A stretch of 64,000 nt of DNA from Oleisolibacter albus. GTDB lineage: Bacteria > Pseudomonadota > Alphaproteobacteria > Azospirillales > Azospirillaceae. Position numbers and translations under genes: made by a program. This document shows, piece after piece, positions 1 to 64,000 of this stretch. A model generated the notes under the pieces. The model saw only the letters and a list, made by a program, of their open reading frames with translations, searched no databases and was not told the origin of the DNA. The stretch is from positions 310,001 to 374,000 of the forward strand of contig NZ_QGNJ01000003.1 in the NCBI RefSeq assembly GCF_003336875.1, in the 5' to 3' direction. How positions within the stretch are numbered: position 1 is the stretch's first letter; each line of letters starts with the position of its first letter.

Positions 1-2
1 CC

Positions 3-2054
3 GTCAGTGGCATCGTCGAGCGCTCGGCCACCCAGTCCTTGCAGAATTTGGCCGATGCGCAGGCCGGCGACATCCAGTCGGAGTTCGAGAAGGCACTGGA
101 TGCGGCCCGGGCCATGGCCGACGGTTTCGCTGCCTTGGCCGATCCGAAGAACCCGGGCAATTTGCCGGTGGACCGGCGCCGCGATGGTTTAAACGCCGTT
201 CTGCTGAAGGTGCTGGAGCACAATCCGCGTTTCAACGGCACCTACAGCGCCTGGGAGCCTGACGCGCTGGACGCTGCCGACGCTCAGTTCCGCGGCCGCC
301 GGGAGACGGGGACGGATGGCACCGGCCGCTTCCTGCCCTATTGGAATCGCGACCAGAATGGCCGGATCGCCATGCAGACGCTGGTCGAGTATGACAGCCG
401 CGAACGCCATCCCAACGGGGTGATGAAGGGTGGCTGGTACATCGGCCCGCAGGAAAACGGCAAGGAGAGCGTGCTCGATCCGTTGCCCTACATCGTTCAG
501 GGCAAGTCGGTGTTCCTGGCGACCCTGTCCGTGCCCGTCGTGATCGACGGCAAGTTCCGCGGCGTCGCCGGCGCCGATTTCAATCTGGATTTCGTGCAGA
601 AGCTGGCCGAGGACGTCAGCAAGGCCGTCTATGGCGGTCAGAATCAGGTGGTCATCATCAGCAACATGGGGCTGGTGGTGGCCCACAGCACCAAGCCGGA
701 TCTGATCGGTCAGCCCCTGTCGAAACTGGCTGGCAGCTGGCAGCAGGATCTGGGCGTGGTCCAGAGCGGCAAGGCCAGCATCGACACCCAGACCACTCCC
801 GGCCAGATCCGCGTCTTTTCTCCCATCCCGCTGGGCAACACCGGCAAGCCCTGGGCCGTGATGATCCAGGTGGCGCAGGATGTGGTATTGGCCGACAGCT
901 TCAAACTGAGCGCCGCGCTGGAGGACCGTGCCGGCACCAGTCTGCTGTGGCAGATCGTCGTCGGCATCGCGGTGACAGCCGCCGCCGTGGGGCTGATGTG
1001 GCTGGTGGCCGGGGGTATCGCCCGTCCGATCCGGGCCAGCGTGCGCTTCGCCGAAGGCATCGCCACGGGCCGTTTCGACCAGACGCTGGATGTGCAGCAA
1101 TCCGACGAGATTGGCACCCTGGCCGATGCGCTGCGCAAGATGATGAACGACCTGAAGCAGATGATCGATCAGCGGGCCAAGGATCAGGCCCGTGCGGAGG
1201 CCGAGCGGCGGGCCGGTATGCTGCAACTGGCCGATCAACTGGAACAGCAGGTCATGACCGTGGTCGAGCGCGTGGACGGGGTTGCCCGCACCATGAACGG
1301 GACGGCCCAGTCCATGACCGCCACCGCTACCCAGACCAGCCAGCAGGCCGACGTGGTGGCCACCTCGTCCCTCAATGCCAACCAGAATGTGCAGACGGTG
1401 GCCGTGGCCACGGAGGAACTGTCCAGCTCCATCCGCGAGATCGGGCAGCAGGTGACGCGCTCGGCCACCATCGCCCGCGATGCTGTCGGTGCGGCGGAGC
1501 AGGCCAACAGTCAGGTGATGAGCCTGACCGAGACCGCCAACCGCATCGGGGCCGTGGTCCAGCTGATCTCCGACATTGCCGGTCAGACCAATCTGCTGGC
1601 GCTGAACGCCACCATCGAGGCGGCGCGGGCTGGTGAGGCGGGCAAGGGCTTCGCCGTCGTTGCCAGCGAGGTCAAGGCCCTGGCCAATCAGACGGCCAAG
1701 GCCACGGAGGACATCTCGGCCCAGGTCAGCGACATGCAGCGGGTGGCCGGAGATACGGCCCATGTCATCAAGAGCGTGGGCAGCATCATCGCCCAGATCG
1801 ATGACATTTCCTCCAACATCGCCGCCGCGGTGGAGGAACAGAGCGCCGCCACCACGGAAATTGCCCGCAACGTCCAGGAAGCCGCCAGCGGCACCCAGGA
1901 GGTGAGCAGCAACATCGCCGGTGTCCGCGATGCCGCCGCCGAATCCGGCAAATCCGCCGAGGAGGTGCTGTCGGTTTCGGTGCAGCTGGCCGAGGAGTCC
2001 GGTCGTCTGCGCCAGGCGGTGGATGCGTCCCTGGCCAAGATCCGGGCCAGCTGA
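3..2054 (+). CDS. Methyl-accepting chemotaxis protein, dCache type (5' end outside window)
   Basis: Open from the first codon of the window, so the start and first membrane segment lie upstream; 683 residues are visible. The visible part begins in a periplasmic ligand-binding region resembling a double-Cache sensor (roughly nt 60-900, with Cache-like text such as [11 protein letters not shown] and the later [12 protein letters not shown]). One membrane helix follows at about nt 945-1020, then a HAMP linker starting at GGIARPI, then a long cytoplasmic coiled coil with the conserved MCP hairpin around nt 1590-1720 ([20 protein letters not shown]). The family relays ligand binding to CheA/CheW. 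The C-terminus lacks an obvious CheR/CheB pentapeptide. It stands alone; a strong terminator follows. Confidence 0.95.
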
Positions 2055-2086
2055 CGCGGGTCCGCTGACACCGGTCTGTGACCAGA

Positions 2087-2124
2087 CCCCGCCCGGACCG
2101 GATGTCCGGGCGGGGTTTCCTTTT
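2087..2124 (+). terminator. Rho-independent terminator of the chemoreceptor gene
   Basis: A perfect 12-bp stem (2087-2098 with 2104-2115), 5-nt loop, followed by TTTCCTTTT. It begins 33 nt after the chemoreceptor stop, and its tail overlaps the last codon of the convergent oxidoreductase gene. Confidence 0.9.
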
Positions 2125-3532
2125 ACAGGATCGCACCCTGGCGCCGCAGTTCGGTGCGGATCGCCTCTGACGCCACCTCCCGCGTGCGCAGGCCCTGCCG
2201 GGCGGCCAGCGCGGCGCAGACCCCGGCGGCCTGCCCCGTGGCCATGGCCGTGGGCGTGACGCGGTAGGAGGAGTGGGCCTCATGCGTGCCGCTGATGCAG
2301 CGGCCGCCCACCAGCAGATTCTCGACGCCCCTGGGCAGCAGGCAGCGCAGCGGCACATCGTACCAGGCGCCGGGCGGCAGTCGCTTCAACACCGTGCCCT
2401 TGCCGGTGGGATTGTGGATGTCCACGGGGTAGCTGGCGCGCGCGATGCCGTCGTCGAACTTGGCGGCCCCCAGCACATCTTCGGCCGTCAGCGTGTAGTC
2501 GCCGACGATGCGGCGGGTTTCGCGCACGCCGATATGGGTGCCGGCCTGGATGACATAGGCATGGGCGAAGCCCGGCACCCGCCGGCGCAGAAACCCCATG
2601 ATCTGGCCCATCTGCCGCCGCGCCTCGATCTCGGCGCGGGAAACGTCGAAGATGCTGGTGCCCAGCATGCCGGTGACGCGGGTGGAATTCACCGACAGCT
2701 CGTGCGGGTGGGGGGTGGCGAAGAACAGAATATCCTCCCGCGGAAGGTCCAGCTCGCCGCTTTCGGTGGCCTGCCGGATCAGGTCCCACAGGCCGTGCAC
2801 GCCGCGCCACTGGTCCGGATTCTGGCGGACATAGGCGGCGAAGGCATCGGGGTCGAAATCGCCGATGCGGAACATCAGCGTCATCGGCTGCACCCGCCCA
2901 TCCTCGCTGCGACCGATGGCGAAATCGGCCCCGGCCTTCACGGCGATGTCGCCATCGCCGCTGCCGTCGACGATGCAGCCGGCCTGGATGACGAAGGGGC
3001 CGGACTTGCTTTCATAGATGACGCCGCGGGGCCGGCCGTCACGGCGGCAGACATCGGTGGCGAAGGCGTGCAGCAATATCCGCACACCGGCCTCGTCCAG
3101 AACCTCCAGCGCGACAGATTTATAGGTTTCGGGGTCGAAGGGGACGGTGTAGCCCGTCTCCACTGTCGGTGGCAGGGCCCCACCGGCCGCCAGCAACCGG
3201 TCGAGGACATGTTGAAGCGCCCCGGCGACGATGGGGTCGCCCTCGCCATGATCCTGGGGCAGCAGACGGGTCATGTCCGCCGCCGCCGGCGGCTTGCGCT
3301 GGGTGTGCCAGGACATCAGCGGATTGACCAGGGCGACGGTCGGGTTGCCACCGAGGAAGGCCTGGCGTTCGGTCAGGATGACATCGGCCCCGGCCCAGGC
3401 GGCACCCAGGGCGGCACCCATGCCCGCCGGGCCGCCGCCGATGACCAACACGTCGCACCGGGCCGCCACCGGGGCCGCGCGGGGCGGCAGGGCCAGGGTT
3501 TCAGTCTCAGAAAGCAATCGGAGGATTGGCAA
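2123..3532 (-). CDS. FAD-dependent oxidoreductase (FAD_oxidored family)
   Basis: 469 residues from a proposed TTG start at 3532, chosen because GGGAG sits 6-7 nt upstream; an ATG at 3565 is the alternative. The dinucleotide-binding motif GGGPAG is at residues 32-37 after CDVLVI, followed by the acidic end of strand 2 (VILTER). The family's second signature appears as CIVDGSGDGDIAVKAGA, and the C-terminus has VGGRCISGTHEAHSSYR, where FAD contacts are expected. Members oxidise unidentified small substrates; the substrate cannot be read here. The gene overlaps the 3' end of the upstream pyruvyl-transferase gene by about 26 nt, so the two are probably co-translated and work in one pathway (inference). 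Confidence 0.85.
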   Translation of the reverse strand: MPILRLLSETETLALPPRAAPVAARCDVLVIGGGPAGMGAALGAAWAGADVILTERQAFLGGNPTVALVNPLMSWHTQRKPPAAADMTRLLPQDHGEGDPIVAGALQHVLDRLLAAGGALPPTVETGYTVPFDPETYKSVALEVLDEAGVRILLHAFATDVCRRDGRPRGVIYESKSGPFVIQAGCIVDGSGDGDIAVKAGADFAIGRSEDGRVQPMTLMFRIGDFDPDAFAAYVRQNPDQWRGVHGLWDLIRQATESGELDLPREDILFFATPHPHELSVNSTRVTGMLGTSIFDVSRAEIEARRQMGQIMGFLRRRVPGFAHAYVIQAGTHIGVRETRRIVGDYTLTAEDVLGAAKFDDGIARASYPVDIHNPTGKGTVLKRLPPGAWYDVPLRCLLPRGVENLLVGGRCISGTHEAHSSYRVTPTAMATGQAAGVCAALAARQGLRTREVASEAIRTELRRQGAIL

Positions 3533-4679
3533 GGTCTTCTCCCGTGCGTGGCGGTGGGGCCGCATCGCCCCCCGGCCCCTGGCCGATGCAGGCCAGGGCC
3601 AGCGGTACGGTGCGGCGGGCCAGCGCCTGCAGGTCCGGCAGCCGCCCGGCGAGATGCCGGCGCTGGATGTCCTGCTGGTCCCAGAGCCGGTCGAGTGCGG
3701 CCAGGAAGGCGCCGGTGCGGGCGTCGCCGGCTGCCATATGTTCGGCGATGCCCAGGCTGTCGACGAGGTCCTGGACCTTGGCGGCATAGGGCAGGGCCAT
3801 GAAGGGCACGCCCATGACCGCGGCGAAGATCAGGACGTGCAGCCGCATGCCGGCCACGGCCTGGAAGCGGCCCACCAGCCCCATGATCTGGCGTGGATCA
3901 TAGGCTCTCCGCAGCACATGGGCCCGCTCCGGCCGACGCATGCGGGCAATGACCTGATGGCTTTCGTTGCGGTCCACCCGTTCCATGGGCACGAACACCA
4001 CATCGGCGTCGAAGCGGTCGGCCATGAAGTCGGCGGCATCGGCTACCAGCGCGTGATAGGCCCCCGGTGCCAGACCGGGCGCGGCGGCACCGGGTTCCCG
4101 CACGGAAAGCCCGACCAGACGGCGGTCGCTGGGGATGGCTTCGGCCTGGAGCATGGCGTCGGTGAAGGCCAGCGGTTCCAGCAGCAAGGCCGGATCGGCC
4201 GTCACTTCCACCGGCACACGGACCCCGATCTCCTCGCACAGGCGCTTGGCCGTGACCTCGCGCACGGTGATGCCGGCCATGCGGTTCAGTCCGTCGCGCA
4301 CGGCACGCCGCTCATCCCGTTCCTTCAATGGGCCGATGCCCACGGCGAAGGCGAAGGTGGGAATGCCCAGCTCATGGGCCAGACGCACTTCGCGCAGATA
4401 GGCCTGAGCTTCGCTGTCATACAGGATACCGCCGCCGCCCAGCAGCAGCAGGTCCAGACGCCCGACCTCGGGCAGGATCTGGTCGCGCAGAGCCGTGCGG
4501 GCGTTCAACGCCCGGTCCACGTCCTGGTGGCGCCGCGTATGCTCGGCATCGCGGGAAAAGGCCACGATCTCCACGCTGGGGCAGGCCGTGCGCAGCTGCC
4601 GGATGGCCGAGCTGAGGATGGCCTCGTCCCCGACATTGAGGCCGCCATAGGAGCCGGAAATTCCGACGACAGGGGGCAT
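3507..4679 (-). CDS. Polysaccharide pyruvyl transferase family protein (CsaB-like)
   Basis: 390 residues. ATG at 4679 is preceded by GGAG at 5 nt; a longer reading frame upstream lacks such a site. The N-terminus has the family's GGLNVGDEAIL nucleotide-fold motif (residues 12-22), then LLLGGGGILYDSEA around residue 85, and a C-terminal GMRLHVLIFAAVMGVPF segment containing the conserved His. This is the GT-B-like fold of CsaB/WcaK-type enzymes that transfer pyruvate from phosphoenolpyruvate to a sugar in a surface polymer. There are no glycosyltransferases next to it; the partner is the overlapping FAD oxidoreductase. Acceptor unknown. A second, unrelated pyruvyl-transferase-like gene lies in the lasso cluster at 38.5 kb. 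Confidence 0.8.
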   Translation of the reverse strand: MPPVVGISGSYGGLNVGDEAILSSAIRQLRTACPSVEIVAFSRDAEHTRRHQDVDRALNARTALRDQILPEVGRLDLLLLGGGGILYDSEAQAYLREVRLAHELGIPTFAFAVGIGPLKERDERRAVRDGLNRMAGITVREVTAKRLCEEIGVRVPVEVTADPALLLEPLAFTDAMLQAEAIPSDRRLVGLSVREPGAAAPGLAPGAYHALVADAADFMADRFDADVVFVPMERVDRNESHQVIARMRRPERAHVLRRAYDPRQIMGLVGRFQAVAGMRLHVLIFAAVMGVPFMALPYAAKVQDLVDSLGIAEHMAAGDARTGAFLAALDRLWDQQDIQRRHLAGRLPDLQALARRTVPLALACIGQGPGGDAAPPPRTGEDLANPPIAF

Positions 4680-4697
4680 GGGCACTCCGGAGGTGGC

Positions 4698-4720
4698 GAC
4701 CGGCCGGCCATCGGCCGGTC
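4698..4720 (-). terminator. Hairpin downstream of ohrR
   Basis: Perfect 9-bp inverted repeat (4698-4706 with 4712-4720), 5-nt loop, between the ohrR stop and the pyruvyl-transferase start. There is no U-tract, so its function as a terminator is only likely. Confidence 0.45.
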
Positions 4721-4828
4721 CATGCGCGGGAAACAGCGCTCCATCCGGTGTGTTGCGGCGTGCCGGGCGGCCCATGCGTCTGCCAGTTCGCGGCAGTGCA
4801 GTCGGGGATGGCAGCCCCGGCGGGGCAG

Positions 4829-5287
4829 TCAGCTATTTGCGGACCGGTCCAGAGCGGCGCGCAGCCGCTTCAGCTCTTCCCGCAGGGTGACCAGCTCCGT
4901 CAGCGAGAGGCCGGTGGCGGCGGCGACCTGTGTCGGGATGCAGGCCGCCTGCTGCTTCAACGCCCGGCCACTGTCCGACAGGTGGACGCGGACCACGCGC
5001 TCGTCGGCGGGGTCGCGGGAGCGGTGGAGGAGATCCTGGGCTTCCATACGTTTCAGCAGGGGAGTCAGTGTCCCGCTGTCCAGGCCGAGCTGTTCGCCGA
5101 GCGCCTTGACCGAGCGTCCGTCCTGTTCCCACAGCAGCAGCATGACGAGATACTGGGGATAGGTCAGCCCCATGGCCTCCAGCAGCGGACGGTACACCCG
5201 CGTCATGGCATGCTGGGCGGAATAGAGGGCGAAGCAGAGCTGGTTGCAGAGGAGCAGCGGGTTCAGCGGATCGGGCGTGGCGGGCAT
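4829..5287 (-). CDS. ohrR: MarR-family organic peroxide sensor and repressor OhrR
   Basis: 152 residues, ATG at 5287 with GGAGGAG 4 nt upstream. The N-terminal segment NQLCFALYSA carries the peroxide-reactive cysteine of OhrR (Cys18 here), followed by the MarR winged helix (residues about 45-100, with SGTLTPLLKRME as recognition helix and DPADERVV as wing). Two further cysteines, Cys14 and Cys116, could provide resolving thiols; Cys116 is a candidate for the 2-Cys OhrR mechanism. In the family, oxidation by organic hydroperoxides releases DNA and derepresses ohr. ohr lies 120 nt upstream on the same strand, and its promoter contains an OhrR-type operator. Confidence 0.92.
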   Translation of the reverse strand: MPATPDPLNPLLLCNQLCFALYSAQHAMTRVYRPLLEAMGLTYPQYLVMLLLWEQDGRSVKALGEQLGLDSGTLTPLLKRMEAQDLLHRSRDPADERVVRVHLSDSGRALKQQAACIPTQVAAATGLSLTELVTLREELKRLRAALDRSANS

Positions 5288-5324
5288 GGACTCCTCCGAC
5301 GGGACACAGGCCCAGGAATAGCGC

Positions 5325-5352
5325 GCGATCCCCTGGCGGGCCAGGGGATCGC
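5325..5352. repeat. Perfect inverted repeat between ohr and ohrR
   Basis: A 12-bp perfect stem (5325-5336 with 5341-5352) around a 4-nt loop, 38 nt before the ohrR start. It has no T-tract in either direction. It could attenuate ohr-ohrR read-through or shape the ohrR leader. Confidence 0.6.
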
Positions 5353-5376
5353 TTCCATATCGCGGTATGATATCGG

Positions 5377-5400
5377 CCGGACCGGCCGGCGCCGGTCCGG
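5377..5400 (-). terminator. Hairpin immediately after ohr
   Basis: A perfect 10-bp GC-only stem (5377-5386 with 5391-5400), 4-nt loop, starting 7 nt past the ohr stop. There is no U-run, so it may be a weak terminator or an mRNA-stabilising hairpin. Confidence 0.5.
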
Positions 5401-5407
5401 TGTGCGT

Positions 5408-5827
5408 TCAGACAAGGGTGGTGGTCAGCGGCACATTGCCCTTGGTGGCGAAGCTGTAGGGGCAGACCTTGTGGGCGCGGGCCACGAGATCCTCAGCCAG
5501 GGCACGGTCGAGGCCGGGCAGCGACACCTCCAGATCGACGCTGATGCCGAAACCCTCGCCATCATCGCGCGGGCCGATGCCCACCCGGGCAGAGACGGCG
5601 ACATTGGCCGGTACGGCGATCTTGTCGCGGTTGCCCACGAACTTCAGCGCGCCGATGAAGCAGGCGGAATAGCCGGCCGCGAACAGCTGCTCGGGATTGG
5701 TGGCGCCCCCGGCACCGCCCAGTTCCTTCGGGGTGGCCAGGGCGACGGACAGCAGGCCATCCTCGGTCACGGCCTTGCCATCACGACCACCCGTGGCAGT
5801 GGCCTTGGTGCTGTAAAGAACCTTCAT
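5408..5827 (-). CDS. ohr: Organic hydroperoxide resistance protein Ohr
   Basis: 139 residues, the usual Ohr length. ATG at 5827 with AAGGAG 8 nt upstream. Both catalytic cysteines are in their family contexts: Cys56 in YSACFIGAL and Cys122 in KVCPYSFATKGN; Arg15 and Glu47 match the conserved Arg/Glu that activate the peroxidatic Cys. The enzyme is a cytoplasmic thiol peroxidase that reduces fatty-acid and other organic hydroperoxides with lipoylated-protein reductant. It is the first gene of an ohr-ohrR pair and carries the OhrR operator in its promoter. Confidence 0.96.
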   Translation of the reverse strand: MKVLYSTKATATGGRDGKAVTEDGLLSVALATPKELGGAGGATNPEQLFAAGYSACFIGALKFVGNRDKIAVPANVAVSARVGIGPRDDGEGFGISVDLEVSLPGLDRALAEDLVARAHKVCPYSFATKGNVPLTTTLV

Positions 5828-5900
5828 TGTCAGTCTCCTTGCGTCAGGACGAGGGGGCTGCCTGGTGCCGGGACGGGACCGGGCGCCGTGTGGTGAGTCA

Positions 5901-5929
5901 AATATGGCGAGCAATTGAATTGTGCGCAA
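5901..5929 (-). promoter_or_regulatory. ohr promoter with embedded OhrR operator
   Basis: On the minus strand a -35-like TTGCGC (5924-5929) is followed after 17 bp by a -10-like CATATT (5901-5906). Inside the spacer, 5912-5922 reads CAATT-n-AATTG, the inverted-repeat core known for OhrR operators. Occupancy would block RNA polymerase, matching repression relieved by peroxide. Confidence 0.75.
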
Positions 5930-6042
5930 TCATTTTTGGCACAATGAAAAACGGGGGTGCGATGCGTTCGGCGCCCGGCAGCCGGCCCGCCCCTTGCATG
6001 GCCCGGGCAACCGTCATCCTGCCGTCGCCAATTCCCTGCCGG

Positions 6043-6825
6043 TCAAAGCGGTCCGCTGATCGAGGCGAGCGGCGGCCACTGCCGAATGACGAGGAACAGA
6101 AGAATGAGCAGCGCCAGAGCCAGTGCCGGGCCGAATGGCACTTCCGGCCCCCGGTCCGGCCCCGACCGCTGCCGCAGCAGAGCCAGACCGATGCCCATCG
6201 TCCCGGCCAAGAAGAGGAACGGGGCCAGCAGCCAGGGGCCGAGCCAGAGTCCGGCGACCGTCATCAGCTTGACATCGCCAAGTCCCATCGCCTCCCGTCC
6301 CGCGCGCCAGGAGGCGATGCAGCGGAGAAGCAGCGCAAGCCCCCCGAACAATCCGGCACCCGCCAAGCCTTGCACCGGGCTGGACAGACCGGCGGTCCAG
6401 GGCAACAGCACCAACAGGGCCGCGGCCAGCATCAGCGGGTCCGGCAGGTAAAGATGGTCCAGGTCGATCAATCCTGCCAACAGCAGGATCGTCCCCAGCA
6501 GAGCCAGCGTCAGACCCCAGACCGGGTCCGGCAGACAAAGGGAGCAGCCAAGCCACAGGCAGCCCGTTGCCAGTTCCACCAGGGTGTAACGGCCGGGAAC
6601 GGGGGCGTGGCAGTGGCGGCAGCGGCCGCGCAGGACAAGCCAGGACAGGACCGGAACCAGATCGGCCACACCGAGGCTGCTGCCGCAGTGGGGACAGGCC
6701 GACCGGCCCCACAATGTTGTCCCGCAGGGAATGCGGATGGCTGCGGCCGCCACGAAGCTGCCGACGCTCAGACCGAGAAGGAAGGCGAGCGACGCAGTTG
6801 CCAGCGAGGCCGGCAAGACCGTCAC
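6043..6825 (-). CDS. Prepilin leader peptidase / N-methyltransferase (A24 family)
   Basis: 260 residues. GTG start at 6825 forms a GTGA overlap with the upstream PilZ-like gene. The cytoplasmic zinc-binding CxxC pairs are present (Cys44/Cys47, Cys69/Cys72), as are the two aspartyl-protease motifs: Asp in LIDLDHLYLPD (121-123) and GLGD (Asp184). Multiple membrane helices fill the rest. It would cleave and methylate type IV pilin-like precursors at the inner membrane. Its neighbours are a pilus/secretion ATPase and a PilZ-like protein, but no pilin, platform protein or secretin gene is visible here. Confidence 0.93.
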   Translation of the reverse strand: MTVLPASLATASLAFLLGLSVGSFVAAAAIRIPCGTTLWGRSACPHCGSSLGVADLVPVLSWLVLRGRCRHCHAPVPGRYTLVELATGCLWLGCSLCLPDPVWGLTLALLGTILLLAGLIDLDHLYLPDPLMLAAALLVLLPWTAGLSSPVQGLAGAGLFGGLALLLRCIASWRAGREAMGLGDVKLMTVAGLWLGPWLLAPFLFLAGTMGIGLALLRQRSGPDRGPEVPFGPALALALLILLFLVIRQWPPLASISGPL

Positions 6826-7202
6826 GTTCCCTGCGCCAGGGCTGGCGTCAGGCGGGAGAGATCCAGCGGCAGGGCAAAGCTGAGGTGCTTGACGAAGCCC
6901 TGATCCGCCACGATGCGGCCGATGATGCTGTCCTCCAGCCCCGGCAGGGTCAGCAGGACTGCGGCCAGCTGGGGCGTCGGCTCCTCGCAATACAGGGCGC
7001 AGGCGCCGCTGGAAATATCGAGGATGCGGCAGCTCCAGACCAGATCCGGATTATCCGCCAGAGCAATGCCTGCCTCGATCCAGGTCCGGTGGAGGGCCGC
7101 TGGGCATGGGATTTCCCGCACGGATGGCGACAGAGGATGCGTCTCCTCATCCTGGATCGGCATCAGCGACTCCGAAGCAAAGGGCCGGTGGAAGGTTAAC
7201 AT
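6822..7202 (-). CDS. PilZ-like domain protein
   Basis: 126 residues from ATG 7202 (AGGGG 5 nt upstream). An internal ATG at 7163 with GGAG 6 nt upstream is an equally good start. The segment CRILDISSGACAL (from about residue 59) resembles the D-x-S-x-G-G half of the PilZ c-di-GMP site, followed by beta strands ending in KHLSFALPL. The N-terminal RxxxR half is not recognisable, so c-di-GMP binding is doubtful. It overlaps the prepilin peptidase by 4 nt and lies 145 nt downstream of the ATPase gene, suggesting a role in pilus or secretion control. Confidence 0.6.
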   Translation of the reverse strand: MLTFHRPFASESLMPIQDEETHPLSPSVREIPCPAALHRTWIEAGIALADNPDLVWSCRILDISSGACALYCEEPTPQLAAVLLTLPGLEDSIIGRIVADQGFVKHLSFALPLDLSRLTPALAQGT

Positions 7203-7346
7203 ACCCACCCCTATCGACGCGAGATCCGCGACAATGAGGGGGCGGCGTGCGACAGCGATAGCGGGCGAGGTGCCACGCGATCAGCGCCGGTCGGGTGAGG
7301 GGCACCCTGCGGTTGGCGGGTACGCAGACACGGGGGCGCATCGTCG

Positions 7347-9089
7347 TCATCGTGTTCCGGTTTCGACCTGCCGCAGCAGGGGCGTGAGATCGATGGCGCG
7401 TCCCAGGCTTTCCAACGAGATTTCCCCGGCCAGGACTTTCTCCAGCCCCTCTTCCCGCATCGGTCGGAATCCGGTGCGTGGCAGGATGCGCCGCAGTTCG
7501 GCGCGATCGGCACCACGGGCGATGGCGTCGTCCACGTCCTCATCGACCAGGATCAGTTCGGAAACGGCCACGCGGCCACGATAGCCGGTATGATGGCACT
7601 CGGGACAACCGGTGGCGTCGTAGAGCCGCGGCGGTGTCTCTGCGGAGATGCCCAGCAGCCGGCATTCCTCCTGCGTGGCGGGCCGTTCGCGCCGACAACG
7701 GGTGCAGAGCGTGCGCACCAGGCGCTGAGCCACAATGCCGATGATGTTGCCGGCCAGCAGGCCGGGCTTCAGCCCCAGATCCAGCAGGCGTGCAAAGGCG
7801 CTGATGGCGTCGTTGGCATCCAGGGTCGTGAAGACCTGATGGCCGCTCATGGCGGCGTGCAGCGCCATCTGCGCCGTTCCGGGATCACGCAACTCGTCGA
7901 TGAACAGAATGTCCGGGTGCTGGCGCAGCAGCGCCCTGACTCCCTCGGCGGCGGGCAGGCCGCTCTGGTCGCGGATCTCGGTCTGGCGGATCAGCGGCAG
8001 CCGGTGTTCAACCCCGGCTTCCAGTGTCATCAGGTTGACATCCACACGGTTGACCCGGCTGAGCATGGCGTAAAGGCTGGTGGTCTTGCCGCTGCCGCCG
8101 GGACCGGTGACGATGATGATCCCCTCCGGCCGTTTCAGCGCCTGGTCCAGCCGCAGGCGGCTCCGGCCGCTGAAACCGAGATCGGCGAGTGACTTCACGG
8201 ATTTGCTCTTGTCCACCACATGCAGGACGATGTTCTCGCCCTGGATGGTGTCTAGGGCCGCCGCCCGGAATTCCATGCTGCGGCTGCCCAGGTTCAGGGA
8301 GAAGCGGCCGTCCTGCGGGGACAGCGTGTCGGTGAGGCCGGCCAGGGTTTTCAGCCGATGCGCCAGGGGTGGCCAGAAGTCCTTGTGGAAGGCGCGGATC
8401 TGGTGCAGGGCACCGTCGATGCGGTAGCGCAGGCGCAGGAACAGGTCTTCCGGTTCGAAATGCAGGGCGCTGGCGCCCTGCTTGACTGCATCCAGCAGGA
8501 TGGCATGGGCCAGCCGGACCACCGGGTGGGTATACCCCTCCTCACCGGTGGATCGGGCGAAGTGGTCGGTCCCGTTCCGCAATTCCCGCAGAATGCCGTC
8601 GATCGACATTTCATGGCCATAGGCCTGGTCGATGGCCTGGGCCATGTCGGCAGCGGTGCAGACACGCGGCACCACCTGGACCTGGGCCGGCAGGTGGCGG
8701 CGGACCTGGTCGATGGCCAGCACGTCGTAGGGATCGACCATGGCCACCTCGGCCGTGGTCTGGGTCTGGGACAGCAGCAGGACCCGGCAGGACAGGGCCA
8801 ACTGCTTCGGTAAACGCCGCGCCGTCTCGGCGTCCAGCAGCGTACCTGTCGGATTGAACCGGTCCAGCCCCATGCCCTCCGACAGCACGGCGCACAGTGC
8901 ATCCTCGGTGATAAAGCCCAGATCCACCAGGATGGACCCCAGCATCCTGGTGGAACGTGCCTTCACCGCCAGCGCGGCGTCCAGCTGATCCCTGCTGATC
9001 AGACCCAGCGACAGCAGACGATGCCCGACCAGAGCGGCATGGCTGGTCAGGGGGGCGCTGTCCTGGGAATGAGGCGTGGTGTCAGGCAT
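7347..9089 (-). CDS. GspE/PilB-type secretion or pilus assembly ATPase with altered Asp and His boxes
   Basis: 580 residues. An N-terminal MshEN/T2SSE_N-like domain (about 20-160) precedes the RecA-like ATPase. Walker A is GPGGSGKTT (329-337), Walker B is ILFIDELRD (394-402), and the zinc tetra-cysteine motif is complete (Cys462/465, Cys495/498). The Asp box normally reads TLEDPVE but here is TLEAGVE (355-361), and the His box normally TLHTN is TLDAN (422-426): a conserved Asp and the conserved His are lost. In the family the enzyme powers pseudopilus or pilus assembly at the cytoplasmic membrane. The altered boxes suggest divergent or weak hydrolysis. It heads a likely three-gene unit with the PilZ-like and peptidase genes. 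Confidence 0.88.
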   Translation of the reverse strand: MPDTTPHSQDSAPLTSHAALVGHRLLSLGLISRDQLDAALAVKARSTRMLGSILVDLGFITEDALCAVLSEGMGLDRFNPTGTLLDAETARRLPKQLALSCRVLLLSQTQTTAEVAMVDPYDVLAIDQVRRHLPAQVQVVPRVCTAADMAQAIDQAYGHEMSIDGILRELRNGTDHFARSTGEEGYTHPVVRLAHAILLDAVKQGASALHFEPEDLFLRLRYRIDGALHQIRAFHKDFWPPLAHRLKTLAGLTDTLSPQDGRFSLNLGSRSMEFRAAALDTIQGENIVLHVVDKSKSVKSLADLGFSGRSRLRLDQALKRPEGIIIVTGPGGSGKTTSLYAMLSRVNRVDVNLMTLEAGVEHRLPLIRQTEIRDQSGLPAAEGVRALLRQHPDILFIDELRDPGTAQMALHAAMSGHQVFTTLDANDAISAFARLLDLGLKPGLLAGNIIGIVAQRLVRTLCTRCRRERPATQEECRLLGISAETPPRLYDATGCPECHHTGYRGRVAVSELILVDEDVDDAIARGADRAELRRILPRTGFRPMREEGLEKVLAGEISLESLGRAIDLTPLLRQVETGTR

Positions 9090-9665
9090 TGGATCAGGAG
9101 GGGGCAGGGGGTGGAGAGCGCCGGGAGGATGTCGTAATCGGCAGCCGGTTCAGCGCGAACCGTTGCGACTCATGCGCCGTTCCCGATCATGGGCTGCGCC
9201 GGATCGGCACAGCCGGCGCCGGCCAGCCTTGTCGGGCGGAGAGGGCCGCAGGCTTATGTCCCAACCTCTGTCCCACCGATAGATCTCCGAATGAGCACAT
9301 CTTTGAGGCTAGACCGAAAGAGGGAGAGTATCGAGATATGGCGGGATTGCGAGATAGCTTACGGATAGGTTGACGGGCGTTTCCCGCCATTTCCCTATGG
9401 ATGGCCGCGATGTGTCCGGGGGACCCGGCCATTGCGAATCCGCCTTCCCGTCCAGGGATCCGTCTGCGAGACGGCCGTGATTCGCTGCAGGTCCGGTTTC
9501 CGTGCTTTCTTTCAGATCTGGCATGGTCCGGCTGGCGCTTGCCTGACCGACGCCGCGTTGTAGGGTGTGACCCTGCGGCGGCCCTGGCCACGGGGCCAGA
9601 GGGCGCGGTCCGGTTTACCACCGCCATGCCCCTGCCGGTTTTGCCTGTGTCGGAAGGACGGACAG
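9090..9665. other. 576-bp intergenic region without a supported gene
   Basis: It separates the divergent ATPase and creatininase-family genes, so promoters for both should lie here. The frames that are open lack family similarity, codon character and ribosome binding sites. I see no repeat or RNA structure I can support. Confidence 0.6.
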
Positions 9666-10409
9666 ATGCGTTTGCAGTTGATGACTTGGCCTGCGGTGGA
9701 GAGCTATCTGCGGAGCCGGCGCGATATCATCGTTCCCATCGGATCCACGGAGCAGCATGGCCCGACCGGGCTGATCGGCACCGACGCCCTGACGGCGGAG
9801 GCCGTGGCTTGGCGTCTGGGTGAGCGCGTCGGCGCCATCGTCGGGCCGACGCTGGGCATCGGCATGGCCCATCATCATCTGGCCTTCACCGGCACCGTGG
9901 CCCTGCGCCCCAGCACGCTGATGGCGCTGATCCAGGACGTGGTGGCGTCGCTGCGCCTGCACGGCTTCGAGCATATCCTGTTCATCAACGGCCATGGTGG
10001 CAATGTGGCCACCGCCAACACCGCCTTCCAGGAGATCAACGCCCGCGCGTCGTTCGGGGAGGGGGCGCCGGCGCGCTGCCAGCTGGTCAACTGGTGGGAT
10101 GGTCAGCGTGTGGCCACCCTGTGCAAGGAACTGTACGGGGTAGCCGACGGCAGCCACGCCACGGCCAGCGAGGTGTCGGTGACCTGGGCCCTGCATCCCG
10201 AGCTGGAGCGCAAGGGCGACCTATCGCCGGAGATCGCGCCCAAGGGCCACAGCTGGACCGACGCCAAGGATTACCGGGCGGCCTATGCCGATGGCCGCAT
10301 CGGCTCGAACCCCAACCTGTCCAGTGCCGAACACGGGCTGCGGCTGCTGGAGGCGGCAACCGCGGACATGGCCGAACGCCATGCCGCCTTTGTCGGCCTG
10401 AAGGGCTGA
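9666..10409 (+). CDS. Creatininase-family amidohydrolase
   Basis: 247 residues; ATG 9666 follows AAGGAC at 8 nt, while upstream in-frame codons have no such site. Metal-binding residues of the family are in place: Glu29, His31 and Asp40 in STEQHGPTGLIGTD, the GHGGN motif at 109-113, and Glu169 in HATASEVS. The family includes creatinine amidohydrolase and the deformylases of riboflavin/F420 and mycofactocin pathways; the substrate here is not clear because neighbours do not specify a pathway. A GC-rich hairpin follows at 10419-10450. Confidence 0.88.
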   Translation: MRLQLMTWPAVESYLRSRRDIIVPIGSTEQHGPTGLIGTDALTAEAVAWRLGERVGAIVGPTLGIGMAHHHLAFTGTVALRPSTLMALIQDVVASLRLHGFEHILFINGHGGNVATANTAFQEINARASFGEGAPARCQLVNWWDGQRVATLCKELYGVADGSHATASEVSVTWALHPELERKGDLSPEIAPKGHSWTDAKDYRAAYADGRIGSNPNLSSAEHGLRLLEAATADMAERHAAFVGLKG

Positions 10410-10418
10410 CCGCAGTGA

Positions 10419-10450
10419 CCCGCGTGCCCGGTTCTGGCCAGGCACGCGGG
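10419..10450 (+). terminator. Hairpin after the creatininase-family gene
   Basis: A 10-bp perfect stem (10419-10428 with 10441-10450) with 12-nt loop, 10 nt past the stop; no U-tract. Confidence 0.45.
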
Positions 10451-10553
10451 CACAGGGGCGGCCATTTGCGCGCAGCGACAATGCGACACTGGCGTGGCCT
10501 CGCCGCCGCAGGGACGATGGTCTCCCGCCCCCGCCGGAACTGGAGTCCGCACC

Positions 10554-11072
10554 ATGCCCATTCTTCCCTGCGGTGCCGTACAGGCCCCGATCCAAACTCC
10601 CGACGAAGCCGCCATCAAGACCGTCATCGAAAGCATGACCACCCTGGCGGATCGGGGTGAATTCCGCAGCCTGGAGCAGCTGTTCGCCAGCCAGGTGCTG
10701 GTCGACTACAGCTCGTTGACCGGCAGTGCCGCGTCGGTCCAGCGCCCGCTGGATCTGGTGTCCGGCTGGGCGGCGTTGCTGCCGGGATTCGAGCGTACCC
10801 GCCACGCCCTCAGCGACCTGACCGTCCGCGTCCATGGCAATGACGCGGAAGCGACGGCAACCGCCGTGGCCGACCACTGGATCGACGACCGGCACTGGCA
10901 GGTCTGTGGCCGGTACGATTTTGCCCTGGCCCGCGACGGCCGCGACTGGATCATCACGGCGCTGCGATTCGTGCTGTGTGATGAGCAGGGCGGCCGCGAC
11001 ACGCTGGAGGCGGCCCAGGCGGCGGCCAGGGCCAATCCGCACCCCTATCTGTATCAGCGCCAGACCGCCTGA
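10554..11072 (+). CDS. SnoaL/NTF2-like fold protein
   Basis: 172 residues, ATG 10554 preceded by GGAG at 8 nt. The layout of an N-terminal helix (residues about 18-45), an acidic core (LVDYSSLTG), and late strands with ADHWIDDRHWQVCGRYDFALARDGRDWIITALRF matches the cone-shaped SnoaL_4/NTF2-like fold. Such proteins are isomerases, dehydratases or ligand binders; no catalytic set can be assigned. It converges with fumarylacetoacetase across 26 nt. Confidence 0.75.
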   Translation: MPILPCGAVQAPIQTPDEAAIKTVIESMTTLADRGEFRSLEQLFASQVLVDYSSLTGSAASVQRPLDLVSGWAALLPGFERTRHALSDLTVRVHGNDAEATATAVADHWIDDRHWQVCGRYDFALARDGRDWIITALRFVLCDEQGGRDTLEAAQAAARANPHPYLYQRQTA

Positions 11073-11098
11073 CCGCCGGTCTGGGGCGGGCGGTGCTG

Positions 11099-12418
11099 TC
11101 ACAGCGCTGGCAGCACCGTTCCGGTGCAGGGCCCGAAGCCGATGGGCACATAGCCGTCGGCCTGGGCGCTGGCGCTGAGCGTGATTTCGTCACCGTCCTC
11201 CAGGAAAGTGCGCTGCTCGCCATTGGGCAGCGTGACCGGTCGGCTGCCGCCTGCCGTGATTTCCAGCAGACTCCCGTAACCGCCAGGATCGGCGGCCGAC
11301 AGGGTGCCGCTGCCGAGAAGGTCTCCGGGGTTGAGATTGCAGCCGTTGCTGGCGTGGTGCGTCACGATCTGCGCCACCGTCCAGTACATGGCCGTGGCCT
11401 CGCCGCGGCTGAGGCGGTGCGGGGATAGCCCGCCCGCCCGCATGGCGGCCGTGGACAGATGCACCTCCAGTGTCAGCGCCAGGGCGCCGCGATCCTGGTC
11501 GGCCTCATCCCAGAGATAGGGCAGGGGCTGCGGGTCGCCGGCGGGACGCGCGGGCTGGGCCAAACGGAAGGGAGCCAGCGCCTCGGCCGTCACCACCCAG
11601 GGTGAGATGCTGGTCAGGAAACTCTTGGCCAGGAAAGGACCCAGCGGCTGGTACTCCCAGGCCTGCAGGTCGCGCGCCGACCAGTCGTTCAGAAGACAGA
11701 ACCCGGCCACATGGGCCGGTGCCTCGGCGATGGGGATCGGCTGGCCCAGGGCATTGCCGGGACCGATCCAGATGCCCAGCTCCAGCTCGTAGTCGAGACG
11801 GCGGCTGGGACCGAACAGGGGCGCATCGGCATCGGGCGGCTTGCGCTGGCCGCAGGGGCGCTGCACCGCCGTGCCGGAGGGCCGCACCGACGAGGCGCGG
11901 CCATGATAGCCGATGGGTACATGCTTGTAGTTGGGCAGCAGCGGATTGTCCGGGCGGAACAGCCGGCCCACATTGGTGGCGTGATGGATGCCGACATAGA
12001 AATCGGTGTAGTCGCCGATCCGGGCCGGGAGATGCAGCCGGCAGTCGGCCGCGGCAAACAGCAGCGGCGCCAGCACCGGCTTCTGCGCCGGATCGGACAG
12101 CAGGGCCGAGAGATGCCGGCGCAGGGTCCGCCGCTCAGCCGCCGGGCGGCTGAACAGAGCGTTGAGGCTGTCGGCGCCCAGACACCCGGTCAGGGTTTCG
12201 GGCAGCAGCCCGGCCCGCGCCGTGGCGGTGAGATCAAGGATATGGCCGCCAATGGCCGTACCGATGCGCGGCGCATCCCCGGCAGGGCTGAACACGCCCA
12301 GCGGCAGGTTCTGGATCGGGAAGTCGGGGTGCCCGTTGGCCGAGTCCACCCAGCTGCGCCGGGCGGGGTCGTGGGTTTCGTCGAGGATGTCGATCATGCG
12401 GTCGGTGGTCAGCGGCAC
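11099..12418 (-). CDS. fahA: Fumarylacetoacetase
   Basis: 439 residues. GTG start at 12418 with GAGG 7 nt upstream, overlapping the end of hmgA by 10 nt. The enzyme hydrolyses fumarylacetoacetate to fumarate and acetoacetate, the last step of tyrosine/homogentisate breakdown. Family signatures: an N-terminal SH3-like domain (NLPLGVFS), metal-binding [30 protein letters not shown] and the C-terminal [10 protein letters not shown]. It forms a two-gene operon with homogentisate dioxygenase; a maleylacetoacetate isomerase gene is not in this window. Confidence 0.96.
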
Positions 12419-13740
12419 GGAGGCACCTCGGCCTTGCGGAAGCCGGACCAGCACGTGTCATAGTCGAGCTGGGCCAGCGGCGTTTCGATGGCGAAGCGGG
12501 TCGGGCGGATGATCCAGCGGCTTTCGAACATGAAGGCCATGGTATCGGTGATCTTGTGCGGTGCGAGGTCGGCGGCCACCGCCTTCTCATAACTGGCCCG
12601 GTCGGGGCCATGGCCGGCCATGCAGCTGTGCAGCGAGGCGCCGCCGGGGGCGAATCCGCCCTCCTTGGCGTCATAGGCGCCATGGACCAGTCCCATGAAC
12701 TCGCTCATGACATTGCGGTGGAACCAGGGGGGGCGGAACGTCTCCTCGGCCACCATCCAGCGCGGCGGGAAGATGACGAAGTCACAATTGGCCGTGCCCG
12801 GCGTGTCGCTGGGACTGGTCAGCACCGTGAAGATCGACGGGTCGGGATGGTCGTAGCTCACCGTGTTGATGGTGTTGAAGCGGCGCAGATCATAGGTCAG
12901 CGGTGCCAGATTGCCATGCCAGGCCACCACATCCAGCGGGCTGTGATCCAGCGTGGTGTGCCAGAGGCGCCCGGCGAACTTCTGCACCAGCTCGGTCGGG
13001 CGCTCCACATCCTCGAACCAGGCTGCCGGCGCCAGGAAATCGCGGGGATTGGCCAGCCCGTTGGCCCCGATGGGGCCAAGCTCGGGCAGGCGGAACAGGG
13101 CGCCGTAATTCTCGCAGACATAGCCGCGCGCAGCTCCGTCCGGCACCTCCACCCGCAGGTGCAGGCCCCGGGGAATGAGTGCGATCTGCTGCGGGTCGAC
13201 GGTGAGGATGCCCAGTTCCGTCACCAGCCGCAGCCGGCCCTGCTGCGGCACGATCAGCAGTTCGCCGTCGGCGTTGCAGAGCACCCGGTCCTGCATGGAG
13301 GCGGTGGCGGCATAGAGATGGATGGCGATGCCCGCCGCTGTGGCAGGGTCGCCATTGCCGCCATAGGTGACCAGGCCATCGACGAAGTCTGTCGGCGACG
13401 CCGGCAGGGGCAGCGGGTCCCAGCGCAGCCGGTTGGGCGTGGGCGGCACCTCGTCGAACGGGCCGGCGCACAGCAGCGTCGCCTTGCCATAGGGCTGGAA
13501 GGGTGGGTGGGAGGCTGTGGGCCGCAGGCGGTACAGCCAGCTGCGCCGGTTCTCCGCCCGCGGCGCCGTGAAGGCGGTCCCGGACAGTTGCTCGGCATAG
13601 AGGCCGAACGGGACGTGCTGGGGGGAGTTGCGGCCCGACGGTAGTGCGCCCGGTACGGCCTCGCTGGCGAAATGGTTGCCAAAGCCGCACAGCGGGGCCG
13701 CTGCGGCTCCGCCTGCGGTGGTGGTCGGGTCGATGCTCAT
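12409..13740 (-). CDS. hmgA: Homogentisate 1,2-dioxygenase
   Basis: 443 residues. ATG 13740 with GGAAGGA 7 nt upstream; the longer frame lacks this. The iron enzyme opens the homogentisate ring to maleylacetoacetate. Family text is intact: [10 protein letters not shown] near the N-terminus, [16 protein letters not shown], and the metal region [20 protein letters not shown] with downstream [10 protein letters not shown]. First gene of the hmgA-fahA operon. Confidence 0.97.
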
Positions 13741-13761
13741 GGCGCGTCCTTCCCGTGATTG

Positions 13762-13779
13762 TATCATATGAAACGATAT
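13762..13779. promoter_or_regulatory. Candidate operator upstream of hmgA
   Basis: An AT-rich imperfect inverted repeat (TATC ... GATA halves around ATATGAAAC) 22 nt before the hmgA start, in otherwise GC-rich DNA. Its position overlaps the expected promoter; the regulator is not known. Confidence 0.45.
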
Positions 13780-13916
13780 AGGCGCAGGCGAGACCTGCTG
13801 TCAAACCGCGAGCGGGGGAGCCGCGAAGGGGGTAGGGTAACAAAATCGTAACGTCAGAACTGTCAGAGTTGCGGCAGGGGCCTCCGGCCCGCTTCTGCCA
13901 ACATCCGCCTTGTCCC

Positions 13917-14786
13917 ATGACCCCTGCTGAGCCCATTCCCGGGCCGCTTCGCCGGCGTGCCCGCCTGCCCCTCGTCTGGGGGCGCCGCCACAGTTGGACC
14001 GATCTGGCCGTGCTGGCGGGTTGGCGCGTGCAGCGCCATGCCATCGACCAGTCCTGCCGGCTGGTCGGTCCGGACGGCGTGGTGCGGCGCATCGGCACGG
14101 CGGAGGCGTGTCTGGCCGGGCTGCCGCGGCTGCCGCGGCCACGCAAGCATATGGCGGTGCTGCTGCACGGCCTGTCCTGCCGCCCGGAAAGCATGCACGA
14201 GTATGAGCGGGCCATGGCCGCCGCCGGCCTGTCGGCTGTCAGCATCTGCTATGCCAGCACGCTGGGCGACATGCCCCAGCATCTGGAGGCCATCGATCAG
14301 GCCCTGACCTTCCTGGCCGATCACGGCGTGCGCTCGCTGTCCTTTGTCGGCTACAGCCTGGGCGGGCTGCTGGTGCGCATGTTGACCGGCCGCGACCGCA
14401 CCCCCTGGTCCGACCGGATGGCCGTGCGCCGGGCCGTGCTGGTGGCGACACCGAACCGCGGGGCGTCGCTGGCCGAGTTCTTCGCCCGGACACCGTTTCT
14501 GGGCCTGATGGGACCCTGCGCCGCCCAGATCCGTCCGGAGCCAGTGCGCACGCTGCCGCCACCGGGATGCGGCTTCGCCACCATCGCTGCCGGGCGGGGC
14601 GATGCCCGGTGCGGCTGGAATCCCCTGCTGGACGGGGACAACGATTTTGTCGTGCGCACGCGCGAAGCGCAACTGGACGGGGCCGGGGCGCATCTGTTCA
14701 TCCGCTCCACCCATACCGGCATCCTGCGCCATGCCGGGGCGGCCGATGCCGCCGCCGCCTATGTGCGCACCGGGCGGCTGGGCTGA
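13917..14786 (+). CDS. Alpha/beta hydrolase, esterase/lipase-like
   Basis: 289 residues from ATG 13917; no clear ribosome binding site, and a TTG at 13869 is possible. LLHG (82-85) supplies the oxyanion-hole strand and GYSLGG (145-150) the nucleophile elbow with Ser147; an acidic candidate lies in DGDNDFVV and the catalytic His in STHTGIL near residue 265. The arrangement resembles lipase/PGAP1-like esterases acting on lipid or acyl esters. No signal peptide is evident. A terminator follows. Confidence 0.82.
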   Translation: MTPAEPIPGPLRRRARLPLVWGRRHSWTDLAVLAGWRVQRHAIDQSCRLVGPDGVVRRIGTAEACLAGLPRLPRPRKHMAVLLHGLSCRPESMHEYERAMAAAGLSAVSICYASTLGDMPQHLEAIDQALTFLADHGVRSLSFVGYSLGGLLVRMLTGRDRTPWSDRMAVRRAVLVATPNRGASLAEFFARTPFLGLMGPCAAQIRPEPVRTLPPPGCGFATIAAGRGDARCGWNPLLDGDNDFVVRTREAQLDGAGAHLFIRSTHTGILRHAGAADAAAAYVRTGRLG

Positions 14787-14803
14787 GATGACGGACCCGT
14801 GAC

Positions 14804-14824
14804 AAGGGCCGCCTTGCCCTTTTT
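14804..14824 (+). terminator. Rho-independent terminator after the hydrolase gene
   Basis: Stem AAGGGC/GCCCTT (14804-14809 with 14816-14821), 6-nt loop, then TTT; an outer GTGAC/GTCAC pair may extend it. Confidence 0.7.
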
Positions 14825-14921
14825 CGTCACGGCCGCGCGAAGGGACTGTTAACCACCCCCTTCGGATACTGCGACCCAGGACCAGCGCGTGTTACCGCGC
14901 CGCATCTCTGGGGCAGAGACC

Positions 14922-16151
14922 ATGATCTTCCGGCGCTTCCTGCTGACAGCTTCCATCCTGGCCCTGGCGGTGGGGGCCTTGCCGGCCTGGTCCGCCGATC
15001 CGGCGCCGCAGCCGCAAGCCAGCATGGGCACGGCGCCCCCGGCTGCCGCTCCCGCCAGCCGCGATGGCGAGGACGAGGCGGTGATGCTGTTCCTGCGCAC
15101 CCTGCGCGAGGTCCGTGATCATTACGTCGATCCCATGAGCAACCGCGAACTGGCCGAGATCGCGGTGCAGGCCATGGCCGGGCGCGACCGCTGGTCCCGT
15201 TACCTGTCCGAGGGGCAGTACAAGGACATGCAGGCCGACAACCAGGGGACCCTGGTGGGTATCGGCATCCGCTATGCCCTGCGCGAGGGGGCAGTGCGGG
15301 TGACCGAGGTGTTTCCGGGCACGCCGGCGGAGCAGGCCGGCTTGACGCTGGGCGACCGGATGCTGGAAGTGGACGGCAAGCCGCTGGCCGGGCTGGACCT
15401 GGATGCGGTGCGCGCCCTGATCCGCGGTGAGGACGGCACGCGGCTGCGCCTGACAGTCGAGGCGGGCGAAGCCCGGCGCGTGCTGGTGCTGGAGCGTCGG
15501 GCCGTGACCGTTCCGTCCGTGCGCTCGACCCTGCTGTCCGGGATAGGATATATCCGCATCGCCAAGTTCGACCGGCAGACTGTTCCGGGGCTGGGCGATG
15601 CGCTGCGGGCGTTGCGGCGACAGCGGACGCTGCGGGGCATCGTCATCGATCTGCGCGACAATCCGGGCGGGCTGGTGGACAGCGCCATCCGCGTCGCCGA
15701 CGCCTTTCTGGAGCGGGGGCGCATCATGTCCACCCGCTCCCGCGATGGCGGTGATGAGCAGGTGGAGGCCCAGTCCGGTGATGACAGCGGCGGGCTGCCG
15801 CTGGTGCTGCTGGTCAACAGCCGCACGGCATCCGCCGCGGAGATCCTGGCCGGTGCGCTGCAGGACAATGGCCGGGCCAAGCTGGTGGGCGGGCGCACCT
15901 ATGGCAAGGGGGTCATCCAGACCACCCGGTCCATCAGCGGCGGTGGCGCCCTCAAGCTGACCACGGCGCGCTATTACACGCCGCTGGGTCATCCCGTGCA
16001 CGAGGCCGGGATCGCGCCCGACATCGTCATCGGGGAGCCGGACGCTGCCCCGGTCGGCTGGGGGGCCACGCCCGATCCGACCACGGACGTGCAGCTGGCC
16101 CAGGCCCTGTCGCTGCTGGGGCAGGACCGGCAGGCGGCGCTGATACCCTGA
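14922..16151 (+). CDS. S41 carboxyl-terminal processing protease, PDZ-containing
   Basis: 409 residues; ATG 14922 starts a clear signal sequence (FRRFLLTASILALAVGALPAWSA). A PDZ domain occupies about residues 108-190, with the S41 catalytic domain after it: VIDLRDNPGG (241-250), catalytic Ser304 in SRTASAAE and Lys329 in TYGKG. The family cleaves misfolded or regulated envelope proteins at their C-termini in the periplasm. Usually these are named CtpA/Prc-like; the substrate is unknown. A proline-rich secreted protein follows 72 nt downstream. Confidence 0.94.
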   Translation: MIFRRFLLTASILALAVGALPAWSADPAPQPQASMGTAPPAAAPASRDGEDEAVMLFLRTLREVRDHYVDPMSNRELAEIAVQAMAGRDRWSRYLSEGQYKDMQADNQGTLVGIGIRYALREGAVRVTEVFPGTPAEQAGLTLGDRMLEVDGKPLAGLDLDAVRALIRGEDGTRLRLTVEAGEARRVLVLERRAVTVPSVRSTLLSGIGYIRIAKFDRQTVPGLGDALRALRRQRTLRGIVIDLRDNPGGLVDSAIRVADAFLERGRIMSTRSRDGGDEQVEAQSGDDSGGLPLVLLVNSRTASAAEILAGALQDNGRAKLVGGRTYGKGVIQTTRSISGGGALKLTTARYYTPLGHPVHEAGIAPDIVIGEPDAAPVGWGATPDPTTDVQLAQALSLLGQDRQAALIP

Positions 16152-16223
16152 CGAGGGCGGGCCGGGACGGGGAGCATCCCCGTCTGTTGCAGAGGGCATG
16201 TCCCCCTTTGTGGAGTGACGGCC

Positions 16224-16676
16224 ATGACATCGATTTCCGGCACAGCATCCGCCGGCTGCGGCGGAGCGGCGCTGATCCTGGCGTTCTTGCTGCAGGGCGG
16301 CAGTGCCGCCTTTGCCCAGGAGAGGCCATCGACAGCGTCGCCCGCGGCCCCCAAGGACGCGCCCTGGACGTCACCGGGCCTGCATCAACCGGCACCCGAT
16401 CAGCCCCAGCCCGGGGAACCGCAACCGGTGCCGCCCACCGGCCCGCCCATCGTCGATCCGACCCGGCCGGAGGCCAGTGCCCCGGCTCCCGGTGACAGTC
16501 TCAGCGAACGGTTGGCCCGTTCCGATGGGGTTCTGGTGCCCCCCAACCCCGAGGAGGGGCCGGGCATGCAGCGGACACCGCCGGACCCCGGCCCCAACAC
16601 CATGCCGGTCTTGCCACCGCCGGACGGCAGCGGCGATGATCGGTCCGTGGCCCCCAAATCCGGGGAGCCGAAATGA
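16224..16676 (+). CDS. Proline-rich exported protein of unknown function
   Basis: 150 residues; ATG 16224 has GGAG 8 nt upstream (a GTG at 16215 is less likely). A signal peptide ends near AAFAQE (about residue 32). The remainder is low-complexity, about one quarter proline, with no folded domain recognisable, consistent with a disordered periplasmic or envelope linker. It overlaps or nearly abuts the acetyltransferase-like gene, and sits downstream of the S41 protease, so it may be a substrate or companion (inference). Confidence 0.6.
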   Translation: MTSISGTASAGCGGAALILAFLLQGGSAAFAQERPSTASPAAPKDAPWTSPGLHQPAPDQPQPGEPQPVPPTGPPIVDPTRPEASAPAPGDSLSERLARSDGVLVPPNPEEGPGMQRTPPDPGPNTMPVLPPPDGSGDDRSVAPKSGEPK

Positions 16677-16684
16677 GGGACGGC

Positions 16685-16960
16685 ATGAGCACGGATATCC
16701 GCAACAACGAAGCCGACAGCCGCTACGAGTTGGAGGTGGACGGCCATGTGGCCTTCGCCCGCTACCGCCGCAGCGGTACGGTCCTGTCGATCCTGCATGT
16801 GGAGGCGCCGCCCGCCCTGCGTGGCAGCGGTGCCGCCGGCCGGCTGATGCAAGGGGTCATGGACCAGGCCCGGATCGACGGGGTCAAGGTCGATCCGGTG
16901 TGCAGCTATGCCGCCCTCTGGATCCAACGCCACCCGGACTACCAGGACCTGCGGGCCTGA
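16685..16960 (+). CDS. NATD1/YjdJ-type GNAT acetyltransferase-like protein
   Basis: 91 residues from ATG 16685 (GAGGG 5 nt upstream); an ATG at 16673 overlapping the previous stop as ATGA is possible. The small GNAT core of this family is visible: SRYELEVDGHVAFARYR, VEAPPALRGSGAAGRLMQ (acetyl-CoA pyrophosphate loop) and VDPVCSYAALWIQRHP with the conserved CSYA..-H-P ending. Substrate unknown. A strong bidirectional hairpin follows. Confidence 0.88.
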   Translation: MSTDIRNNEADSRYELEVDGHVAFARYRRSGTVLSILHVEAPPALRGSGAAGRLMQGVMDQARIDGVKVDPVCSYAALWIQRHPDYQDLRA

Positions 16961-16968
16961 GCGGCGAA

Positions 16969-17005
16969 GCGGGGCTGTCGGGATACCGGCACCCGGCAGC
17001 CCCGC
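16969..17005. terminator. Bidirectional hairpin between the acetyltransferase and malate synthase genes
   Basis: 14-bp stem with one G-U/mismatch (16969-16982 with 16992-17005), 9-nt loop, between two convergent genes; GCTTTG follows on the plus strand. Confidence 0.7.
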
Positions 17006-17018
17006 GCTTTGTCCGGTA

Positions 17019-19220
17019 TCACACCGGTGACGCGTCCGTGCGAGTCATGGCCTTGTCCTGGGCCTTCAGGCGGCGGCGATGCATATGGAGCAGCGGCTCC
17101 GTATAGCCGCTGGGCTGCTCGACACCCTTGAACACCAGATCGCAGGCGGCCTGGAAGGCGACGCTGGCCTGGAAGTCCGGCGCCATGGGGCGGTAGAGCG
17201 GGTCGTCGGCATTCTGCTTGTCCACCACGGCGGCCATGCGCTGCATCACCTCCAACACCTGCTCACGCGTGCAGATCCCGTGCAGCAGCCAGTTGGCGAT
17301 GTGCTGGCTGGAGATGCGCAGGGTGGCCCGATCCTCCATCAGTCCGACATTGTGGATGTCGGGCACCTTCGAGCAACCGACGCCCTGATCGACCCAGCGC
17401 ACCACATAACCCAGGATGCCCTGGGCATTGTTCTCCAACTCCTGCCGGATCTCCTCGGCCGACCAGTTGATGCCACGGGCCACGGGGATGGTGAGGATGT
17501 CGCGCAGCGGCGCACGCTGGCGGGTGGACAGCTCGGTCTGGCGTGCGGCCACGTCCACCTGATGATAATGCAGCGCGTGCAGCGTGGCGGCGGTGGGCGA
17601 GGGCACCCAGGCTGTGTTGGCGCCCGCCATGGGATGGCCGATCTTGGCCTTCAGCATGTCGGCCATCTTGTCCGGCATGGCCCACATGCCCTTGCCGATC
17701 TGCGCCTTGCCGCGGAAGCCGGTGGCGAGACCGATATCCACATTCTGATTCTCATAGGCGCCGATCCAGGCGGCGGCCTTCATGTCGCCCTTGCGGATCA
17801 TCGGGCCGGCCTGCATGGAGGTGTGCATCTCGTCGCCGGTACGGTCGAGGAAGCCGGTGTTGATGAAGCAGACCCGGTCCTTGGCCACGCGGATGCATTC
17901 CTTGAGGTTGACGGTGGTGCGCCGCTCCTCGTCCATGATGCCGATTTTCAGCGTGTTGCGGGCCAGCCCCAGCAGATCCTCCACCCGGTCGAACAGGGTG
18001 TTGGCGAAGGCGACCTCCTCCGGTCCGTGCATCTTCGGCTTGACGATATAGACGGAGCCGGCGCGGCTGTTACGGTACGTGCCGGTGCCCTTGAGGTCGT
18101 GGACGGCGATCAGCGCGGTGACGACGCCGTCGAGAATGCCCTCCGGAAGCTCCGAGCCGTCGGGCAGCCGCACCGCGTCGGTGGTCATCAGATGGCCGAC
18201 ATTGCGGATGAACATCAGGCTGCGGCCGGGCAGCGTCAGCGTCTGGCCGTGCGGCGCCGTATAGTCCCGGTCGGGGTTGAGGGCCCGCTGCAGCGTGCGC
18301 CCGCCTTTCTCGAAGCTGGCGGTGAGCGTACCCCGCATCAGGCCCAGCCAGTTGCGGTAGACCGTGATCTTGTCGTCGGCATCGACGGCGGCGATGCTGT
18401 CCTCACAGTCCATGATCGTGGTCAGGGCCGATTCCACGACGACATCGGCGATTCCGGCGGCGTCATCCTTGCCGATTCGGTGGCTGCGGTCGATCACGAT
18501 CTCCAGATGCAGACCATGGTTCCGCAGCAGGATGGCCGTCGGCGCCGCGGGTTCGCCGCGATAGCCGGCGAACTTGTCGGGATCAGTCAGCCCCACCTCC
18601 GACCCGGAGGCGAGCATCACCACCAGCGTGCCGTTGTTGACGCGGAAGCCGGTGACATCGGCGTAGGAACCGCCGGACAGGGGGGCGGCCTGATCCAGGA
18701 TCTCCCGCCCCTTGGCGATGACGGCAGCCCCGCGCACGGGGTCGTAGCCCTTGACGGACGGGTCGCCCACGATGCCGAGCGCATCCGTGCCGTAAAGCGC
18801 GTCATAGAGGCTGCCCCAGCGGGCATTGGCGGCATTGAGGGCGAAGCGGGTGTTCGTGACCGGGACCACCAGCTGCGGTCCGGCCACCCTGGCCACCTCC
18901 GGGTCCACATTGGTGGTGCCGATGTGGAAATCGGGGCCTTCCGGCACGAGATAGCCGATCTCCCGCAGGAAGGACTCGTAGGCGGCGGGATCGAAATCCT
19001 GGCCGCGGCGGGCCTGATGCCAGGCATCGATGTGGGCCTGCAACGCGTCGCGCTCGGCCAGCAGGGCACGGTTCGTCGGCGTCAGGTCGGTCGCCAGGGC
19101 AGCGAACCCAGTCCAGAAGGTGGCCGGGTCCAGCCCGGTGCCGGGCAGGGCTTCGCTCTCCACGAAGCGGTGCAGTCCGGCATCCACCCTCAGGCCATGG
19201 ACATCGACAGTCTGGGACAT
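17019..19220 (-). CDS. glcB: Malate synthase G
   Basis: 733 residues, matching the monomeric G isoform (about 720-730). It condenses glyoxylate with acetyl-CoA to malate in the glyoxylate shunt and glycolate use. Characteristic segments: [25 protein letters not shown], the active-site region [37 protein letters not shown] and the C-terminal [13 protein letters not shown] with catalytic Asp. ATG at 19220. No isocitrate lyase gene is nearby. The divergent IclR-type gene and shared operator-like repeats suggest it is regulated by that neighbour. Confidence 0.97.
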
Positions 19221-19308
19221 GGTACGCGCTCCCCCTGGCAGGCTTGGATCTCATGCGACAACGGTTGCCACAGGAATAAGGCCCCGCCGGACTGCCCACA
19301 AGTTCCAG

Positions 19309-19334
19309 TGGAATACTTTCCGCATCGTGGAAAG
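19309..19334. promoter_or_regulatory. Candidate IclR-family operator between glcB and the iclR-like gene
   Basis: Three half-sites occur in tandem: TGGAA, CTTTCC (19316-19321) and GGAAAG (19329-19334). The last two form a perfect 6-bp inverted repeat with 7-bp spacer; the first two form a second overlapping dyad resembling the E. coli IclR site (TGGAA...TTCCA). It lies about 90 nt from the glcB start and 75 nt from the regulator start. Confidence 0.6.
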
Positions 19335-19407
19335 ATGGGGTAGGATGCTGCACCACGGCCACGTCCAGCGGCGCCGGCAGGGGTGGTCTTGGCAGGGGGA
19401 GGTGGCG

Positions 19408-20205
19408 ATGGGCGCAGCACAGAATCCGGTTCAGGTGCTGGGCCGGGCCATTGCCATCCTCAACCATCTGGCGCAGTCGGACAGCGGCCTGTCCCTGACC
19501 GAGGTGGCCAGGGCGGCCGGGCTGGCCGGATCCACCGCCCACCGCATCCTGACGTCGCTGGAGGCGGAGCGTTATGTGCGCTTCGACGCGGAAACCCGTC
19601 TGTGGTCGGTGGGGGTACAGGCCTTCATCGCCGGCAGCGGCTTCCTGAAAACCCGGCATGTGGTGCAGATGGCGCGGCCGCATATGCGCACGCTGATGGA
19701 GCGCAGCGGCGAAACGGTCAATCTGGCCATCGAGGATCAGGGCAGCGCCGTCTATGTGGGGCAGGTGGAATGCCGGGAGATGATGCGCAGCTTTGCCCGG
19801 CTGGGTGGGCGCATCCCGCTGCATTGCTCCGGTGTCGGCAAGGCCCTGCTGTCGGCCGTGCCGGAGGCGCAATGGCAAAGGCTGCCGTCGCTGCTGCCGG
19901 CGTTGACGCCGCTGACCCTGACCAGCCCGGATGTCCTGCGGGCCGATCTGGGACGGATCCGCCAACGCGGCTATGCCATTGACGATGAGGAACATGCCAT
20001 CGGCCTGCGCTGTGTCGCTGCCGTCGTGTTCGACGAGCATGGGGACGCCGCCTGCGCCGTGTCGCTGGCCGGACCCAAGGCGCGCATCACCGATGAGCGC
20101 GTGCCGGTACTGGGGCAGATGGCGGTCGAGACGGCCGGTCGCATCATGGCGGAAATCGGCGGGCGGGCGCCGGTGATAGTATCCGCATCAGGAGCCGGGC
20201 AGTAA
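19408..20205 (+). CDS. IclR-family transcriptional regulator
   Basis: 265 residues; ATG 19408 follows GGGGGAGG. N-terminal winged helix-turn-helix (residues about 8-70: GLSLTEVARAAGLAGSTAHRILTSLE), then the IclR effector domain with PLHCSGVGKALLSA, RGYAIDDEEHAIGLRCVAAVVFD and the late SLAGPKARI. Family members bind small organic acids such as glyoxylate or pyruvate. Being divergent from malate synthase G with a dyad-rich spacer, it is a probable regulator of glcB and of itself. Confidence 0.93.
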   Translation: MGAAQNPVQVLGRAIAILNHLAQSDSGLSLTEVARAAGLAGSTAHRILTSLEAERYVRFDAETRLWSVGVQAFIAGSGFLKTRHVVQMARPHMRTLMERSGETVNLAIEDQGSAVYVGQVECREMMRSFARLGGRIPLHCSGVGKALLSAVPEAQWQRLPSLLPALTPLTLTSPDVLRADLGRIRQRGYAIDDEEHAIGLRCVAAVVFDEHGDAACAVSLAGPKARITDERVPVLGQMAVETAGRIMAEIGGRAPVIVSASGAGQ

Positions 20206-20478
20206 TCCGGATCGAAATCAAGATGTAGAAGGATAATATCGGATTGTTATATGCGATCGGAAAGGTTAATGTAAATTAAGCTGTGTGACGGGATGGGCTG
20301 CGAATTGTCCCAGCGCGAAAGGCCTTGAGTGTCGCGGCGTGGAGACGAAAAGCCATTTGAATAACATGGTTTACGCTTCGCTACCCACTCGGATGCGGTA
20401 AAGCCATCGGTCACAACCACGGAATGGGGGCTTGTCCTACCTTTTGCGGCATCAAGACGACCAAGCGGAGATGCCGAA

Positions 20479-22629
20479 ATGACCGATGTGATCAACCTTC
20501 GTTCCGGGGCTGCGGCCAGCGATATTCTGTCGGCGATCAATGGAGCTGGTGCGAATACTCGTATTGTCTTCCCGAAAAACGAAACGCTGACCATCGACCG
20601 TTCCGTGAAGTTCGACCTGCAGGGCCGGACCATCACCCTGGACCTCAACGGCTCCACACTGGTGCAGCAGAAGGGTGCCGGCAGCGTCCTGAACATCCAG
20701 GGTGCGCTGGAAAAGACCCAGGCCGTCAGCAGCCTGGGCCTGCAGGACGGCAAGACCGTCGTGACCTTCAAGTCTGCGCCGGAAGGGCTGAAGGTCGGGG
20801 ACTGGCTGAAGATCGGGGCCGAGGACAAGCTGCCCGGCGGCACCCATACCTCGAAGAATCCGGTGCGTATCGGCCAGGCCACCAAGATCGTCGCCATCGA
20901 CGGCAACAAGGTGATCTGCGAGCCGCCGCTGCATGAGCAGAGCCATTACAAGACCAACATCCGGGCCGCGGCCTATGAGGGCGGCCAGTTCACCCTGGAA
21001 AACGGCACCATCAAGGGCGATGGCGTCAGTGGTTCGCCGCTGGTGCGGACCATGTCGCTGGTCGAGCCTGACATCCACAAGATCATGCTGCGCGACGGCG
21101 GCGGCCCCGGTCTGGAACTGGAGAATGCCGTCCGCGCCAAGGTCACGGAAATTGCCGTCATCAACCTGAAGGACGACATCGCCCACGGCCATTACGGCTA
21201 TGGCGTCCACTCCGCCAATTCGTTCCAGACCACGGTCGACGGCATCTACGGCCAGAACACCCGGCACGTCACCGACAACAATTCCGGGTCCGACCCGGCC
21301 AATGGCGGCATCCAGAAATATGGCGGCGATATCGGGATGACGGTGCGGAACGCCGTCACCTTCGACAATGCCAACTCTGCCTATTCCACCCATTCCGAGG
21401 CCAAGCAGACCGTCTATGACCACGTCTTCGCCTTCGGCGGCCCCAGCCAGGGAGCCGTATTACGCGGCATCGACGTGAAGATGATCAACAGCGGCGGCAG
21501 CGACCTGGGTCGCGCGGTGCAGCTGTTCCGCTATGGCGATGGTGACGGCAAGCAACTGGTGCTGGACAATGTCGCCTTCCGCGACATCCGGGACAAGACC
21601 GTCTATTCCGCCGGCGCCACCCAGGACAATCTGGTCCGCAATGCCGTGCTGGAGACGGTGAAGGACTACAAGCTCCAGGCCAGCAGCACGCTGAAGCTGG
21701 ACAATGTCACCCAACTGAAGAACGGGGCAGCCGACGAAACCCTGACCGGCACCGACCGGCTGGACATCCTGCTGGGGGGCACCGGCAACGATACCCTGTC
21801 GGGCCAGGGCGGCGGCGATGTGATCTGGGGCGGAGCCGGCAGCGACGTGCTGACGGGCGGGGCCGGCCGCGACCATTTCATGTTCCATGACCTGAACGAG
21901 AGGGGCGACGTCATCACCGACTTCCAGGCCGGTGCCGGCGGCGACGTGCTGGAACTGGGAGCCCTGATGGTGCGCGCCGGCCTTATGTTCAGGGACGCCA
22001 TGGCCGGCGGCCATGTCGGCCTGCAGCAGTCGGGCAGCGATACGCTGGTGCTGATCGACAGCGATGGCGCTGCCGGAAAGTCCGCCCCGGTGACGCTGGC
22101 GACCTTGAAGGGCGTTCAGGCCTCCAGCCTGACGGCGGACAACATCTCCACCCATCTCGGGGACTCCGCCATTCCTGTGACCAAGCCACCGGTCGATGTG
22201 CAGCCGATCCCGGCGGAGCCCGTTCCCGCACCGGCCCCGAAGCCCGTGCCGACGCCCGTCCCCGCACCGCAGCCGGTGCCCACCCCGGCGCCTTCGCCGA
22301 CGCCGGTTCCCGCTCCGGAACAGCCCGCCGGCATCGGTGACGTGATCAAGGATCTGGCGGTGCGGCCGGGCAGCTATTTCAGCTTCCGCCTGCCTACCGG
22401 CAAGGATGCCGACGGCGACGCCATCACATACAAGGTCAGCATGGCGGACGGGAAGGCCCTGCCGAGCTGGATGCTGACCAAGGACGGCAGTTTGGGCTTC
22501 ACGCCGAAGGCCTGGGACAAGGGCGACCATCATCTGATGGTCACAGCCTATGCCGACGGCCACGCCATCGGCCAGGACGCCTTCACGCTGCATGTGGGCG
22601 GCAACGCCCATAACGGCTTCCTGCTGTAA
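20479..22629 (+). CDS. Secreted parallel beta-helix protein with RTX repeats and Ig-like C-terminus
   Basis: 716 residues, ATG 20479 with GGAG 8 nt upstream, no N-terminal signal peptide. Residues 1-410 read as a right-handed parallel beta-helix similar to pectate-lyase/alginate-epimerase folds (e.g. TITLDLNGSTL, TLENGTIKGDG). Residues about 420-470 hold calcium-binding nonapeptide repeats (GGTGNDTLSGQGGGD, GGAGSDVLTGGAGRD) followed by FMFHD and an RTX-terminal-like domain. A proline/valine-rich linker of PVPxPxP repeats (about 570-620) leads to a cadherin/He_PIG-like domain. The layout implies type I secretion and a polysaccharide or extracellular-matrix role; catalytic residues are not identifiable, and no T1SS genes adjoin. 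Confidence 0.85.
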   Translation: MTDVINLRSGAAASDILSAINGAGANTRIVFPKNETLTIDRSVKFDLQGRTITLDLNGSTLVQQKGAGSVLNIQGALEKTQAVSSLGLQDGKTVVTFKSAPEGLKVGDWLKIGAEDKLPGGTHTSKNPVRIGQATKIVAIDGNKVICEPPLHEQSHYKTNIRAAAYEGGQFTLENGTIKGDGVSGSPLVRTMSLVEPDIHKIMLRDGGGPGLELENAVRAKVTEIAVINLKDDIAHGHYGYGVHSANSFQTTVDGIYGQNTRHVTDNNSGSDPANGGIQKYGGDIGMTVRNAVTFDNANSAYSTHSEAKQTVYDHVFAFGGPSQGAVLRGIDVKMINSGGSDLGRAVQLFRYGDGDGKQLVLDNVAFRDIRDKTVYSAGATQDNLVRNAVLETVKDYKLQASSTLKLDNVTQLKNGAADETLTGTDRLDILLGGTGNDTLSGQGGGDVIWGGAGSDVLTGGAGRDHFMFHDLNERGDVITDFQAGAGGDVLELGALMVRAGLMFRDAMAGGHVGLQQSGSDTLVLIDSDGAAGKSAPVTLATLKGVQASSLTADNISTHLGDSAIPVTKPPVDVQPIPAEPVPAPAPKPVPTPVPAPQPVPTPAPSPTPVPAPEQPAGIGDVIKDLAVRPGSYFSFRLPTGKDADGDAITYKVSMADGKALPSWMLTKDGSLGFTPKAWDKGDHHLMVTAYADGHAIGQDAFTLHVGGNAHNGFLL

Positions 22630-22654
22630 GCGCAAACGCCGGATCGGTGGATGC

Positions 22655-22680
22655 GGCCCGGCGGGGATGCCCGCCGGGCC
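22655..22680. terminator. Bidirectional hairpin between RTX protein and Na/Pi transporter genes
   Basis: Perfect 11-bp stem (22655-22665 with 22670-22680), 4-nt loop, between convergent stops. Confidence 0.7.
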
Positions 22681-22693
22681 GTGCCTGTCGGCG

Positions 22694-23809
22694 TCATTCG
22701 GCCGGCTGTGCCGCTTCTTGCTCCACCGGCCCCTTTGCCCGGGCATCAGGGATCAACCATCGCAGTGCCCGGGTCACGCCGCGGGTGAAGGGCAGAACCA
22801 GCAGCACCCCCACGACATTGAAGGCGACATGGGCGTTGGCGATCTGGCGGGGCACATCGTTCCCCGCCGTGTCCGCGGCCCAGCCCGTCAACTGCTCGAT
22901 GAAAAGCAGCCCCAGGGCCACCGTGGCGATGTTGAACAGCAGGTGGAACAGTCCGGCGCGCACCGCATCACGGGACCGGCCGATGGTGGCGACCAGCGTG
23001 TCGCTGCAGGTGCCGATTTCCGCCCCCAGCATCATGGCGACGCCGGCCGGCAGCGTGATCAGCCCCTGGCTGGCCAGGGTGATGATGATGCCCATGGTGG
23101 CGCTGCTCGACTGGATCAGCAGTGTCATGACGCACCCCGCCACGGCGCCCAGTAGGGGCGTTTCCATCCGCTCGACCCAGCGCAGCAGGCCGGGGTGCCC
23201 CTCCAGCGGCTCCGCGCTGCTGCCGATGACATGCAGGCCGAAAAAGATCAGCCCGATGGAGAACATGACCATGCCGGCGCGGCGCCAAACCTCGGAGCGG
23301 GGCAGGAAGGCCAGGAGCAGGCCGATGGCAAGGGCCAGCGGCGCGTACTGGTCGATATCCAGGGCGAAGATCTGGCTGGACAGCGTCGTGCCGATGTTGC
23401 TGCCCATGATGACCGGGATGACGTGGGCGAAGCTCAACAGCCCTGCATTGACGATGGCGATCAGGATGATGATGGTCACCGAGGAACTGTCGAGGATGAA
23501 GGTGGCCAGGGTTCCCGTGCCCACGCCGACCACGCGGTTGCGGGCCGACAGTTCCAGCACTTGGCGCATGCGATCGCCGGCCATCTGGCGCAATGCGCCG
23601 GACAGCTGGGTAACGCCGTAGAGGAACAGCGACAGGCCGGCGATGAACTCGATGGCCAGTTGCCACCAGTCGATCCGTTGCGGCGCACCATCCTGGGCCA
23701 GCACGGTCGTAGACAGCAGCAGCGCCAGAAAAGGCGCCCCGATCAGGGCCAGTACCCGACCCGGGCGCGGCGCAACGAACAGTCGTCTGTGTGTGGAGCA
23801 GCGCGACAT
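22694..23809 (-). CDS. Na/Pi-cotransporter family protein (NptA/PhoU-less short form)
   Basis: 371 residues from ATG 23809 (GGGAG 9 nt upstream; a TTG at 23848 is less likely). Two inverted Na_Pi_cotrans repeats are visible with the QSSSAT signature: DSSSVTIIILIAIVNAG (first) and IQSSSATMGIIITLAS (second), plus GSNIGTTLSS and GAEIGTCSDT. Eight or so membrane helices. The family couples sodium to phosphate transport at the inner membrane. Unlike YjbB-type relatives it lacks a C-terminal PhoU domain. Confidence 0.9.
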   Translation of the reverse strand: MSRCSTHRRLFVAPRPGRVLALIGAPFLALLLSTTVLAQDGAPQRIDWWQLAIEFIAGLSLFLYGVTQLSGALRQMAGDRMRQVLELSARNRVVGVGTGTLATFILDSSSVTIIILIAIVNAGLLSFAHVIPVIMGSNIGTTLSSQIFALDIDQYAPLALAIGLLLAFLPRSEVWRRAGMVMFSIGLIFFGLHVIGSSAEPLEGHPGLLRWVERMETPLLGAVAGCVMTLLIQSSSATMGIIITLASQGLITLPAGVAMMLGAEIGTCSDTLVATIGRSRDAVRAGLFHLLFNIATVALGLLFIEQLTGWAADTAGNDVPRQIANAHVAFNVVGVLLVLPFTRGVTRALRWLIPDARAKGPVEQEAAQPAE

Positions 23810-24088
23810 GGACCGTTTCTCCCATCCAGCAGAGAAGCGGACGCTCAACCGTCGCTATCCGGTGGGCGTGGCAAGGGGTCTTGTTGAAATTTCTGTGACA
23901 GTCGTCCGGCCAACGGCGCGCAGACGGTAGCAGTGCCACTGCAATCAAGCCAAAGACGCCGCGCGAAGGAGGAAAGGCCGGCTCACCGGACTGGCAGCGC
24001 CACGGCAGAACACCGCCCGGTGACGGGACCGGTGGGACTATGCGCGGCCTGCTTGGACCGGCCCTGGCAAACGAAAGCTGGAGCGTCC

Positions 24089-24108
24089 CCTGATCCGGCC
24101 GGATCAGG
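24089..24108. terminator. 20-bp perfect palindrome at the end of the 59-residue protein gene
   Basis: CCTGATCCGGCCGGATCAGG is a perfect palindrome spanning the stop codon of the small gene; it can form a hairpin in either transcript but has no U-tract. Confidence 0.5.
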
Positions 24109-24283
24109 AGGCCTTCGCCGCCTGCGCATCCTCCTCCAATCCCAGGATCTCCTCGGGATGGCCCCCCAGCCGTCTGACCAGGGCAATGCGCTGGATTGCT
24201 TCATCCCGACTGAACCCGTTCAGTTCGAGGACATGCACCACACGCTCCAGAACGGGAGCCGCTTGCTGCTGAGCATGTGACAT
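24104..24283 (-). CDS. Small soluble protein of 59 residues, unknown
   Basis: A short gene with a convincing start: ATG 24283 preceded by GAGG at 6 nt. The protein begins MSHAQQQAAPVLERVVHVLE and continues with an amphipathic stretch GFSRDEAIQRIALVRRLGGH and an acidic end GLEEDAQAA, so it looks like two or three helices. I do not recognise the family. Codon use is like the neighbours. It is followed by a perfect palindrome and sits alone between the Na/Pi transporter and the metallophosphoesterase; GFSRDEA could hint at a helical regulator or antitoxin-like fold, but this is a guess. Confidence 0.6.
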   Translation of the reverse strand: MSHAQQQAAPVLERVVHVLELNGFSRDEAIQRIALVRRLGGHPEEILGLEEDAQAAKAS

Positions 24284-24617
24284 CTACCGCCTCAATGTCA
24301 GGCTGCAACCGGGGCCGCACTATGGACGCAGACGGCAGGATGGGCAAGGTGGCACAGGCGGCAGGTCTGCTCCCTTCGCGCAGCGAAGCGACATGCCTGC
24401 ACTGTGTGCGACAATGGCAGGCAGGCGATCTGCCGTTTTCGGGGGAATATCCCGCCTCGATCATCCGGATGCCGAGTGTGTGGTCATTCCGTCGCAGGCG
24501 GCGCACAATGTTTCCTTGGCCTGCCTTCTCGCCGTTGTCCTTGGTCGGATGCGGTCGTCTGCGTTAAGGTGCCCGCCCGCCTTCACGGCGGCTTCCGTAT
24601 GGAGTCCATGTCTGTCG
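24284..24617. other. 334-bp spacer between the small gene and the metallophosphoesterase gene
   Basis: Divergent promoter region. I find no gene with a usable ribosome binding site in it and no repeat I can support. Confidence 0.5.
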
Positions 24618-25631
24618 ATGCATGCTCCTCACCCGATGCCCCTCCAGCTTACGCCCGACGAGACGGCGGTGCTGGAGTCGTTGCGGCCGCGTCTTGGTGC
24701 CACCTATCTCCGCCAGCGCCTGGGTTTGGAACAGGACCATGAGGCTTGGGTGCTGCGGCGCGGCCGGCGTTTCCTGCATCTGGAAAACCTGCTGATCGTG
24801 CATGGGCTCATCCGGGGGACGCTGCGTCTGTCGGGCCTGCATAGCGTTGGGCAGCGCAACGCCCGGCGAATCCTGCTCCGGGAGCAGGATGTGGTCCTGC
24901 CGGGCCTGCCGTCAGCCTTCGACGGCTTCACCCTGCTGCACCTGTCCGATCTGCATCTGGACATCAATACGACCTTCACCGCGGCGCTGGTCGAGCGGGT
25001 GCGGGACTTGCGCTACGATGCCTGCGTCCTGACCGGTGATTACCGGGCCAGGACCTTCGGCCCTTTTGATGCGGTGATCGAGGCACTGGGGCGGTTGCGG
25101 ACGGCACTGCATGGCCCGCTTTACGGCATCCTCGGCAATCACGACACCATTCGTCTGGTGCCACCTATGGAAGCCATGGGCTATCGCATGCTGATGAACG
25201 AGAGTGTCCGATTGGACCGGAACGGCGCCTCTCTGTATCTGGCCGGTATCGATGACGCCCATTATTACCGGACCGAGAATTTTCATCGGGCTGGCCACGA
25301 TATTCCATCCGATGCCGTCTCGGTTCTGCTGTCGCACACGCCGGAGGTCTACCGCCGGGCTGCCCATGCCGGTTTTGCCCTGATGCTGTGTGGCCACACC
25401 CATGGCGGCCAGATCTGCCTGCCAGGCGGCATTCCTATCCTGACTGATGCCGACAGCCCCCGGGCCTATGCCCGGGGGGCTTGGCGCTATCATGGTCTGC
25501 AGGGCTACACCTCGCCCGGTGCCGGGACATGCATCGTCGATATCCGCCTGAACTGTCCGCCGGAGGTGACCCTGCATCGGTTGCGGTGCGGTGGACCGGT
25601 GGCCGTCAGTAAGGGCGGTCGCGCAGCCTGA
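24618..25631 (+). CDS. Calcineurin-like metallophosphoesterase (YkuE/YaeI type)
   Basis: 337 residues from ATG 24618; an ATG at 24636 is also possible and neither has a strong ribosome site. The five metal motifs are present: LSDLHLD, LTGDY, GNHD, LLSHTPE and CGHTHGGQ. YaeI/YkuE-type members are membrane-associated phosphodiesterases; the N-terminal 90 residues here are not hydrophobic and may be a unique domain. The 3' end overlaps the convergent CDP-archaeol-synthase-like gene by 26 nt. Confidence 0.92.
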   Translation: MHAPHPMPLQLTPDETAVLESLRPRLGATYLRQRLGLEQDHEAWVLRRGRRFLHLENLLIVHGLIRGTLRLSGLHSVGQRNARRILLREQDVVLPGLPSAFDGFTLLHLSDLHLDINTTFTAALVERVRDLRYDACVLTGDYRARTFGPFDAVIEALGRLRTALHGPLYGILGNHDTIRLVPPMEAMGYRMLMNESVRLDRNGASLYLAGIDDAHYYRTENFHRAGHDIPSDAVSVLLSHTPEVYRRAAHAGFALMLCGHTHGGQICLPGGIPILTDADSPRAYARGAWRYHGLQGYTSPGAGTCIVDIRLNCPPEVTLHRLRCGGPVAVSKGGRAA

Positions 25632-26124
25632 TCCGGAACAGCAGCCGCGACAGGGTAAAGTCGACGATGGCGAAGGCGACGACCAGCAGGCCAACGTCGA
25701 TCCAACTCAGCCCGAGGGCCGGGCGCAACAGGGCCAGCGGCAGCAGGGCCTCCGGTATATAGTCCAGACCCAGTGCCCGCCCGTGGGGCGGCAGGCCGAG
25801 ACGGCGCTTGATGAAGCTGCTGACCAGATCGCCGCACAGCGATCCGATGCCCAGCAGGGCGCCGGTCAGGACATCGAGTCCCAGCAGCGGCGCGGCACCT
25901 GCGGCGGCGGCCGTTCCCGCCACCAGCCCGCGCACGGTCTTGGCCGGCCCGAACAGGCGACGGCCATCGCCGAAGCGACAGCCGCCATCGACCGGATAGG
26001 CCAGGGTTTCACCCATGAATTTCGCGGCGAGGATCGGCGCGCCATTGGCAAGACCAAGCAGCAACAGAATCTGGAGCAGGAAAAGCGTGTGAGCGACGCC
26101 ATTCTGCACCAGCGTGTCCGCCAT
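25606..26124 (-). CDS. CDP-archaeol synthase (CarS)-like membrane protein
   Basis: 172 residues; ATG 26124. Several membrane helices carry the CarS/DUF46 pattern: LANGAPILAAK, PVDGGCRFGDGRRLFGPAKTVRG and GDLVSSFIKRRLGLPPHGRALGLDYIPEALLP, which holds the motif aspartates and lysines. In archaea the family transfers CMP to digeranylgeranylglyceryl phosphate; bacterial relatives are of unclear role but probably activate an unusual phospholipid with CTP at the membrane. The convergent neighbour is a metallophosphoesterase, which could process the same lipid (inference). Confidence 0.85.
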   Translation of the reverse strand: MADTLVQNGVAHTLFLLQILLLLGLANGAPILAAKFMGETLAYPVDGGCRFGDGRRLFGPAKTVRGLVAGTAAAAGAAPLLGLDVLTGALLGIGSLCGDLVSSFIKRRLGLPPHGRALGLDYIPEALLPLALLRPALGLSWIDVGLLVVAFAIVDFTLSRLLFRIRLRDRPY

Positions 26125-26211
26125 GGGCCGCCCCCGCAATCGGTCATGGGAAGTCGGCGCAGTCTAATCTGTTTGGGGCCGAAACCCCACAGCGCCGTGA
26201 GTCGCGGACTG

Positions 26212-26673
26212 TCAAACCTTGGCGGGCCGCCCGGAGGGATCGAGATCGGCGGCGGCAAGAATGAGGTGTTCCATGGCGTCCAGCGCCGTAGGGGACTGGA
26301 TGCGGTCCAGGGCCCGCACCAGTTCCAACGTTTCGCGCCGGCCCTCGAAGGCGGGACCGACCGCGGAGTCGCTGTCTGCGTCGGAAGACAATCCGTTGAT
26401 GTCCAGCCCCTCGAAGAACCAATCCGGGGCGACACCGAGAACCTGGCCGACCTGCCAAAGGCGGCTGGCGCAGAGGCGATTGGTGCCCCGTTCGTATTTC
26501 TGGACCTGCTGGAAGGTGAGGCCGAGGGCCTCACCCAGCTTGTCCTGGCTCATGCCCAGCAGCATGCGGCGCTGGCGCATACGGGCGCCGATATGGGCAT
26601 CCACAGCCGCTCTCCGCGCGGAAGCGGGAGACACGGCCTCGTCACGGTCAGCGCGCGCCTGCTGGTCCGGCAT
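26212..26673 (-). CDS. XRE-family transcriptional regulator
   Basis: 153 residues. The helix-turn-helix core at about residues 26-90 is typical of HTH_3 regulators (MRQRRMLLGMSQDKLGEALGLT, FQQVQKYERGTNRLCASRLWQVGQVLG). The C-terminal half (about 95-153) is unassigned. The start overlaps the preceding MucR gene as TGATG, a coupled pair. Related XRE genes of this layout often act with MucR in symbiosis, motility or polysaccharide control. Confidence 0.92.
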   Translation of the reverse strand: MPDQQARADRDEAVSPASARRAAVDAHIGARMRQRRMLLGMSQDKLGEALGLTFQQVQKYERGTNRLCASRLWQVGQVLGVAPDWFFEGLDINGLSSDADSDSAVGPAFEGRRETLELVRALDRIQSPTALDAMEHLILAAADLDPSGRPAKV

Positions 26674-27065
26674 CAGGCTCTCCGCGACTTGCGGCCGAGG
26701 CCAATCTGCTTGGCCAGGGTGGACCGCTGTTCGGCATAATCAGGCGCTGTCATCGGGTAATCCTTCGGCAGGCCCCAGCGCGCCCGGTATTCCTCCGGGG
26801 TCATGCCATAGGTCGACTTCAGATACCGCTTCAGCATCTTCAGCTTCTTGCCATCTTCCAGGCAGATGATGTGGCTGGGGGTCACCGACTTTTTGATCGG
26901 CACAGCCGGGACCAGCGGTTCAGCCACCGGCTCCGGCTCCTTGCCGAGATTGGCAAGAGCGATATGGACCGCCTGGATCGCATCTGGCAGGGCTGCCGGC
27001 TCCACAGGATTGTTGGACACATACGCCGATATGATTTTGGCGGTCAGGCCGACGAGATCAGACAA
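26673..27065 (-). CDS. MucR/Ros-family regulator lacking the zinc-ligand histidines
   Basis: 130 residues. TTG start at 27065 with GGAG 7 nt upstream; no ATG fits. The MucR signature is preserved at the ends: SDLVGLTAKIISAYVSNN at the start and MTPEEYRARWGLPKDYPM at the zinc-finger end. In the finger itself the Cys of ICLEDG is present, but the expected ligand pair in KRHLRTH reads KRYLKSTY, so both histidines are absent. Zinc-free homologues of this family are known in Mesorhizobium, so it may still fold and bind AT-rich DNA. MucR proteins control exopolysaccharide, motility and stress genes. Confidence 0.9.
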   Translation of the reverse strand: MSDLVGLTAKIISAYVSNNPVEPAALPDAIQAVHIALANLGKEPEPVAEPLVPAVPIKKSVTPSHIICLEDGKKLKMLKRYLKSTYGMTPEEYRARWGLPKDYPMTAPDYAEQRSTLAKQIGLGRKSRRA

Positions 27066-27425
27066 TTTTGGTCTCCACTTAAAATATTAGACGATATGTA
27101 TAGTCAGACGAGCGTGCGATCAAGAGGCAGTTTCGTCCTTAGGTGTTTCTTTCCTTGTCATTCGCCATTTTACCATGCCATCGACTGCGGCTCTGCCTGC
27201 AATGCAGAAACCGAAACGCTGGGGTATGGTGTGATGTTTGCGCCGGAGTTGCCCTGACTGAATTCAGGCGCCAGCGGGGATGACGGCAGGAGCGGGAGCC
27301 TGTGCTTTGTCTTCGGCTCATCTGCCTCAGTGCCTTCTGGAGAAAGTTCAGCCACCGCATTACGGTGGGGCCACGGAAACAACCCCGGTCCGGGACAGCG
27401 GGCCGTGTCGCAGGAGGTCTTCGGC
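27066..27425. other. 360-bp spacer, AT-rich at the mucR-like end
   Basis: The first 60 bp are AT-rich (e.g. minus-strand TATACATATCGTCTAATAT), suited to a promoter and to MucR autoregulation, since MucR proteins bind T-A-step-rich DNA. Nothing gene-like is visible in the rest. Confidence 0.5.
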
Positions 27426-28472
27426 TTGAGTACCGGACTGATAGCACTGCTGGATGATGTGGTGGGGCTGACGAAGGTCGCAGCCGCGTCGCTGGATGAT
27501 GTCGCCGGTCAGGCTGGACGCGCAGGAGTGAAAGCGGCTGGCGTGGTGGTGGATGATGCCGCGGTGACCCCCCGCTACGTCGTCGGCTTCACCGCGGAAC
27601 GCGAACTTCCGATCATCGGCCGTATCGCTCTGGGGTCGTTGAAGAACAAGCTGCTCTACCTGCTGCCGGTAGCGCTGGTGTTAAGCGTATGGGCCCCCTG
27701 GGCGATCACACCGCTGCTGATGTTGGGGGGCGGCTTCCTCTGTTACGAAGGTGCCGAGAAGGTCTACGAGGCCCTGTTCGGTGGGCATGGGGACGAACAT
27801 GCCGGGGCGGACGCGGAAGTGACGGCCACGGCGCGCCAACTGGAAGAGGAAAAGGTCGCCGGGGCGATCAAGACCGACCTGATCCTGTCTGCCGAGATCA
27901 TGGCCATCACGCTGTCGACTGTTGCGGCGGAGACATCCTCCTTCTGGGGACAGGCCTTGATCCTTGCCCTGGTCGGTGCCGGCATTACCGTGGCCGTCTA
28001 TGGTGCCGTGGCATTGATCGTGAAGGCCGACGATATTGGCTTGTCGCTGGCGCAGAATCCCGCTCCCGCCAGCAGTTTCCTGGGGCTGCGCTCCTGGCGC
28101 GGTCTGGCCCCGCGCGGGGCGGACCGGGCCTTGCAGCCATTGACCAAGGCCCTTGGTCGGGGATTGGTTCACGGCATGCCCGTCTTCCTTCGCCTTTTGG
28201 CTCTGATCGGGACCATGGCCATGCTGTGGGTCGGCGGCGGGATCATCCTGCATGGTCTGGAGGTCTTTGGCCTTGCCGGCCCGGCCCATGCGGTGCATGC
28301 CGTTGCGGCCAGCGCCGGACACGCGCTGCCTGATTTGTCGGCTGTTATCGAGTGGCTTGTGGGAGCGGCCGGCGCGGGAATGATCGGATTGATGATCGGC
28401 TTCCTCCTGGTTCTGGTGCTGCATCACGGCCTGTTCCCTTTGCTGAAGGGCGCACCGGCCCGTAAGGGATGA
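27426..28472 (+). CDS. DUF808 (YedI-type) inner-membrane protein
   Basis: 348 residues. TTG start at 27426 with AGGAGG 8 nt upstream, where the family's N-terminus (GLIALLDDVVGLTKVAAASLDDVAG) begins. Family signatures VVDDAAVTPRYVVGF, RELPIIGRIALGSLKNK and the many helices (about 8-9, from LLYLLPVALVLS onward) are clear. The role of YedI is unknown; DUF808 proteins are membrane proteins without assigned substrate. There are no clear neighbours in an operon. Confidence 0.9.
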   Translation: MSTGLIALLDDVVGLTKVAAASLDDVAGQAGRAGVKAAGVVVDDAAVTPRYVVGFTAERELPIIGRIALGSLKNKLLYLLPVALVLSVWAPWAITPLLMLGGGFLCYEGAEKVYEALFGGHGDEHAGADAEVTATARQLEEEKVAGAIKTDLILSAEIMAITLSTVAAETSSFWGQALILALVGAGITVAVYGAVALIVKADDIGLSLAQNPAPASSFLGLRSWRGLAPRGADRALQPLTKALGRGLVHGMPVFLRLLALIGTMAMLWVGGGIILHGLEVFGLAGPAHAVHAVAASAGHALPDLSAVIEWLVGAAGAGMIGLMIGFLLVLVLHHGLFPLLKGAPARKG

Positions 28473-29224
28473 AATCAGCGTCCCGTCAGGCCGGGTCTGA
28501 TAAATACGGGCGCGGCAATCGAAGCGTTGCCCCGTCAGCGGTCCCTATATCTGCGTGGACGGCGGCGCATCAACGCCCATTGGATGCGAGTGGATGCGAC
28601 AGGGCGGTATCGCGCCTGTCTGGATCCCCCGGCCGCTCGTCAGTCTCTGTGGAGAGGGAATGTGAGCAGATCTGTCGCCGCAGGGGTTGGCGTGTGCGCC
28701 GAAATAATAGCCAACTCTCGCGGGGGTGACAGGGTGGCCCTGTAAACAGCCCTCTCGTTTTTCATCTGATGGTCAGAGCCGAGAGGCGCCAGAAACCAAA
28801 CCCTCGGCTCTTGGAGGCGATTCCGGTTCGGTTTGTGACTGCTTTCCGACTCATTTAAGCGCATCGATATTATCGACTACGCGTAGTCTATAATATCGCT
28901 ATATCCAACTCAAACGTCCTTTTCGAACTACGTCGCAGAAACATGCCAACAGCGGGCGCCGCCATACCTTCAAGGCGTAATCAATCATGGTAGCGACCTG
29001 ACGGCAGACAGCCTCTCCCGATCCCACTCGAACGTAGCGATCTGTTGCCTGCGACAGACCTGCGTTGACGCAGGCCGTCCAGATGCATGGCAATCCCCAC
29101 GAAGCTGCACTGCAACAGCGCACGCGCCATCGGTTATCCCGGGTCACCATTTGTCGGCAACGCGGCATCTGACAGGCAGTCGCCCACCCACAGGAGACTG
29201 CCCGCGGCCGCCACGGAGCACAGC
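28473..29224. other. 752-bp intergenic region with a 34-bp palindrome
   Basis: No gene with a good start and recognisable protein is visible. A 116-codon frame on the minus strand (28899-29249) is Cys/Arg rich and overlaps the MFS gene start, so I reject it. The stretch 28860-28900 is AT-rich and holds the palindrome listed separately. Confidence 0.5.
28865..28898. repeat. 34-bp near-perfect palindrome
   Basis: Half-sites CGATATTATCGACTACG (28865-28881) and CGTAGTCTATAATATCG (28882-28898) are reverse complements except for one base pair, with a central GACTACGCGTAGTC. It is far too long and symmetric for chance in this GC-rich DNA. It could bind a dimeric regulator (TetR-like size), act as a recombination or attachment site, or form a cruciform. 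The nearest gene is the MFS exporter 326 nt away. Confidence 0.85.
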
Positions 29225-30430
29225 ATGACGGCGATTTACGGGAAGACACCGGTCCGGCCGGGACTGGTGATTTTCGCCCTGGGAATGGGCGGTTTCGCCA
29301 TTGGCACCACCGAGTTCGCGGTGATGAGTCTATTGCCCTATTTCTCCGCGGGCCTGGGAATCGATGAGCCCACGGCGGGCCATGTCATCAGCGCCTATGC
29401 GCTGGGCGTCGTGGTCGGAGCCCCGATCCTGGCCGTCCTTGCCGCGAAACTGCCTCGGCGGACCCTGTTGCTGGGGTTGATGACGCTGTTCGCCATCGCC
29501 AATGTTCTCAGCGCCCTGGCCCCTTCCTATCGCTGGATGCTGGCGTTCCGCTTCCTCAGCGGCCTTCCGCATGGTGCCTATTTCGGCGTTGCCGCCCTGG
29601 TGGCCGCCTCGCTGGTCTCGCCCTACAGGCGGGCGCAGGCAGTTGCGCGGGTCATGCTGGGTCTGACCATCGCCACCATCCTGGGCGTGCCCCTGGCCAA
29701 CGGGATGGGACAGGTCCTGGGGTGGCGCTGGGGCTTCGGTGTCGTCGGTCTGTTGGGGGCACTGACCGTCCTTCTGGTCTGGCTGTTCGCTCCGCACGAC
29801 CGCCCGCAGCCAGGGGCGAGCCCGCTGCGCGAACTGGGGGCGCTGCGCCGGCGCCAAGTCTGGCTCACCCTGGGTATCGGCGCCATCGGCTTCGGGGGGA
29901 TGTTCGCTGTCTATACCTATCTCGCCAACACGCTGATGGCCGTGACCGGGGTGTCGGCCGATGTCGTGCCGCTGGTTCTGTGCGTCTTTGGCATCGGCAT
30001 GACCATCGGCAATCTGGTCGGGGCCTGGGCCGCCGACCGTGCCCTTATGCCGGCCGCCGCGGGAATCCTGCTATGGAGCGCAGCGGCCCTGGCTCTGTTC
30101 CCGTTTATGGTGGGCAATGTCTGGACGGTCACGCTGGCGGTCTTCCTGATCGGCGGTGGCGGCGGTCTGGGAACCGTGCTGCAGACGCGGCTGATGGATG
30201 TGGCCGAAGACGCGCAGACCCTGGCGGCCGCCCTCAACCACAGCGCCTTCAATCTGGCCAATGCACTCGGTCCCTGGCTGGGAGGGATGGCGATTTCCGC
30301 CGGCTATGGCTGGGCCTCTACGGGATGGGTCGGCAGCGGCCTTGCCTTTGGCGGTTTCGTCCTCTGGCTGGTCTCGGTTGCCGAGGAAAGGCTGCGGCGC
30401 CCGGCCATGGCACCGGCATCTCATAACTGA
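29225..30430 (+). CDS. MFS exporter (AraJ/YdhP-like)
   Basis: 401 residues, 12 predicted membrane helices; ATG 29225 with GGAG 6 nt upstream. The N-terminal GMGGFAIGTTEFAVMSLLP, the RxxxGxxxGxYF region (RFLSGLPHGAYFGVAA) and the loop after helix 2 (AAKLPRRTLLLG) fit the DHA1 drug/arabinose exporter group. Substrate unknown; efflux of sugars, peptides or drugs are all possible. It converges with kup across 21 nt. Confidence 0.9.
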   Translation: MTAIYGKTPVRPGLVIFALGMGGFAIGTTEFAVMSLLPYFSAGLGIDEPTAGHVISAYALGVVVGAPILAVLAAKLPRRTLLLGLMTLFAIANVLSALAPSYRWMLAFRFLSGLPHGAYFGVAALVAASLVSPYRRAQAVARVMLGLTIATILGVPLANGMGQVLGWRWGFGVVGLLGALTVLLVWLFAPHDRPQPGASPLRELGALRRRQVWLTLGIGAIGFGGMFAVYTYLANTLMAVTGVSADVVPLVLCVFGIGMTIGNLVGAWAADRALMPAAAGILLWSAAALALFPFMVGNVWTVTLAVFLIGGGGGLGTVLQTRLMDVAEDAQTLAAALNHSAFNLANALGPWLGGMAISAGYGWASTGWVGSGLAFGGFVLWLVSVAEERLRRPAMAPASHN

Positions 30431-30451
30431 CCGGTCAGGGCACAAGAAGGA

Positions 30452-32353
30452 TCAGATCTCCACGTGCCCGCCCAGTTCCACGACCCGGTTCGGGGGAAGA
30501 TGGAAGAAGTCGGCCGTCGTCGTGGCGCTGCGCGACAGGAAGGCGAAAAGGCGTTCCCGCCAGGGTTCCATGCCGGGATCGCGTGAGGGGACCACCGTCT
30601 CCCGCGTCAGGAAATAAGAGAATCGCAGCGGTTCGTAATCGAAGCCGAGATCGGCGCGCCGGGCATTGGCCAAAGCCTTCGGCACGTCGGTATCCTCCAT
30701 GAACCCGCACCGGACGGTGACGCGGAACACATCGTCCCGCAGTTGTTCGGAGCGGACACGGTCGCAGCCGGGCACGGTCGGCGTTTCCTCCACCTTCACC
30801 GTCAGCAGGACGACACGTTCATGCAGGACGTGGTTGTGCTTGAGGTTATGCAGCAGGGCCAGGGGTACACCCTCGGCCGCCGAGGTCAGGAAAACGGCGG
30901 TGCCGGGGACGCGCGTCACCGTGCTGGACAAGGTGGAGAGGAACTCCTCAATGGGCATGGATTCATCGCGGAGCTTGGCCTGGACCAGCTTGCGCCCTTT
31001 CTTCCAGGTGGTCAGCACCAGGAAGACGGCAATGCCCGCCGCCAGCGGGAACCAGCCGCCATGGGTGATCTTCGTCGCCGTGGCCAGGAAATAGGCGATA
31101 TCGACGCTCAACAGCAGCAACAGCAGTGCCCAGGCCCATTTACCCCGCCATCCCCAGAGATTGAAGGCAAGAAGCGCCACCAAAGCCGTGGTGATGACCA
31201 TGGTGCCCGTCACGGCCATGCCATAGGCCGATGCAAGATTGGTCGATGTGCCGAACCCGAGAACCAAGCCGACCACGACAAGCATCAGGGTCCAGTTCAC
31301 GAAGGGAATGTAGATCTGGCCGATTTCCCGTTCGGACGTATGGACGATGGACATCCGCGGCAGATATCCCAGTTGGATTGCCTGTCGCGTGACCGAGAAG
31401 GCACCCGAAATGACGGCCTGGGACGCAATCACGGTGGCAGCCGTGGCCAGGATCACCAGCGCTGGTGCCATCCAGGTCGGGGCCATGACGAAAAACAGAT
31501 TTTCCGCAACCTCGGGATGGGCCAGAAGCAACGCGCCCTGGCCGAAGTAATTCAGCATCAGGGCCGGCCAGACCAGCAGATACCAGGCGAGCCGGATCGG
31601 AAGGCGGCCGAAATGCCCCATATCTGCATAGAGGGCTTCTGCACCGGTGACCGACAGCACGACCGATCCCAGGGCCAGAAAGCCCGTCCAGCCGTCATGG
31701 GCAATAAAGGCAAAGGCCCAATGCGGGCTGAGGGCAGCGAGAACGGATGGAGCCTGTCCGATGTTCCGGATACCCAGTACAGCCAGGGCGGCGAACCAGA
31801 CCAGCATCACGGTGCCGAACAGGCCACCCACGGCCCCCGACCCCTTCGACTGGACCGAAAACAGGATGATGAGGATGACAATGGCGAGCGGAACGGCCCA
31901 GGGGGCGAGGGCAGGGGCCGCCACCTGCAGACCTTCCACGGCGCTGAGAACCGAAACAGCCGGGGTGATGGCGCTGTCGCCATAAAAGAGGGCCGCCGCG
32001 AAGATCCCAAGGGTGCCGGCCAACGCGGCCAACCGCGGGCGGTCCGAAACCGCCTGCTGCAACAGCGCCAGCAGCGCCAGGCTCCCGCCTTCGCCCTTGT
32101 TGTCGGCTCGCATGATGACGGAGACATACTTCACCGTCACCACCAGCAGAACCGTCCAGAACACCAGCGATAGCACACCCAGGACATGCAGATGATCCAC
32201 CGGAAGGGGATGGGGGCCGGCGAAGGCCTCCTTCATCGCATAGAGCGGGCTGGTGCCGATGTCGCCGAAGACCACACCGATGGCAGCCAGGAACAGGGCA
32301 CCGAACGATGACCGTTCAATGCCCTGTTCCATATCCTGTGTCGCCGCCGCCAT
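30452..32353 (-). CDS. kup: Kup low-affinity potassium transporter
   Basis: 633 residues, the usual length. ATG 32353 with GAGGG 3-5 nt upstream. The N-terminal GVVFGDIGTSPLYAMKEAF and VSVIMRADNKGEGG are Kup/KUP family signatures, followed by about 12 helices and a hydrophilic C-terminal domain from about residue 480. It imports K+ with H+ symport, independent of the trk system. Confidence 0.97.
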   Translation of the reverse strand: MAAATQDMEQGIERSSFGALFLAAIGVVFGDIGTSPLYAMKEAFAGPHPLPVDHLHVLGVLSLVFWTVLLVVTVKYVSVIMRADNKGEGGSLALLALLQQAVSDRPRLAALAGTLGIFAAALFYGDSAITPAVSVLSAVEGLQVAAPALAPWAVPLAIVILIILFSVQSKGSGAVGGLFGTVMLVWFAALAVLGIRNIGQAPSVLAALSPHWAFAFIAHDGWTGFLALGSVVLSVTGAEALYADMGHFGRLPIRLAWYLLVWPALMLNYFGQGALLLAHPEVAENLFFVMAPTWMAPALVILATAATVIASQAVISGAFSVTRQAIQLGYLPRMSIVHTSEREIGQIYIPFVNWTLMLVVVGLVLGFGTSTNLASAYGMAVTGTMVITTALVALLAFNLWGWRGKWAWALLLLLLSVDIAYFLATATKITHGGWFPLAAGIAVFLVLTTWKKGRKLVQAKLRDESMPIEEFLSTLSSTVTRVPGTAVFLTSAAEGVPLALLHNLKHNHVLHERVVLLTVKVEETPTVPGCDRVRSEQLRDDVFRVTVRCGFMEDTDVPKALANARRADLGFDYEPLRFSYFLTRETVVPSRDPGMEPWRERLFAFLSRSATTTADFFHLPPNRVVELGGHVEI

Positions 32354-32498
32354 ACACCCTCACATCGCCCGCTACCCCGATCGGAACGGCGCAGACGCTA
32401 GACAAAGCGCGTGCAGCGCACAAGCGGCGTTGCAGCACAGGGGGCACGCAGTGGCATGGGGTCGCGGCACCTCCCGGCGGCGCGACCCTGGACCGGCT

Positions 32499-34517
32499 TC
32501 ACGCGGCGCCGCGCACACTGTCGAGGAAGTGGCGGACTTCCTGCTCCAGAATGTTGGCATCGACGGACAGTTCCTGTGCGGCGGCAACCACCCGTGCCGC
32601 CACATCGCCCGCCTCCATGGCAGCCTGATTGACCCCGGCGATGTTCTCCGTCACCGCCTGCGTACCGACGGACGCCTGCTCGACATTGCGCGCGATCTCG
32701 CCCGTGGCCGCCTGCTGCTGCTCGACGGCGGCGGCGATGGCATCGCTGGTCATGTTGATCTGGGAGACGCGGCTGACGATCGTTTCAATGGCCTCGACAG
32801 CATCGCGCGTGTTGCCCTGGACCGCACTGATCTGCCGGGTGATGTCCTCCGTCGCCTTCGCCGTCTGATTGGCCAGATTCTTGACCTCACTGGCGACAAC
32901 GGCGAAGCCCTTGCCGGCTTCCCCGGCGCGGGCGGCCTCAATGGTGGCGTTCAGCGCCAGCAGATTGGTCTGAGCCGCGATCTCGGAAATCAGGGTGACG
33001 ATGTGGCCGATCTCACCGGTGGTATCGGCCAGGTCCTGGACCACATCATGGGTGTGCTTCGCCTGAGCGGCGGTCTGATGGATAATGGCGGTGGACGCTT
33101 TGACCTGATTGCCAATTTCCTGGCTCGACGCGGCCAGTTCCTCGGCGGCCGCGGCGACCGTCTGCACGTTGGTGGATGCTTCCTCCGACGACGACGCAAC
33201 AGCACCGGCCTGCCGGCTGGTCTGCTCGGAAATGGCCGACATGGACTGGGCCGTGGCCTGCATGTCGGTGGCCGCCGTGGTCAGGCTCCGCACCACCTTG
33301 CCCACGGTCTGCTCGAAGCGTTGCGCCAAGTCGGCCATGGCCCGCCTTTTCTCCTCCGCGGCAACCTGCTCGGCCTGTTTCTGCGCGACCTCCATCTGCC
33401 GGACACGCAGCGCATTCTGCTTGAAGACCTCGACGGCGGCCGCCATTTCGCCGATCTCGTCGCGGAAATCACGGGCTGGAACCTCGGTTTCGAGATTGCC
33501 GGCAGCGAGATGCTCCATGGCCTCTGTCATCCGCAGCAGCGGCCGTGTCGTGCCAATGGCGATGGAGGCCGCCAGGGCGCCACCCAGAATCACGGCCATC
33601 AGGCCGAGCCAGCCTGTGAAATTGCGGATGCTGGACAACCGGGTGTCCGTGACCTCGCGGATTCCGGCCAGGGCCGACTGGGCACTGACACGGACGGACT
33701 CGCTGGCCTTGGCGAAATCCGCCGACTTGGTGACCATGCCCTGCATCAGCGTCTCGACCGCCACGGCCGTGGTGGCGATCTCGGCGAACGCATCGCGGTG
33801 TTTCTCGGCAATACCCAGAACCTCACCGGCGATCTGCTTGCGGCTGCGGCTGCGCAACTGAGCCTCAAGGGCGAAGGCCTGACTGTACAGCTCTTCCATG
33901 ACCGGCATGGACTCATCGGCGGCTTGTTGCGACGGGGCCGCCAGAAAATGGGCCGCCGTGACACGCGCGCGCAGAAGGGCATCGACCGCGACGCCGGTCA
34001 GGGCGGCTCCCTCCAGATCGCCTTCCGCCATCGCTGAATCCATGATCCGGGCCAAGGCCGCCGAGGCGGCATCGCCCAAGGCGTCGATCCCCTCCCGTGC
34101 CAGCTGTTGCCGCCGGTCAACCAGGGTTTCGATCTTCTGTAGATCGCCCCCATAAGCGATGACCATCTCGCGCATCTGCTGCAGGTCTTTCCGCTGCTTC
34201 GGGTCGACAGTTTCGGCCCGGACGGTATCGATGCGGGTCAAAAGATCGGCATGGATCGACTTTGCTTCGGCCAGTGCCGTCGGATCGGCGGTATAGATGA
34301 AGCTGACGACTTGCCGGCGCATGCTGTTGACCAGGGCATCCACCTCGCTCACCGCAGCGGAGTTGCTGGCCACATGCCCATAGTCCGTCAGCGCATCGCG
34401 GCTCTCGCCCGCGCTGCGCCAGCTCATGACCGCGATGACGGCCAGAAACAGCAGGACCAGCGCAAAACCGCCATAGACACGGCCGGCCATGCTGATCCTC
34501 GACATGAGCTGCAACAT
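32499..34517 (-). CDS. Methyl-accepting chemotaxis protein with 4-helix-bundle-like sensor
   Basis: 672 residues. ATG 34517 with GGGAGG 5 nt upstream. TM1 is at residues about 13-33, an all-helical periplasmic sensor at about 35-280, TM2 ([21 protein letters not shown]) near 310, then HAMP and the methylation helices. The MCP hairpin [20 protein letters not shown] is intact. It lies between kup (downstream) and the histidine kinase (upstream, divergent). Confidence 0.95.
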
Positions 34518-34733
34518 CCTGTCCTCCCACTTGTCCGGCCGAGGTGGTCCCACGGGCCCGTTTGTGGGGCCGGAGCAACCATTGGGCCCCAGACCTACCA
34601 CGCCTTAATGCATTCAAATACAGCTCCAGCATACAGCGAAAGACGTAGGTCGCCCTCTGATCCAAATCACAGCAGCGCGCCAAAATGCCGCGACGGGAGA
34701 AACAGACGTCAGAATACAAGATTAGGTGGAAGC

Positions 34734-35882
34734 ATGCCGAAGAGCGGCAGGCCGGGCGGATTGAATCCACAAGTCAGCAGGCCGCACGAGAGGAGGGGCC
34801 ATTTTCAGACTCCAGCCGTTCACCTGTCGGCCATGAGGAACCTGCTCGCGCCACACCAACCATGGACCCACGGCATGCAGGCGTTGCTGACACTGGCGAG
34901 CGCATTTCGCCGGCGCCCCCTCTGGGGGTATCCGGTGGGGCTTGTCGCCTTCGCTCTCGCTCTTGGCATCCGGTTCGAGGTCGATGCCATCCTGCCTTCG
35001 GGCTTTCCCTATCTGACCTTCTTTCCCGCCGTGATCCTGACCTGCTTTCTGGCGGGGTTCGGGCCGGGATTGTTGACGGCCGTGGCTTCGGGCCTCGCCG
35101 CCTGGTATTTCTTCATCGCCCCGGTCCGGACCTTCGACCTGACGGTGCAAAGCAGTCTGGCGCTCGGGTTCTACGTCGTCATCGTCAGCATCGATATTCT
35201 GCTGATCGAGGTGATGTACCGGGCCTTGACCCGTCTGGCCATCGAGCGCGCCCGCAGCGCCGAACTGGCTGCCCAGCACGGGGTTCTGTTCCGGGAGTTG
35301 CAGCATCGGGTATCCAACAATCTGCAACTGACGGGTGCGCTGCTGGAACTCCAGGCCGAGCGGGTGCGGGATCGGGATGCACGGGAGGCGCTGTCCGTCG
35401 CCTCCCGGCGATTGGCCCTGTTGGGGCAGATCCATCGCCGTCTGCGCGACCCCGGGGGCTTGACCGCCGGGGGAATGCGGGACTTTCTGCGCGACCTTTG
35501 CCGTGACCTGATCGATACGGCGGGGGCCGCCCAGATCCGCTGCGACGTTGATGCTGGCGCCGTGGAGATCAACGCCGACCAGGCTATTCCTCTGGGGCTG
35601 ATTGTTGCCGAACTTGTCAGCAACGCCCTCGAACATGCCTATGCCGGTACGGACCAGGGCTGCATACGCATCGGCTGCCATCCGGACGGGCCCATGCTGG
35701 AACTGACCGTGGCCGACAATGGCCGCGGCCTGCCGCCAGGTTTCGATCTGTCGCGATCGGAAAGCCTGGGTCTGCAGATCGTGCGCGCCCTGACCGACCA
35801 GCTCCAGGGCACATTCACCCTGTCACCGCACGAGGGTACCATTGCCCGGCTGCGCATGCCGCTGAAGACGGACTCCCGCTGA
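34734..35882 (+). CDS. Membrane histidine kinase (DUF4118, HisKA_2/HWE-like)
   Basis: 382 residues from ATG 34734 (AGGTGG 5 nt upstream); later ATGs at 34833 and 34875 are possible. Three or four helices of a DUF4118-like membrane domain (from about residue 60, e.g. YLTFFPAVILTCFLAGFGPGLLTAV) precede the phosphoacceptor region FRELQHRVSNNLQL and an HATPase_c domain with VSNALEHAY (N box) and VADNGRGLP (G box). It resembles the KdpD-N-like kinases that sense membrane or potassium status. No response-regulator gene lies next to it; the lasso cluster starts 0.46 kb downstream. Confidence 0.85.
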   Translation: MPKSGRPGGLNPQVSRPHERRGHFQTPAVHLSAMRNLLAPHQPWTHGMQALLTLASAFRRRPLWGYPVGLVAFALALGIRFEVDAILPSGFPYLTFFPAVILTCFLAGFGPGLLTAVASGLAAWYFFIAPVRTFDLTVQSSLALGFYVVIVSIDILLIEVMYRALTRLAIERARSAELAAQHGVLFRELQHRVSNNLQLTGALLELQAERVRDRDAREALSVASRRLALLGQIHRRLRDPGGLTAGGMRDFLRDLCRDLIDTAGAAQIRCDVDAGAVEINADQAIPLGLIVAELVSNALEHAYAGTDQGCIRIGCHPDGPMLELTVADNGRGLPPGFDLSRSESLGLQIVRALTDQLQGTFTLSPHEGTIARLRMPLKTDSR

Positions 35883-36344
35883 TGGAAGGCATGGCCATGG
35901 CGAAAGCCAGCAGCGCGGCCAGCATCTCGCCGATCCGGCGGCGCGCGCACAAAGTGATGTGGGAGGAGTGGCTGCCCATACTACGTCTCCATCCCAAGCC
36001 CCTGATAACCTTGGAATGTCGCACTTCAAAATAGAACCCTCCGCCTACAGCCCAAAAGCGCGATAAGAAACATTATGGGCATTGAATATCTATAGCTCCA
36101 TCCGGTGCTGGGACGTGGACCTGATCGCTGCCTCAGGGCCGGGCAAGCTCTTCCGCTGCTGACCGGCGCTGGGCAGGCTGAAGCAGAAAACAGTAACCCG
36201 GGAATCATCCCCTGAATTCACTCGATCCTTAATCGGCCAAATGCCATGATAGCCGCCAAGGATCGGGGCTTGCCGTCCCAGCCGCCCTTATGGGCCTGGC
36301 AGAAACTCAGGCCATCAGCCGAATAGTTGGAAATACCTTCTCAA
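35883..36344. other. 462-bp spacer between the histidine kinase and the lasso cluster
   Basis: No gene is supported in either strand: open frames are short and lack a recognised protein. The promoter of the lasso cluster is expected here; the AT-rich patch around 36060-36095 is a candidate but I cannot place a -10/-35 with confidence. Confidence 0.5.
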
Positions 36345-36662
36345 ATGTCGAGACGCTTGATGGAAAATCTCGAAACCACCATAGATGCCAAGACGATCAT
36401 ATCGCGGAATGAGAAGCTCACATTTACTGACATTGATGATGAATTGATTCTGCTGTCTCCGACCCTGGGCCGTGTCTTCTCGCTCAACAAGACCGCCAGG
36501 GCCACATGGCTTCTGCTTGACAAGCCGATCACGTTCGGCCAGATCTGCGCACAGTTGACAGAGGTTTTTGATGTCGACGAGGAGGAGTGCCGGACAGAAT
36601 TGGCACGGCTGATCCGTGAATTGGCGAGCATGAAGCTTCTCTCGCTAGCCCCACCATGCTGA
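36345..36662 (+). CDS. Lasso peptide B1 protein (PqqD-like RiPP recognition element)
   Basis: 105 residues from ATG 36345; ATG 36360 is a second possibility. The fold of PqqD-type RRE proteins is visible: FTDIDDELILLSPTLGRVFSLNKTARATWLLLDKP, then a helical C-terminus (CRTELARLIRELASMKLLSL). In lasso systems this domain (B1) binds the precursor's leader and delivers it to the peptidase. The 3' end overlaps the B2 gene by 7 nt. Confidence 0.88.
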   Translation: MSRRLMENLETTIDAKTIISRNEKLTFTDIDDELILLSPTLGRVFSLNKTARATWLLLDKPITFGQICAQLTEVFDVDEEECRTELARLIRELASMKLLSLAPPC

Positions 36663-37081
36663 AGACCAAGTGCCTCCTGCTGTTGGAGGCCCTTCTATTT
36701 CTGCTGATTGCGCGACTGCTGCTGGGTCTGGTCCCCGTACCCCGGCTGGTTGGTCTTCTGTCACGCCCGCTTTGTGGAGCAACAGAAACCTCAAGCCCTG
36801 TTCAGGATCAAGCCATCGCTTCCGTACATGACGCCATCCTGTGGGTCTGGCGCCGCGGCTGGCTGCGCGACCGTTGCTTCCATCGTGCCATCGCCGCCCA
36901 TCTGATGCTGCGTCGGCGCAACATTCCGACGCGCTTTCATTATGGGGCTGCCACGTTGCCGGAACGCGGACTGACGGGGCATGTCTGGCTGACGGCCGGA
37001 GAGACGTTCGTTGTCGGCGGCGACCAAGCCAGTCGATATCGACATTTGTTCGACTGGGGCCAACAGCATCCAGATCAATAA
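36656..37081 (+). CDS. Lasso peptide B2 protein (transglutaminase-like leader peptidase)
   Basis: 141 residues. A membrane-like N-terminal helix (LLLLEALLFLLIARLLLGL) is followed by a Transglut_core3 domain: catalytic Cys74 in RDRCFHRAIAAHLMLRRR, His109 in GHVWLTAG and Asp123 in VGGD. This Cys-His-Asp protease removes the leader peptide. It is separate from B1, as in split-B systems. It follows B1 with a 7-nt overlap and precedes the precursor gene by 154 nt. Confidence 0.9.
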   Translation: MLKTKCLLLLEALLFLLIARLLLGLVPVPRLVGLLSRPLCGATETSSPVQDQAIASVHDAILWVWRRGWLRDRCFHRAIAAHLMLRRRNIPTRFHYGAATLPERGLTGHVWLTAGETFVVGGDQASRYRHLFDWGQQHPDQ

Positions 37082-37235
37082 ACACGCGGCGACACACAAG
37101 TTAATTGGTTAATTTACCGGGTGGGTCCAAGATCAAGCCGCGACGATGCGATTGCGCCACCCGCGCCGATCTGCTACGAAAAAGAGGCTGGCCGCACGTC
37201 GGCACGCTGAGATTGAAGAATTTGGGGGGCGTGAA

Positions 37236-37409
37236 ATGAGTGGAATGGACATGGGTCCGATGGGCAAGGCCGGTGGTACTGCGCCGTCCACCCCCAGCAC
37301 GCGGCTGGAGTGGGTAAAGCCGGAGGTCAGGACGGAAGAGATGTCAGACGCGCTGACTGGCGGCTCCAACTTCCTGAATCTCGACGGTGGAAGCTCCTGC
37401 GCCAGCTGA
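37236..37409 (+). CDS. Lasso peptide precursor, predicted 15-residue core
   Basis: 57 residues from ATG 37236, preceded by a G-run (GGGGGG) 7 nt upstream; an upstream in-frame start would add 30 residues of unrelated Arg-rich sequence. The leader contains W26-V-K-P29-E-V, matching the aromatic-xx-P leader motif recognised by RRE proteins (usually YxxP). Thr41 and Gly42 end the leader, giving the near-invariant Thr at position -2. The core (Gly43-Ser57, GSNFLNLDGGSSCAS) has Gly1 and Asp8, fitting an 8-residue macrolactam ring. A nine-residue ring would require the Thr at -1 and is less likely. The tail GGSSCAS has no bulky plug. The C-terminal Ser is the acceptor in kinase-tailored lasso peptides. 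It lies 16 nt upstream of the glycosyltransferase gene. Confidence 0.8.
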   Translation: MSGMDMGPMGKAGGTAPSTPSTRLEWVKPEVRTEEMSDALTGGSNFLNLDGGSSCAS

Positions 37410-37425
37410 GGTCTTCCACAGCCAA

Positions 37426-38472
37426 GTGACGGTGGTGCAAAAACGCATTCTGTTGCTGGGATGGCAAACCACCATCGGCTCGGGAGTGCTGGCGATCCCG
37501 GCAATCCGGGCGGTACAGGCGCATTTCGGGTCAACATATGACCTGTGGCTGCTGACAAGGCCAGTGTGCCCCGGCGCATCGCATCCGGCGGATTTGCTGG
37601 CCGCTTGGGTTGGCTTGCGTGGCGTTCTGTCTATGCCAAGGCTGCGCGACCTGCCGGGGTGGTTCCGCCTGATCCGGCAGGTTCGACGCCTTCGCTTTGA
37701 TCACGTCATCTATGTCGATCTGTCCCGCCCCCGCCAACGGGCACGGCGCATATTGCCCTTCCTTTGCAAAATCGCAGGGCTAGGCCGGCCCCTCGGTTTT
37801 CCGCGCACGCCTGTCCCCGCGATCCCGCCGAAGAGACATGAAGCGGCGGGGAGGCTGGCCAATCTGGCCGCTGACGGCATCAATGCACCAGCGCTTGCCG
37901 TGATGCCGCGGCTGCCAATACCGCCCCATGAGGAAGCAGATCTCTGGCTTGCCGCCCACCGTCGCCCGGGCCGTCGCCTCGTCGCCCTATGTCCCGGCGC
38001 ACGGGCCTCCGCCAATCATTGGCCGCTGGACCGGTTCATGGCTCTGGGCGCGGCGCTGCTGGCCCGGGGGGACTGCGATGTGGTGGTTTGTGGCGGCCCC
38101 GCGGAACGGGAGGTCGGCCAGAGCCTGCGCGAGCGGTGGGGAGCAGGACTGGTGACGGCAGGCGAGTTCGACCTTGCTGGAACCGCCCGTTTGCTGGCGC
38201 ATTGCGATCTCGTGGTCGGGCTGGATACCGGAACCAGCCATTTGGCGGCCGCGCTGGGCATACCGGTGATTGTTCTACAGGGCGCGCGCACATGGGCGGG
38301 GATGTGGGACCCGCTGGGTCCCGCCGTCACCGTTCTGCGGCTGGACCTTCCCTGCGCCGGCTGCGGGTTGATGCGTTGCCCCCTGGCCGCGCATCCCTGC
38401 ATGCGGGGCATCACCCTGTCGGCGGTCTGGCAGGCGGTGGAACGGGTGCTTCCCTCCCCCGGTGCATCATGA
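37426..38472 (+). CDS. GT9-like glycosyltransferase of the lasso cluster
   Basis: 348 residues from GTG 37426, 17 nt past the precursor stop; the start is not fixed (GTG 37432 and 37435 are near). The GT-B architecture and C-terminal ADP-heptosyltransferase-like motifs are visible: ANHWPLDRFMALG and the nucleotide-binding VVGLDTGTSHLAAALGIPVIVLQGA. Heptosyltransferases of this family add sugars in LPS. Here the context (directly after the precursor, coupled to lasso enzymes) suggests it transfers a sugar onto the peptide or onto a phosphorylated residue, an inference. It ends with an ATGA overlap with the next gene. Confidence 0.78.
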   Translation: MTVVQKRILLLGWQTTIGSGVLAIPAIRAVQAHFGSTYDLWLLTRPVCPGASHPADLLAAWVGLRGVLSMPRLRDLPGWFRLIRQVRRLRFDHVIYVDLSRPRQRARRILPFLCKIAGLGRPLGFPRTPVPAIPPKRHEAAGRLANLAADGINAPALAVMPRLPIPPHEEADLWLAAHRRPGRRLVALCPGARASANHWPLDRFMALGAALLARGDCDVVVCGGPAEREVGQSLRERWGAGLVTAGEFDLAGTARLLAHCDLVVGLDTGTSHLAAALGIPVIVLQGARTWAGMWDPLGPAVTVLRLDLPCAGCGLMRCPLAAHPCMRGITLSAVWQAVERVLPSPGAS

Positions 38473-39335
38473 ATCTGGGCTGCCATTACTGGGGCCAGGG
38501 CCGATTCGTCCTCAACCTTGGCGATGCTTTGGTGCCGCTGATCCTGGAACATCTGGGCTATGGCTGCCAAGCGCCGGCCAAGTCGCAGACTGTCGGCAAC
38601 CCCGGCCGGACACTGCTGATTATCGGCTCCCTGCTGGACGATGCCGACCTGGACCGGTTGGATGGGCCGATCGACGTCTGGGGCTGCGGCTGGCGCGGCC
38701 GTCCTCTCGCCAGCCGCAACCGGGATCGGCTGCACATCCATGCCGTGCGCGGTCCCCTCACCGTCCGTGGTCTTGAACTTCCACCGGACATGCCCGTGGG
38801 CGATCCCGGTTTCCTGATGCCGCGCATCATCGCCCCACCACGGCACCGGAATGGGCAGCGGCTGGTCCTGCCACACTGCCTGCGCATCGGCAGGACGCGG
38901 ATCGATGAGCGCTTGCGCGCCACCGGGGCCGATCGGGTTTTATCGCCCTGGGTTCTCCGCCGCCAGGGGCGGTTGCGCCCGCGGACATTGCTTCAGGACG
39001 CACGGCGCCTGCTTGCGGCAGGGACAAGGCCGATGGGACCGGTGCAGGCCGTCCAGGCCATCGCGGGGGCCGGCTTCGTCCTGACGGGAAGCCTTCATGG
39101 CGCTATTCTCAGTCATGCCTACGGCACGCCCTGGGCGGCCTACGACGATCTGGGCATCGATACGCCCGCGAAATGGCAGGACCTGGCGACCCTGCTGGGG
39201 ATCGACATCGCGCTGGTCCGATCAATCCGTGAGGGTGAAGCCTGGTGGGACCGCACCGGTCAATGGGCGGCCATTCCTGACATGGACGCGATGCTGCGAG
39301 CCTTCCCCCATCCCCGGACGGAGATGACGGGATGA
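38469..39335 (+). CDS. Polysaccharide-pyruvyl-transferase-like protein in the lasso cluster
   Basis: 288 residues, ATG 38469 overlapping the previous stop (ATGA). Typical PS_pyruv_trans segments: NLGDALVPLILEHLGY near the N-terminus, LLIIGSLLDD and GSLHGAILSHAYGTPW near residue 215. The family transfers a pyruvyl group from PEP to a sugar hydroxyl. In this cluster it may decorate the sugar added by the GT9-like enzyme, which would be unusual for a lasso peptide. It is distinct from the CsaB-like protein at 3507-4679. Confidence 0.78.
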   Translation: MNLGCHYWGQGRFVLNLGDALVPLILEHLGYGCQAPAKSQTVGNPGRTLLIIGSLLDDADLDRLDGPIDVWGCGWRGRPLASRNRDRLHIHAVRGPLTVRGLELPPDMPVGDPGFLMPRIIAPPRHRNGQRLVLPHCLRIGRTRIDERLRATGADRVLSPWVLRRQGRLRPRTLLQDARRLLAAGTRPMGPVQAVQAIAGAGFVLTGSLHGAILSHAYGTPWAAYDDLGIDTPAKWQDLATLLGIDIALVRSIREGEAWWDRTGQWAAIPDMDAMLRAFPHPRTEMTG

Positions 39336-40306
39336 AACTGCTGGCGCCGGACGACTTCATCCCCTCGGCATGGCAGCCCGCAGATCCGAACGGGCCGATC
39401 CGCATGTTCAACCCCGGCCTCGCCCTGGCCGCGGGGACACGGGTCCTGGCCTATCGGCTGGTTCTGGCCGATGGCCGGCGGCGGCTGGCCATCTGCCGAC
39501 TGGATTCGTCCGACCGGCCCCTGCCCGGAACGGTCGTGCCCCTGTCGGATCTCATGCCTGATGCTGGTCCCTGGCAGGCCGATCCGCGCCTTTGTGTCGT
39601 GGGCGACCGCCTGTTCTTGCATTTCAACAACGGAGATCGTCTCCGTCCCAACAGCATCTATCTGGTCGAGCTGGACCCGGACAGCCTGATGCCGTTGTCG
39701 CCCCCCCGGCCCCTGTGCCTGGCAGGGCCGCGTCGCGCCATTGAGAAGAACTGGATGGTGTTCACCCCCGATGGTGAAGATCTTCTGGCGATCTACAGTA
39801 TCCGGCCGCATGTCGTGCTGCGGCTCCATCTTGCACCGGGGGGACCGATCATATGCCGGCCGATCGCGGGCAGCGACTGGTCGGTGCCCGCCCTGCCGGC
39901 CGGCACCGGCGAGCCGCGCGGCGGTACAACGCCGGTGCGGGTCGGCGACAAGTTCTTCTCCTTCTTCCACATGCTGCGGCCGTCGCCCGTCCTGCCGCGG
40001 CTGCTGCACCGCCTCCGCCATCGCGGTGGCCGGCCGCTACACCGCTATGACATGGGATTCTATGGTTTCGACGCGGCGCCCCCCTACCGCCCCGTCTGTT
40101 TTACGCCCCGGCCCGTGCTGCCGGTTCCCGCCAGGCAGAGCGGCATGCCCCCGCTGAACCGGGACGCGGAAAGGGTCCTCTACCCCATGGGAGCGCTGTT
40201 CGACGGCCAGACCTGGACCGTCAGCGCCGGCATGCACGACGAGCGGAGCTGCCTGCTGGCGTTCAACCATGTAAAGTTGCTGGATCTGGCGGAACCGGTG
40301 GGATGA
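39332..40306 (+). CDS. Beta-propeller glycosidase/glycosyltransferase-like protein of the lasso cluster
   Basis: 324 residues, ATGA overlap with the previous gene. The segment spacing (FNPGLALAAG, ADPRLCVVGDRLFLHFNNGD, EKNWMVFTPDG, GGTTPVRVGDKFFSFFHM, SAGMHDERSCLLAF) resembles five-bladed propellers of the GH43/GH130/GT108 group, where EKNW is a frequent ligand-binding motif. I cannot confirm catalytic residues. Whether it cleaves, transfers or merely binds sugar is open; the location supports a role in the glycosylation step. Confidence 0.6.
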   Translation: MKLLAPDDFIPSAWQPADPNGPIRMFNPGLALAAGTRVLAYRLVLADGRRRLAICRLDSSDRPLPGTVVPLSDLMPDAGPWQADPRLCVVGDRLFLHFNNGDRLRPNSIYLVELDPDSLMPLSPPRPLCLAGPRRAIEKNWMVFTPDGEDLLAIYSIRPHVVLRLHLAPGGPIICRPIAGSDWSVPALPAGTGEPRGGTTPVRVGDKFFSFFHMLRPSPVLPRLLHRLRHRGGRPLHRYDMGFYGFDAAPPYRPVCFTPRPVLPVPARQSGMPPLNRDAERVLYPMGALFDGQTWTVSAGMHDERSCLLAFNHVKLLDLAEPVG

Positions 40307-42225
40307 GCAGCATCTTCGGTTATGTCCGCCGCACGGCGGCGGCACCTGATGAAGGGGACCTGGTTCGTATGGACCTGGCGCTGGCCGGGCCTTTCAACAG
40401 GGACGCGGGTCGAACCGTACAGGGCCAAGCCGGGCTGGGCGCCCGCGCCTGGACAATTCATGACAAGGCGGGTGCTGCCGCGACCGGTTCGGGCATCCGC
40501 ATCGACGGTTCGATTGTCTTCGCCGCCACCGGCCGCGTGGACAACAGGCGGACGCTTCTTCCGCAGTTACAGCGGAGCGGGTGTCTGCCTCCCGACGGAA
40601 ATGATCTCGACCTGTTGTTCGCAGCCTACCGGCAATGGGGGATCGATGGCCTGGACCGTATCGCCGGCTGCTATGCCTTCGCTGTCTGGCATGCGGATAC
40701 CCGGCGACTGGTGCTGGTGCGGTCAGCCCCGGTGGCGCCGCCGCTTTATTATCACCAGGGCGGAGACGGCCTGTTCGCCTTCGCCACCATGCCCCGCGGC
40801 CTGTTCGCCCTGCCCGGTCTGACCCGCCGGCTGGACCGCCGGATCCTGGCCATGAATCTGATCCGGCTCTCCGGACCGGACGAGGCGACGCTCTATCAGG
40901 ATGTCCGGCGCCTGCCGACAGGCTGCGTGCTGGTACGCCAGGGCGATGCCCCCCCGGTGGTGGAGTCCTGGTGGCGACCGGGTCCTGGGGCGCCGTCGCC
41001 CACCGGGGACGATGCGGAAGGGTTTGCCGCGGCGTTGCGCGACCTGATGGCCCAGGTGGTGGTCGAACAGATGCCGGAAACGGGACCGACGGCCATGCTG
41101 CTGAGTGGCGGACTCGACTCCACCGCGATTGCCGCCCTGGCCGCGTCCAGCCGGCCGGGTCGCGCCCTGATCGGCTTTACCCATGTCCCCCGCCCCGATG
41201 CGGGGGTCACGATCCCTTCTGGCTGGAACCTGGATGAAAGCAGCCATGTCAAGGCGATCGCCGCCCTCCATCCCAACCTCGACTCCCGGCTGCTGCCGCC
41301 CTCAATGGGCTACTTCCTGGATGGTGCTGATGCCATCACCCGGATGCAGGAACGCCATTTCTCGAACATCGGCAATCTGGCCTGGATGTCAGCGGCAGCG
41401 GAGGAAGCCCGGGAAAGCGGGGTCCGGGTGATGCTGACCGGCACACAGGGTAATTTGACGGCCAGCCGCAATGGTGGACTGCCCCTGGTTGTCGCCCTGC
41501 TGGAGGGGCGGTGGCACGGCATTGCGCGCCATCTGTCCCTCCACGCCGCCCTGTCGGCCGGCCTGTTGCTGCTGCCGGATGTGCTGCGGCGGTGGCAACA
41601 AGGCCTGCGTGGACATCCCTTCGCCGCAATCAGGAAGCCATGGCGGCATTTCTCCGCGATCAATCCGGCCTTCGCCAAGACCCAGGATATCGATGATCTG
41701 GGCCGGGAATGGCTGGAAACCTATCTGCCGCGTTCCCCGGCGGACGAACGCCCCGCCCTGCTGCACCACCTGCGGCGCCAGGACCTCGGCCTGACGGACC
41801 ATGCATTGACCAGTCTGCATGGCGTGGAATACCGCCACCCGCTGGCTGATATTCGCATCGCCCGATTCTGCCTGTCCGCGCCCAACGGACTGTTCCATGC
41901 CGACGGCCAGCCACGGTCCGCGATCCGCGCCGCGCTGCGCGGACTGCTGCCCGACAGTGTGCTGTCCAACAGGCTGCGTGGCCTGCAGGGAGGCGATGTC
42001 CTGCTGCGCATGCGCTCCCACCCGAACAACCTTGCGGCGGACCTGGACCGGTTGGAAGGATCGGCGCTGGGACGCGAGATCCTGGACCTGCCGCGCATGC
42101 GGGCTGCTATGCCCCGTCTCTCCGACATGGACGGCGCGGCCGTGCCGATCCTCACAAGTTTACTGGTCTTCGGCCTCAGCATGGGCCGGTTCCTGTGTTG
42201 GCTGGAAGACGAAGGCGTCCAATGA
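40303..42225 (+). CDS. Lasso cyclase (asparagine-synthetase-like, protein C)
   Basis: 640 residues, ATGA overlap with the propeller gene. The N-terminal domain begins MSSIFGYVRR: the glutaminase nucleophile Cys2 is replaced by Ser, as in lasso cyclases. The ATP-pyrophosphatase motif SGGLDS is at 268-273 in the synthetase domain. It is expected to adenylate Asp50 of the precursor and form the macrolactam with Gly43. Its position, behind three tailoring genes and ahead of a kinase, is unusual: normally C adjoins B or A. Confidence 0.9.
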   Translation: MSSIFGYVRRTAAAPDEGDLVRMDLALAGPFNRDAGRTVQGQAGLGARAWTIHDKAGAAATGSGIRIDGSIVFAATGRVDNRRTLLPQLQRSGCLPPDGNDLDLLFAAYRQWGIDGLDRIAGCYAFAVWHADTRRLVLVRSAPVAPPLYYHQGGDGLFAFATMPRGLFALPGLTRRLDRRILAMNLIRLSGPDEATLYQDVRRLPTGCVLVRQGDAPPVVESWWRPGPGAPSPTGDDAEGFAAALRDLMAQVVVEQMPETGPTAMLLSGGLDSTAIAALAASSRPGRALIGFTHVPRPDAGVTIPSGWNLDESSHVKAIAALHPNLDSRLLPPSMGYFLDGADAITRMQERHFSNIGNLAWMSAAAEEARESGVRVMLTGTQGNLTASRNGGLPLVVALLEGRWHGIARHLSLHAALSAGLLLLPDVLRRWQQGLRGHPFAAIRKPWRHFSAINPAFAKTQDIDDLGREWLETYLPRSPADERPALLHHLRRQDLGLTDHALTSLHGVEYRHPLADIRIARFCLSAPNGLFHADGQPRSAIRAALRGLLPDSVLSNRLRGLQGGDVLLRMRSHPNNLAADLDRLEGSALGREILDLPRMRAAMPRLSDMDGAAVPILTSLLVFGLSMGRFLCWLEDEGVQ

Positions 42226-43112
42226 TCCGTTGGCACTATCGGCATGCGGGACTGACCGTCGACAGCCCGGTGGCAATCCACGACTGGGCTGCATTTGCCA
42301 TTCCTGCAGCAGCCGAAGCGGATGTGACGGTGGATCTGGCAGCCTTCGATCCGGCATCGCCCGATACGGATCGGGTTGAGGACGAGGGCCGCGTCATCTG
42401 GATCGGGGGGCCGGCCTTTGCCCGGTTCCGTGTCGTCGCCGGACGGACGATCACGGTCCATCCCCTACCCGGCGTGGCACCCCGGCAGTGGCTGCCGTTC
42501 CTTCTGGGAAGTGCCTGGAATGCGCTTTGTCTGCAACGGGGACTTCTCCTGCTGCATGCCTCGGTCGTGGGGGGACCGGACGGCGCTTATGCCTTCTGCG
42601 GTCCGTCCGGCGCCGGGAAGTCCACCACGGCCGCGCGTTTGATGCGCCGTGATCTGGCGCTGTTGTCGGATGATTTATGCCGTGTCGACCCTGGTCAGCC
42701 TGCCCTTGTCCATCCCTCCGCCCCCAGGCTTCGGCTGTGGGCCGATGCGGTCCTCGCCCTGGGAAACGATCCGGCAACGCTGACCCGGGTTCTCGACGGG
42801 CGCGACAAGTATCTGCTTCCAGCGGACGGTCGCGCCGAAATCGCACCGGTCCCCCTGCGTGGTATTTTCCTGTTGGAATGGGGCGCGCACCGCGTGGAGC
42901 GCCTGACCGGCCTGACGGGATTGTCCCGCCTCGTGCGGGATGCAACCTTTCGGCCATGGATGATCGACGCGATGGGCCTGACAGCCCGGCATTGGGAACA
43001 GTGCCTGGCTCTGCTGGGGTCGGTCCCTCTGTATCTGTTCCGCCGCCCCCATGACCCGTCTTCCCTGCACACGGCCACAGATCTGGACCATCCCCCTTGG
43101 CACGATCTATGA
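42222..43112 (+). CDS. HprK-related kinase of the lasso cluster
   Basis: 296 residues, ATGA overlap with the cyclase. Walker A is GPSGAGKST (127-135), with HAS at 112-114 and the SDDL motif at 149-152 typical of HprK relatives; the N-terminal third is not the HPr-binding domain. Paeninodin-type systems use such kinases to phosphorylate the hydroxyl of the C-terminal Ser of the lasso precursor. The predicted core ends in Ser, so the assignment fits. True HPr kinase is unlikely because no HPr or PTS gene is near. Confidence 0.85.
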   Translation: MIRWHYRHAGLTVDSPVAIHDWAAFAIPAAAEADVTVDLAAFDPASPDTDRVEDEGRVIWIGGPAFARFRVVAGRTITVHPLPGVAPRQWLPFLLGSAWNALCLQRGLLLLHASVVGGPDGAYAFCGPSGAGKSTTAARLMRRDLALLSDDLCRVDPGQPALVHPSAPRLRLWADAVLALGNDPATLTRVLDGRDKYLLPADGRAEIAPVPLRGIFLLEWGAHRVERLTGLTGLSRLVRDATFRPWMIDAMGLTARHWEQCLALLGSVPLYLFRRPHDPSSLHTATDLDHPPWHDL

Positions 43113-43327
43113 GCACCGTCCGCTCGGTAGCATTCAACGGGCAACAATCCGTCCCCCCGTGTGGGGCCACATCGGCGCACCGACACGGCGGATCATCTCT
43201 CCGCCGCACAACCATCCACAATGCGAGGACCCGCTTCCGGCTTGCGGTTCCGCCTCGGTCAGGGTATTGCCAGGGCTATCCTGGCAAAGCCGCCGGACCC
43301 CATCGCTGGCGGTTCCGTGCCGGCGGG

Positions 43328-43708
43328 ATGAGCGGTGGAGACGGCGTGGCGCCCCTGGCAATCCGGTTCTGGCATTTCCTGGCTGCGGGCATTCTCTTCC
43401 TGGTCCTCGGGGCGGGCGGAGCCGGTGATGCACGGGTTGCCCATGGCCTGGCCGGCGCCATCCTGGGCACCCTGCCCTCGCCGGTCGTCAAGGTCGCTCT
43501 CGATCCCGCCGTCACGGCGGTCAGCAGTTCACGTCCTGACGATCGCCTGCCGCCGCCGGATCATGCGCCCTCGGCGCCGGGGCTGCCGGGCGTGGTGGCG
43601 ATTCTGGCGGGAATCCGCCTTGCCGCTCCCGATGCCGCACCGGACCTCGCCGGCCGTCCGGCTGGATGGCCGGACAGCGCCCTGCCCCGTGGCCCGCCAC
43701 GGGTCTGA
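43328..43708 (+). CDS. Hypothetical protein with hydrophobic N-terminus
   Basis: 126 residues from ATG 43328, with GGCGGG directly upstream. A hydrophobic stretch (WHFLAAGILFLVLGAGGAG) could be a signal or membrane anchor; the rest is Pro/Ala-rich with no recognised domain. Its coding status is doubtful; the opposite strand also reads open through part of it. It could be a small envelope protein between the lasso cluster and secDF. Confidence 0.3.
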   Translation: MSGGDGVAPLAIRFWHFLAAGILFLVLGAGGAGDARVAHGLAGAILGTLPSPVVKVALDPAVTAVSSSRPDDRLPPPDHAPSAPGLPGVVAILAGIRLAAPDAAPDLAGRPAGWPDSALPRGPPRV

Positions 43709-43837
43709 CCCCGATCAGGACGCCGTTTTTCCGGGGCTGGTCTGCCAGCCCGCACACCACCGCTCCCATGCACATCGGCCTGTCCGGCCTCGTCCGGACC
43801 CGTTGGCGCCCAGGGGCGGCTCATTCCGGTTATCGCC

Positions 43838-46375
43838 ATGCTGAATTTCTCGCCCCTCAAGACCGGGCTCATCGCCCTGGTCTGTTTCCTGGGCGTGCTG
43901 CTGTCCATTCCCAGCCTGGTGCCCCATGGCACCCTGCCGGACTGGCTGCCAGCCCGTCATTTCAATCTCGGTCTCGATCTCCAGGGCGGTTCCTATCTGC
44001 TGCTGGAGGTGGATTCGCAGGCCGTGCGCCGCGAGCGCATGGATTCCGCCGCGGATCAGGCCCGCACGCTGCTGCGCGACGCCAATCAGCGTCCCACCGG
44101 CGTGGCGGTGCAGGATGACAGCCTGTTGATCGGCTTTGCCGATCCCGACCAGGTCGAGGCGGGTCGCACCGCCCTCAGCCCGCTGGTGCAGGGGACGGTG
44201 CCCGGTCAGGCCGGCGAGTTCGAGGCCAGCAGCGACGGGCGGCAGCTGCGCCTGCGCCTGACCGAACAGGGGTTCCAGAACCGTCTCAGCCGTGTGGTCG
44301 AGCAGTCGCTGGAGATTGTGCGGCGGCGCATCGACGAGACCGGCGTCAATGAGCCGATGGTGGCCCGTCAGGGGGCCGGCCGTATCCTGGTGCAGTTGCC
44401 CGGCGTCACCGATCCTGGCCGCATCAAGCGGCTTCTGGGCCAGACCGCCAAGATGACCTTCCATCTGGTGGCCGACGGACAGGTGGCGCCGGGTTCGCCT
44501 GCCCCGGCGGGAACCGAATGGCTGGACAATGTCGATCGGCATGGCGGCGGCAGCCGTGTCCTGGTGCGCAAGAAGGTGGAGGTGGATGGCGCGACGCTGA
44601 CGGACGCCCAGCCCACCACCAACCCGCAGACCGGCGAATGGGTGGTGAGCTTCACCTTCGACAGTGTCGGTGCCCGCCGTTTCGCCGACATCACCAAGGC
44701 CAATGTCAACCGCCCCTTCGCCATCGTGCTGGACGGCAAGGTCATCAGCGCCCCGGTCATCCGCGAACCGATCCTGGGCGGCCGCGGCCAGATCAGCGGC
44801 AACTTCAACGCCCAGTCGGCCACCGAACTGGCCGTGCTGCTGCGCGCCGGCGCCCTGCCCGCCCCGCTGACGGTGGTGGAGGAGCGCTCCATCGGGCCGG
44901 AACTGGGTGCGGACAGCATCCGGGCCGGCCTGCTGGCCTGCGCCGTCGGCTTCGTGCTGGTGGTCAGCTATATGGCCATTTCCTACGGGTTGATGGGCTT
45001 CTTCGCCAATGTGGCGCTGATCTTCAACCTGTTCCTGACGCTGGCGGCCCTGTCGCTGCTGGAAGCCACGCTGACGCTGCCCGGCATCGCCGGCCTGCTG
45101 CTGACGCTGGGCATGTCGGTCGATGCCAACATCCTGATCAACGAGCGCCTGCGCGAGGAGTTGCGCAAGGGCAAGAGCCCGCTGGCGGCCCTGGAGGCAG
45201 GCTATTCCAAGGCCTTCGCCACCATCACCGACAGCAACCTGACCACGCTGATCAAGATGATCATCCTCTATGTGGTCGGAACGGGCACCATCAAGGGCTT
45301 CGCCATCACCATCAGCCTGGGCATCATCACCTCGATGTTCACCGCCACCGTGGTGGCGCGCCTGCTGACGGCCATCTGGTACCGGCGCACCCGCCCGAAG
45401 ACCATGCATGTGGGAACCCGCATGCGTCTAGCGCCGGATGGGCTGCACATCTCCTTCATGAAGGGGCGCCATATCGGCATTGCCATGTCGGTGCTGCTCA
45501 GCACCGCGTCGGTGATCCTGTTCTTCCACCCGGGCCTGAACTACGGCATCGACTTCGCCGGCGGCATCGTCATGGAGGTCCGCACGCCGCAGCCGGCCAA
45601 TTTCGACCAGTTGCGGACGACCATCGAGGGGCTGAATGTCGGTCCCGTCTCCTTGCAGGAATTCGGTTCGCCGCGGGACGTGCTGCTGCGACTGGAGAAG
45701 CAGGAAGGTGGCGATCAGGCCCAGCAGGCAGCGGTCAAGGGCATCCAGGCCGCCCTGGCCGAGCATGTGCAGGGTATCGAGATCCGCCGTGTCGAAGCCG
45801 TCGGTGCCTCCGTCAGCGGTGAACTGTTCCAGGAGGGCATGATCGCCCTGGGCCTCGCGGCCCTGGCCATGCTGGCCTATATCAGCTTCCGGTTCGAATG
45901 GCAGTTCGGTATCGGCGCCGTGGTCACCATGCTGCTGGACGTGACCAAGACCATCGGTCTGTTCGCGCTGACCGGCATGCAGTTCAACCTGACGGCCATC
46001 GCCGCGATCCTGACCATCATGGGCTTCTCCATCAACGACAAGGTCGTGGTCTATGACCGTGTCCGTGAGAATCTCCGGCTTTATCGCAAGATGCCGCTGC
46101 GGGAACTGATCGACCGCTCGATCAACGAGACCATGGGGCGCACCATCAGCACCTCCGTGGCCATCTTCCTGTCGATCGTGCCGCTGGCCCTGTTCGCAGC
46201 GGAGAGCCTGCGCGAATTCGCCTGGGTGCTGCTGTTCGGCATCGTGTTGGCCACCTCGTCCTCGATCTTCATCGCGGCGCCGATCCTGCTGTATCTCGGT
46301 GAGCACAAGCTGCGCCGCGAGCGGACGGAGGCCGAGGCTGAGGTGTCGCCCAAGGCCGCGGACAGCGCGGCCTGA
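43838..46375 (+). CDS. secDF: SecD-SecF fusion protein of the Sec translocon
   Basis: 845 residues, a single chain containing both SecD (first about 520 residues: FNLGLDLQGGSYLLLEV, the P1 domain and DANILINERLREEL) and SecF (rest, from about 535: PGLNYGIDFAGGIVMEVRTP, the SecF TM set, INDKVVVYDRVREN). It aids the late steps of protein export by using the proton gradient. Most alphaproteobacteria have separate secD and secF, so the fusion is notable. yajC is not seen upstream. Confidence 0.95.
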   Translation: MLNFSPLKTGLIALVCFLGVLLSIPSLVPHGTLPDWLPARHFNLGLDLQGGSYLLLEVDSQAVRRERMDSAADQARTLLRDANQRPTGVAVQDDSLLIGFADPDQVEAGRTALSPLVQGTVPGQAGEFEASSDGRQLRLRLTEQGFQNRLSRVVEQSLEIVRRRIDETGVNEPMVARQGAGRILVQLPGVTDPGRIKRLLGQTAKMTFHLVADGQVAPGSPAPAGTEWLDNVDRHGGGSRVLVRKKVEVDGATLTDAQPTTNPQTGEWVVSFTFDSVGARRFADITKANVNRPFAIVLDGKVISAPVIREPILGGRGQISGNFNAQSATELAVLLRAGALPAPLTVVEERSIGPELGADSIRAGLLACAVGFVLVVSYMAISYGLMGFFANVALIFNLFLTLAALSLLEATLTLPGIAGLLLTLGMSVDANILINERLREELRKGKSPLAALEAGYSKAFATITDSNLTTLIKMIILYVVGTGTIKGFAITISLGIITSMFTATVVARLLTAIWYRRTRPKTMHVGTRMRLAPDGLHISFMKGRHIGIAMSVLLSTASVILFFHPGLNYGIDFAGGIVMEVRTPQPANFDQLRTTIEGLNVGPVSLQEFGSPRDVLLRLEKQEGGDQAQQAAVKGIQAALAEHVQGIEIRRVEAVGASVSGELFQEGMIALGLAALAMLAYISFRFEWQFGIGAVVTMLLDVTKTIGLFALTGMQFNLTAIAAILTIMGFSINDKVVVYDRVRENLRLYRKMPLRELIDRSINETMGRTISTSVAIFLSIVPLALFAAESLREFAWVLLFGIVLATSSSIFIAAPILLYLGEHKLRRERTEAEAEVSPKAADSAA

Positions 46376-46383
46376 TTATCCCC

Positions 46384-46409
46384 GCCCGGCTCCCCCGCGA
46401 GAGCCGGGC
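46384..46409 (+). terminator. First hairpin after secDF
   Basis: 9-bp perfect stem (46384-46392 with 46401-46409), 8-nt loop, 8 nt past the secDF stop; no U-tract. Confidence 0.4.
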
Positions 46410-46433
46410 CTCAATCGCGTTGATGGCTCATGG

Positions 46434-46463
46434 GAAAGCCCGGTCCGCTGCGACCGGGCTTTC
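46434..46463 (+). terminator. Second hairpin after secDF
   Basis: 12-bp perfect stem (46434-46445 with 46452-46463), 6-nt loop. The stem ends in CTTTC and TGCTG follows, so the U-run is short. It lies 58 nt past the secDF stop and upstream of the convergent gene's end. Confidence 0.6.
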
Positions 46464-46534
46464 TGCTGCCTGCCACGTCCTGTCCCTGACCCCAGCGATC
46501 CGGCCATCCGTGATCTTCACGACAGCACACAGGA

Positions 46535-49500
46535 TCACGTCGAACTCGCAGCGTTGAAACGGCCTGCCACGGCCGGCGTCCAGACCTCTACCCGGTTGCG
46601 GCCCAGAAGCTTGGCGGCATAGAGCGCCTGGTCCGCCCGCAGCAGCAGGGCGTCCGCCGTTTCCCCCCATTGCAGCCATTCCGCACAGCCGATGCTGGCC
46701 GTAATGGGGATCGCATGGTCGGCATAGGGGATGGGGGTTGCCATCAACGCCTCCCGGATGCGGGCGGCGACCTGTTGCGCCCCGTCGAGCCCGGTGACCG
46801 GCAGCAATACTGCGAACTCTTCACCACCCAGCCGCCCGAGATGATCGACGGAGCGCAACAGGGCGGATATCCGGGTGACGGACTGGCACAGTGCCGCGTC
46901 GCCGCCGGCATGGCCGTAGCGGTCGTTGACCTGTTTGAAGTGGTCCAGGTCGATTTCCAGCAGGGCCAGACTGTGCCCGTAGCGCTGGGCCCGGTCGACC
47001 TCTGCTTCCAGGGCTTCCAGGAACCGGCGCCGGTTCAACGCACCGGTCAGCGGGTCCGTACTGGCCAGGGTCTCGAGCTTGTGGTTAGCCTCCACCAGAT
47101 CGCGGGTCCGCTCAGCCACCTCCTGCTCCAACTGCTGCTGCCGATGCCGGATCAGACGCGTTCGGATCTGGACGAGACCGATGATCCCGCCACAGGCGGC
47201 CAGGAGAGCCGCGATGTGGAAGGTGGTGGTCTGATGCCAAGCCGGCTCCACATGCACGGGGATAGCCAATCCACGACTGGACCAGTCCCCGCCGCGCCCG
47301 GCTCCGTCGATGCGCAGGGTGAAGTCTCCCGGCGGCAGGTTGGTATAGGTGGCCACCCGGCGGGTAGGGTCGGTTTCCGTCCAATGCTGTTCGAACCCGT
47401 CCAGGCGGTATCGGTAGCGCGTGCGCTCGGGCGCACCATAGTCCAGGGCGCTGAACTCCACCTGAAGGCTGGTGCCGCCACTGGGCAGCACCAGGGGGCG
47501 CCCTCGATGCGTCAGGTCCAGACTTCCGGCCGGTATGCTGGAATTGCCGATGCGCAGGGCGGTCACCACCACGGGGAGATCCTGGTTCGTTCCCGGATTG
47601 GCATCGGCACGGACGACGGTGATGCCGCCGCCGCCCCCGAAAGCCATATCGCCGGCGGGGGTCAGAGTGCCGGAACGGACCCAATAGGCCGGGATGGACA
47701 ACCCCTCCGCCGCACCATAGGCCGAGATCCGCAGGTCGGGCGTCACCGCCGCGATGCCATCGGCCGTGCTGACCCAAACGCGACCGTCGCGCCCCTCGAC
47801 CATGGCGCCGATATTGCTGTTGGGAAGCCCGTCGCCGGTGCTGAGGACCCGGAACCGTGGGCGCCCTTGATCCAGGGTGGCCACACCGATACCGCTGCCC
47901 ATGGTGCCGGCCCACAGCCGGCCCCGGGAATCGAACATCAATCCGCTGATGATGCCCGACGGAGTGGATGCGGGGTCCTTTGGATCGTTGCGGAAGGTCT
48001 CGATCCGGCATCCGTCGATATCTATGGCCTCGATGCCGCCAGGGGTTCCGAGCCAGAGCCGGCCGTCGGGACCGGCACGCAGGTTGATGACGTTCTGCAC
48101 ATAGGGCGTTGAGCCACATTGAAACGGAGTTACCGTTCCGGTGCGGGGGTCAAGCCAGGACAGGGTCGTGCGCGTTCCGATCCACAGCCGGCCCCGCCAA
48201 GACAGCAAGGCCTGGGCCAGCTGATCGGGACCCGGCAGCGGGATCGGCGTCGCCGCCTGCCGGCCCGTGATGCGCAACAGGCCGCGGTCAGAGCCGACAT
48301 AGAGCTGCTCCCCGATGGTCTCCAGGGCGACGATGGCCGCCTCCGGCAGCCCATTTTCCCCGGCAATGTAGCGCCCCACCCGTCCCCGTTCCGGATCGAG
48401 AATGTCGATGCCGCCTTTCAGCAACCCGGCCAGGACCAGGCCGTCCGGTGTGGTATGCAATACCAGGGCATCGGGTCCGGACAGTCTTTCCGGATGGAGC
48501 GGGGAATAGCGGATGGAAGCGAGCCACCGGTTCGAGGGGCTGAAGCGCACCAGGCCGGCCCGGGTGGCGATCCAGAGATAGGGGGTGCCATCCCCGTAAA
48601 GGCCGTAGACCGTGTTGTCCGGAAGGCTGGCCGGATCGGCCGGATCGTGCAACAGCGGCTGACGGCCGCCATCCCTGAGGTCCACTTCGATGACACCACC
48701 GCGTTGCAGCGCGACCCAGGCATGGCCGGCGCGGTCCGTTGCCAGATCCACCACCCAGCCACGGGGAAACAGCAAGGGTTGACCACGCCCATCCAGGGCC
48801 GGATGAGGAACGTTTGTCCCTGTGTCGCCCGTCACGAACAGTTGGTCATTGTCGCCCACCGGGGCGACCATCCAGACCCGCCCGTCGTCGTCCTCATGCA
48901 GGACACGGCTCGTTCCGTTGCTGCCCAGCGGAACCGGGTCGAAGCGGTGTTCACCGGGCATCAGCCGGACCAGCCCCGCCATCGTCCCGGCCCACAGCAC
49001 CCCATCATTCCCCCGGAGAATCGAGGTCAGCTGGTTGTTGGGCAGGTCGCCTGTGTCGACAGCGAAGCGGCGCGCAGGGCCGGAGCGCGGAATGTGGGTG
49101 ATGCCATTGCGGCTGGCGATCCAGACGCCACCCTGACCATCATCCGCAATTCCCGTGATGACGAGGTCCGGCGTGCCGGCGGATCCCGTTGCGGCGCGGA
49201 CAAAGGCATCCCGGACCGGATCGTACCAGACGGCGCCGCCGCCAGCGGTTCCGATCCAGAGCCGTCCCTCCTCCGTCACATGCAAGGACATGATATAGGC
49301 GTCGGGCAAGGCCGACGGATTGGTGGAATCGGCCTTGTACGTCTGGAACCGGAAGCCGTCATACCGGGCCAGACCACCCTGCGTACCAACCCAGATGAAG
49401 CCGGATTTGTCCTGGACCACGCTGGTGATGACGGGGTGTGGCAATCCCTCGCGCCGGGACGCGGTTTCGAAGGTGGGGGTGATCAGGGACGACCAGCGCT

Positions 49501-49600
49501 CACTGGCATGGGCGGGGACGGGCAGCAGGGCGGACAGAGCGACAATGGCGTAAAGGACAAGACAAGAACGGAGAATCTTGACCGTGGTTCGGGCATGCAC
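46535..49600 (-). CDS. Two-component-propeller sensor with C-terminal diguanylate cyclase
   Basis: 1021 residues from GTG 49600 (an N-terminal extension up to 49723 is possible). Signal peptide/anchor near the start (LRSCLVLYAIVALSALLPVPAHA), then about 12 short beta-propeller blades (Reg_prop: DKSGFIWVGTQGGLARYDG, EGRLWIGTAGG, and so on), a Y_Y_Y-type Ig-like domain, one membrane helix (about 815-835), a coiled coil and a GGDEF domain with GGEEF (LGRLGGEEFAVLLP). In most relatives a histidine kinase follows the propellers; here a diguanylate cyclase replaces it, so extracytoplasmic ligand would control c-di-GMP. Confidence 0.93.
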   Translation of the reverse strand: MHARTTVKILRSCLVLYAIVALSALLPVPAHASERWSSLITPTFETASRREGLPHPVITSVVQDKSGFIWVGTQGGLARYDGFRFQTYKADSTNPSALPDAYIMSLHVTEEGRLWIGTAGGGAVWYDPVRDAFVRAATGSAGTPDLVITGIADDGQGGVWIASRNGITHIPRSGPARRFAVDTGDLPNNQLTSILRGNDGVLWAGTMAGLVRLMPGEHRFDPVPLGSNGTSRVLHEDDDGRVWMVAPVGDNDQLFVTGDTGTNVPHPALDGRGQPLLFPRGWVVDLATDRAGHAWVALQRGGVIEVDLRDGGRQPLLHDPADPASLPDNTVYGLYGDGTPYLWIATRAGLVRFSPSNRWLASIRYSPLHPERLSGPDALVLHTTPDGLVLAGLLKGGIDILDPERGRVGRYIAGENGLPEAAIVALETIGEQLYVGSDRGLLRITGRQAATPIPLPGPDQLAQALLSWRGRLWIGTRTTLSWLDPRTGTVTPFQCGSTPYVQNVINLRAGPDGRLWLGTPGGIEAIDIDGCRIETFRNDPKDPASTPSGIISGLMFDSRGRLWAGTMGSGIGVATLDQGRPRFRVLSTGDGLPNSNIGAMVEGRDGRVWVSTADGIAAVTPDLRISAYGAAEGLSIPAYWVRSGTLTPAGDMAFGGGGGITVVRADANPGTNQDLPVVVTALRIGNSSIPAGSLDLTHRGRPLVLPSGGTSLQVEFSALDYGAPERTRYRYRLDGFEQHWTETDPTRRVATYTNLPPGDFTLRIDGAGRGGDWSSRGLAIPVHVEPAWHQTTTFHIAALLAACGGIIGLVQIRTRLIRHRQQQLEQEVAERTRDLVEANHKLETLASTDPLTGALNRRRFLEALEAEVDRAQRYGHSLALLEIDLDHFKQVNDRYGHAGGDAALCQSVTRISALLRSVDHLGRLGGEEFAVLLPVTGLDGAQQVAARIREALMATPIPYADHAIPITASIGCAEWLQWGETADALLLRADQALYAAKLLGRNRVEVWTPAVAGRFNAASST

Positions 49601-50017
49601 CCACCACCACCGGATGGCTGACCGGATAGACCACAGCCAAATGCTAATCCTACCCCTGGCTGTTTTGGCATTCTCCGGTCTGGAGATTGGGCCGACAGCG
49701 AGATCTGTTAAAATACCGTACACAGTCGGGGCATCCGGACAATCAAGACAAACCGCACACTACCATCTTGCGAATAATGAGTGCAGCATATATTCGGCAA
49801 ACAAACGCAGCCTCACTTCAAAGTGACCCTCGTGTTGTAATTTTATGACCCCTTTCCGTCGCATGCGGGAGCGGCGGCAACAGGTCTGGTCCGCACGGTC
49901 AGGGAGGGGGATGCCCGTCTCCGCACTTGCAAGATCTGCCGTGCCGAGGGATTGTCCGCCCCTGTCGCCCGACGGGACGACCCGGCTGGCGCCCTGTAAC
50001 CCGAGACACCGTCCAGA
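49601..50017. other. 417-bp spacer, AT-rich in part
   Basis: Around 49700-49850 the sequence is AT-rich, with TGTTAAAATACCG and CAGCATATATTCGG, and may hold promoters for the divergent genes. No gene is visible. Confidence 0.5.
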
Positions 50018-50257
50018 ATGCTCACCCCTGACGCCACCGATCTGACCAACGATCTGCTCCGTCAGTTGCTGGACCGGTCACAGGCCGCGGGGCTGGCCAT
50101 CGGCGATGTCATGATGATGCTGGGAATCATGGCCGGTGCCGTGGCCAGTCAGGCCCAGCCGGACGACCGCTCGGCCGCCTTCGCCATCCTGCTGGAGGCT
50201 GCCCGTGCCACCGACGAAGCCGTCGTGGCAGCGGTATCCGCCATCCGTCTGCATTGA
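50018..50257 (+). CDS. Small protein of 79 residues, unknown
   Basis: 79 residues, ATG 50018. The middle contains a short hydrophobic segment ([17 protein letters not shown]) and the ends are helical and acidic, consistent with a small helical protein or a single amphipathic helix hairpin. I do not recognise the family. It is 184 nt before HU, in the same direction, but its ribosome binding site is weak (GAGAC), so confidence is moderate. Confidence 0.55.
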
Positions 50258-50441
50258 CCCCAAGAGATATTCTGCCCCCTTCAGGGCGGCATCACGGCAA
50301 CAGCCGGGAAGGAAACCGCCACACGCGGCGGCATCCGGCCTGATCCAGCGCGAGAGCGGTGTTGCGGAGGCGGATTCGCTGGCCGTAAGGTCGCGCCCCG
50401 GCCGGAAGGGATGCCGGACCGAACGATGGAAGGGAGGGGAC

Positions 50442-50717
50442 ATGCAGAAGGCAGATATCGTGGCCCAGGTGGCGGAAGCGACCGGCACCACCAAGACCGT
50501 CACGGCGAAGGCGGTGGACGCCGTTTTCATCGCCATCGAAGATGCGTTGAAGTCCGGTGGCGATGTCCGTCTGCTTGGCTTCGGCACCTTTTCCGTTGCC
50601 GACCGTCCGGCACGCCAGGGCAAGAATCCCCGCACTGGCGAGATGATCGAGATCGCCGCCAGCAAGCAGCCGAAATTCACCGCAGGCAAGGCCCTGAAGG
50701 ATGCCCTCAACGGCTGA
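50442..50717 (+). CDS. HU-family DNA-binding protein
   Basis: 91 residues, ATG 50442 preceded by GGAGGGGA. The HU/IHF fold is complete: [19 protein letters not shown], then [11 protein letters not shown] and [17 protein letters not shown] (the DNA-binding arm with its proline), then [14 protein letters not shown]-like ending. HU bends and compacts DNA. It overlaps the next gene by 17 nt. Confidence 0.97.
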
Positions 50718-51477
50718 ATCGGGTCCGGCGGACGTGTCCGGTGCCGGCGACGGCACCGGCGCTTCCCTGTGGGAGCGCGATCTCTATCCGCCGGTCAAGC
50801 GCTACCTCGAAGGGCTGGGGTTCGCGGTCAAGGGTGAGATTGGCGGGTGTGATCTCGTGGCTGTCGGGCCGGGCGAGACACCGCTTCTGGTCATTGGCGA
50901 GTTGAAGCGCAGCTTCACCCTGGATCTGGTCCTGCAGGCCGTCGACCGGATGGCGGTGGCGGACGAGATCTGGGTTGCCATTCCAGCCTCCCGGCGCGGT
51001 CGTGGCCGCGAAACGGACCCCCGGGTCCGCCGTCTCTGCCGCCTGCTTGGTCTCGGTCTCCTGCTGGTCGGGCCGGGACCCCAGGTGACACCACTGCTGG
51101 AACCGACCGGCTACCAGCCGCGGCTGGACAAGAAGAGGCGTTCGCGCCTGCTCGAGGAACACCGGCGTCGTCGGGGTGATCCTGCGGTCGGTGGCAGCAG
51201 CCGTATGCCGATCCTGACCGCCTACCGCCAACAGGCCCTGGCTTGCGCCGCAGCCCTGACGGACGGCCCGCGCCGCCCGCGCGACCTCAAGGCGGGCTGT
51301 CCGGATGCCGCCAAGATCCTGCAGCGCAATGTCTATGGCTGGTTCGAGCGGGTGGCGCATGGCCTGTATGGACTGACCGATTCGGGCCATGCCGCGCTTC
51401 TACGCTGGCCCGACGTCATGCCACCGGTGGCAGAGCCTCTGGAACAGGCCATCGACACGGCCAACCTGCTTCGGTGA
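50701..51477 (+). CDS. DUF2161 family, PDDEXK nuclease-like protein
   Basis: 258 residues. ATG 50701 lies inside the last codons of the HU gene (17-nt overlap) with AAGG immediately upstream. The N-terminal domain has the restriction-like core: [28 protein letters not shown], then [10 protein letters not shown] (E-x-K) and [15 protein letters not shown]. The C-terminal half contains a helical region ending in [10 protein letters not shown]. Function is unreported; it is a plausible nuclease fold. Coupling to HU suggests a DNA-related role. Confidence 0.82.
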
Positions 51478-51642
51478 GGCCACATGTCGGTCACCGACAC
51501 GGTTAGGGTGGGCGATCCGCCCGTTTCCATGTAAAGATTGCGGCCTGGACTCTCGCTGCTACGGTCCCATGCTGTTGTCCGCCCTGTCTTTTGCTGCCGC
51601 CCCGGTCCGGTCCGTGTCCCCATCAGGGGCGGAGATCGCCGC

Positions 51643-52746
51643 GTGAGCACGCCGTTCCGCCAGGAGGCCGACGGTCTGGTGCTGCGGATTCCGGACGGCG
51701 GGCTGGATCAAACCCTGCTGGGCTGTCCGCTTTCCAGTCTCGGCATCGACCCTGGCCGCCCGGTCCGCTGGCTGCGGCTGGAGGCCCCGGCGCACTGGAG
51801 TTGGGGCACCGCCGATGCGGCGTTCCTTGATGATGTTCTGCGCCAGCTGACCGGGGAGGCGATCCGGCTCGACGGGGTCCCCCGGGATCTGCAGGCGTTG
51901 ATGTCCCTGGCCCGCGGCACTCCGTCGGCACAGGCCGCACCCGCCCCACGGCAGGGCCTGCGCGAACGGGTCGGGCTGGGTGTCCTGGCCTGGTGGCGGG
52001 AAACGCTGGCCATGGTCGCCCTCATCGGCGACATGGTTCTGCGGCTCCCCCGCCTGCTGACCGGGCGGGCCATGGTCCGCCGCAGCGAGATCCTGGATGT
52101 TCTGGCCGAGTCCAGCACCCGCGCCATCGTCATCGTCAGCGTGGTCAATCTGCTGATGGGGGCCATCCTGGCCTTTGTCGGCGCGGTGCAGCTGAAGACT
52201 TTCGGTGCCGGCCTCTATGTGGCGGATCTGGTCGGCATCGCCTCGGTCCGTGAACTGGCCCCGGTCATGACGGCCATCGTGCTGGCCGGACGCACCGGTG
52301 CCAGCTTCGCTGCCCGCATCGCCACCATGCAGGGCAATGAGGAGATCGATGCCCTGACAACGCTGAGGGTGCCGCCGGAGGAATTCCTGGTGCTGCCCCG
52401 CGTCGCCGCCCTCAGCCTGCTGATGCCGCTGCTCTATGTCTATGCCTGCCTGTTGAGCCTCATCGGCGGCATGATCGTCGCGACCCTGATGCTGGATGTG
52501 ACGGCCACCGGCTATCTGATCGAGACGCAAGCCGCGATCAAAAGCGCCAACTTCGCCATCGGCGGTCTGAAATCCGTTGTTTTCGGTGCGCTGGTGGCCT
52601 TGATCGGCTGCCGCTGCGGCCTGCGGGCCGGGCGCAGCGCCGCCGATGTCGGTCAGGCGACCACGGCGGCCGTCGTCAATGCCATCGTCGCCATCATCGC
52701 CGTGGACGCGCTGTTCGCCGTCTGCGCCAACGCGCTGGGGGTGTGA
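51643..52746 (+). CDS. MlaE-like ABC permease
   Basis: 367 residues; GTG 51643 with GGAG 8 nt upstream. An N-terminal STAS-like domain (about 1-90, MlaB-like) precedes the permease domain of five or six helices with signatures VNLLMGAILAFVGAVQL, RELAPVMTAIVLAGRTGASFAARI and TMQGNEEIDALTTL. The fusion of MlaB-like and MlaE-like parts is common in the family. It starts a four-gene phospholipid/lipid-transport operon. Confidence 0.9.
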   Translation: MSTPFRQEADGLVLRIPDGGLDQTLLGCPLSSLGIDPGRPVRWLRLEAPAHWSWGTADAAFLDDVLRQLTGEAIRLDGVPRDLQALMSLARGTPSAQAAPAPRQGLRERVGLGVLAWWRETLAMVALIGDMVLRLPRLLTGRAMVRRSEILDVLAESSTRAIVIVSVVNLLMGAILAFVGAVQLKTFGAGLYVADLVGIASVRELAPVMTAIVLAGRTGASFAARIATMQGNEEIDALTTLRVPPEEFLVLPRVAALSLLMPLLYVYACLLSLIGGMIVATLMLDVTATGYLIETQAAIKSANFAIGGLKSVVFGALVALIGCRCGLRAGRSAADVGQATTAAVVNAIVAIIAVDALFAVCANALGV

Positions 52747-52748
52747 GC

Positions 52749-53513
52749 ATGACGACACCCCGCATCGCCCTGCACGATGTCTCGGTGGGCTATGGCGGCC
52801 GGCCGGTGCAAAGCGGCATCCGGGTCGAGATCCAGGCCGGCGAGATCTTTGCCGTGGTTGGCGACAGCGGCTCAGGCAAGAGCACGCTGCTGAAAAGCAT
52901 GGTCGGGCTGCAACCGCTGCTGTCGGGGCAGGTTCTGTTCGATGGGGTTCCCCTGGATGATGCGGCGCAGGATGGGCCGCCGCCATTCGGTATCCTGTTC
53001 CAGGGCGGGGCATTGTGGAGTTCCATGACCCTGCTGGAAAATGTCGTCATGCCGATGGACCTTTACGGCCATGCGCCGGCAACGGCGCGCGACCTGCTGG
53101 CCCGGTTCAAGCTGGCGCTCGTTGGCTTGGCCGGGCATGAGGACCGCTATCCCGCCAGCCTGTCCGGCGGCATGCGCAAGCGTGCGGCCCTGGCGCGCGC
53201 ATTGGCCCTGGACCCGTCCGTCCTGTTCCTGGACGAACCATCGGCCGGACTGGATCCCTTGAGTTCCAGACGGTTGGACGAGCTTGTTCTCAGCCTGCGC
53301 GAGGGACTTGGCATCACCGTCGTCCTGGTGACCCACGAATTGGAAAGCCTGTACAGCATCGCCGACCGCATGCTCTTCCTGGATGGCGAGCAGCACAGGC
53401 CCGTGGCGCTGGGCGCTCCCGCCACACTGGCCGCGACATCCGACAACGCCAAGGTGCGTGATTTCCTGGCCCGCCGCGGCCTGTCAGACTCTGAAAGGGA
53501 GGCCCGGTCGTGA
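52749..53513 (+). CDS. MlaF-like ABC ATPase
   Basis: 254 residues from ATG 52749, 3 nt past the permease stop; a GTG at 52743 (GTGA overlap) is also plausible. Walker A GDSGSGKST, the ABC signature LSGGMRKRAALARALAL and Walker B VLFLDEPSAGLDP are intact. It energises the MlaE-like permease. Ends with GTGA overlap with the MCE gene. Confidence 0.95.
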   Translation: MTTPRIALHDVSVGYGGRPVQSGIRVEIQAGEIFAVVGDSGSGKSTLLKSMVGLQPLLSGQVLFDGVPLDDAAQDGPPPFGILFQGGALWSSMTLLENVVMPMDLYGHAPATARDLLARFKLALVGLAGHEDRYPASLSGGMRKRAALARALALDPSVLFLDEPSAGLDPLSSRRLDELVLSLREGLGITVVLVTHELESLYSIADRMLFLDGEQHRPVALGAPATLAATSDNAKVRDFLARRGLSDSEREARS

Positions 53514-54481
53514 CGCGTCCCAGCCCCACAGCCATCGGTGCCTTCGTTCTGGGCGCTCTGCTCCTGGTGGTGGTTGCCATCCTGTTCTTCGGCGGTGGCG
53601 CGCTGTTCACCCGGCAGTTGCGCGCCGTGAGCTACTTCGACGGCTCCGTCGCCGGTCTCCAGATCGGGGCACCGGTCACATTCCGGGGCGTGCGGGTAGG
53701 CGCCGTGTCCGCCATGGGCATCCGGGTCGACCCGGGGACCTACAGCGGGATCATCCAGGTCACCATGGAGCTTTATCCGGATACGGTGGAGACATTCGGT
53801 GACAGCATCTCGGACGAGGACAATCTGGTCGGATCCCTGGTTGAGCGTGGCCTGACATCCAAGCTCGTCATGCAGAGCTTCGTCACGGGTCAGCTGATGG
53901 TGGAACTGGATTTCCGGGAGGGCGGCCGCAGCCGGCGGGTGAATGGCGCAGCCCCGGCTCCGGAGATCCCAACGGTTCCCACGGATCTGGAGGCGATTAC
54001 GCAGCAGATCCAGAGCGTAAGGCTGGACGAGGCGGTCCAGTCCGTCGTGCATACGCTGGATTCGCTGAACGCCGTGCTGACGACACCGGAACTCAAGCAG
54101 AGCATCGCGGAGCTGCCGGCCCTCCTGGTGCAGTTGCGCCAGACCCTGGCGACCGTCGACACCGAGGTCACGGCCCTGTCGGGATCGGCGAGGACCGGCC
54201 TGGACCAGACGGTGGGGTCGCTGAACGAAACGCTGGGTGCGGTCCGCAGCCTGTCATCCACGCTGGAGAAAGAGGCCGCCACCACCGGTGCGGCCGCCCG
54301 AACGACCTTGGGCAAAGCGGATACGACGCTGGATGGCGCCAACGCCTTCCTTGATCCGCGGGGCCGCACAGCTGTGCAAATCCAGCGCGCCGCCGACGAT
54401 CTGGCCGCAACCGCCGCCCATCTGCGCAACCTGTCGGAACGGGTCGATCGTGACCCCGCCAGCCTGATCCGGGGAAGATGA
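53510..54481 (+). CDS. MCE/MlaD-family protein
   Basis: 323 residues from GTG 53510 (GTGA overlap). One N-terminal membrane anchor (GAFVLGALLLVVVAILFFGGGAL), then a single MCE domain with FDGSVAGLQIGAPVTFRGVRVGAV and a long helical region about residues 160-320 with weak heptad pattern. Periplasmic component of the lipid transporter. The long coiled part resembles PqiB/YebT or Mla tails. Confidence 0.92.
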   Translation: MTRPSPTAIGAFVLGALLLVVVAILFFGGGALFTRQLRAVSYFDGSVAGLQIGAPVTFRGVRVGAVSAMGIRVDPGTYSGIIQVTMELYPDTVETFGDSISDEDNLVGSLVERGLTSKLVMQSFVTGQLMVELDFREGGRSRRVNGAAPAPEIPTVPTDLEAITQQIQSVRLDEAVQSVVHTLDSLNAVLTTPELKQSIAELPALLVQLRQTLATVDTEVTALSGSARTGLDQTVGSLNETLGAVRSLSSTLEKEAATTGAAARTTLGKADTTLDGANAFLDPRGRTAVQIQRAADDLAATAAHLRNLSERVDRDPASLIRGR

Positions 54482-54484
54482 GCC

Positions 54485-55093
54485 ATGATCCGCCTGTCCC
54501 ATGTCCTCAGTTCCGCACGGGCGTGTCTTCTCCTGATGCTGCTGGCCGGCTGCAGCTCCGCGGCCCCCACGCTTCTGGCCCTGCCTCCCGCCCCCGCCCC
54601 CCAGACCGCGGCTGCCGATGGAATCAGTCTGCTGCTGCGGCCGGTGCGCGTGCCCGGCTATCTCGACAGTCTAGGCATGGTGACACGCCGGGACGGGGGA
54701 CAGGTCGGGCTTGCAGCAGGGACTGAATGGGCCGAACGCCTGGGAGACGGCAGCACCCGTGTCCTGGCCGGCGCCCTGTCCGACCGGCTGGGACCAGGGC
54801 GGCTGCTGATCGAAGGGGATGGCCGCATTCCCGACGCCGATCTCAGTGTCGAGATTCTGCGCATGGACCCGCTGCCCGATGGTCGACTGCTTCTGGAGGC
54901 GCGCTGGACCCTGGTCGGCAGCCAGGGCGAGCGCCCGTCCCGCGCCGCCACCAGCCGGGTCGAGATCCCCATGACCAATGCCACGCCCGCCGGCGTGGCC
55001 GAGGCAACCTCGGCGGCCCTTGGCCAGCTTGCCGATGATCTGGCGGCAGCGGCAGCGGCGTTTCCGCGCTCCGCCATTGAACGACGGACCTGA
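54485..55093 (+). CDS. ABC-type transport auxiliary lipoprotein (PqiC/LptE-like family)
   Basis: 202 residues, 3 nt after the MCE gene. The lipobox LLAGC (Cys23) marks an outer-membrane or inner-membrane lipoprotein; the body matches the PqiC/YmbA family shape with short beta strands (LLLRPVRVPGYLDSLGMVTRRDG...). It probably bridges the MCE protein to the outer membrane. Confidence 0.85.
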   Translation: MIRLSHVLSSARACLLLMLLAGCSSAAPTLLALPPAPAPQTAAADGISLLLRPVRVPGYLDSLGMVTRRDGGQVGLAAGTEWAERLGDGSTRVLAGALSDRLGPGRLLIEGDGRIPDADLSVEILRMDPLPDGRLLLEARWTLVGSQGERPSRAATSRVEIPMTNATPAGVAEATSAALGQLADDLAAAAAAFPRSAIERRT

Positions 55094-55493
55094 GGGGCAG
55101 CCCGGGATCATCCGGCGCACCATCCCCGCACCGCCGATGCCTGCGGGCCACAGCGTGCCACGCCCCGGCTCCCAGGGGTGGACCGGGCTGGCCAGCGCGC
55201 GCCGCCAGGGCGGAAACGACCTGCTCCAACGACGATATAACAGCGCGCCTGCTGCGGCAGCGACAGCAGCAGCACACATATGTCTGCAAGATCGGCTGAT
55301 CCGGCACCCTCGGCGGTGTGGGCGAAAAATCATTTCAGATCAATTGGTTATTCTGCGGAAGCAGAATGGAAGAAGCGTTTTCCGTCGTGGTCTCTAAGGT
55401 GAGGCATGCATTGCGACAGGGTCCGGGGCGACGTCCCGGGGCTGACGGATGCAGCAGGTACCCTGCGGTGCCCCATGCGAAAGGGACTGTGCC
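55094..55493. other. 400-bp spacer before the MACPF gene
   Basis: It contains a small hairpin (TTCTGC-GGAA-GCAGAA at 55351-55366) in a slightly AT-rich patch from 55320, which may be the MACPF promoter. Otherwise nothing is visible. Confidence 0.5.
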
Positions 55494-57551
55494 ATGAGAG
55501 ATGTCGCCGATAGCGCCACCACCACGATCTCTCTCCATCCTGGTCTCCGGACCGGTCCGCGTCCTGCCACCGGACAGGGCCTCAGCGCACCGGTTGGCAC
55601 GGCCATCGCCGATACCTTCCTTTTTGGCTTCGACCTGCGGGAAGGGTTGTTCATGGGGCAGGTCTTCCACCCGGCAGACCACACCGGCCTGCCGCCGGGT
55701 GTCACCTACGCGCCACGACAGACCAGTTACCTGTCCGCATCACCGGTGCTGATCTGCGACACCCGGCACTATGCCGACTATATCGCTCTCTCGACCGCGA
55801 TTGGCGACTTCCACGGTGATTTTGGCGGCAGCATTGGCGGCAGCTATGTCAACGTGATCCCAAGCTATCGGTTCGCCGACAAGGTCTACGGCTACTGCTT
55901 CGGCGGGGCGCTGGTGTTCACAGCGGCGCGGCACCGGCCATCGAGCCAGCAGGCACTGGAAGCAGACTTCAAAGCGGCTCTGCTCGCCCTGGACGGGCCG
56001 GGCGTGTCGCAGACCGACTTTGACCGGTTCTTTCTCACCTACGGCACGCATTACTTGGCTTCAGGGGCCTTCGGAAACGAATACATCTTCTTTTCCGAGA
56101 CCAGCCGAAACTACGCCGAGTCCGGCAATGACGCCGAGATGTCGCTTCAGATCGGCAGAATCTTCGACGACGTGGTTGCCTCGGGCAAATTGGATATCGA
56201 TGCCGCGCTGCGGTCCCCATCGGTCAGTTCTAAATTCAAGTGCAATACTCGGTTCAGCATCCGGACCAATGGCGGCGACAGGGCCGCAACGGATATCGAG
56301 GCCTTCCGGCGATCAGCGGATGCGGCACCTGCCCTGGTGTTGAATCCGGCCGCCAGCCGAACCCTGACCGGTGGCGAGACCGCCTTCACCACCTTCGCCC
56401 CGCTCTGTGATCTGCTGGCGGACCTGACCCCGGACTTCCGCCAAGCCTATGCAACCGCCGTTTACACCTATTACGGACTGGCCAGGAATCTTGTCGGACC
56501 GCCGATCCTGGTGGCGAAGGACACCACCGTCGCCAGCAAGACCGATTTCATGTTCACCGCCACAGGTCATGCCGTCCGCGTCGGTGACAGCGCGGGCCTG
56601 ATGACAGGCCCGGCCGAGGGCGACGAGGGACGCCCCCGCGCCAGCGTTGATCTGATCCAGGTCCGGCGACCCGCCGAGACCGGTGCAATCATCACCGCAG
56701 CTGTTTCCAACACCGTGGCCGTCCATCGCACCGAGCAGGCCATCATGCGGGTCACCACCCCCTTTACTGCCGAGCAGGCTCCGCCCGTCTGGGCCTGGCA
56801 GTCACCGCTCAATTTCCCCCCCACTGTCATGCTGGGCCGGTCGCTGGATATCGGGCGCCTGTACATCCCGGATCAGGGGGCGGAAACGATCACCTTCACC
56901 GCTCCGACCGATGGCTTCCTGACCGGCATCCTCACCGGGATCTCGGATGGTTCCCGCTCCATCCTGCTGGTCACGGACAGCCAGGGACAGGTACGGGCTG
57001 CTTGCTCGCAGCACTGGTCCTCGGAAGCCGACCTGGCGGTGAAATCAGCCACACTCTGCCTGCCGCTCCGCCGCGGCGAAAGCTACACGATCGCGACCCT
57101 GTCCTCGGCTCTGACATCGACCGCCGCGCTGGTCTTCCAGCCGATCTACCGCGATGGCACCCAACCCGTCGCCATGATCGACGCTCCGGTGCCGCTGCTG
57201 CCGAAACGCCTGATCAAACCGGGCCAGCCGGGTTTCGTCGTCGCCATGCTCGATGCCTCGGCCGGTCTGGCGCCGCAGGGGGCCACGGTGCAAAGCTCGA
57301 GCTTCATCTATCAGGGGCCGGCGGCGCTGAAGGTCGCCAATGGTGACACGGCCAATCTCAAATGGCAGGCCTGCACATCGGCCTGCGCCTCGGCCCGGGA
57401 TGATGTCTGGCTGCCCTATGGCAGTGCTATGGCCCCCATCGTCATCAGTCAGCCGCTTTTCATCACCAACCGGCAGGATCCGGCCATGCCGGACTCCACC
57501 ATCGCCACACCGGTGATCGACTTCTACGGTATCGCAACCGACGCACATTGA
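55494..57551 (+). CDS. MACPF/CDC-like domain protein
   Basis: 685 residues from ATG 55494 (AAGGGA 8 nt upstream). The MACPF signature is visible in FFLTYGTHYLASGAFGNEY, following a helical CH1-like region (QALEADFKAALLAL). The N-terminus lacks a signal peptide. Residues about 400-685 form a beta-rich C-terminal part. MACPF proteins make pores in membranes or act in defence and predation; bacterial members are diverse. The convergent neighbours encode a coupled unknown protein and a STAND-type regulator. Confidence 0.82.
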   Translation: MRDVADSATTTISLHPGLRTGPRPATGQGLSAPVGTAIADTFLFGFDLREGLFMGQVFHPADHTGLPPGVTYAPRQTSYLSASPVLICDTRHYADYIALSTAIGDFHGDFGGSIGGSYVNVIPSYRFADKVYGYCFGGALVFTAARHRPSSQQALEADFKAALLALDGPGVSQTDFDRFFLTYGTHYLASGAFGNEYIFFSETSRNYAESGNDAEMSLQIGRIFDDVVASGKLDIDAALRSPSVSSKFKCNTRFSIRTNGGDRAATDIEAFRRSADAAPALVLNPAASRTLTGGETAFTTFAPLCDLLADLTPDFRQAYATAVYTYYGLARNLVGPPILVAKDTTVASKTDFMFTATGHAVRVGDSAGLMTGPAEGDEGRPRASVDLIQVRRPAETGAIITAAVSNTVAVHRTEQAIMRVTTPFTAEQAPPVWAWQSPLNFPPTVMLGRSLDIGRLYIPDQGAETITFTAPTDGFLTGILTGISDGSRSILLVTDSQGQVRAACSQHWSSEADLAVKSATLCLPLRRGESYTIATLSSALTSTAALVFQPIYRDGTQPVAMIDAPVPLLPKRLIKPGQPGFVVAMLDASAGLAPQGATVQSSSFIYQGPAALKVANGDTANLKWQACTSACASARDDVWLPYGSAMAPIVISQPLFITNRQDPAMPDSTIATPVIDFYGIATDAH

Positions 57552-57565
57552 CCGGTATCAGCGAA

Positions 57566-57603
57566 CCGATCCGCCCCGCGCGAATACGCTGAGGGCGGAT
57601 CGG
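57566..57603. terminator. Bidirectional hairpin between convergent MACPF and unknown genes
   Basis: Perfect 11-bp stem (57566-57576 with 57593-57603), 16-nt loop, between the two stops; no U-tract on either side. Confidence 0.6.
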
Positions 57604-57618
57604 CACACCCTGCGCCCA

Positions 57619-58059
57619 TCACCGGGCGATGGGGTCGTTAACCACTTCCGGGTCCGGGCTGATGATCGCCGAATTGACGTCTCCAAGGAGACGCGCAACC
57701 AGACGGAGACGGAATTCCGTATAGCGGTTTTCCACCGGGGTTGCGTCCTGGACCAGGGGGGCCTTATTGGCCATGTGAATAATCGTACTATTACCAGAAT
57801 ATAGAACCTGCCGCACCTCACGGGTCGCACAGCGAATAGCATCCATATTCGCATAAATCAGTTCGTATTTTTCTGCAGATATTTTATCCAGACGATAAAT
57901 CAGCAGCAGCGGGCTTTCATTGTGTATTGTTACCGTTCCTGTCCGCTCGTCAACGTCATTATAATCAGACTGATAATACCACTTGTACGAATTAGGATCC
58001 AACTCATTCTGAAGAATGAGCACATTGATAATGATCACATCCAGACATTTGCCACTCAT
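57619..58059 (-). CDS. Unknown 146-residue protein, AT-rich
   Basis: 146 residues, ATG 58059 as ATGA overlap with the STAND regulator's stop. Its base composition is clearly more AT-rich than the neighbours (e.g. runs of att/ata codons for Ile), suggesting lateral gain. Predicted beta-rich start (CLDVIIINVLILQNE), then a mixed fold; no family is recognised. Coupling implies a role with the upstream STAND regulator. Confidence 0.7.
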   Translation of the reverse strand: MSGKCLDVIIINVLILQNELDPNSYKWYYQSDYNDVDERTGTVTIHNESPLLLIYRLDKISAEKYELIYANMDAIRCATREVRQVLYSGNSTIIHMANKAPLVQDATPVENRYTEFRLRLVARLLGDVNSAIISPDPEVVNDPIAR

Positions 58060-61000
58060 GGTTTCCCTCCTTGGTTCATCTGAGAAATGATTCGGACATA
58101 TCGGTCCATGCGGTACCCGATCTTCTCCAGCCAGGCGATGGATGTCTTTGCCTGATCCCGGCGTCCTAGACAGAAGCTGGCACGAACATACAGGTCATGA
58201 CTGTATACATTTCCCCGTGTGGCAGAAAGATGGGATTTTATTAAACTTTCAGCTTCGCGGCATTCCTGCTCCCCCGTCCCGCCGAGCGCACGTCGCACAT
58301 CCGCCTGCAGGATCAAGGCAGTGGCCAGGCGCTGAGAAAAATCCGCATCCCCCGTCCGGTCTTCTGCGCGGAGGCCGTCCAGCACCAGATCCAGCTGCCG
58401 TTGAGCCTCCTCGGCCCTGCCCAGCCGCAGCAGGGTCTGGGCCAAATAGATCTGGTTGGTCACCTCCAGCAGCTGCCACTCCCGGTTGGCCGGATCCTGC
58501 CGGGTGAGATTGTGCGTGCTGTCGGCCGTGGCCCGCTGCAACGCGAGGGCTTCAGACAACCGGCCGAGATTGGCCAAAACCTCTCCCAGCTGCGTATCGA
58601 TGTTCAGCAGCACGCGCTGCCAGATGCGATTGGCCGGATCCTGCCGGGTCAAATCCAGGGCGCGAACCCGGGCAGCCTGCAATTCCTGCTCGGCCGCCGA
58701 CGTATCCCCGAGATTTGCCTGCAACTCGGCATGGCGCCGCATGGCGACGGCAAGCCGGTAGCTCCAGCTGTTCTCGCTGGGGGCACGGGCGTGCAAAGCA
58801 CGCAGCCCCGACAACTCCTGTTCGAACAGAGCCAATGCCTCCCGCAGGGCCCCTTCCTGCTGCCGAAGCGACCCGAGCCAGGACAGGCTGTTGGCCAATC
58901 CAGCCTGAATGCCGCGGTCATCCGGATTCTTCTCCAGGGCGCGGCGTTTCAGTGCAATGGATTGTTCAAAGGCAACGGCCGCCGTCGCCAGATCCCCCCG
59001 GGCCTGGGCGACGGAGCCAAGGCTGTTCAAGGCGTAGGACAGTTCGATCCACGCGGCCGGATTGTCAGGATCGACGGCCATCATCCGTTCGGCATGGCGC
59101 CTGTAATCGCCGAACGCAGTCCAGGCATCCTCCATCCGACCCTGGTCCAAGGCGATCTGCCCCAGCCAGAAGGCATTCGCCCCCAGATCCTTCAGCAGGT
59201 CGGCGCTCTCTCCCGTTTCAGCCAGAGTGCGGTTCAGCAACTGCCTGGCAAGACGCAATGCCGCCACGGCCGAAGTTGGGTCGGCGTGGCCGCGGGCGAC
59301 CTCGGCGATGGTGGCCAGGGCACGGGCCTGCTGCTGGCGCTCCATTACCGTCAGCTGCTCGGGGCGGACCTCGGCGAAATAGTCCAGGGCCTTGCGCCCG
59401 ACGTCTGACAACAGTTCCAGCCGGCCGAGCGGCCGCAGCTTGTCAGCGAAATCGCCGACCATGAAGTTCATCAGATCCTCGGCCTGGTGCTGGCGCTCGG
59501 CAGCCAGCCGTTCCGCGTGATTCGCCATCACAGCGAAGAATCCCGCGACCAGCGCGATCAGGGCAAAAGCGGCCAGGGCCGCGTAGCGCAGATGATCGAT
59601 GCGGCGTGCCCGCCGGATCGACGCCGTGATCAGGGCGCGGCTTTCCTCATTGAGCAGGATTGCGGGATGGTCGGCCAGCGCCCGCGCCTCCTCCAGCAGG
59701 CGCCCCCGCGGCAGCAGCAGGTCGGCACGACGGCCTTCGGCCCCCCAGCGGCGGGCAAATCCTTCCAGCCGGCTGCGCGTATTCAGGGCCTGCCGATGAT
59801 CGGCGATCCAGTCCACCACGCGGGGCCATTGCCGCAGCAGCGCCTCATGCGCCACGCCGAACACGACCTCGCCATCCTTGGATAGGCTGACGAACAGCCG
59901 CTCATCGACCAGACGCGCCACCAGTCTCCGCTCGGCATCGTCCGACAGGCGCCGCCAGGGCACATAGCGGCTACGGACCGCGTCGTCATGGGGGCTGATC
60001 GTGATCATCATCGGCAAGAGCCGGGGCAGCGCATCGCGCGTCGCCTCGGGCAGGTCTCCCAGGACGATATCGGCCCTGCGCCCGATGGCCCCTTCGACAC
60101 CACCCAGTGCATGATAGGCGGCGATAGTCAGTTCGCGTCGGGTGCTGCGCTGCGCATACAACTCCTGCAGGGTATATTGCAGCAAGGGCAATGCGTCGGG
60201 GCTGCCGGCTGCCGCATCGCACAGCAGGACGTCGAGCGGCAGATTGGTCTGGGGATCGAGTTCAAAACCCAGCCCGGCCAGCGCCGCCGGCCGTTGAATC
60301 ATGGCGGCAATCTCGGTCCGGTTCGGCGGATAAAGGTCGAAATGTCCGCCCCGCGCCTTCGCCGCCATCAGAACCGGTTCGTTGACGACGCTGGGATAGA
60401 AATCGTTCCGGCAGGCCGTCACCACCAAGAAGGGGCCGCTGGCCGCCAAACGGTCGAGCGCGGCCAGGAAGCGGCTCCGCTCCGCGGCGGACACCGTGAC
60501 GGCGAACAATGCCTCCAGCCGGTCGACGAAGAGGAGGAAGCAATCCCCATCGGTACCGTCCGGCACCCGCCAAGTCTCGCCGTCGGCCAGGGACGCCCCG
60601 ATCCCGTCCGCACTCAGCCCGGAAAAGAGGGGAACGCCGTCCACCTCCAGATCCAGCAAGGCTCCCCCCAGCGCGCTCAGCAGCGGAACATCTCCGATTT
60701 CCGCCAAGTCCAGATGGCCGACCGAGAATGCTTCCTTCTGCCGCAGGGACTGGCGGAGGGCGGGCACCAGCCCGGCCTGGATCAGCGATGTCTTCCCGCT
60801 TCCGCTGGCGCCCAGGACAAGAACCAGGGCATGGCCGCCCGTGTGCTGTGCCTGGACCATCTCCAGCAAGGCGGACACAGCCCCTTCCCGCCCGAAGAAC
60901 AGTCCGGCCCGGGTCTCGTCAAACGGGTCCAGACCGGGATAGGGTGAGCCCTGGGTCCAGGCATCCAGGGCGGGGCGGGCATCACTCTCCAGCACGGTGA

Positions 61001-61316
61001 CCGCGGCCAGGGTGCGATAGCCTCTCTTGCGCACATTCTCGATGTAGCGGGCCTCGCCCTGGTCGTCGCCGAGCGTGCGCCTGAGCTGGGAAATTGCCTT
61101 GTGGACCTGGTTCTCACCGACGGTCACACCCTCCCAGCACTGGCGCAACAGGTCGGCGAGGCTCAGCACTTCCCCGGGCCGGGCGCACAGGGCGACCAGC
61201 ACATTCATGACCCTCGGCTCAAGCTTCAGCGACCGCCCGTCTACCTTGTTTTCAATAAGGCAGCGACGGGGAAGGACCGTCCAATCCCCGAATTGGAATA
61301 ATTTCGCTTCCCGCAA
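58056..61316 (-). CDS. Winged-helix / STAND ATPase / TPR regulator
   Basis: 1086 residues. TTG start at 61316 with GAGG 6 nt upstream. An N-terminal Trans_reg_C-type winged helix (residues about 5-105; GENQVHKAISQLRRTLGDD, YIENVRKRGYR) is joined to a nSTAND-like NTPase with Walker A GASGSGKTS (169-177) and Walker B-like FLLFVDRLEALF, then a membrane helix (about 610-635; YAALAAFALIALVAGFFAVM) and about six TPR-like repeats (e.g. AVAFEQSIALKRRALEKNPDD). It would be an inner-membrane, CadC-like sensor-regulator. It is coupled to the AT-rich unknown gene and faces the MACPF gene. Confidence 0.88.
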   Translation of the reverse strand: MREAKLFQFGDWTVLPRRCLIENKVDGRSLKLEPRVMNVLVALCARPGEVLSLADLLRQCWEGVTVGENQVHKAISQLRRTLGDDQGEARYIENVRKRGYRTLAAVTVLESDARPALDAWTQGSPYPGLDPFDETRAGLFFGREGAVSALLEMVQAQHTGGHALVLVLGASGSGKTSLIQAGLVPALRQSLRQKEAFSVGHLDLAEIGDVPLLSALGGALLDLEVDGVPLFSGLSADGIGASLADGETWRVPDGTDGDCFLLFVDRLEALFAVTVSAAERSRFLAALDRLAASGPFLVVTACRNDFYPSVVNEPVLMAAKARGGHFDLYPPNRTEIAAMIQRPAALAGLGFELDPQTNLPLDVLLCDAAAGSPDALPLLQYTLQELYAQRSTRRELTIAAYHALGGVEGAIGRRADIVLGDLPEATRDALPRLLPMMITISPHDDAVRSRYVPWRRLSDDAERRLVARLVDERLFVSLSKDGEVVFGVAHEALLRQWPRVVDWIADHRQALNTRSRLEGFARRWGAEGRRADLLLPRGRLLEEARALADHPAILLNEESRALITASIRRARRIDHLRYAALAAFALIALVAGFFAVMANHAERLAAERQHQAEDLMNFMVGDFADKLRPLGRLELLSDVGRKALDYFAEVRPEQLTVMERQQQARALATIAEVARGHADPTSAVAALRLARQLLNRTLAETGESADLLKDLGANAFWLGQIALDQGRMEDAWTAFGDYRRHAERMMAVDPDNPAAWIELSYALNSLGSVAQARGDLATAAVAFEQSIALKRRALEKNPDDRGIQAGLANSLSWLGSLRQQEGALREALALFEQELSGLRALHARAPSENSWSYRLAVAMRRHAELQANLGDTSAAEQELQAARVRALDLTRQDPANRIWQRVLLNIDTQLGEVLANLGRLSEALALQRATADSTHNLTRQDPANREWQLLEVTNQIYLAQTLLRLGRAEEAQRQLDLVLDGLRAEDRTGDADFSQRLATALILQADVRRALGGTGEQECREAESLIKSHLSATRGNVYSHDLYVRASFCLGRRDQAKTSIAWLEKIGYRMDRYVRIISQMNQGGKP

Positions 61317-61459
61317 GCTTTACCTCATTTTCCCCCGCTCCCTCGTCGGGCAATGCCGGGCGGATGTCAACAGTCCGCTGCAATCTTTAATGTATTAATG
61401 CATGATAATCTGCAGCTTTCGGCACGGTCCCGGGGCGGATAACGGCGCGATGGTCACGA

Positions 61460-62863
61460 TCAGGAAATGCCATACTCCTGCAGCTTGTAGAGCAGCGTCC
61501 GGCGGCTGATACCGAGATCCAGTGCCGTCTTCATCCGGTTCCCGCCATTGCGGGCCAGAGCCTCGGCCACGACCCGGGCCTCGAACTGGCTGACGCGCTC
61601 CCGCAACGACCCGCTGCCCGTCTCGGCCGGCGCCTCGGGCACGGCCGTGTCGGCATCGTCATCGATGTCCGGGCACCCGATCTGCTCCGGCAGATCTTCC
61701 AGGAAAATCAGGCGTCCTGTGCTCATCACCACGGCGCGCTCGACGGCATTCGACAGTTCGCGCACATTGCCGGGCCAGGAATAGCGCATCAGGCAGGTCA
61801 TGGCCTGATCATCGAAGCCGGTGACGTCGATCCGGTTCTCCTCGGCGAAGCGCTGCAGGAAATGACTGGCCAGCAGGCGGATATCCTCGGGCCGGTCCCG
61901 CAGCGGCACGGTACGCAGGGCAACCACATTGAGCCGGAAATAGAGATCCTCGCGGAAGCTGCCCTGCCGCACCAGATCCAGCAGGTTCTTATTGGTGGCC
62001 ACCACCACCCGGACATCGGTTCGGATCGGGTCGGACCCGCCGACACGCTCGAACTCCCGCTCCTGCAACACGCGCAGAAGCTTGACCTGCAGGCTGGGCG
62101 AGATGTCCCCGATCTCGTCGAGAAACAGTGTGCCATGCTCGGCCTGCTCGAAGCGGCCGCGGTGACGGCTGACGGCCCCGGTGAAGGCGCCCTTCTCATG
62201 GCCGAAGAACTCGCTTTCCAGCAGCCCCTCCGGCACGGCGGCACAGTTCACCTTGACGAAGGGACCGGCGCTGCGGGGGCTGTTGTAATGAATGGCGGCG
62301 GCAACCAGCTCCTTGCCCGTACCGCTTTCTCCGCTGACCAGGACCGTGGCATTGCTCTTGGCCACCTTGGCGATGGCCTGCAGCAGATCGGTCATCTGCG
62401 GGCTGTTGGTCAGGATGCGGTCGGTGCGGTAGCTGGCGGACAGTTCGCGATGCAGAACGGCGATATCCCGCTGCAACCGGCACATCTGCAGGGCTCGCCC
62501 GACCAGAAGCTGGATCTCGGCGATGTCGAACGGTTTGATGATGTAGTCGAAGGCGCCATCCTTGATGGCCTGGACTGCTGTTTCCACCTCAGCGAAGGCA
62601 GTCATGAGGATGACCGGTGCCGCCCGGTCGATCTTGCGGATTTCGGCCAGGGCCTCCAGCCCGCCCATGTTGGGCATGCGGATATCCATCAACACCACGG
62701 TGGGACGCTGGGCCGTAAAGACGGCCACCGCCTCCCGGCCGTCGGCGGCGGTAATGACAATGTGCCCCTCCCGCATCAGGACGGCCGCCAGCATCTGGCA
62801 GATGGCGTCGTCGTCATCAACGACCAGAACGGTGGACGCAAGGGCGGATAAAGCGGTCAGCAC
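61460..62863 (-). CDS. NtrC-family sigma-54-dependent response regulator
   Basis: 467 residues; GTG start at 62863 with GGAG 8 nt upstream, overlapping the kinase's end by 7 nt. Receiver domain (DDDD at 16-19, phosphoacceptor Asp60 in VVLMDIRMP), AAA+ domain with GESGTGKE, the sigma-54 contact GAFTGA and FLDEIGD, then a Fis-type helix-turn-helix at the C-terminus ([20 protein letters not shown]). It activates transcription at RpoN promoters; targets unknown. Partner is the PAS kinase. Confidence 0.95.
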
Positions 62864-63999
62864 GGATCGGTCTCCGCTTGGCGGTGATGAAGGGGGAGCC
62901 TGAACGTGACGGTCGTCCCGAAACCCGGTCGGCTGCTGATGCAGATGGTGCCGTGATGGGCATCGATGATGCGATGGACCATGGCCAGACCCAGCCCCGT
63001 GCCATTGGGCTTGGTCGAGAAAAAGGGATCGAAGACCTTCTCCAGATCCTCGGCCTCGATGCCCATGCCGTCATCGGCAACGGCAACGGTGATCTCATGG
63101 CCGGTATCCACTGCGGTGCTGATGCGGATGATACCGGCGTCCGCAATGGCCTGGGTCGCATTGATGATCAGGTTCAGGATCACCTGTTTCAGCGCCCCGC
63201 CATCGGCTTCGATCGGCGGCAGGTCCGGCGCCAGATCCAGGACGATCTCCGCCTGCGATTTGCGGCAGGCCAGGACCGATACCTCCTGGATGATCTCGTT
63301 CACCTGCACCAGACGGATGGAAGGCGGACGCGTCCGGCCAAACTCCAGCAGCTCCGTGACCAACCGGTTCAGGCTGTCCACCTGCCGGATGATCAGGGGA
63401 GCGTAACGCTGCCATTCCTTGAGATCGTCGGAGGTTTCCAGCAACTGCATGAAGCCCCGGATCGAGGTCAGCGGGTTGCGCACCTCATGGGCGATGCCCG
63501 CCATCAGTTCACCCAGCGCAGCCAGCCGGTCGGCCCGCATGATCTGGGTGCGGAGACGACGCTGCTCGGTCAGATCCTTCAGCACCACGACGGCACCGAT
63601 GGCATGGCCACGGCTGTCGCGCAGCAGACTGCTGCTGACATTGAGGTTCAGGGTCTGCTTCGCCGCCGGGAAATCGACCAGGATGTCGATATGGGATTGC
63701 CCGGTCTTCAGCGTGTCCAGCAGCGGGCTGGCGAACCCGCTGTCCTGTTTGAACAGGGCCGTGTAGGGCTGGCCGATGATTTCTTCCGCCGTCACGCCGA
63801 TGGTTCGTTCCGCTGCCGGATTGATCGATGTCACCCGGCCGTCCCAATCGACGGCGATGACACCGTCGGCGATGCTGCGCAGGATGTTCTCGGTCAGGGA
63901 GCGGGCGTCCAGAAGAGCGCGGGCCATGCGGTTGACCTCGACGGCGATCTGGCCGATCTCGCCCGAGGGTGGGCGGATGGCATGGCCGAGATCCACCCG
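62857..63999 (-). CDS. Histidine kinase with PAS domain, N-terminus outside window
   Basis: 380 residues visible; the 5' end lies past the window's edge. Order: end of HAMP (EIGQIAVEVNRMARALL), PAS domain (about 30-150 of the visible part, with NILRSIADGVIAVD and GVTAEEIIGQPY), HisKA with IAHEVRNPLTSIRG and HATPase_c with LNLIINATQAI, DDGMGIE and GTGLGLAMVHRI. Partner of the NtrC-family regulator by the 7-nt gene overlap. Probable ligand sensor in a missing periplasmic domain. Confidence 0.95.
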   Translation of the reverse strand, partial: RVDLGHAIRPPSGEIGQIAVEVNRMARALLDARSLTENILRSIADGVIAVDWDGRVTSINPAAERTIGVTAEEIIGQPYTALFKQDSGFASPLLDTLKTGQSHIDILVDFPAAKQTLNLNVSSSLLRDSRGHAIGAVVVLKDLTEQRRLRTQIMRADRLAALGELMAGIAHEVRNPLTSIRGFMQLLETSDDLKEWQRYAPLIIRQVDSLNRLVTELLEFGRTRPPSIRLVQVNEIIQEVSVLACRKSQAEIVLDLAPDLPPIEADGGALKQVILNLIINATQAIADAGIIRISTAVDTGHEITVAVADDGMGIEAEDLEKVFDPFFSTKPNGTGLGLAMVHRIIDAHHGTICISSRPGFGTTVTFRLPLHHRQAETDPC

Positions 64000-64000
64000 C

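Follow-up and report, generated by a model that had tools for sequence, protein, structure and literature searches.

A split-B, kinase-type lasso peptide operon of Oleisolibacter albus with a candidate three-gene sugar module

The locus lies in a window of 64,000 nucleotides (the whole stretch of DNA that was analysed) on contig C23 of a 4.69 Mb genome of Oleisolibacter albus. Eight genes occupy 36345..43112 in the order that the original prediction had assigned to them, each at its predicted position:

36345..36662, + strand: B1, PqqD-like leader-binding protein (PF05402; start ATG at 36345 or 36360)
36656..37081, + strand: B2, transglutaminase-fold leader peptidase (NF033537)
37236..37409, + strand: precursor A, 57 aa (predicted leader of 42 aa, then core GSNFLNLDGGSSCAS)
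37426..38472, + strand: GT9-like protein (PF01075; GD to GS, Lys of KxWP to Asn, Asn of ND(T/S)G to Leu)
38469..39335, + strand: polysaccharide-pyruvyltransferase-like protein, PPT (PF04230; NxGD, VRGPLT, GDP and SLHG motifs)
39332..40306, + strand: five-bladed GH130-like propeller (assigned by fold)
40303..42225, + strand: C, asparagine-synthetase-like macrolactam cyclase (PF00733; SGGLDST)
42222..43112, + strand: HprK-related lasso kinase (conserved motif residues)

The predicted ATGA overlaps, which join the five genes from the GT9-like gene onwards, are present at 38469 (GT9/PPT), 39332 (PPT/propeller), 40303 (propeller/C) and 42222 (C/kinase). B1 shares 7 bp with B2, 154 bp separate the end of B2 from the start of A, and 16 bp separate the end of A from the GT9-like gene. 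The GC content per kb is 0.567–0.624 over the B1-B2-A stretch (36000–37999) versus 0.66–0.69 from the GT9-like gene to the kinase (38000–43000), and the operon is perhaps of composite origin. A second PF04230 match in the window (3786–4637, minus strand), 32 kb away, is stronger than that of the operon's PPT.

The core proteins were compared with family models. B1 scores 54.5 bits against PF05402 (PqqD, Pfam; cut-off 23.4) and 45.8 bits against NF033536 (NCBIfam), below the cut-off of 80. B2 matches NF033537 (lasso_biosyn_B2, NCBIfam) at 60.9 bits, above the cut-off of 33. C scores 83.7 bits against PF00733 (Asn_synthase, Pfam; cut-off 21) and 157 bits against the NCBIfam lasso cyclase NF033535, far below the cut-off of 525. 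The kinase reaches 30.2 bits against TIGR04352 (HprK_rel_A, NCBIfam; cut-off 200), and all its HprK matches are sub-threshold. Because C and the kinase fall below the NCBIfam cut-offs, conserved residues were compared instead. The comparison sets for B1, B2, C and the kinase consist of proteins that resemble those of the window and exceed score limits, and are therefore no sample of all lasso proteins; within them, and with the window protein included each time, Trp54 of B1 is Trp in 40/40 aligned proteins, Cys74, His109, Trp111 and Gly121 of B2 are identical in 49/49, Gly270, Asp272, Glu312 and Gly383 of C are kept in 33/33, and His112, Gly127, Gly132, Lys133, Ser134, Thr135 and Asp151 of the kinase are identical in 34/34 (Gly130 in 33/34, Asp150 in 32/34). 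The columns of C are held in common with 32 C proteins from lasso-type loci; SGGLDST is present, as is LTG..GN.T.S, a motif common to many of the compared proteins. The kinase retains the lasso-kinase motif H-GxxGxGKS-DD (motif as in PMC10368454), and in relatives as well kinase genes lie near C and B genes.

Precursor A has no family match and encodes MSGMDMGPMGKAGGTAPSTPSTRLEWVKPEVRTEEMSDALTG before the predicted cut and GSNFLNLDGGSSCAS after it. The cut region, ALTG/GSNFLNLD (the slash marks the cut), has Thr(-2), a small residue 1 and Asp at position 8, as lasso precursors require. The predicted core consists of a Gly1–Asp8 ring and a tail of seven residues, GGSSCAS, with a C-terminal Ser. 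Short ORFs of relatives, for example at loci L061, L099, L105, L110 and L120, have in common W..P, Thr(-2), a small residue 1, D/E near position 8 and often a C-terminal Ser; they were found with a regular expression already containing most of these features, so that, of the common features, just the Trp and the C-terminal Ser owe little to the search pattern. Counted by eye, the leader Pro-to-Thr spacing is 12 in the window versus 10–11 in four relatives.

Lasso B2 matches occur in 36 of 145 relative genomes and 33 of 385 class genomes, in total at 70 places in 57 genomes; the 66 loci that were fetched cover all of these places except the window's own and G214:C116. By the original prediction's own criterion, it would be refuted if precursor, B1, B2 and C failed to co-occur in relatives; phmmer searches with the window proteins as queries find three or more of B1, B2, C and the kinase at 40 of the 66 loci and all four at 24. 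Family matches, conserved residues, precursor anatomy and co-occurrence agree with the lasso/paeninodin logic proposed for B1, B2, A, C and the kinase, and we hold with high confidence that the operon has a split-B, kinase-type lasso peptide core.

Three further lasso B2 genes lie in the same genome, at C23:184352 (L106), C41:187500 (L105) and C41:32906 (L107). Tandem Phage Tail Collar proteins (PF07484), usually three and on one strand, are encoded near or between the lasso genes at 23 of the 40 fuller loci (L059, L060, L062–L069, L072, L079, L090, L096, L111–L114, L119–L123), 406–3321 bp from the nearest lasso core gene, a count that carries no background rate and comes from phylogenetically non-independent loci. 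The window's own cluster has no Collar protein, and no paper containing "lasso peptide" together with "tail collar" was found in the open-access literature.

A layout with a PPT and a propeller between precursor and cyclase had been called unfamiliar, and at none of the 66 lasso-type loci fetched for comparison does phmmer find a relative of either window protein. Within the material examined, the layout is new. The one GT9 match among the 66 (L114, phmmer) proved to be a TPR protein. PF04230 is present in 21 of the 57 lasso-bearing genomes, at 37 places; only in the window does it lie less than 10 kb from B2 on a shared contig (1.6 kb), and the next-closest, a short match of 31.6 bits in G323, is 13.1 kb away. 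The 40 fuller loci have 148 neighbour proteins, whose commonest families are Collar (26), Sulfotransfer_1 (23), GNAT (11), 2OG-Fe(II) oxygenase (10), ABC (10) and NTP_transf_5 (5); GT9 and PPT are absent from the 25 families listed out of 72. When the 4–10 kb before secDF in seven congeners were searched by blastn, nothing matched the window at 36.0–43.8 kb, and the propeller is missing from all ten congeners searched; in the set compared, this genome alone thus has the operon at this site. Since the layout recurs at none of the 66 loci, conservation cannot back a joint function of module and peptide. Sugar genes of other kinds do occur at related lasso loci: at L105, in the window's own genome, a GT2 gene adjoins the kinase gene and an NTP_transf_5 gene is also present, L124 has a GT41, and L093 combines NTP_transf_5 with a sulfotransferase and two kinase-like ORFs. 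L105 also holds a precursor-like ORF with a Ser end. A sulfotransferase gene is found at 22 of the 40 related loci, often adjoining the kinase (for example L096:11818-12654 and L099:1782-2639).

The GT9-like protein matches PF01075 at 91.8 bits (Pfam; cut-off 22), which upholds the family half of the original call of a GT9-like glycosyltransferase. It falls below every NCBIfam heptosyltransferase equivalog cut-off (best 84.1 versus 134.6), and the hallmark residues are replaced: the GD-motif Asp is Ser and the KxWP Lys is Asn, both kept in 20/20 other GT9s and both of which we take to be catalytic in GT9 as in WaaC. The DTG..H stretch is retained, but the preceding Asn is Leu. Given this loss, the protein should not be named a heptosyltransferase, and the case warns against taking gene names for functions.

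The pyruvyl-transferase-like call is borne out by a PF04230 score of 47.6 bits (Pfam; cut-off 25.3), and a weak model of the protein is GT-B-like. In CsaB the PEP-binding residues are given as R148, H308 and K328 (PMC10435577). In the window's PPT, aligned with three PPT domains of L127, the candidate residues are Arg94 (VRGPLT) and His210 (SLHG), which those domains share, and a Lys 25 residues past His210; the R306 position is Ser. Neither Pfam (GH130 included) nor NCBIfam gives a match to the propeller at E up to 1. The predicted beta-propeller could nonetheless be refined to a sugar-enzyme fold, the five-bladed propeller of GH130 mannoside phosphorylases and GT108 mannosyltransferases, to which it shows about 8–17% identity in structural alignments; a profile of three propellers searched against the PDB returns GH130 chains best (5b0p, E 8.5e-4). 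At L127:9024-11435 a single ORF fuses a propeller to a PPT; the locus is rich in PPTs, carries WcbI and genes for ABC-2 export, and encodes an AMP-binding enzyme behind the fusion (read on L057, same contig).

We propose, with a probability of about 0.55, that three added genes of the lasso operon form a sugar module whose products act on the peptide. B1 would bind the leader, B2 would cut after Gly(-1), behind Thr(-2), and C would join Gly1 to the Asp8 side chain by an isopeptide bond, so that the tail GGSSCAS follows a ring of eight residues; the kinase would phosphorylate a Ser, most probably Ser15 at the C-terminus. Protein families and conserved residues are the grounds for these steps. 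The GT9-like protein, the PPT and the GH130-like propeller may build a small saccharide on the peptide, perhaps on the phosphate, and this saccharide would probably be acidic and bear a pyruvate ketal; we infer this step only from the coupled translation of the genes and the functions of their families. A PPT need not imply a saccharide, since members of its family also use non-sugar natural products as substrates. ATGA coupling, the GH130 fold, the propeller-PPT fusion elsewhere and the sugar genes at related lasso loci point to a module working on the peptide. A fully specified pyruvylated glyco-phospho-lasso is rather improbable: here the Ser15 phosphate would be the sugar acceptor, which would explain a GT9 without its general-base Asp, the propeller would extend or trim the sugar, the PPT would cap it with a pyruvate ketal, and the bulky acidic sugar would be the plug keeping the tail threaded.

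Several alternatives, not mutually exclusive, were weighed against this proposal. Around a real lasso core, the three genes may be a stray piece of a pathway for an exopolysaccharide or surface glycan, trapped in the operon and never touching the peptide. The nearest propeller relative does lie in a polysaccharide-type locus, the single PPT match among plasmids sits between exosortase and polysaccharide genes, the operon has no sugar-nucleotide synthesis gene, and among 145 relatives no other genome has the propeller. Placed between the genes for precursor and cyclase and joined through four ATGA overlaps, the three genes are, however, unlikely to be passengers, and other lasso loci of the group bear other sugar genes; we consider this explanation unlikely, if a serious contender. 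Much the same weight goes to a division of labour in which a catalytically dead GT9-like protein serves as scaffold or carrier, glycosyl transfer falls to the propeller, a putative transferase, and the PPT caps the propeller's sugar. The lost Asp and Lys and the fused propeller-PPT fit it, as does a fold shared with enzymes that use mannose-1-phosphate or GDP-mannose, whereas the retained DTG..H stretch speaks against a dead GT9.

A PPT acting straight on peptide hydroxyls, with no sugar made, appears very improbable. PPT-family action on non-sugar chains has been proposed in two non-ribosomal lipopeptide-like pathways, those of chitinimine (two alkyl hydroxyls carrying a ketal) and megapolipeptin (an ester) (PMC13291983), and the tail offers three Ser; against this, the PPT is coupled to a GT9 and to a GH130-like propeller, and a relative of the propeller is fused to a PPT. 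The same enzymes might instead yield an unthreaded branched-cyclic peptide, a doubtful outcome, somewhat less so than direct pyruvylation. It is suggested by the tail, which lacks a steric plug: all of its residues are small, none bulky enough to hold the thread, and the L093 precursor-like ORFs have short tails too (GGLGSTP, GGTPTV). The enzyme set is nevertheless that of lasso biosynthesis throughout, and a tail sugar or phosphate could itself serve as plug.

A lasso peptide glycosylated iteratively was reportedly described by Sun et al. in 2025, the sugar being on the mature lasso peptide as in our proposal. A review of 2026 lists Ser glycosylation (PMC13352647). The idea of a phosphorylated and sugar-decorated lasso peptide is already known from pseudomycoidin: the psm cluster of Bacillus pseudomycoides, like the window, combines lasso genes with a kinase and a sugar-adding gene, and PsmK and PsmN add phosphate, then hexose, to the C-terminal Ser (PMC9266682). 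PsmN is annotated as a nucleotidyltransferase, and the sections of that paper used here mention no GT9, PPT or propeller (PMC9266682). Paeninodin and the ThcoK/SyanK phospho-lasso systems combine an HprK-like kinase His-Lys-Asp-Asp motif with a precursor C-terminal Ser, and the window has both (H-GKS-DD and Ser); unlike the window, they appear in the same sections without a sugar module (PMC9266682). In the bsf cluster of Bradymonas sediminis, where B1 assists the kinase, the kinase motif H-G-G-G-K-S-D-D and the Gly1–Asp8 ring are as in the window, whereas Ile(-2), a YxxPxL leader and phosphorylation at Ser3 contrast with the window's Thr(-2) and W..P (PMC10368454). Our search of the open-access literature found no lasso peptide system with a pyruvyl group or PPT and no RiPP to which a PPT-family enzyme adds pyruvate; the N-terminal pyruvyl of thioamitides comes from dehydrated Ser, not from a pyruvyl transferase (PMC8153245).

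As read from sequence, the gene set suggests a phosphorylated, sugar-decorated lasso peptide of new make, its chemistry as yet unproven. Even with an idle module, tailoring genes for sugar, sulfate and phosphate stand at many alphaproteobacterial split-B lasso loci. If the proposal is true, a pyruvate-capped lasso peptide would widen the chemistry of the class, and it would offer both a trial of a sugar as steric plug and a small soluble acceptor for the study of the PPT family.
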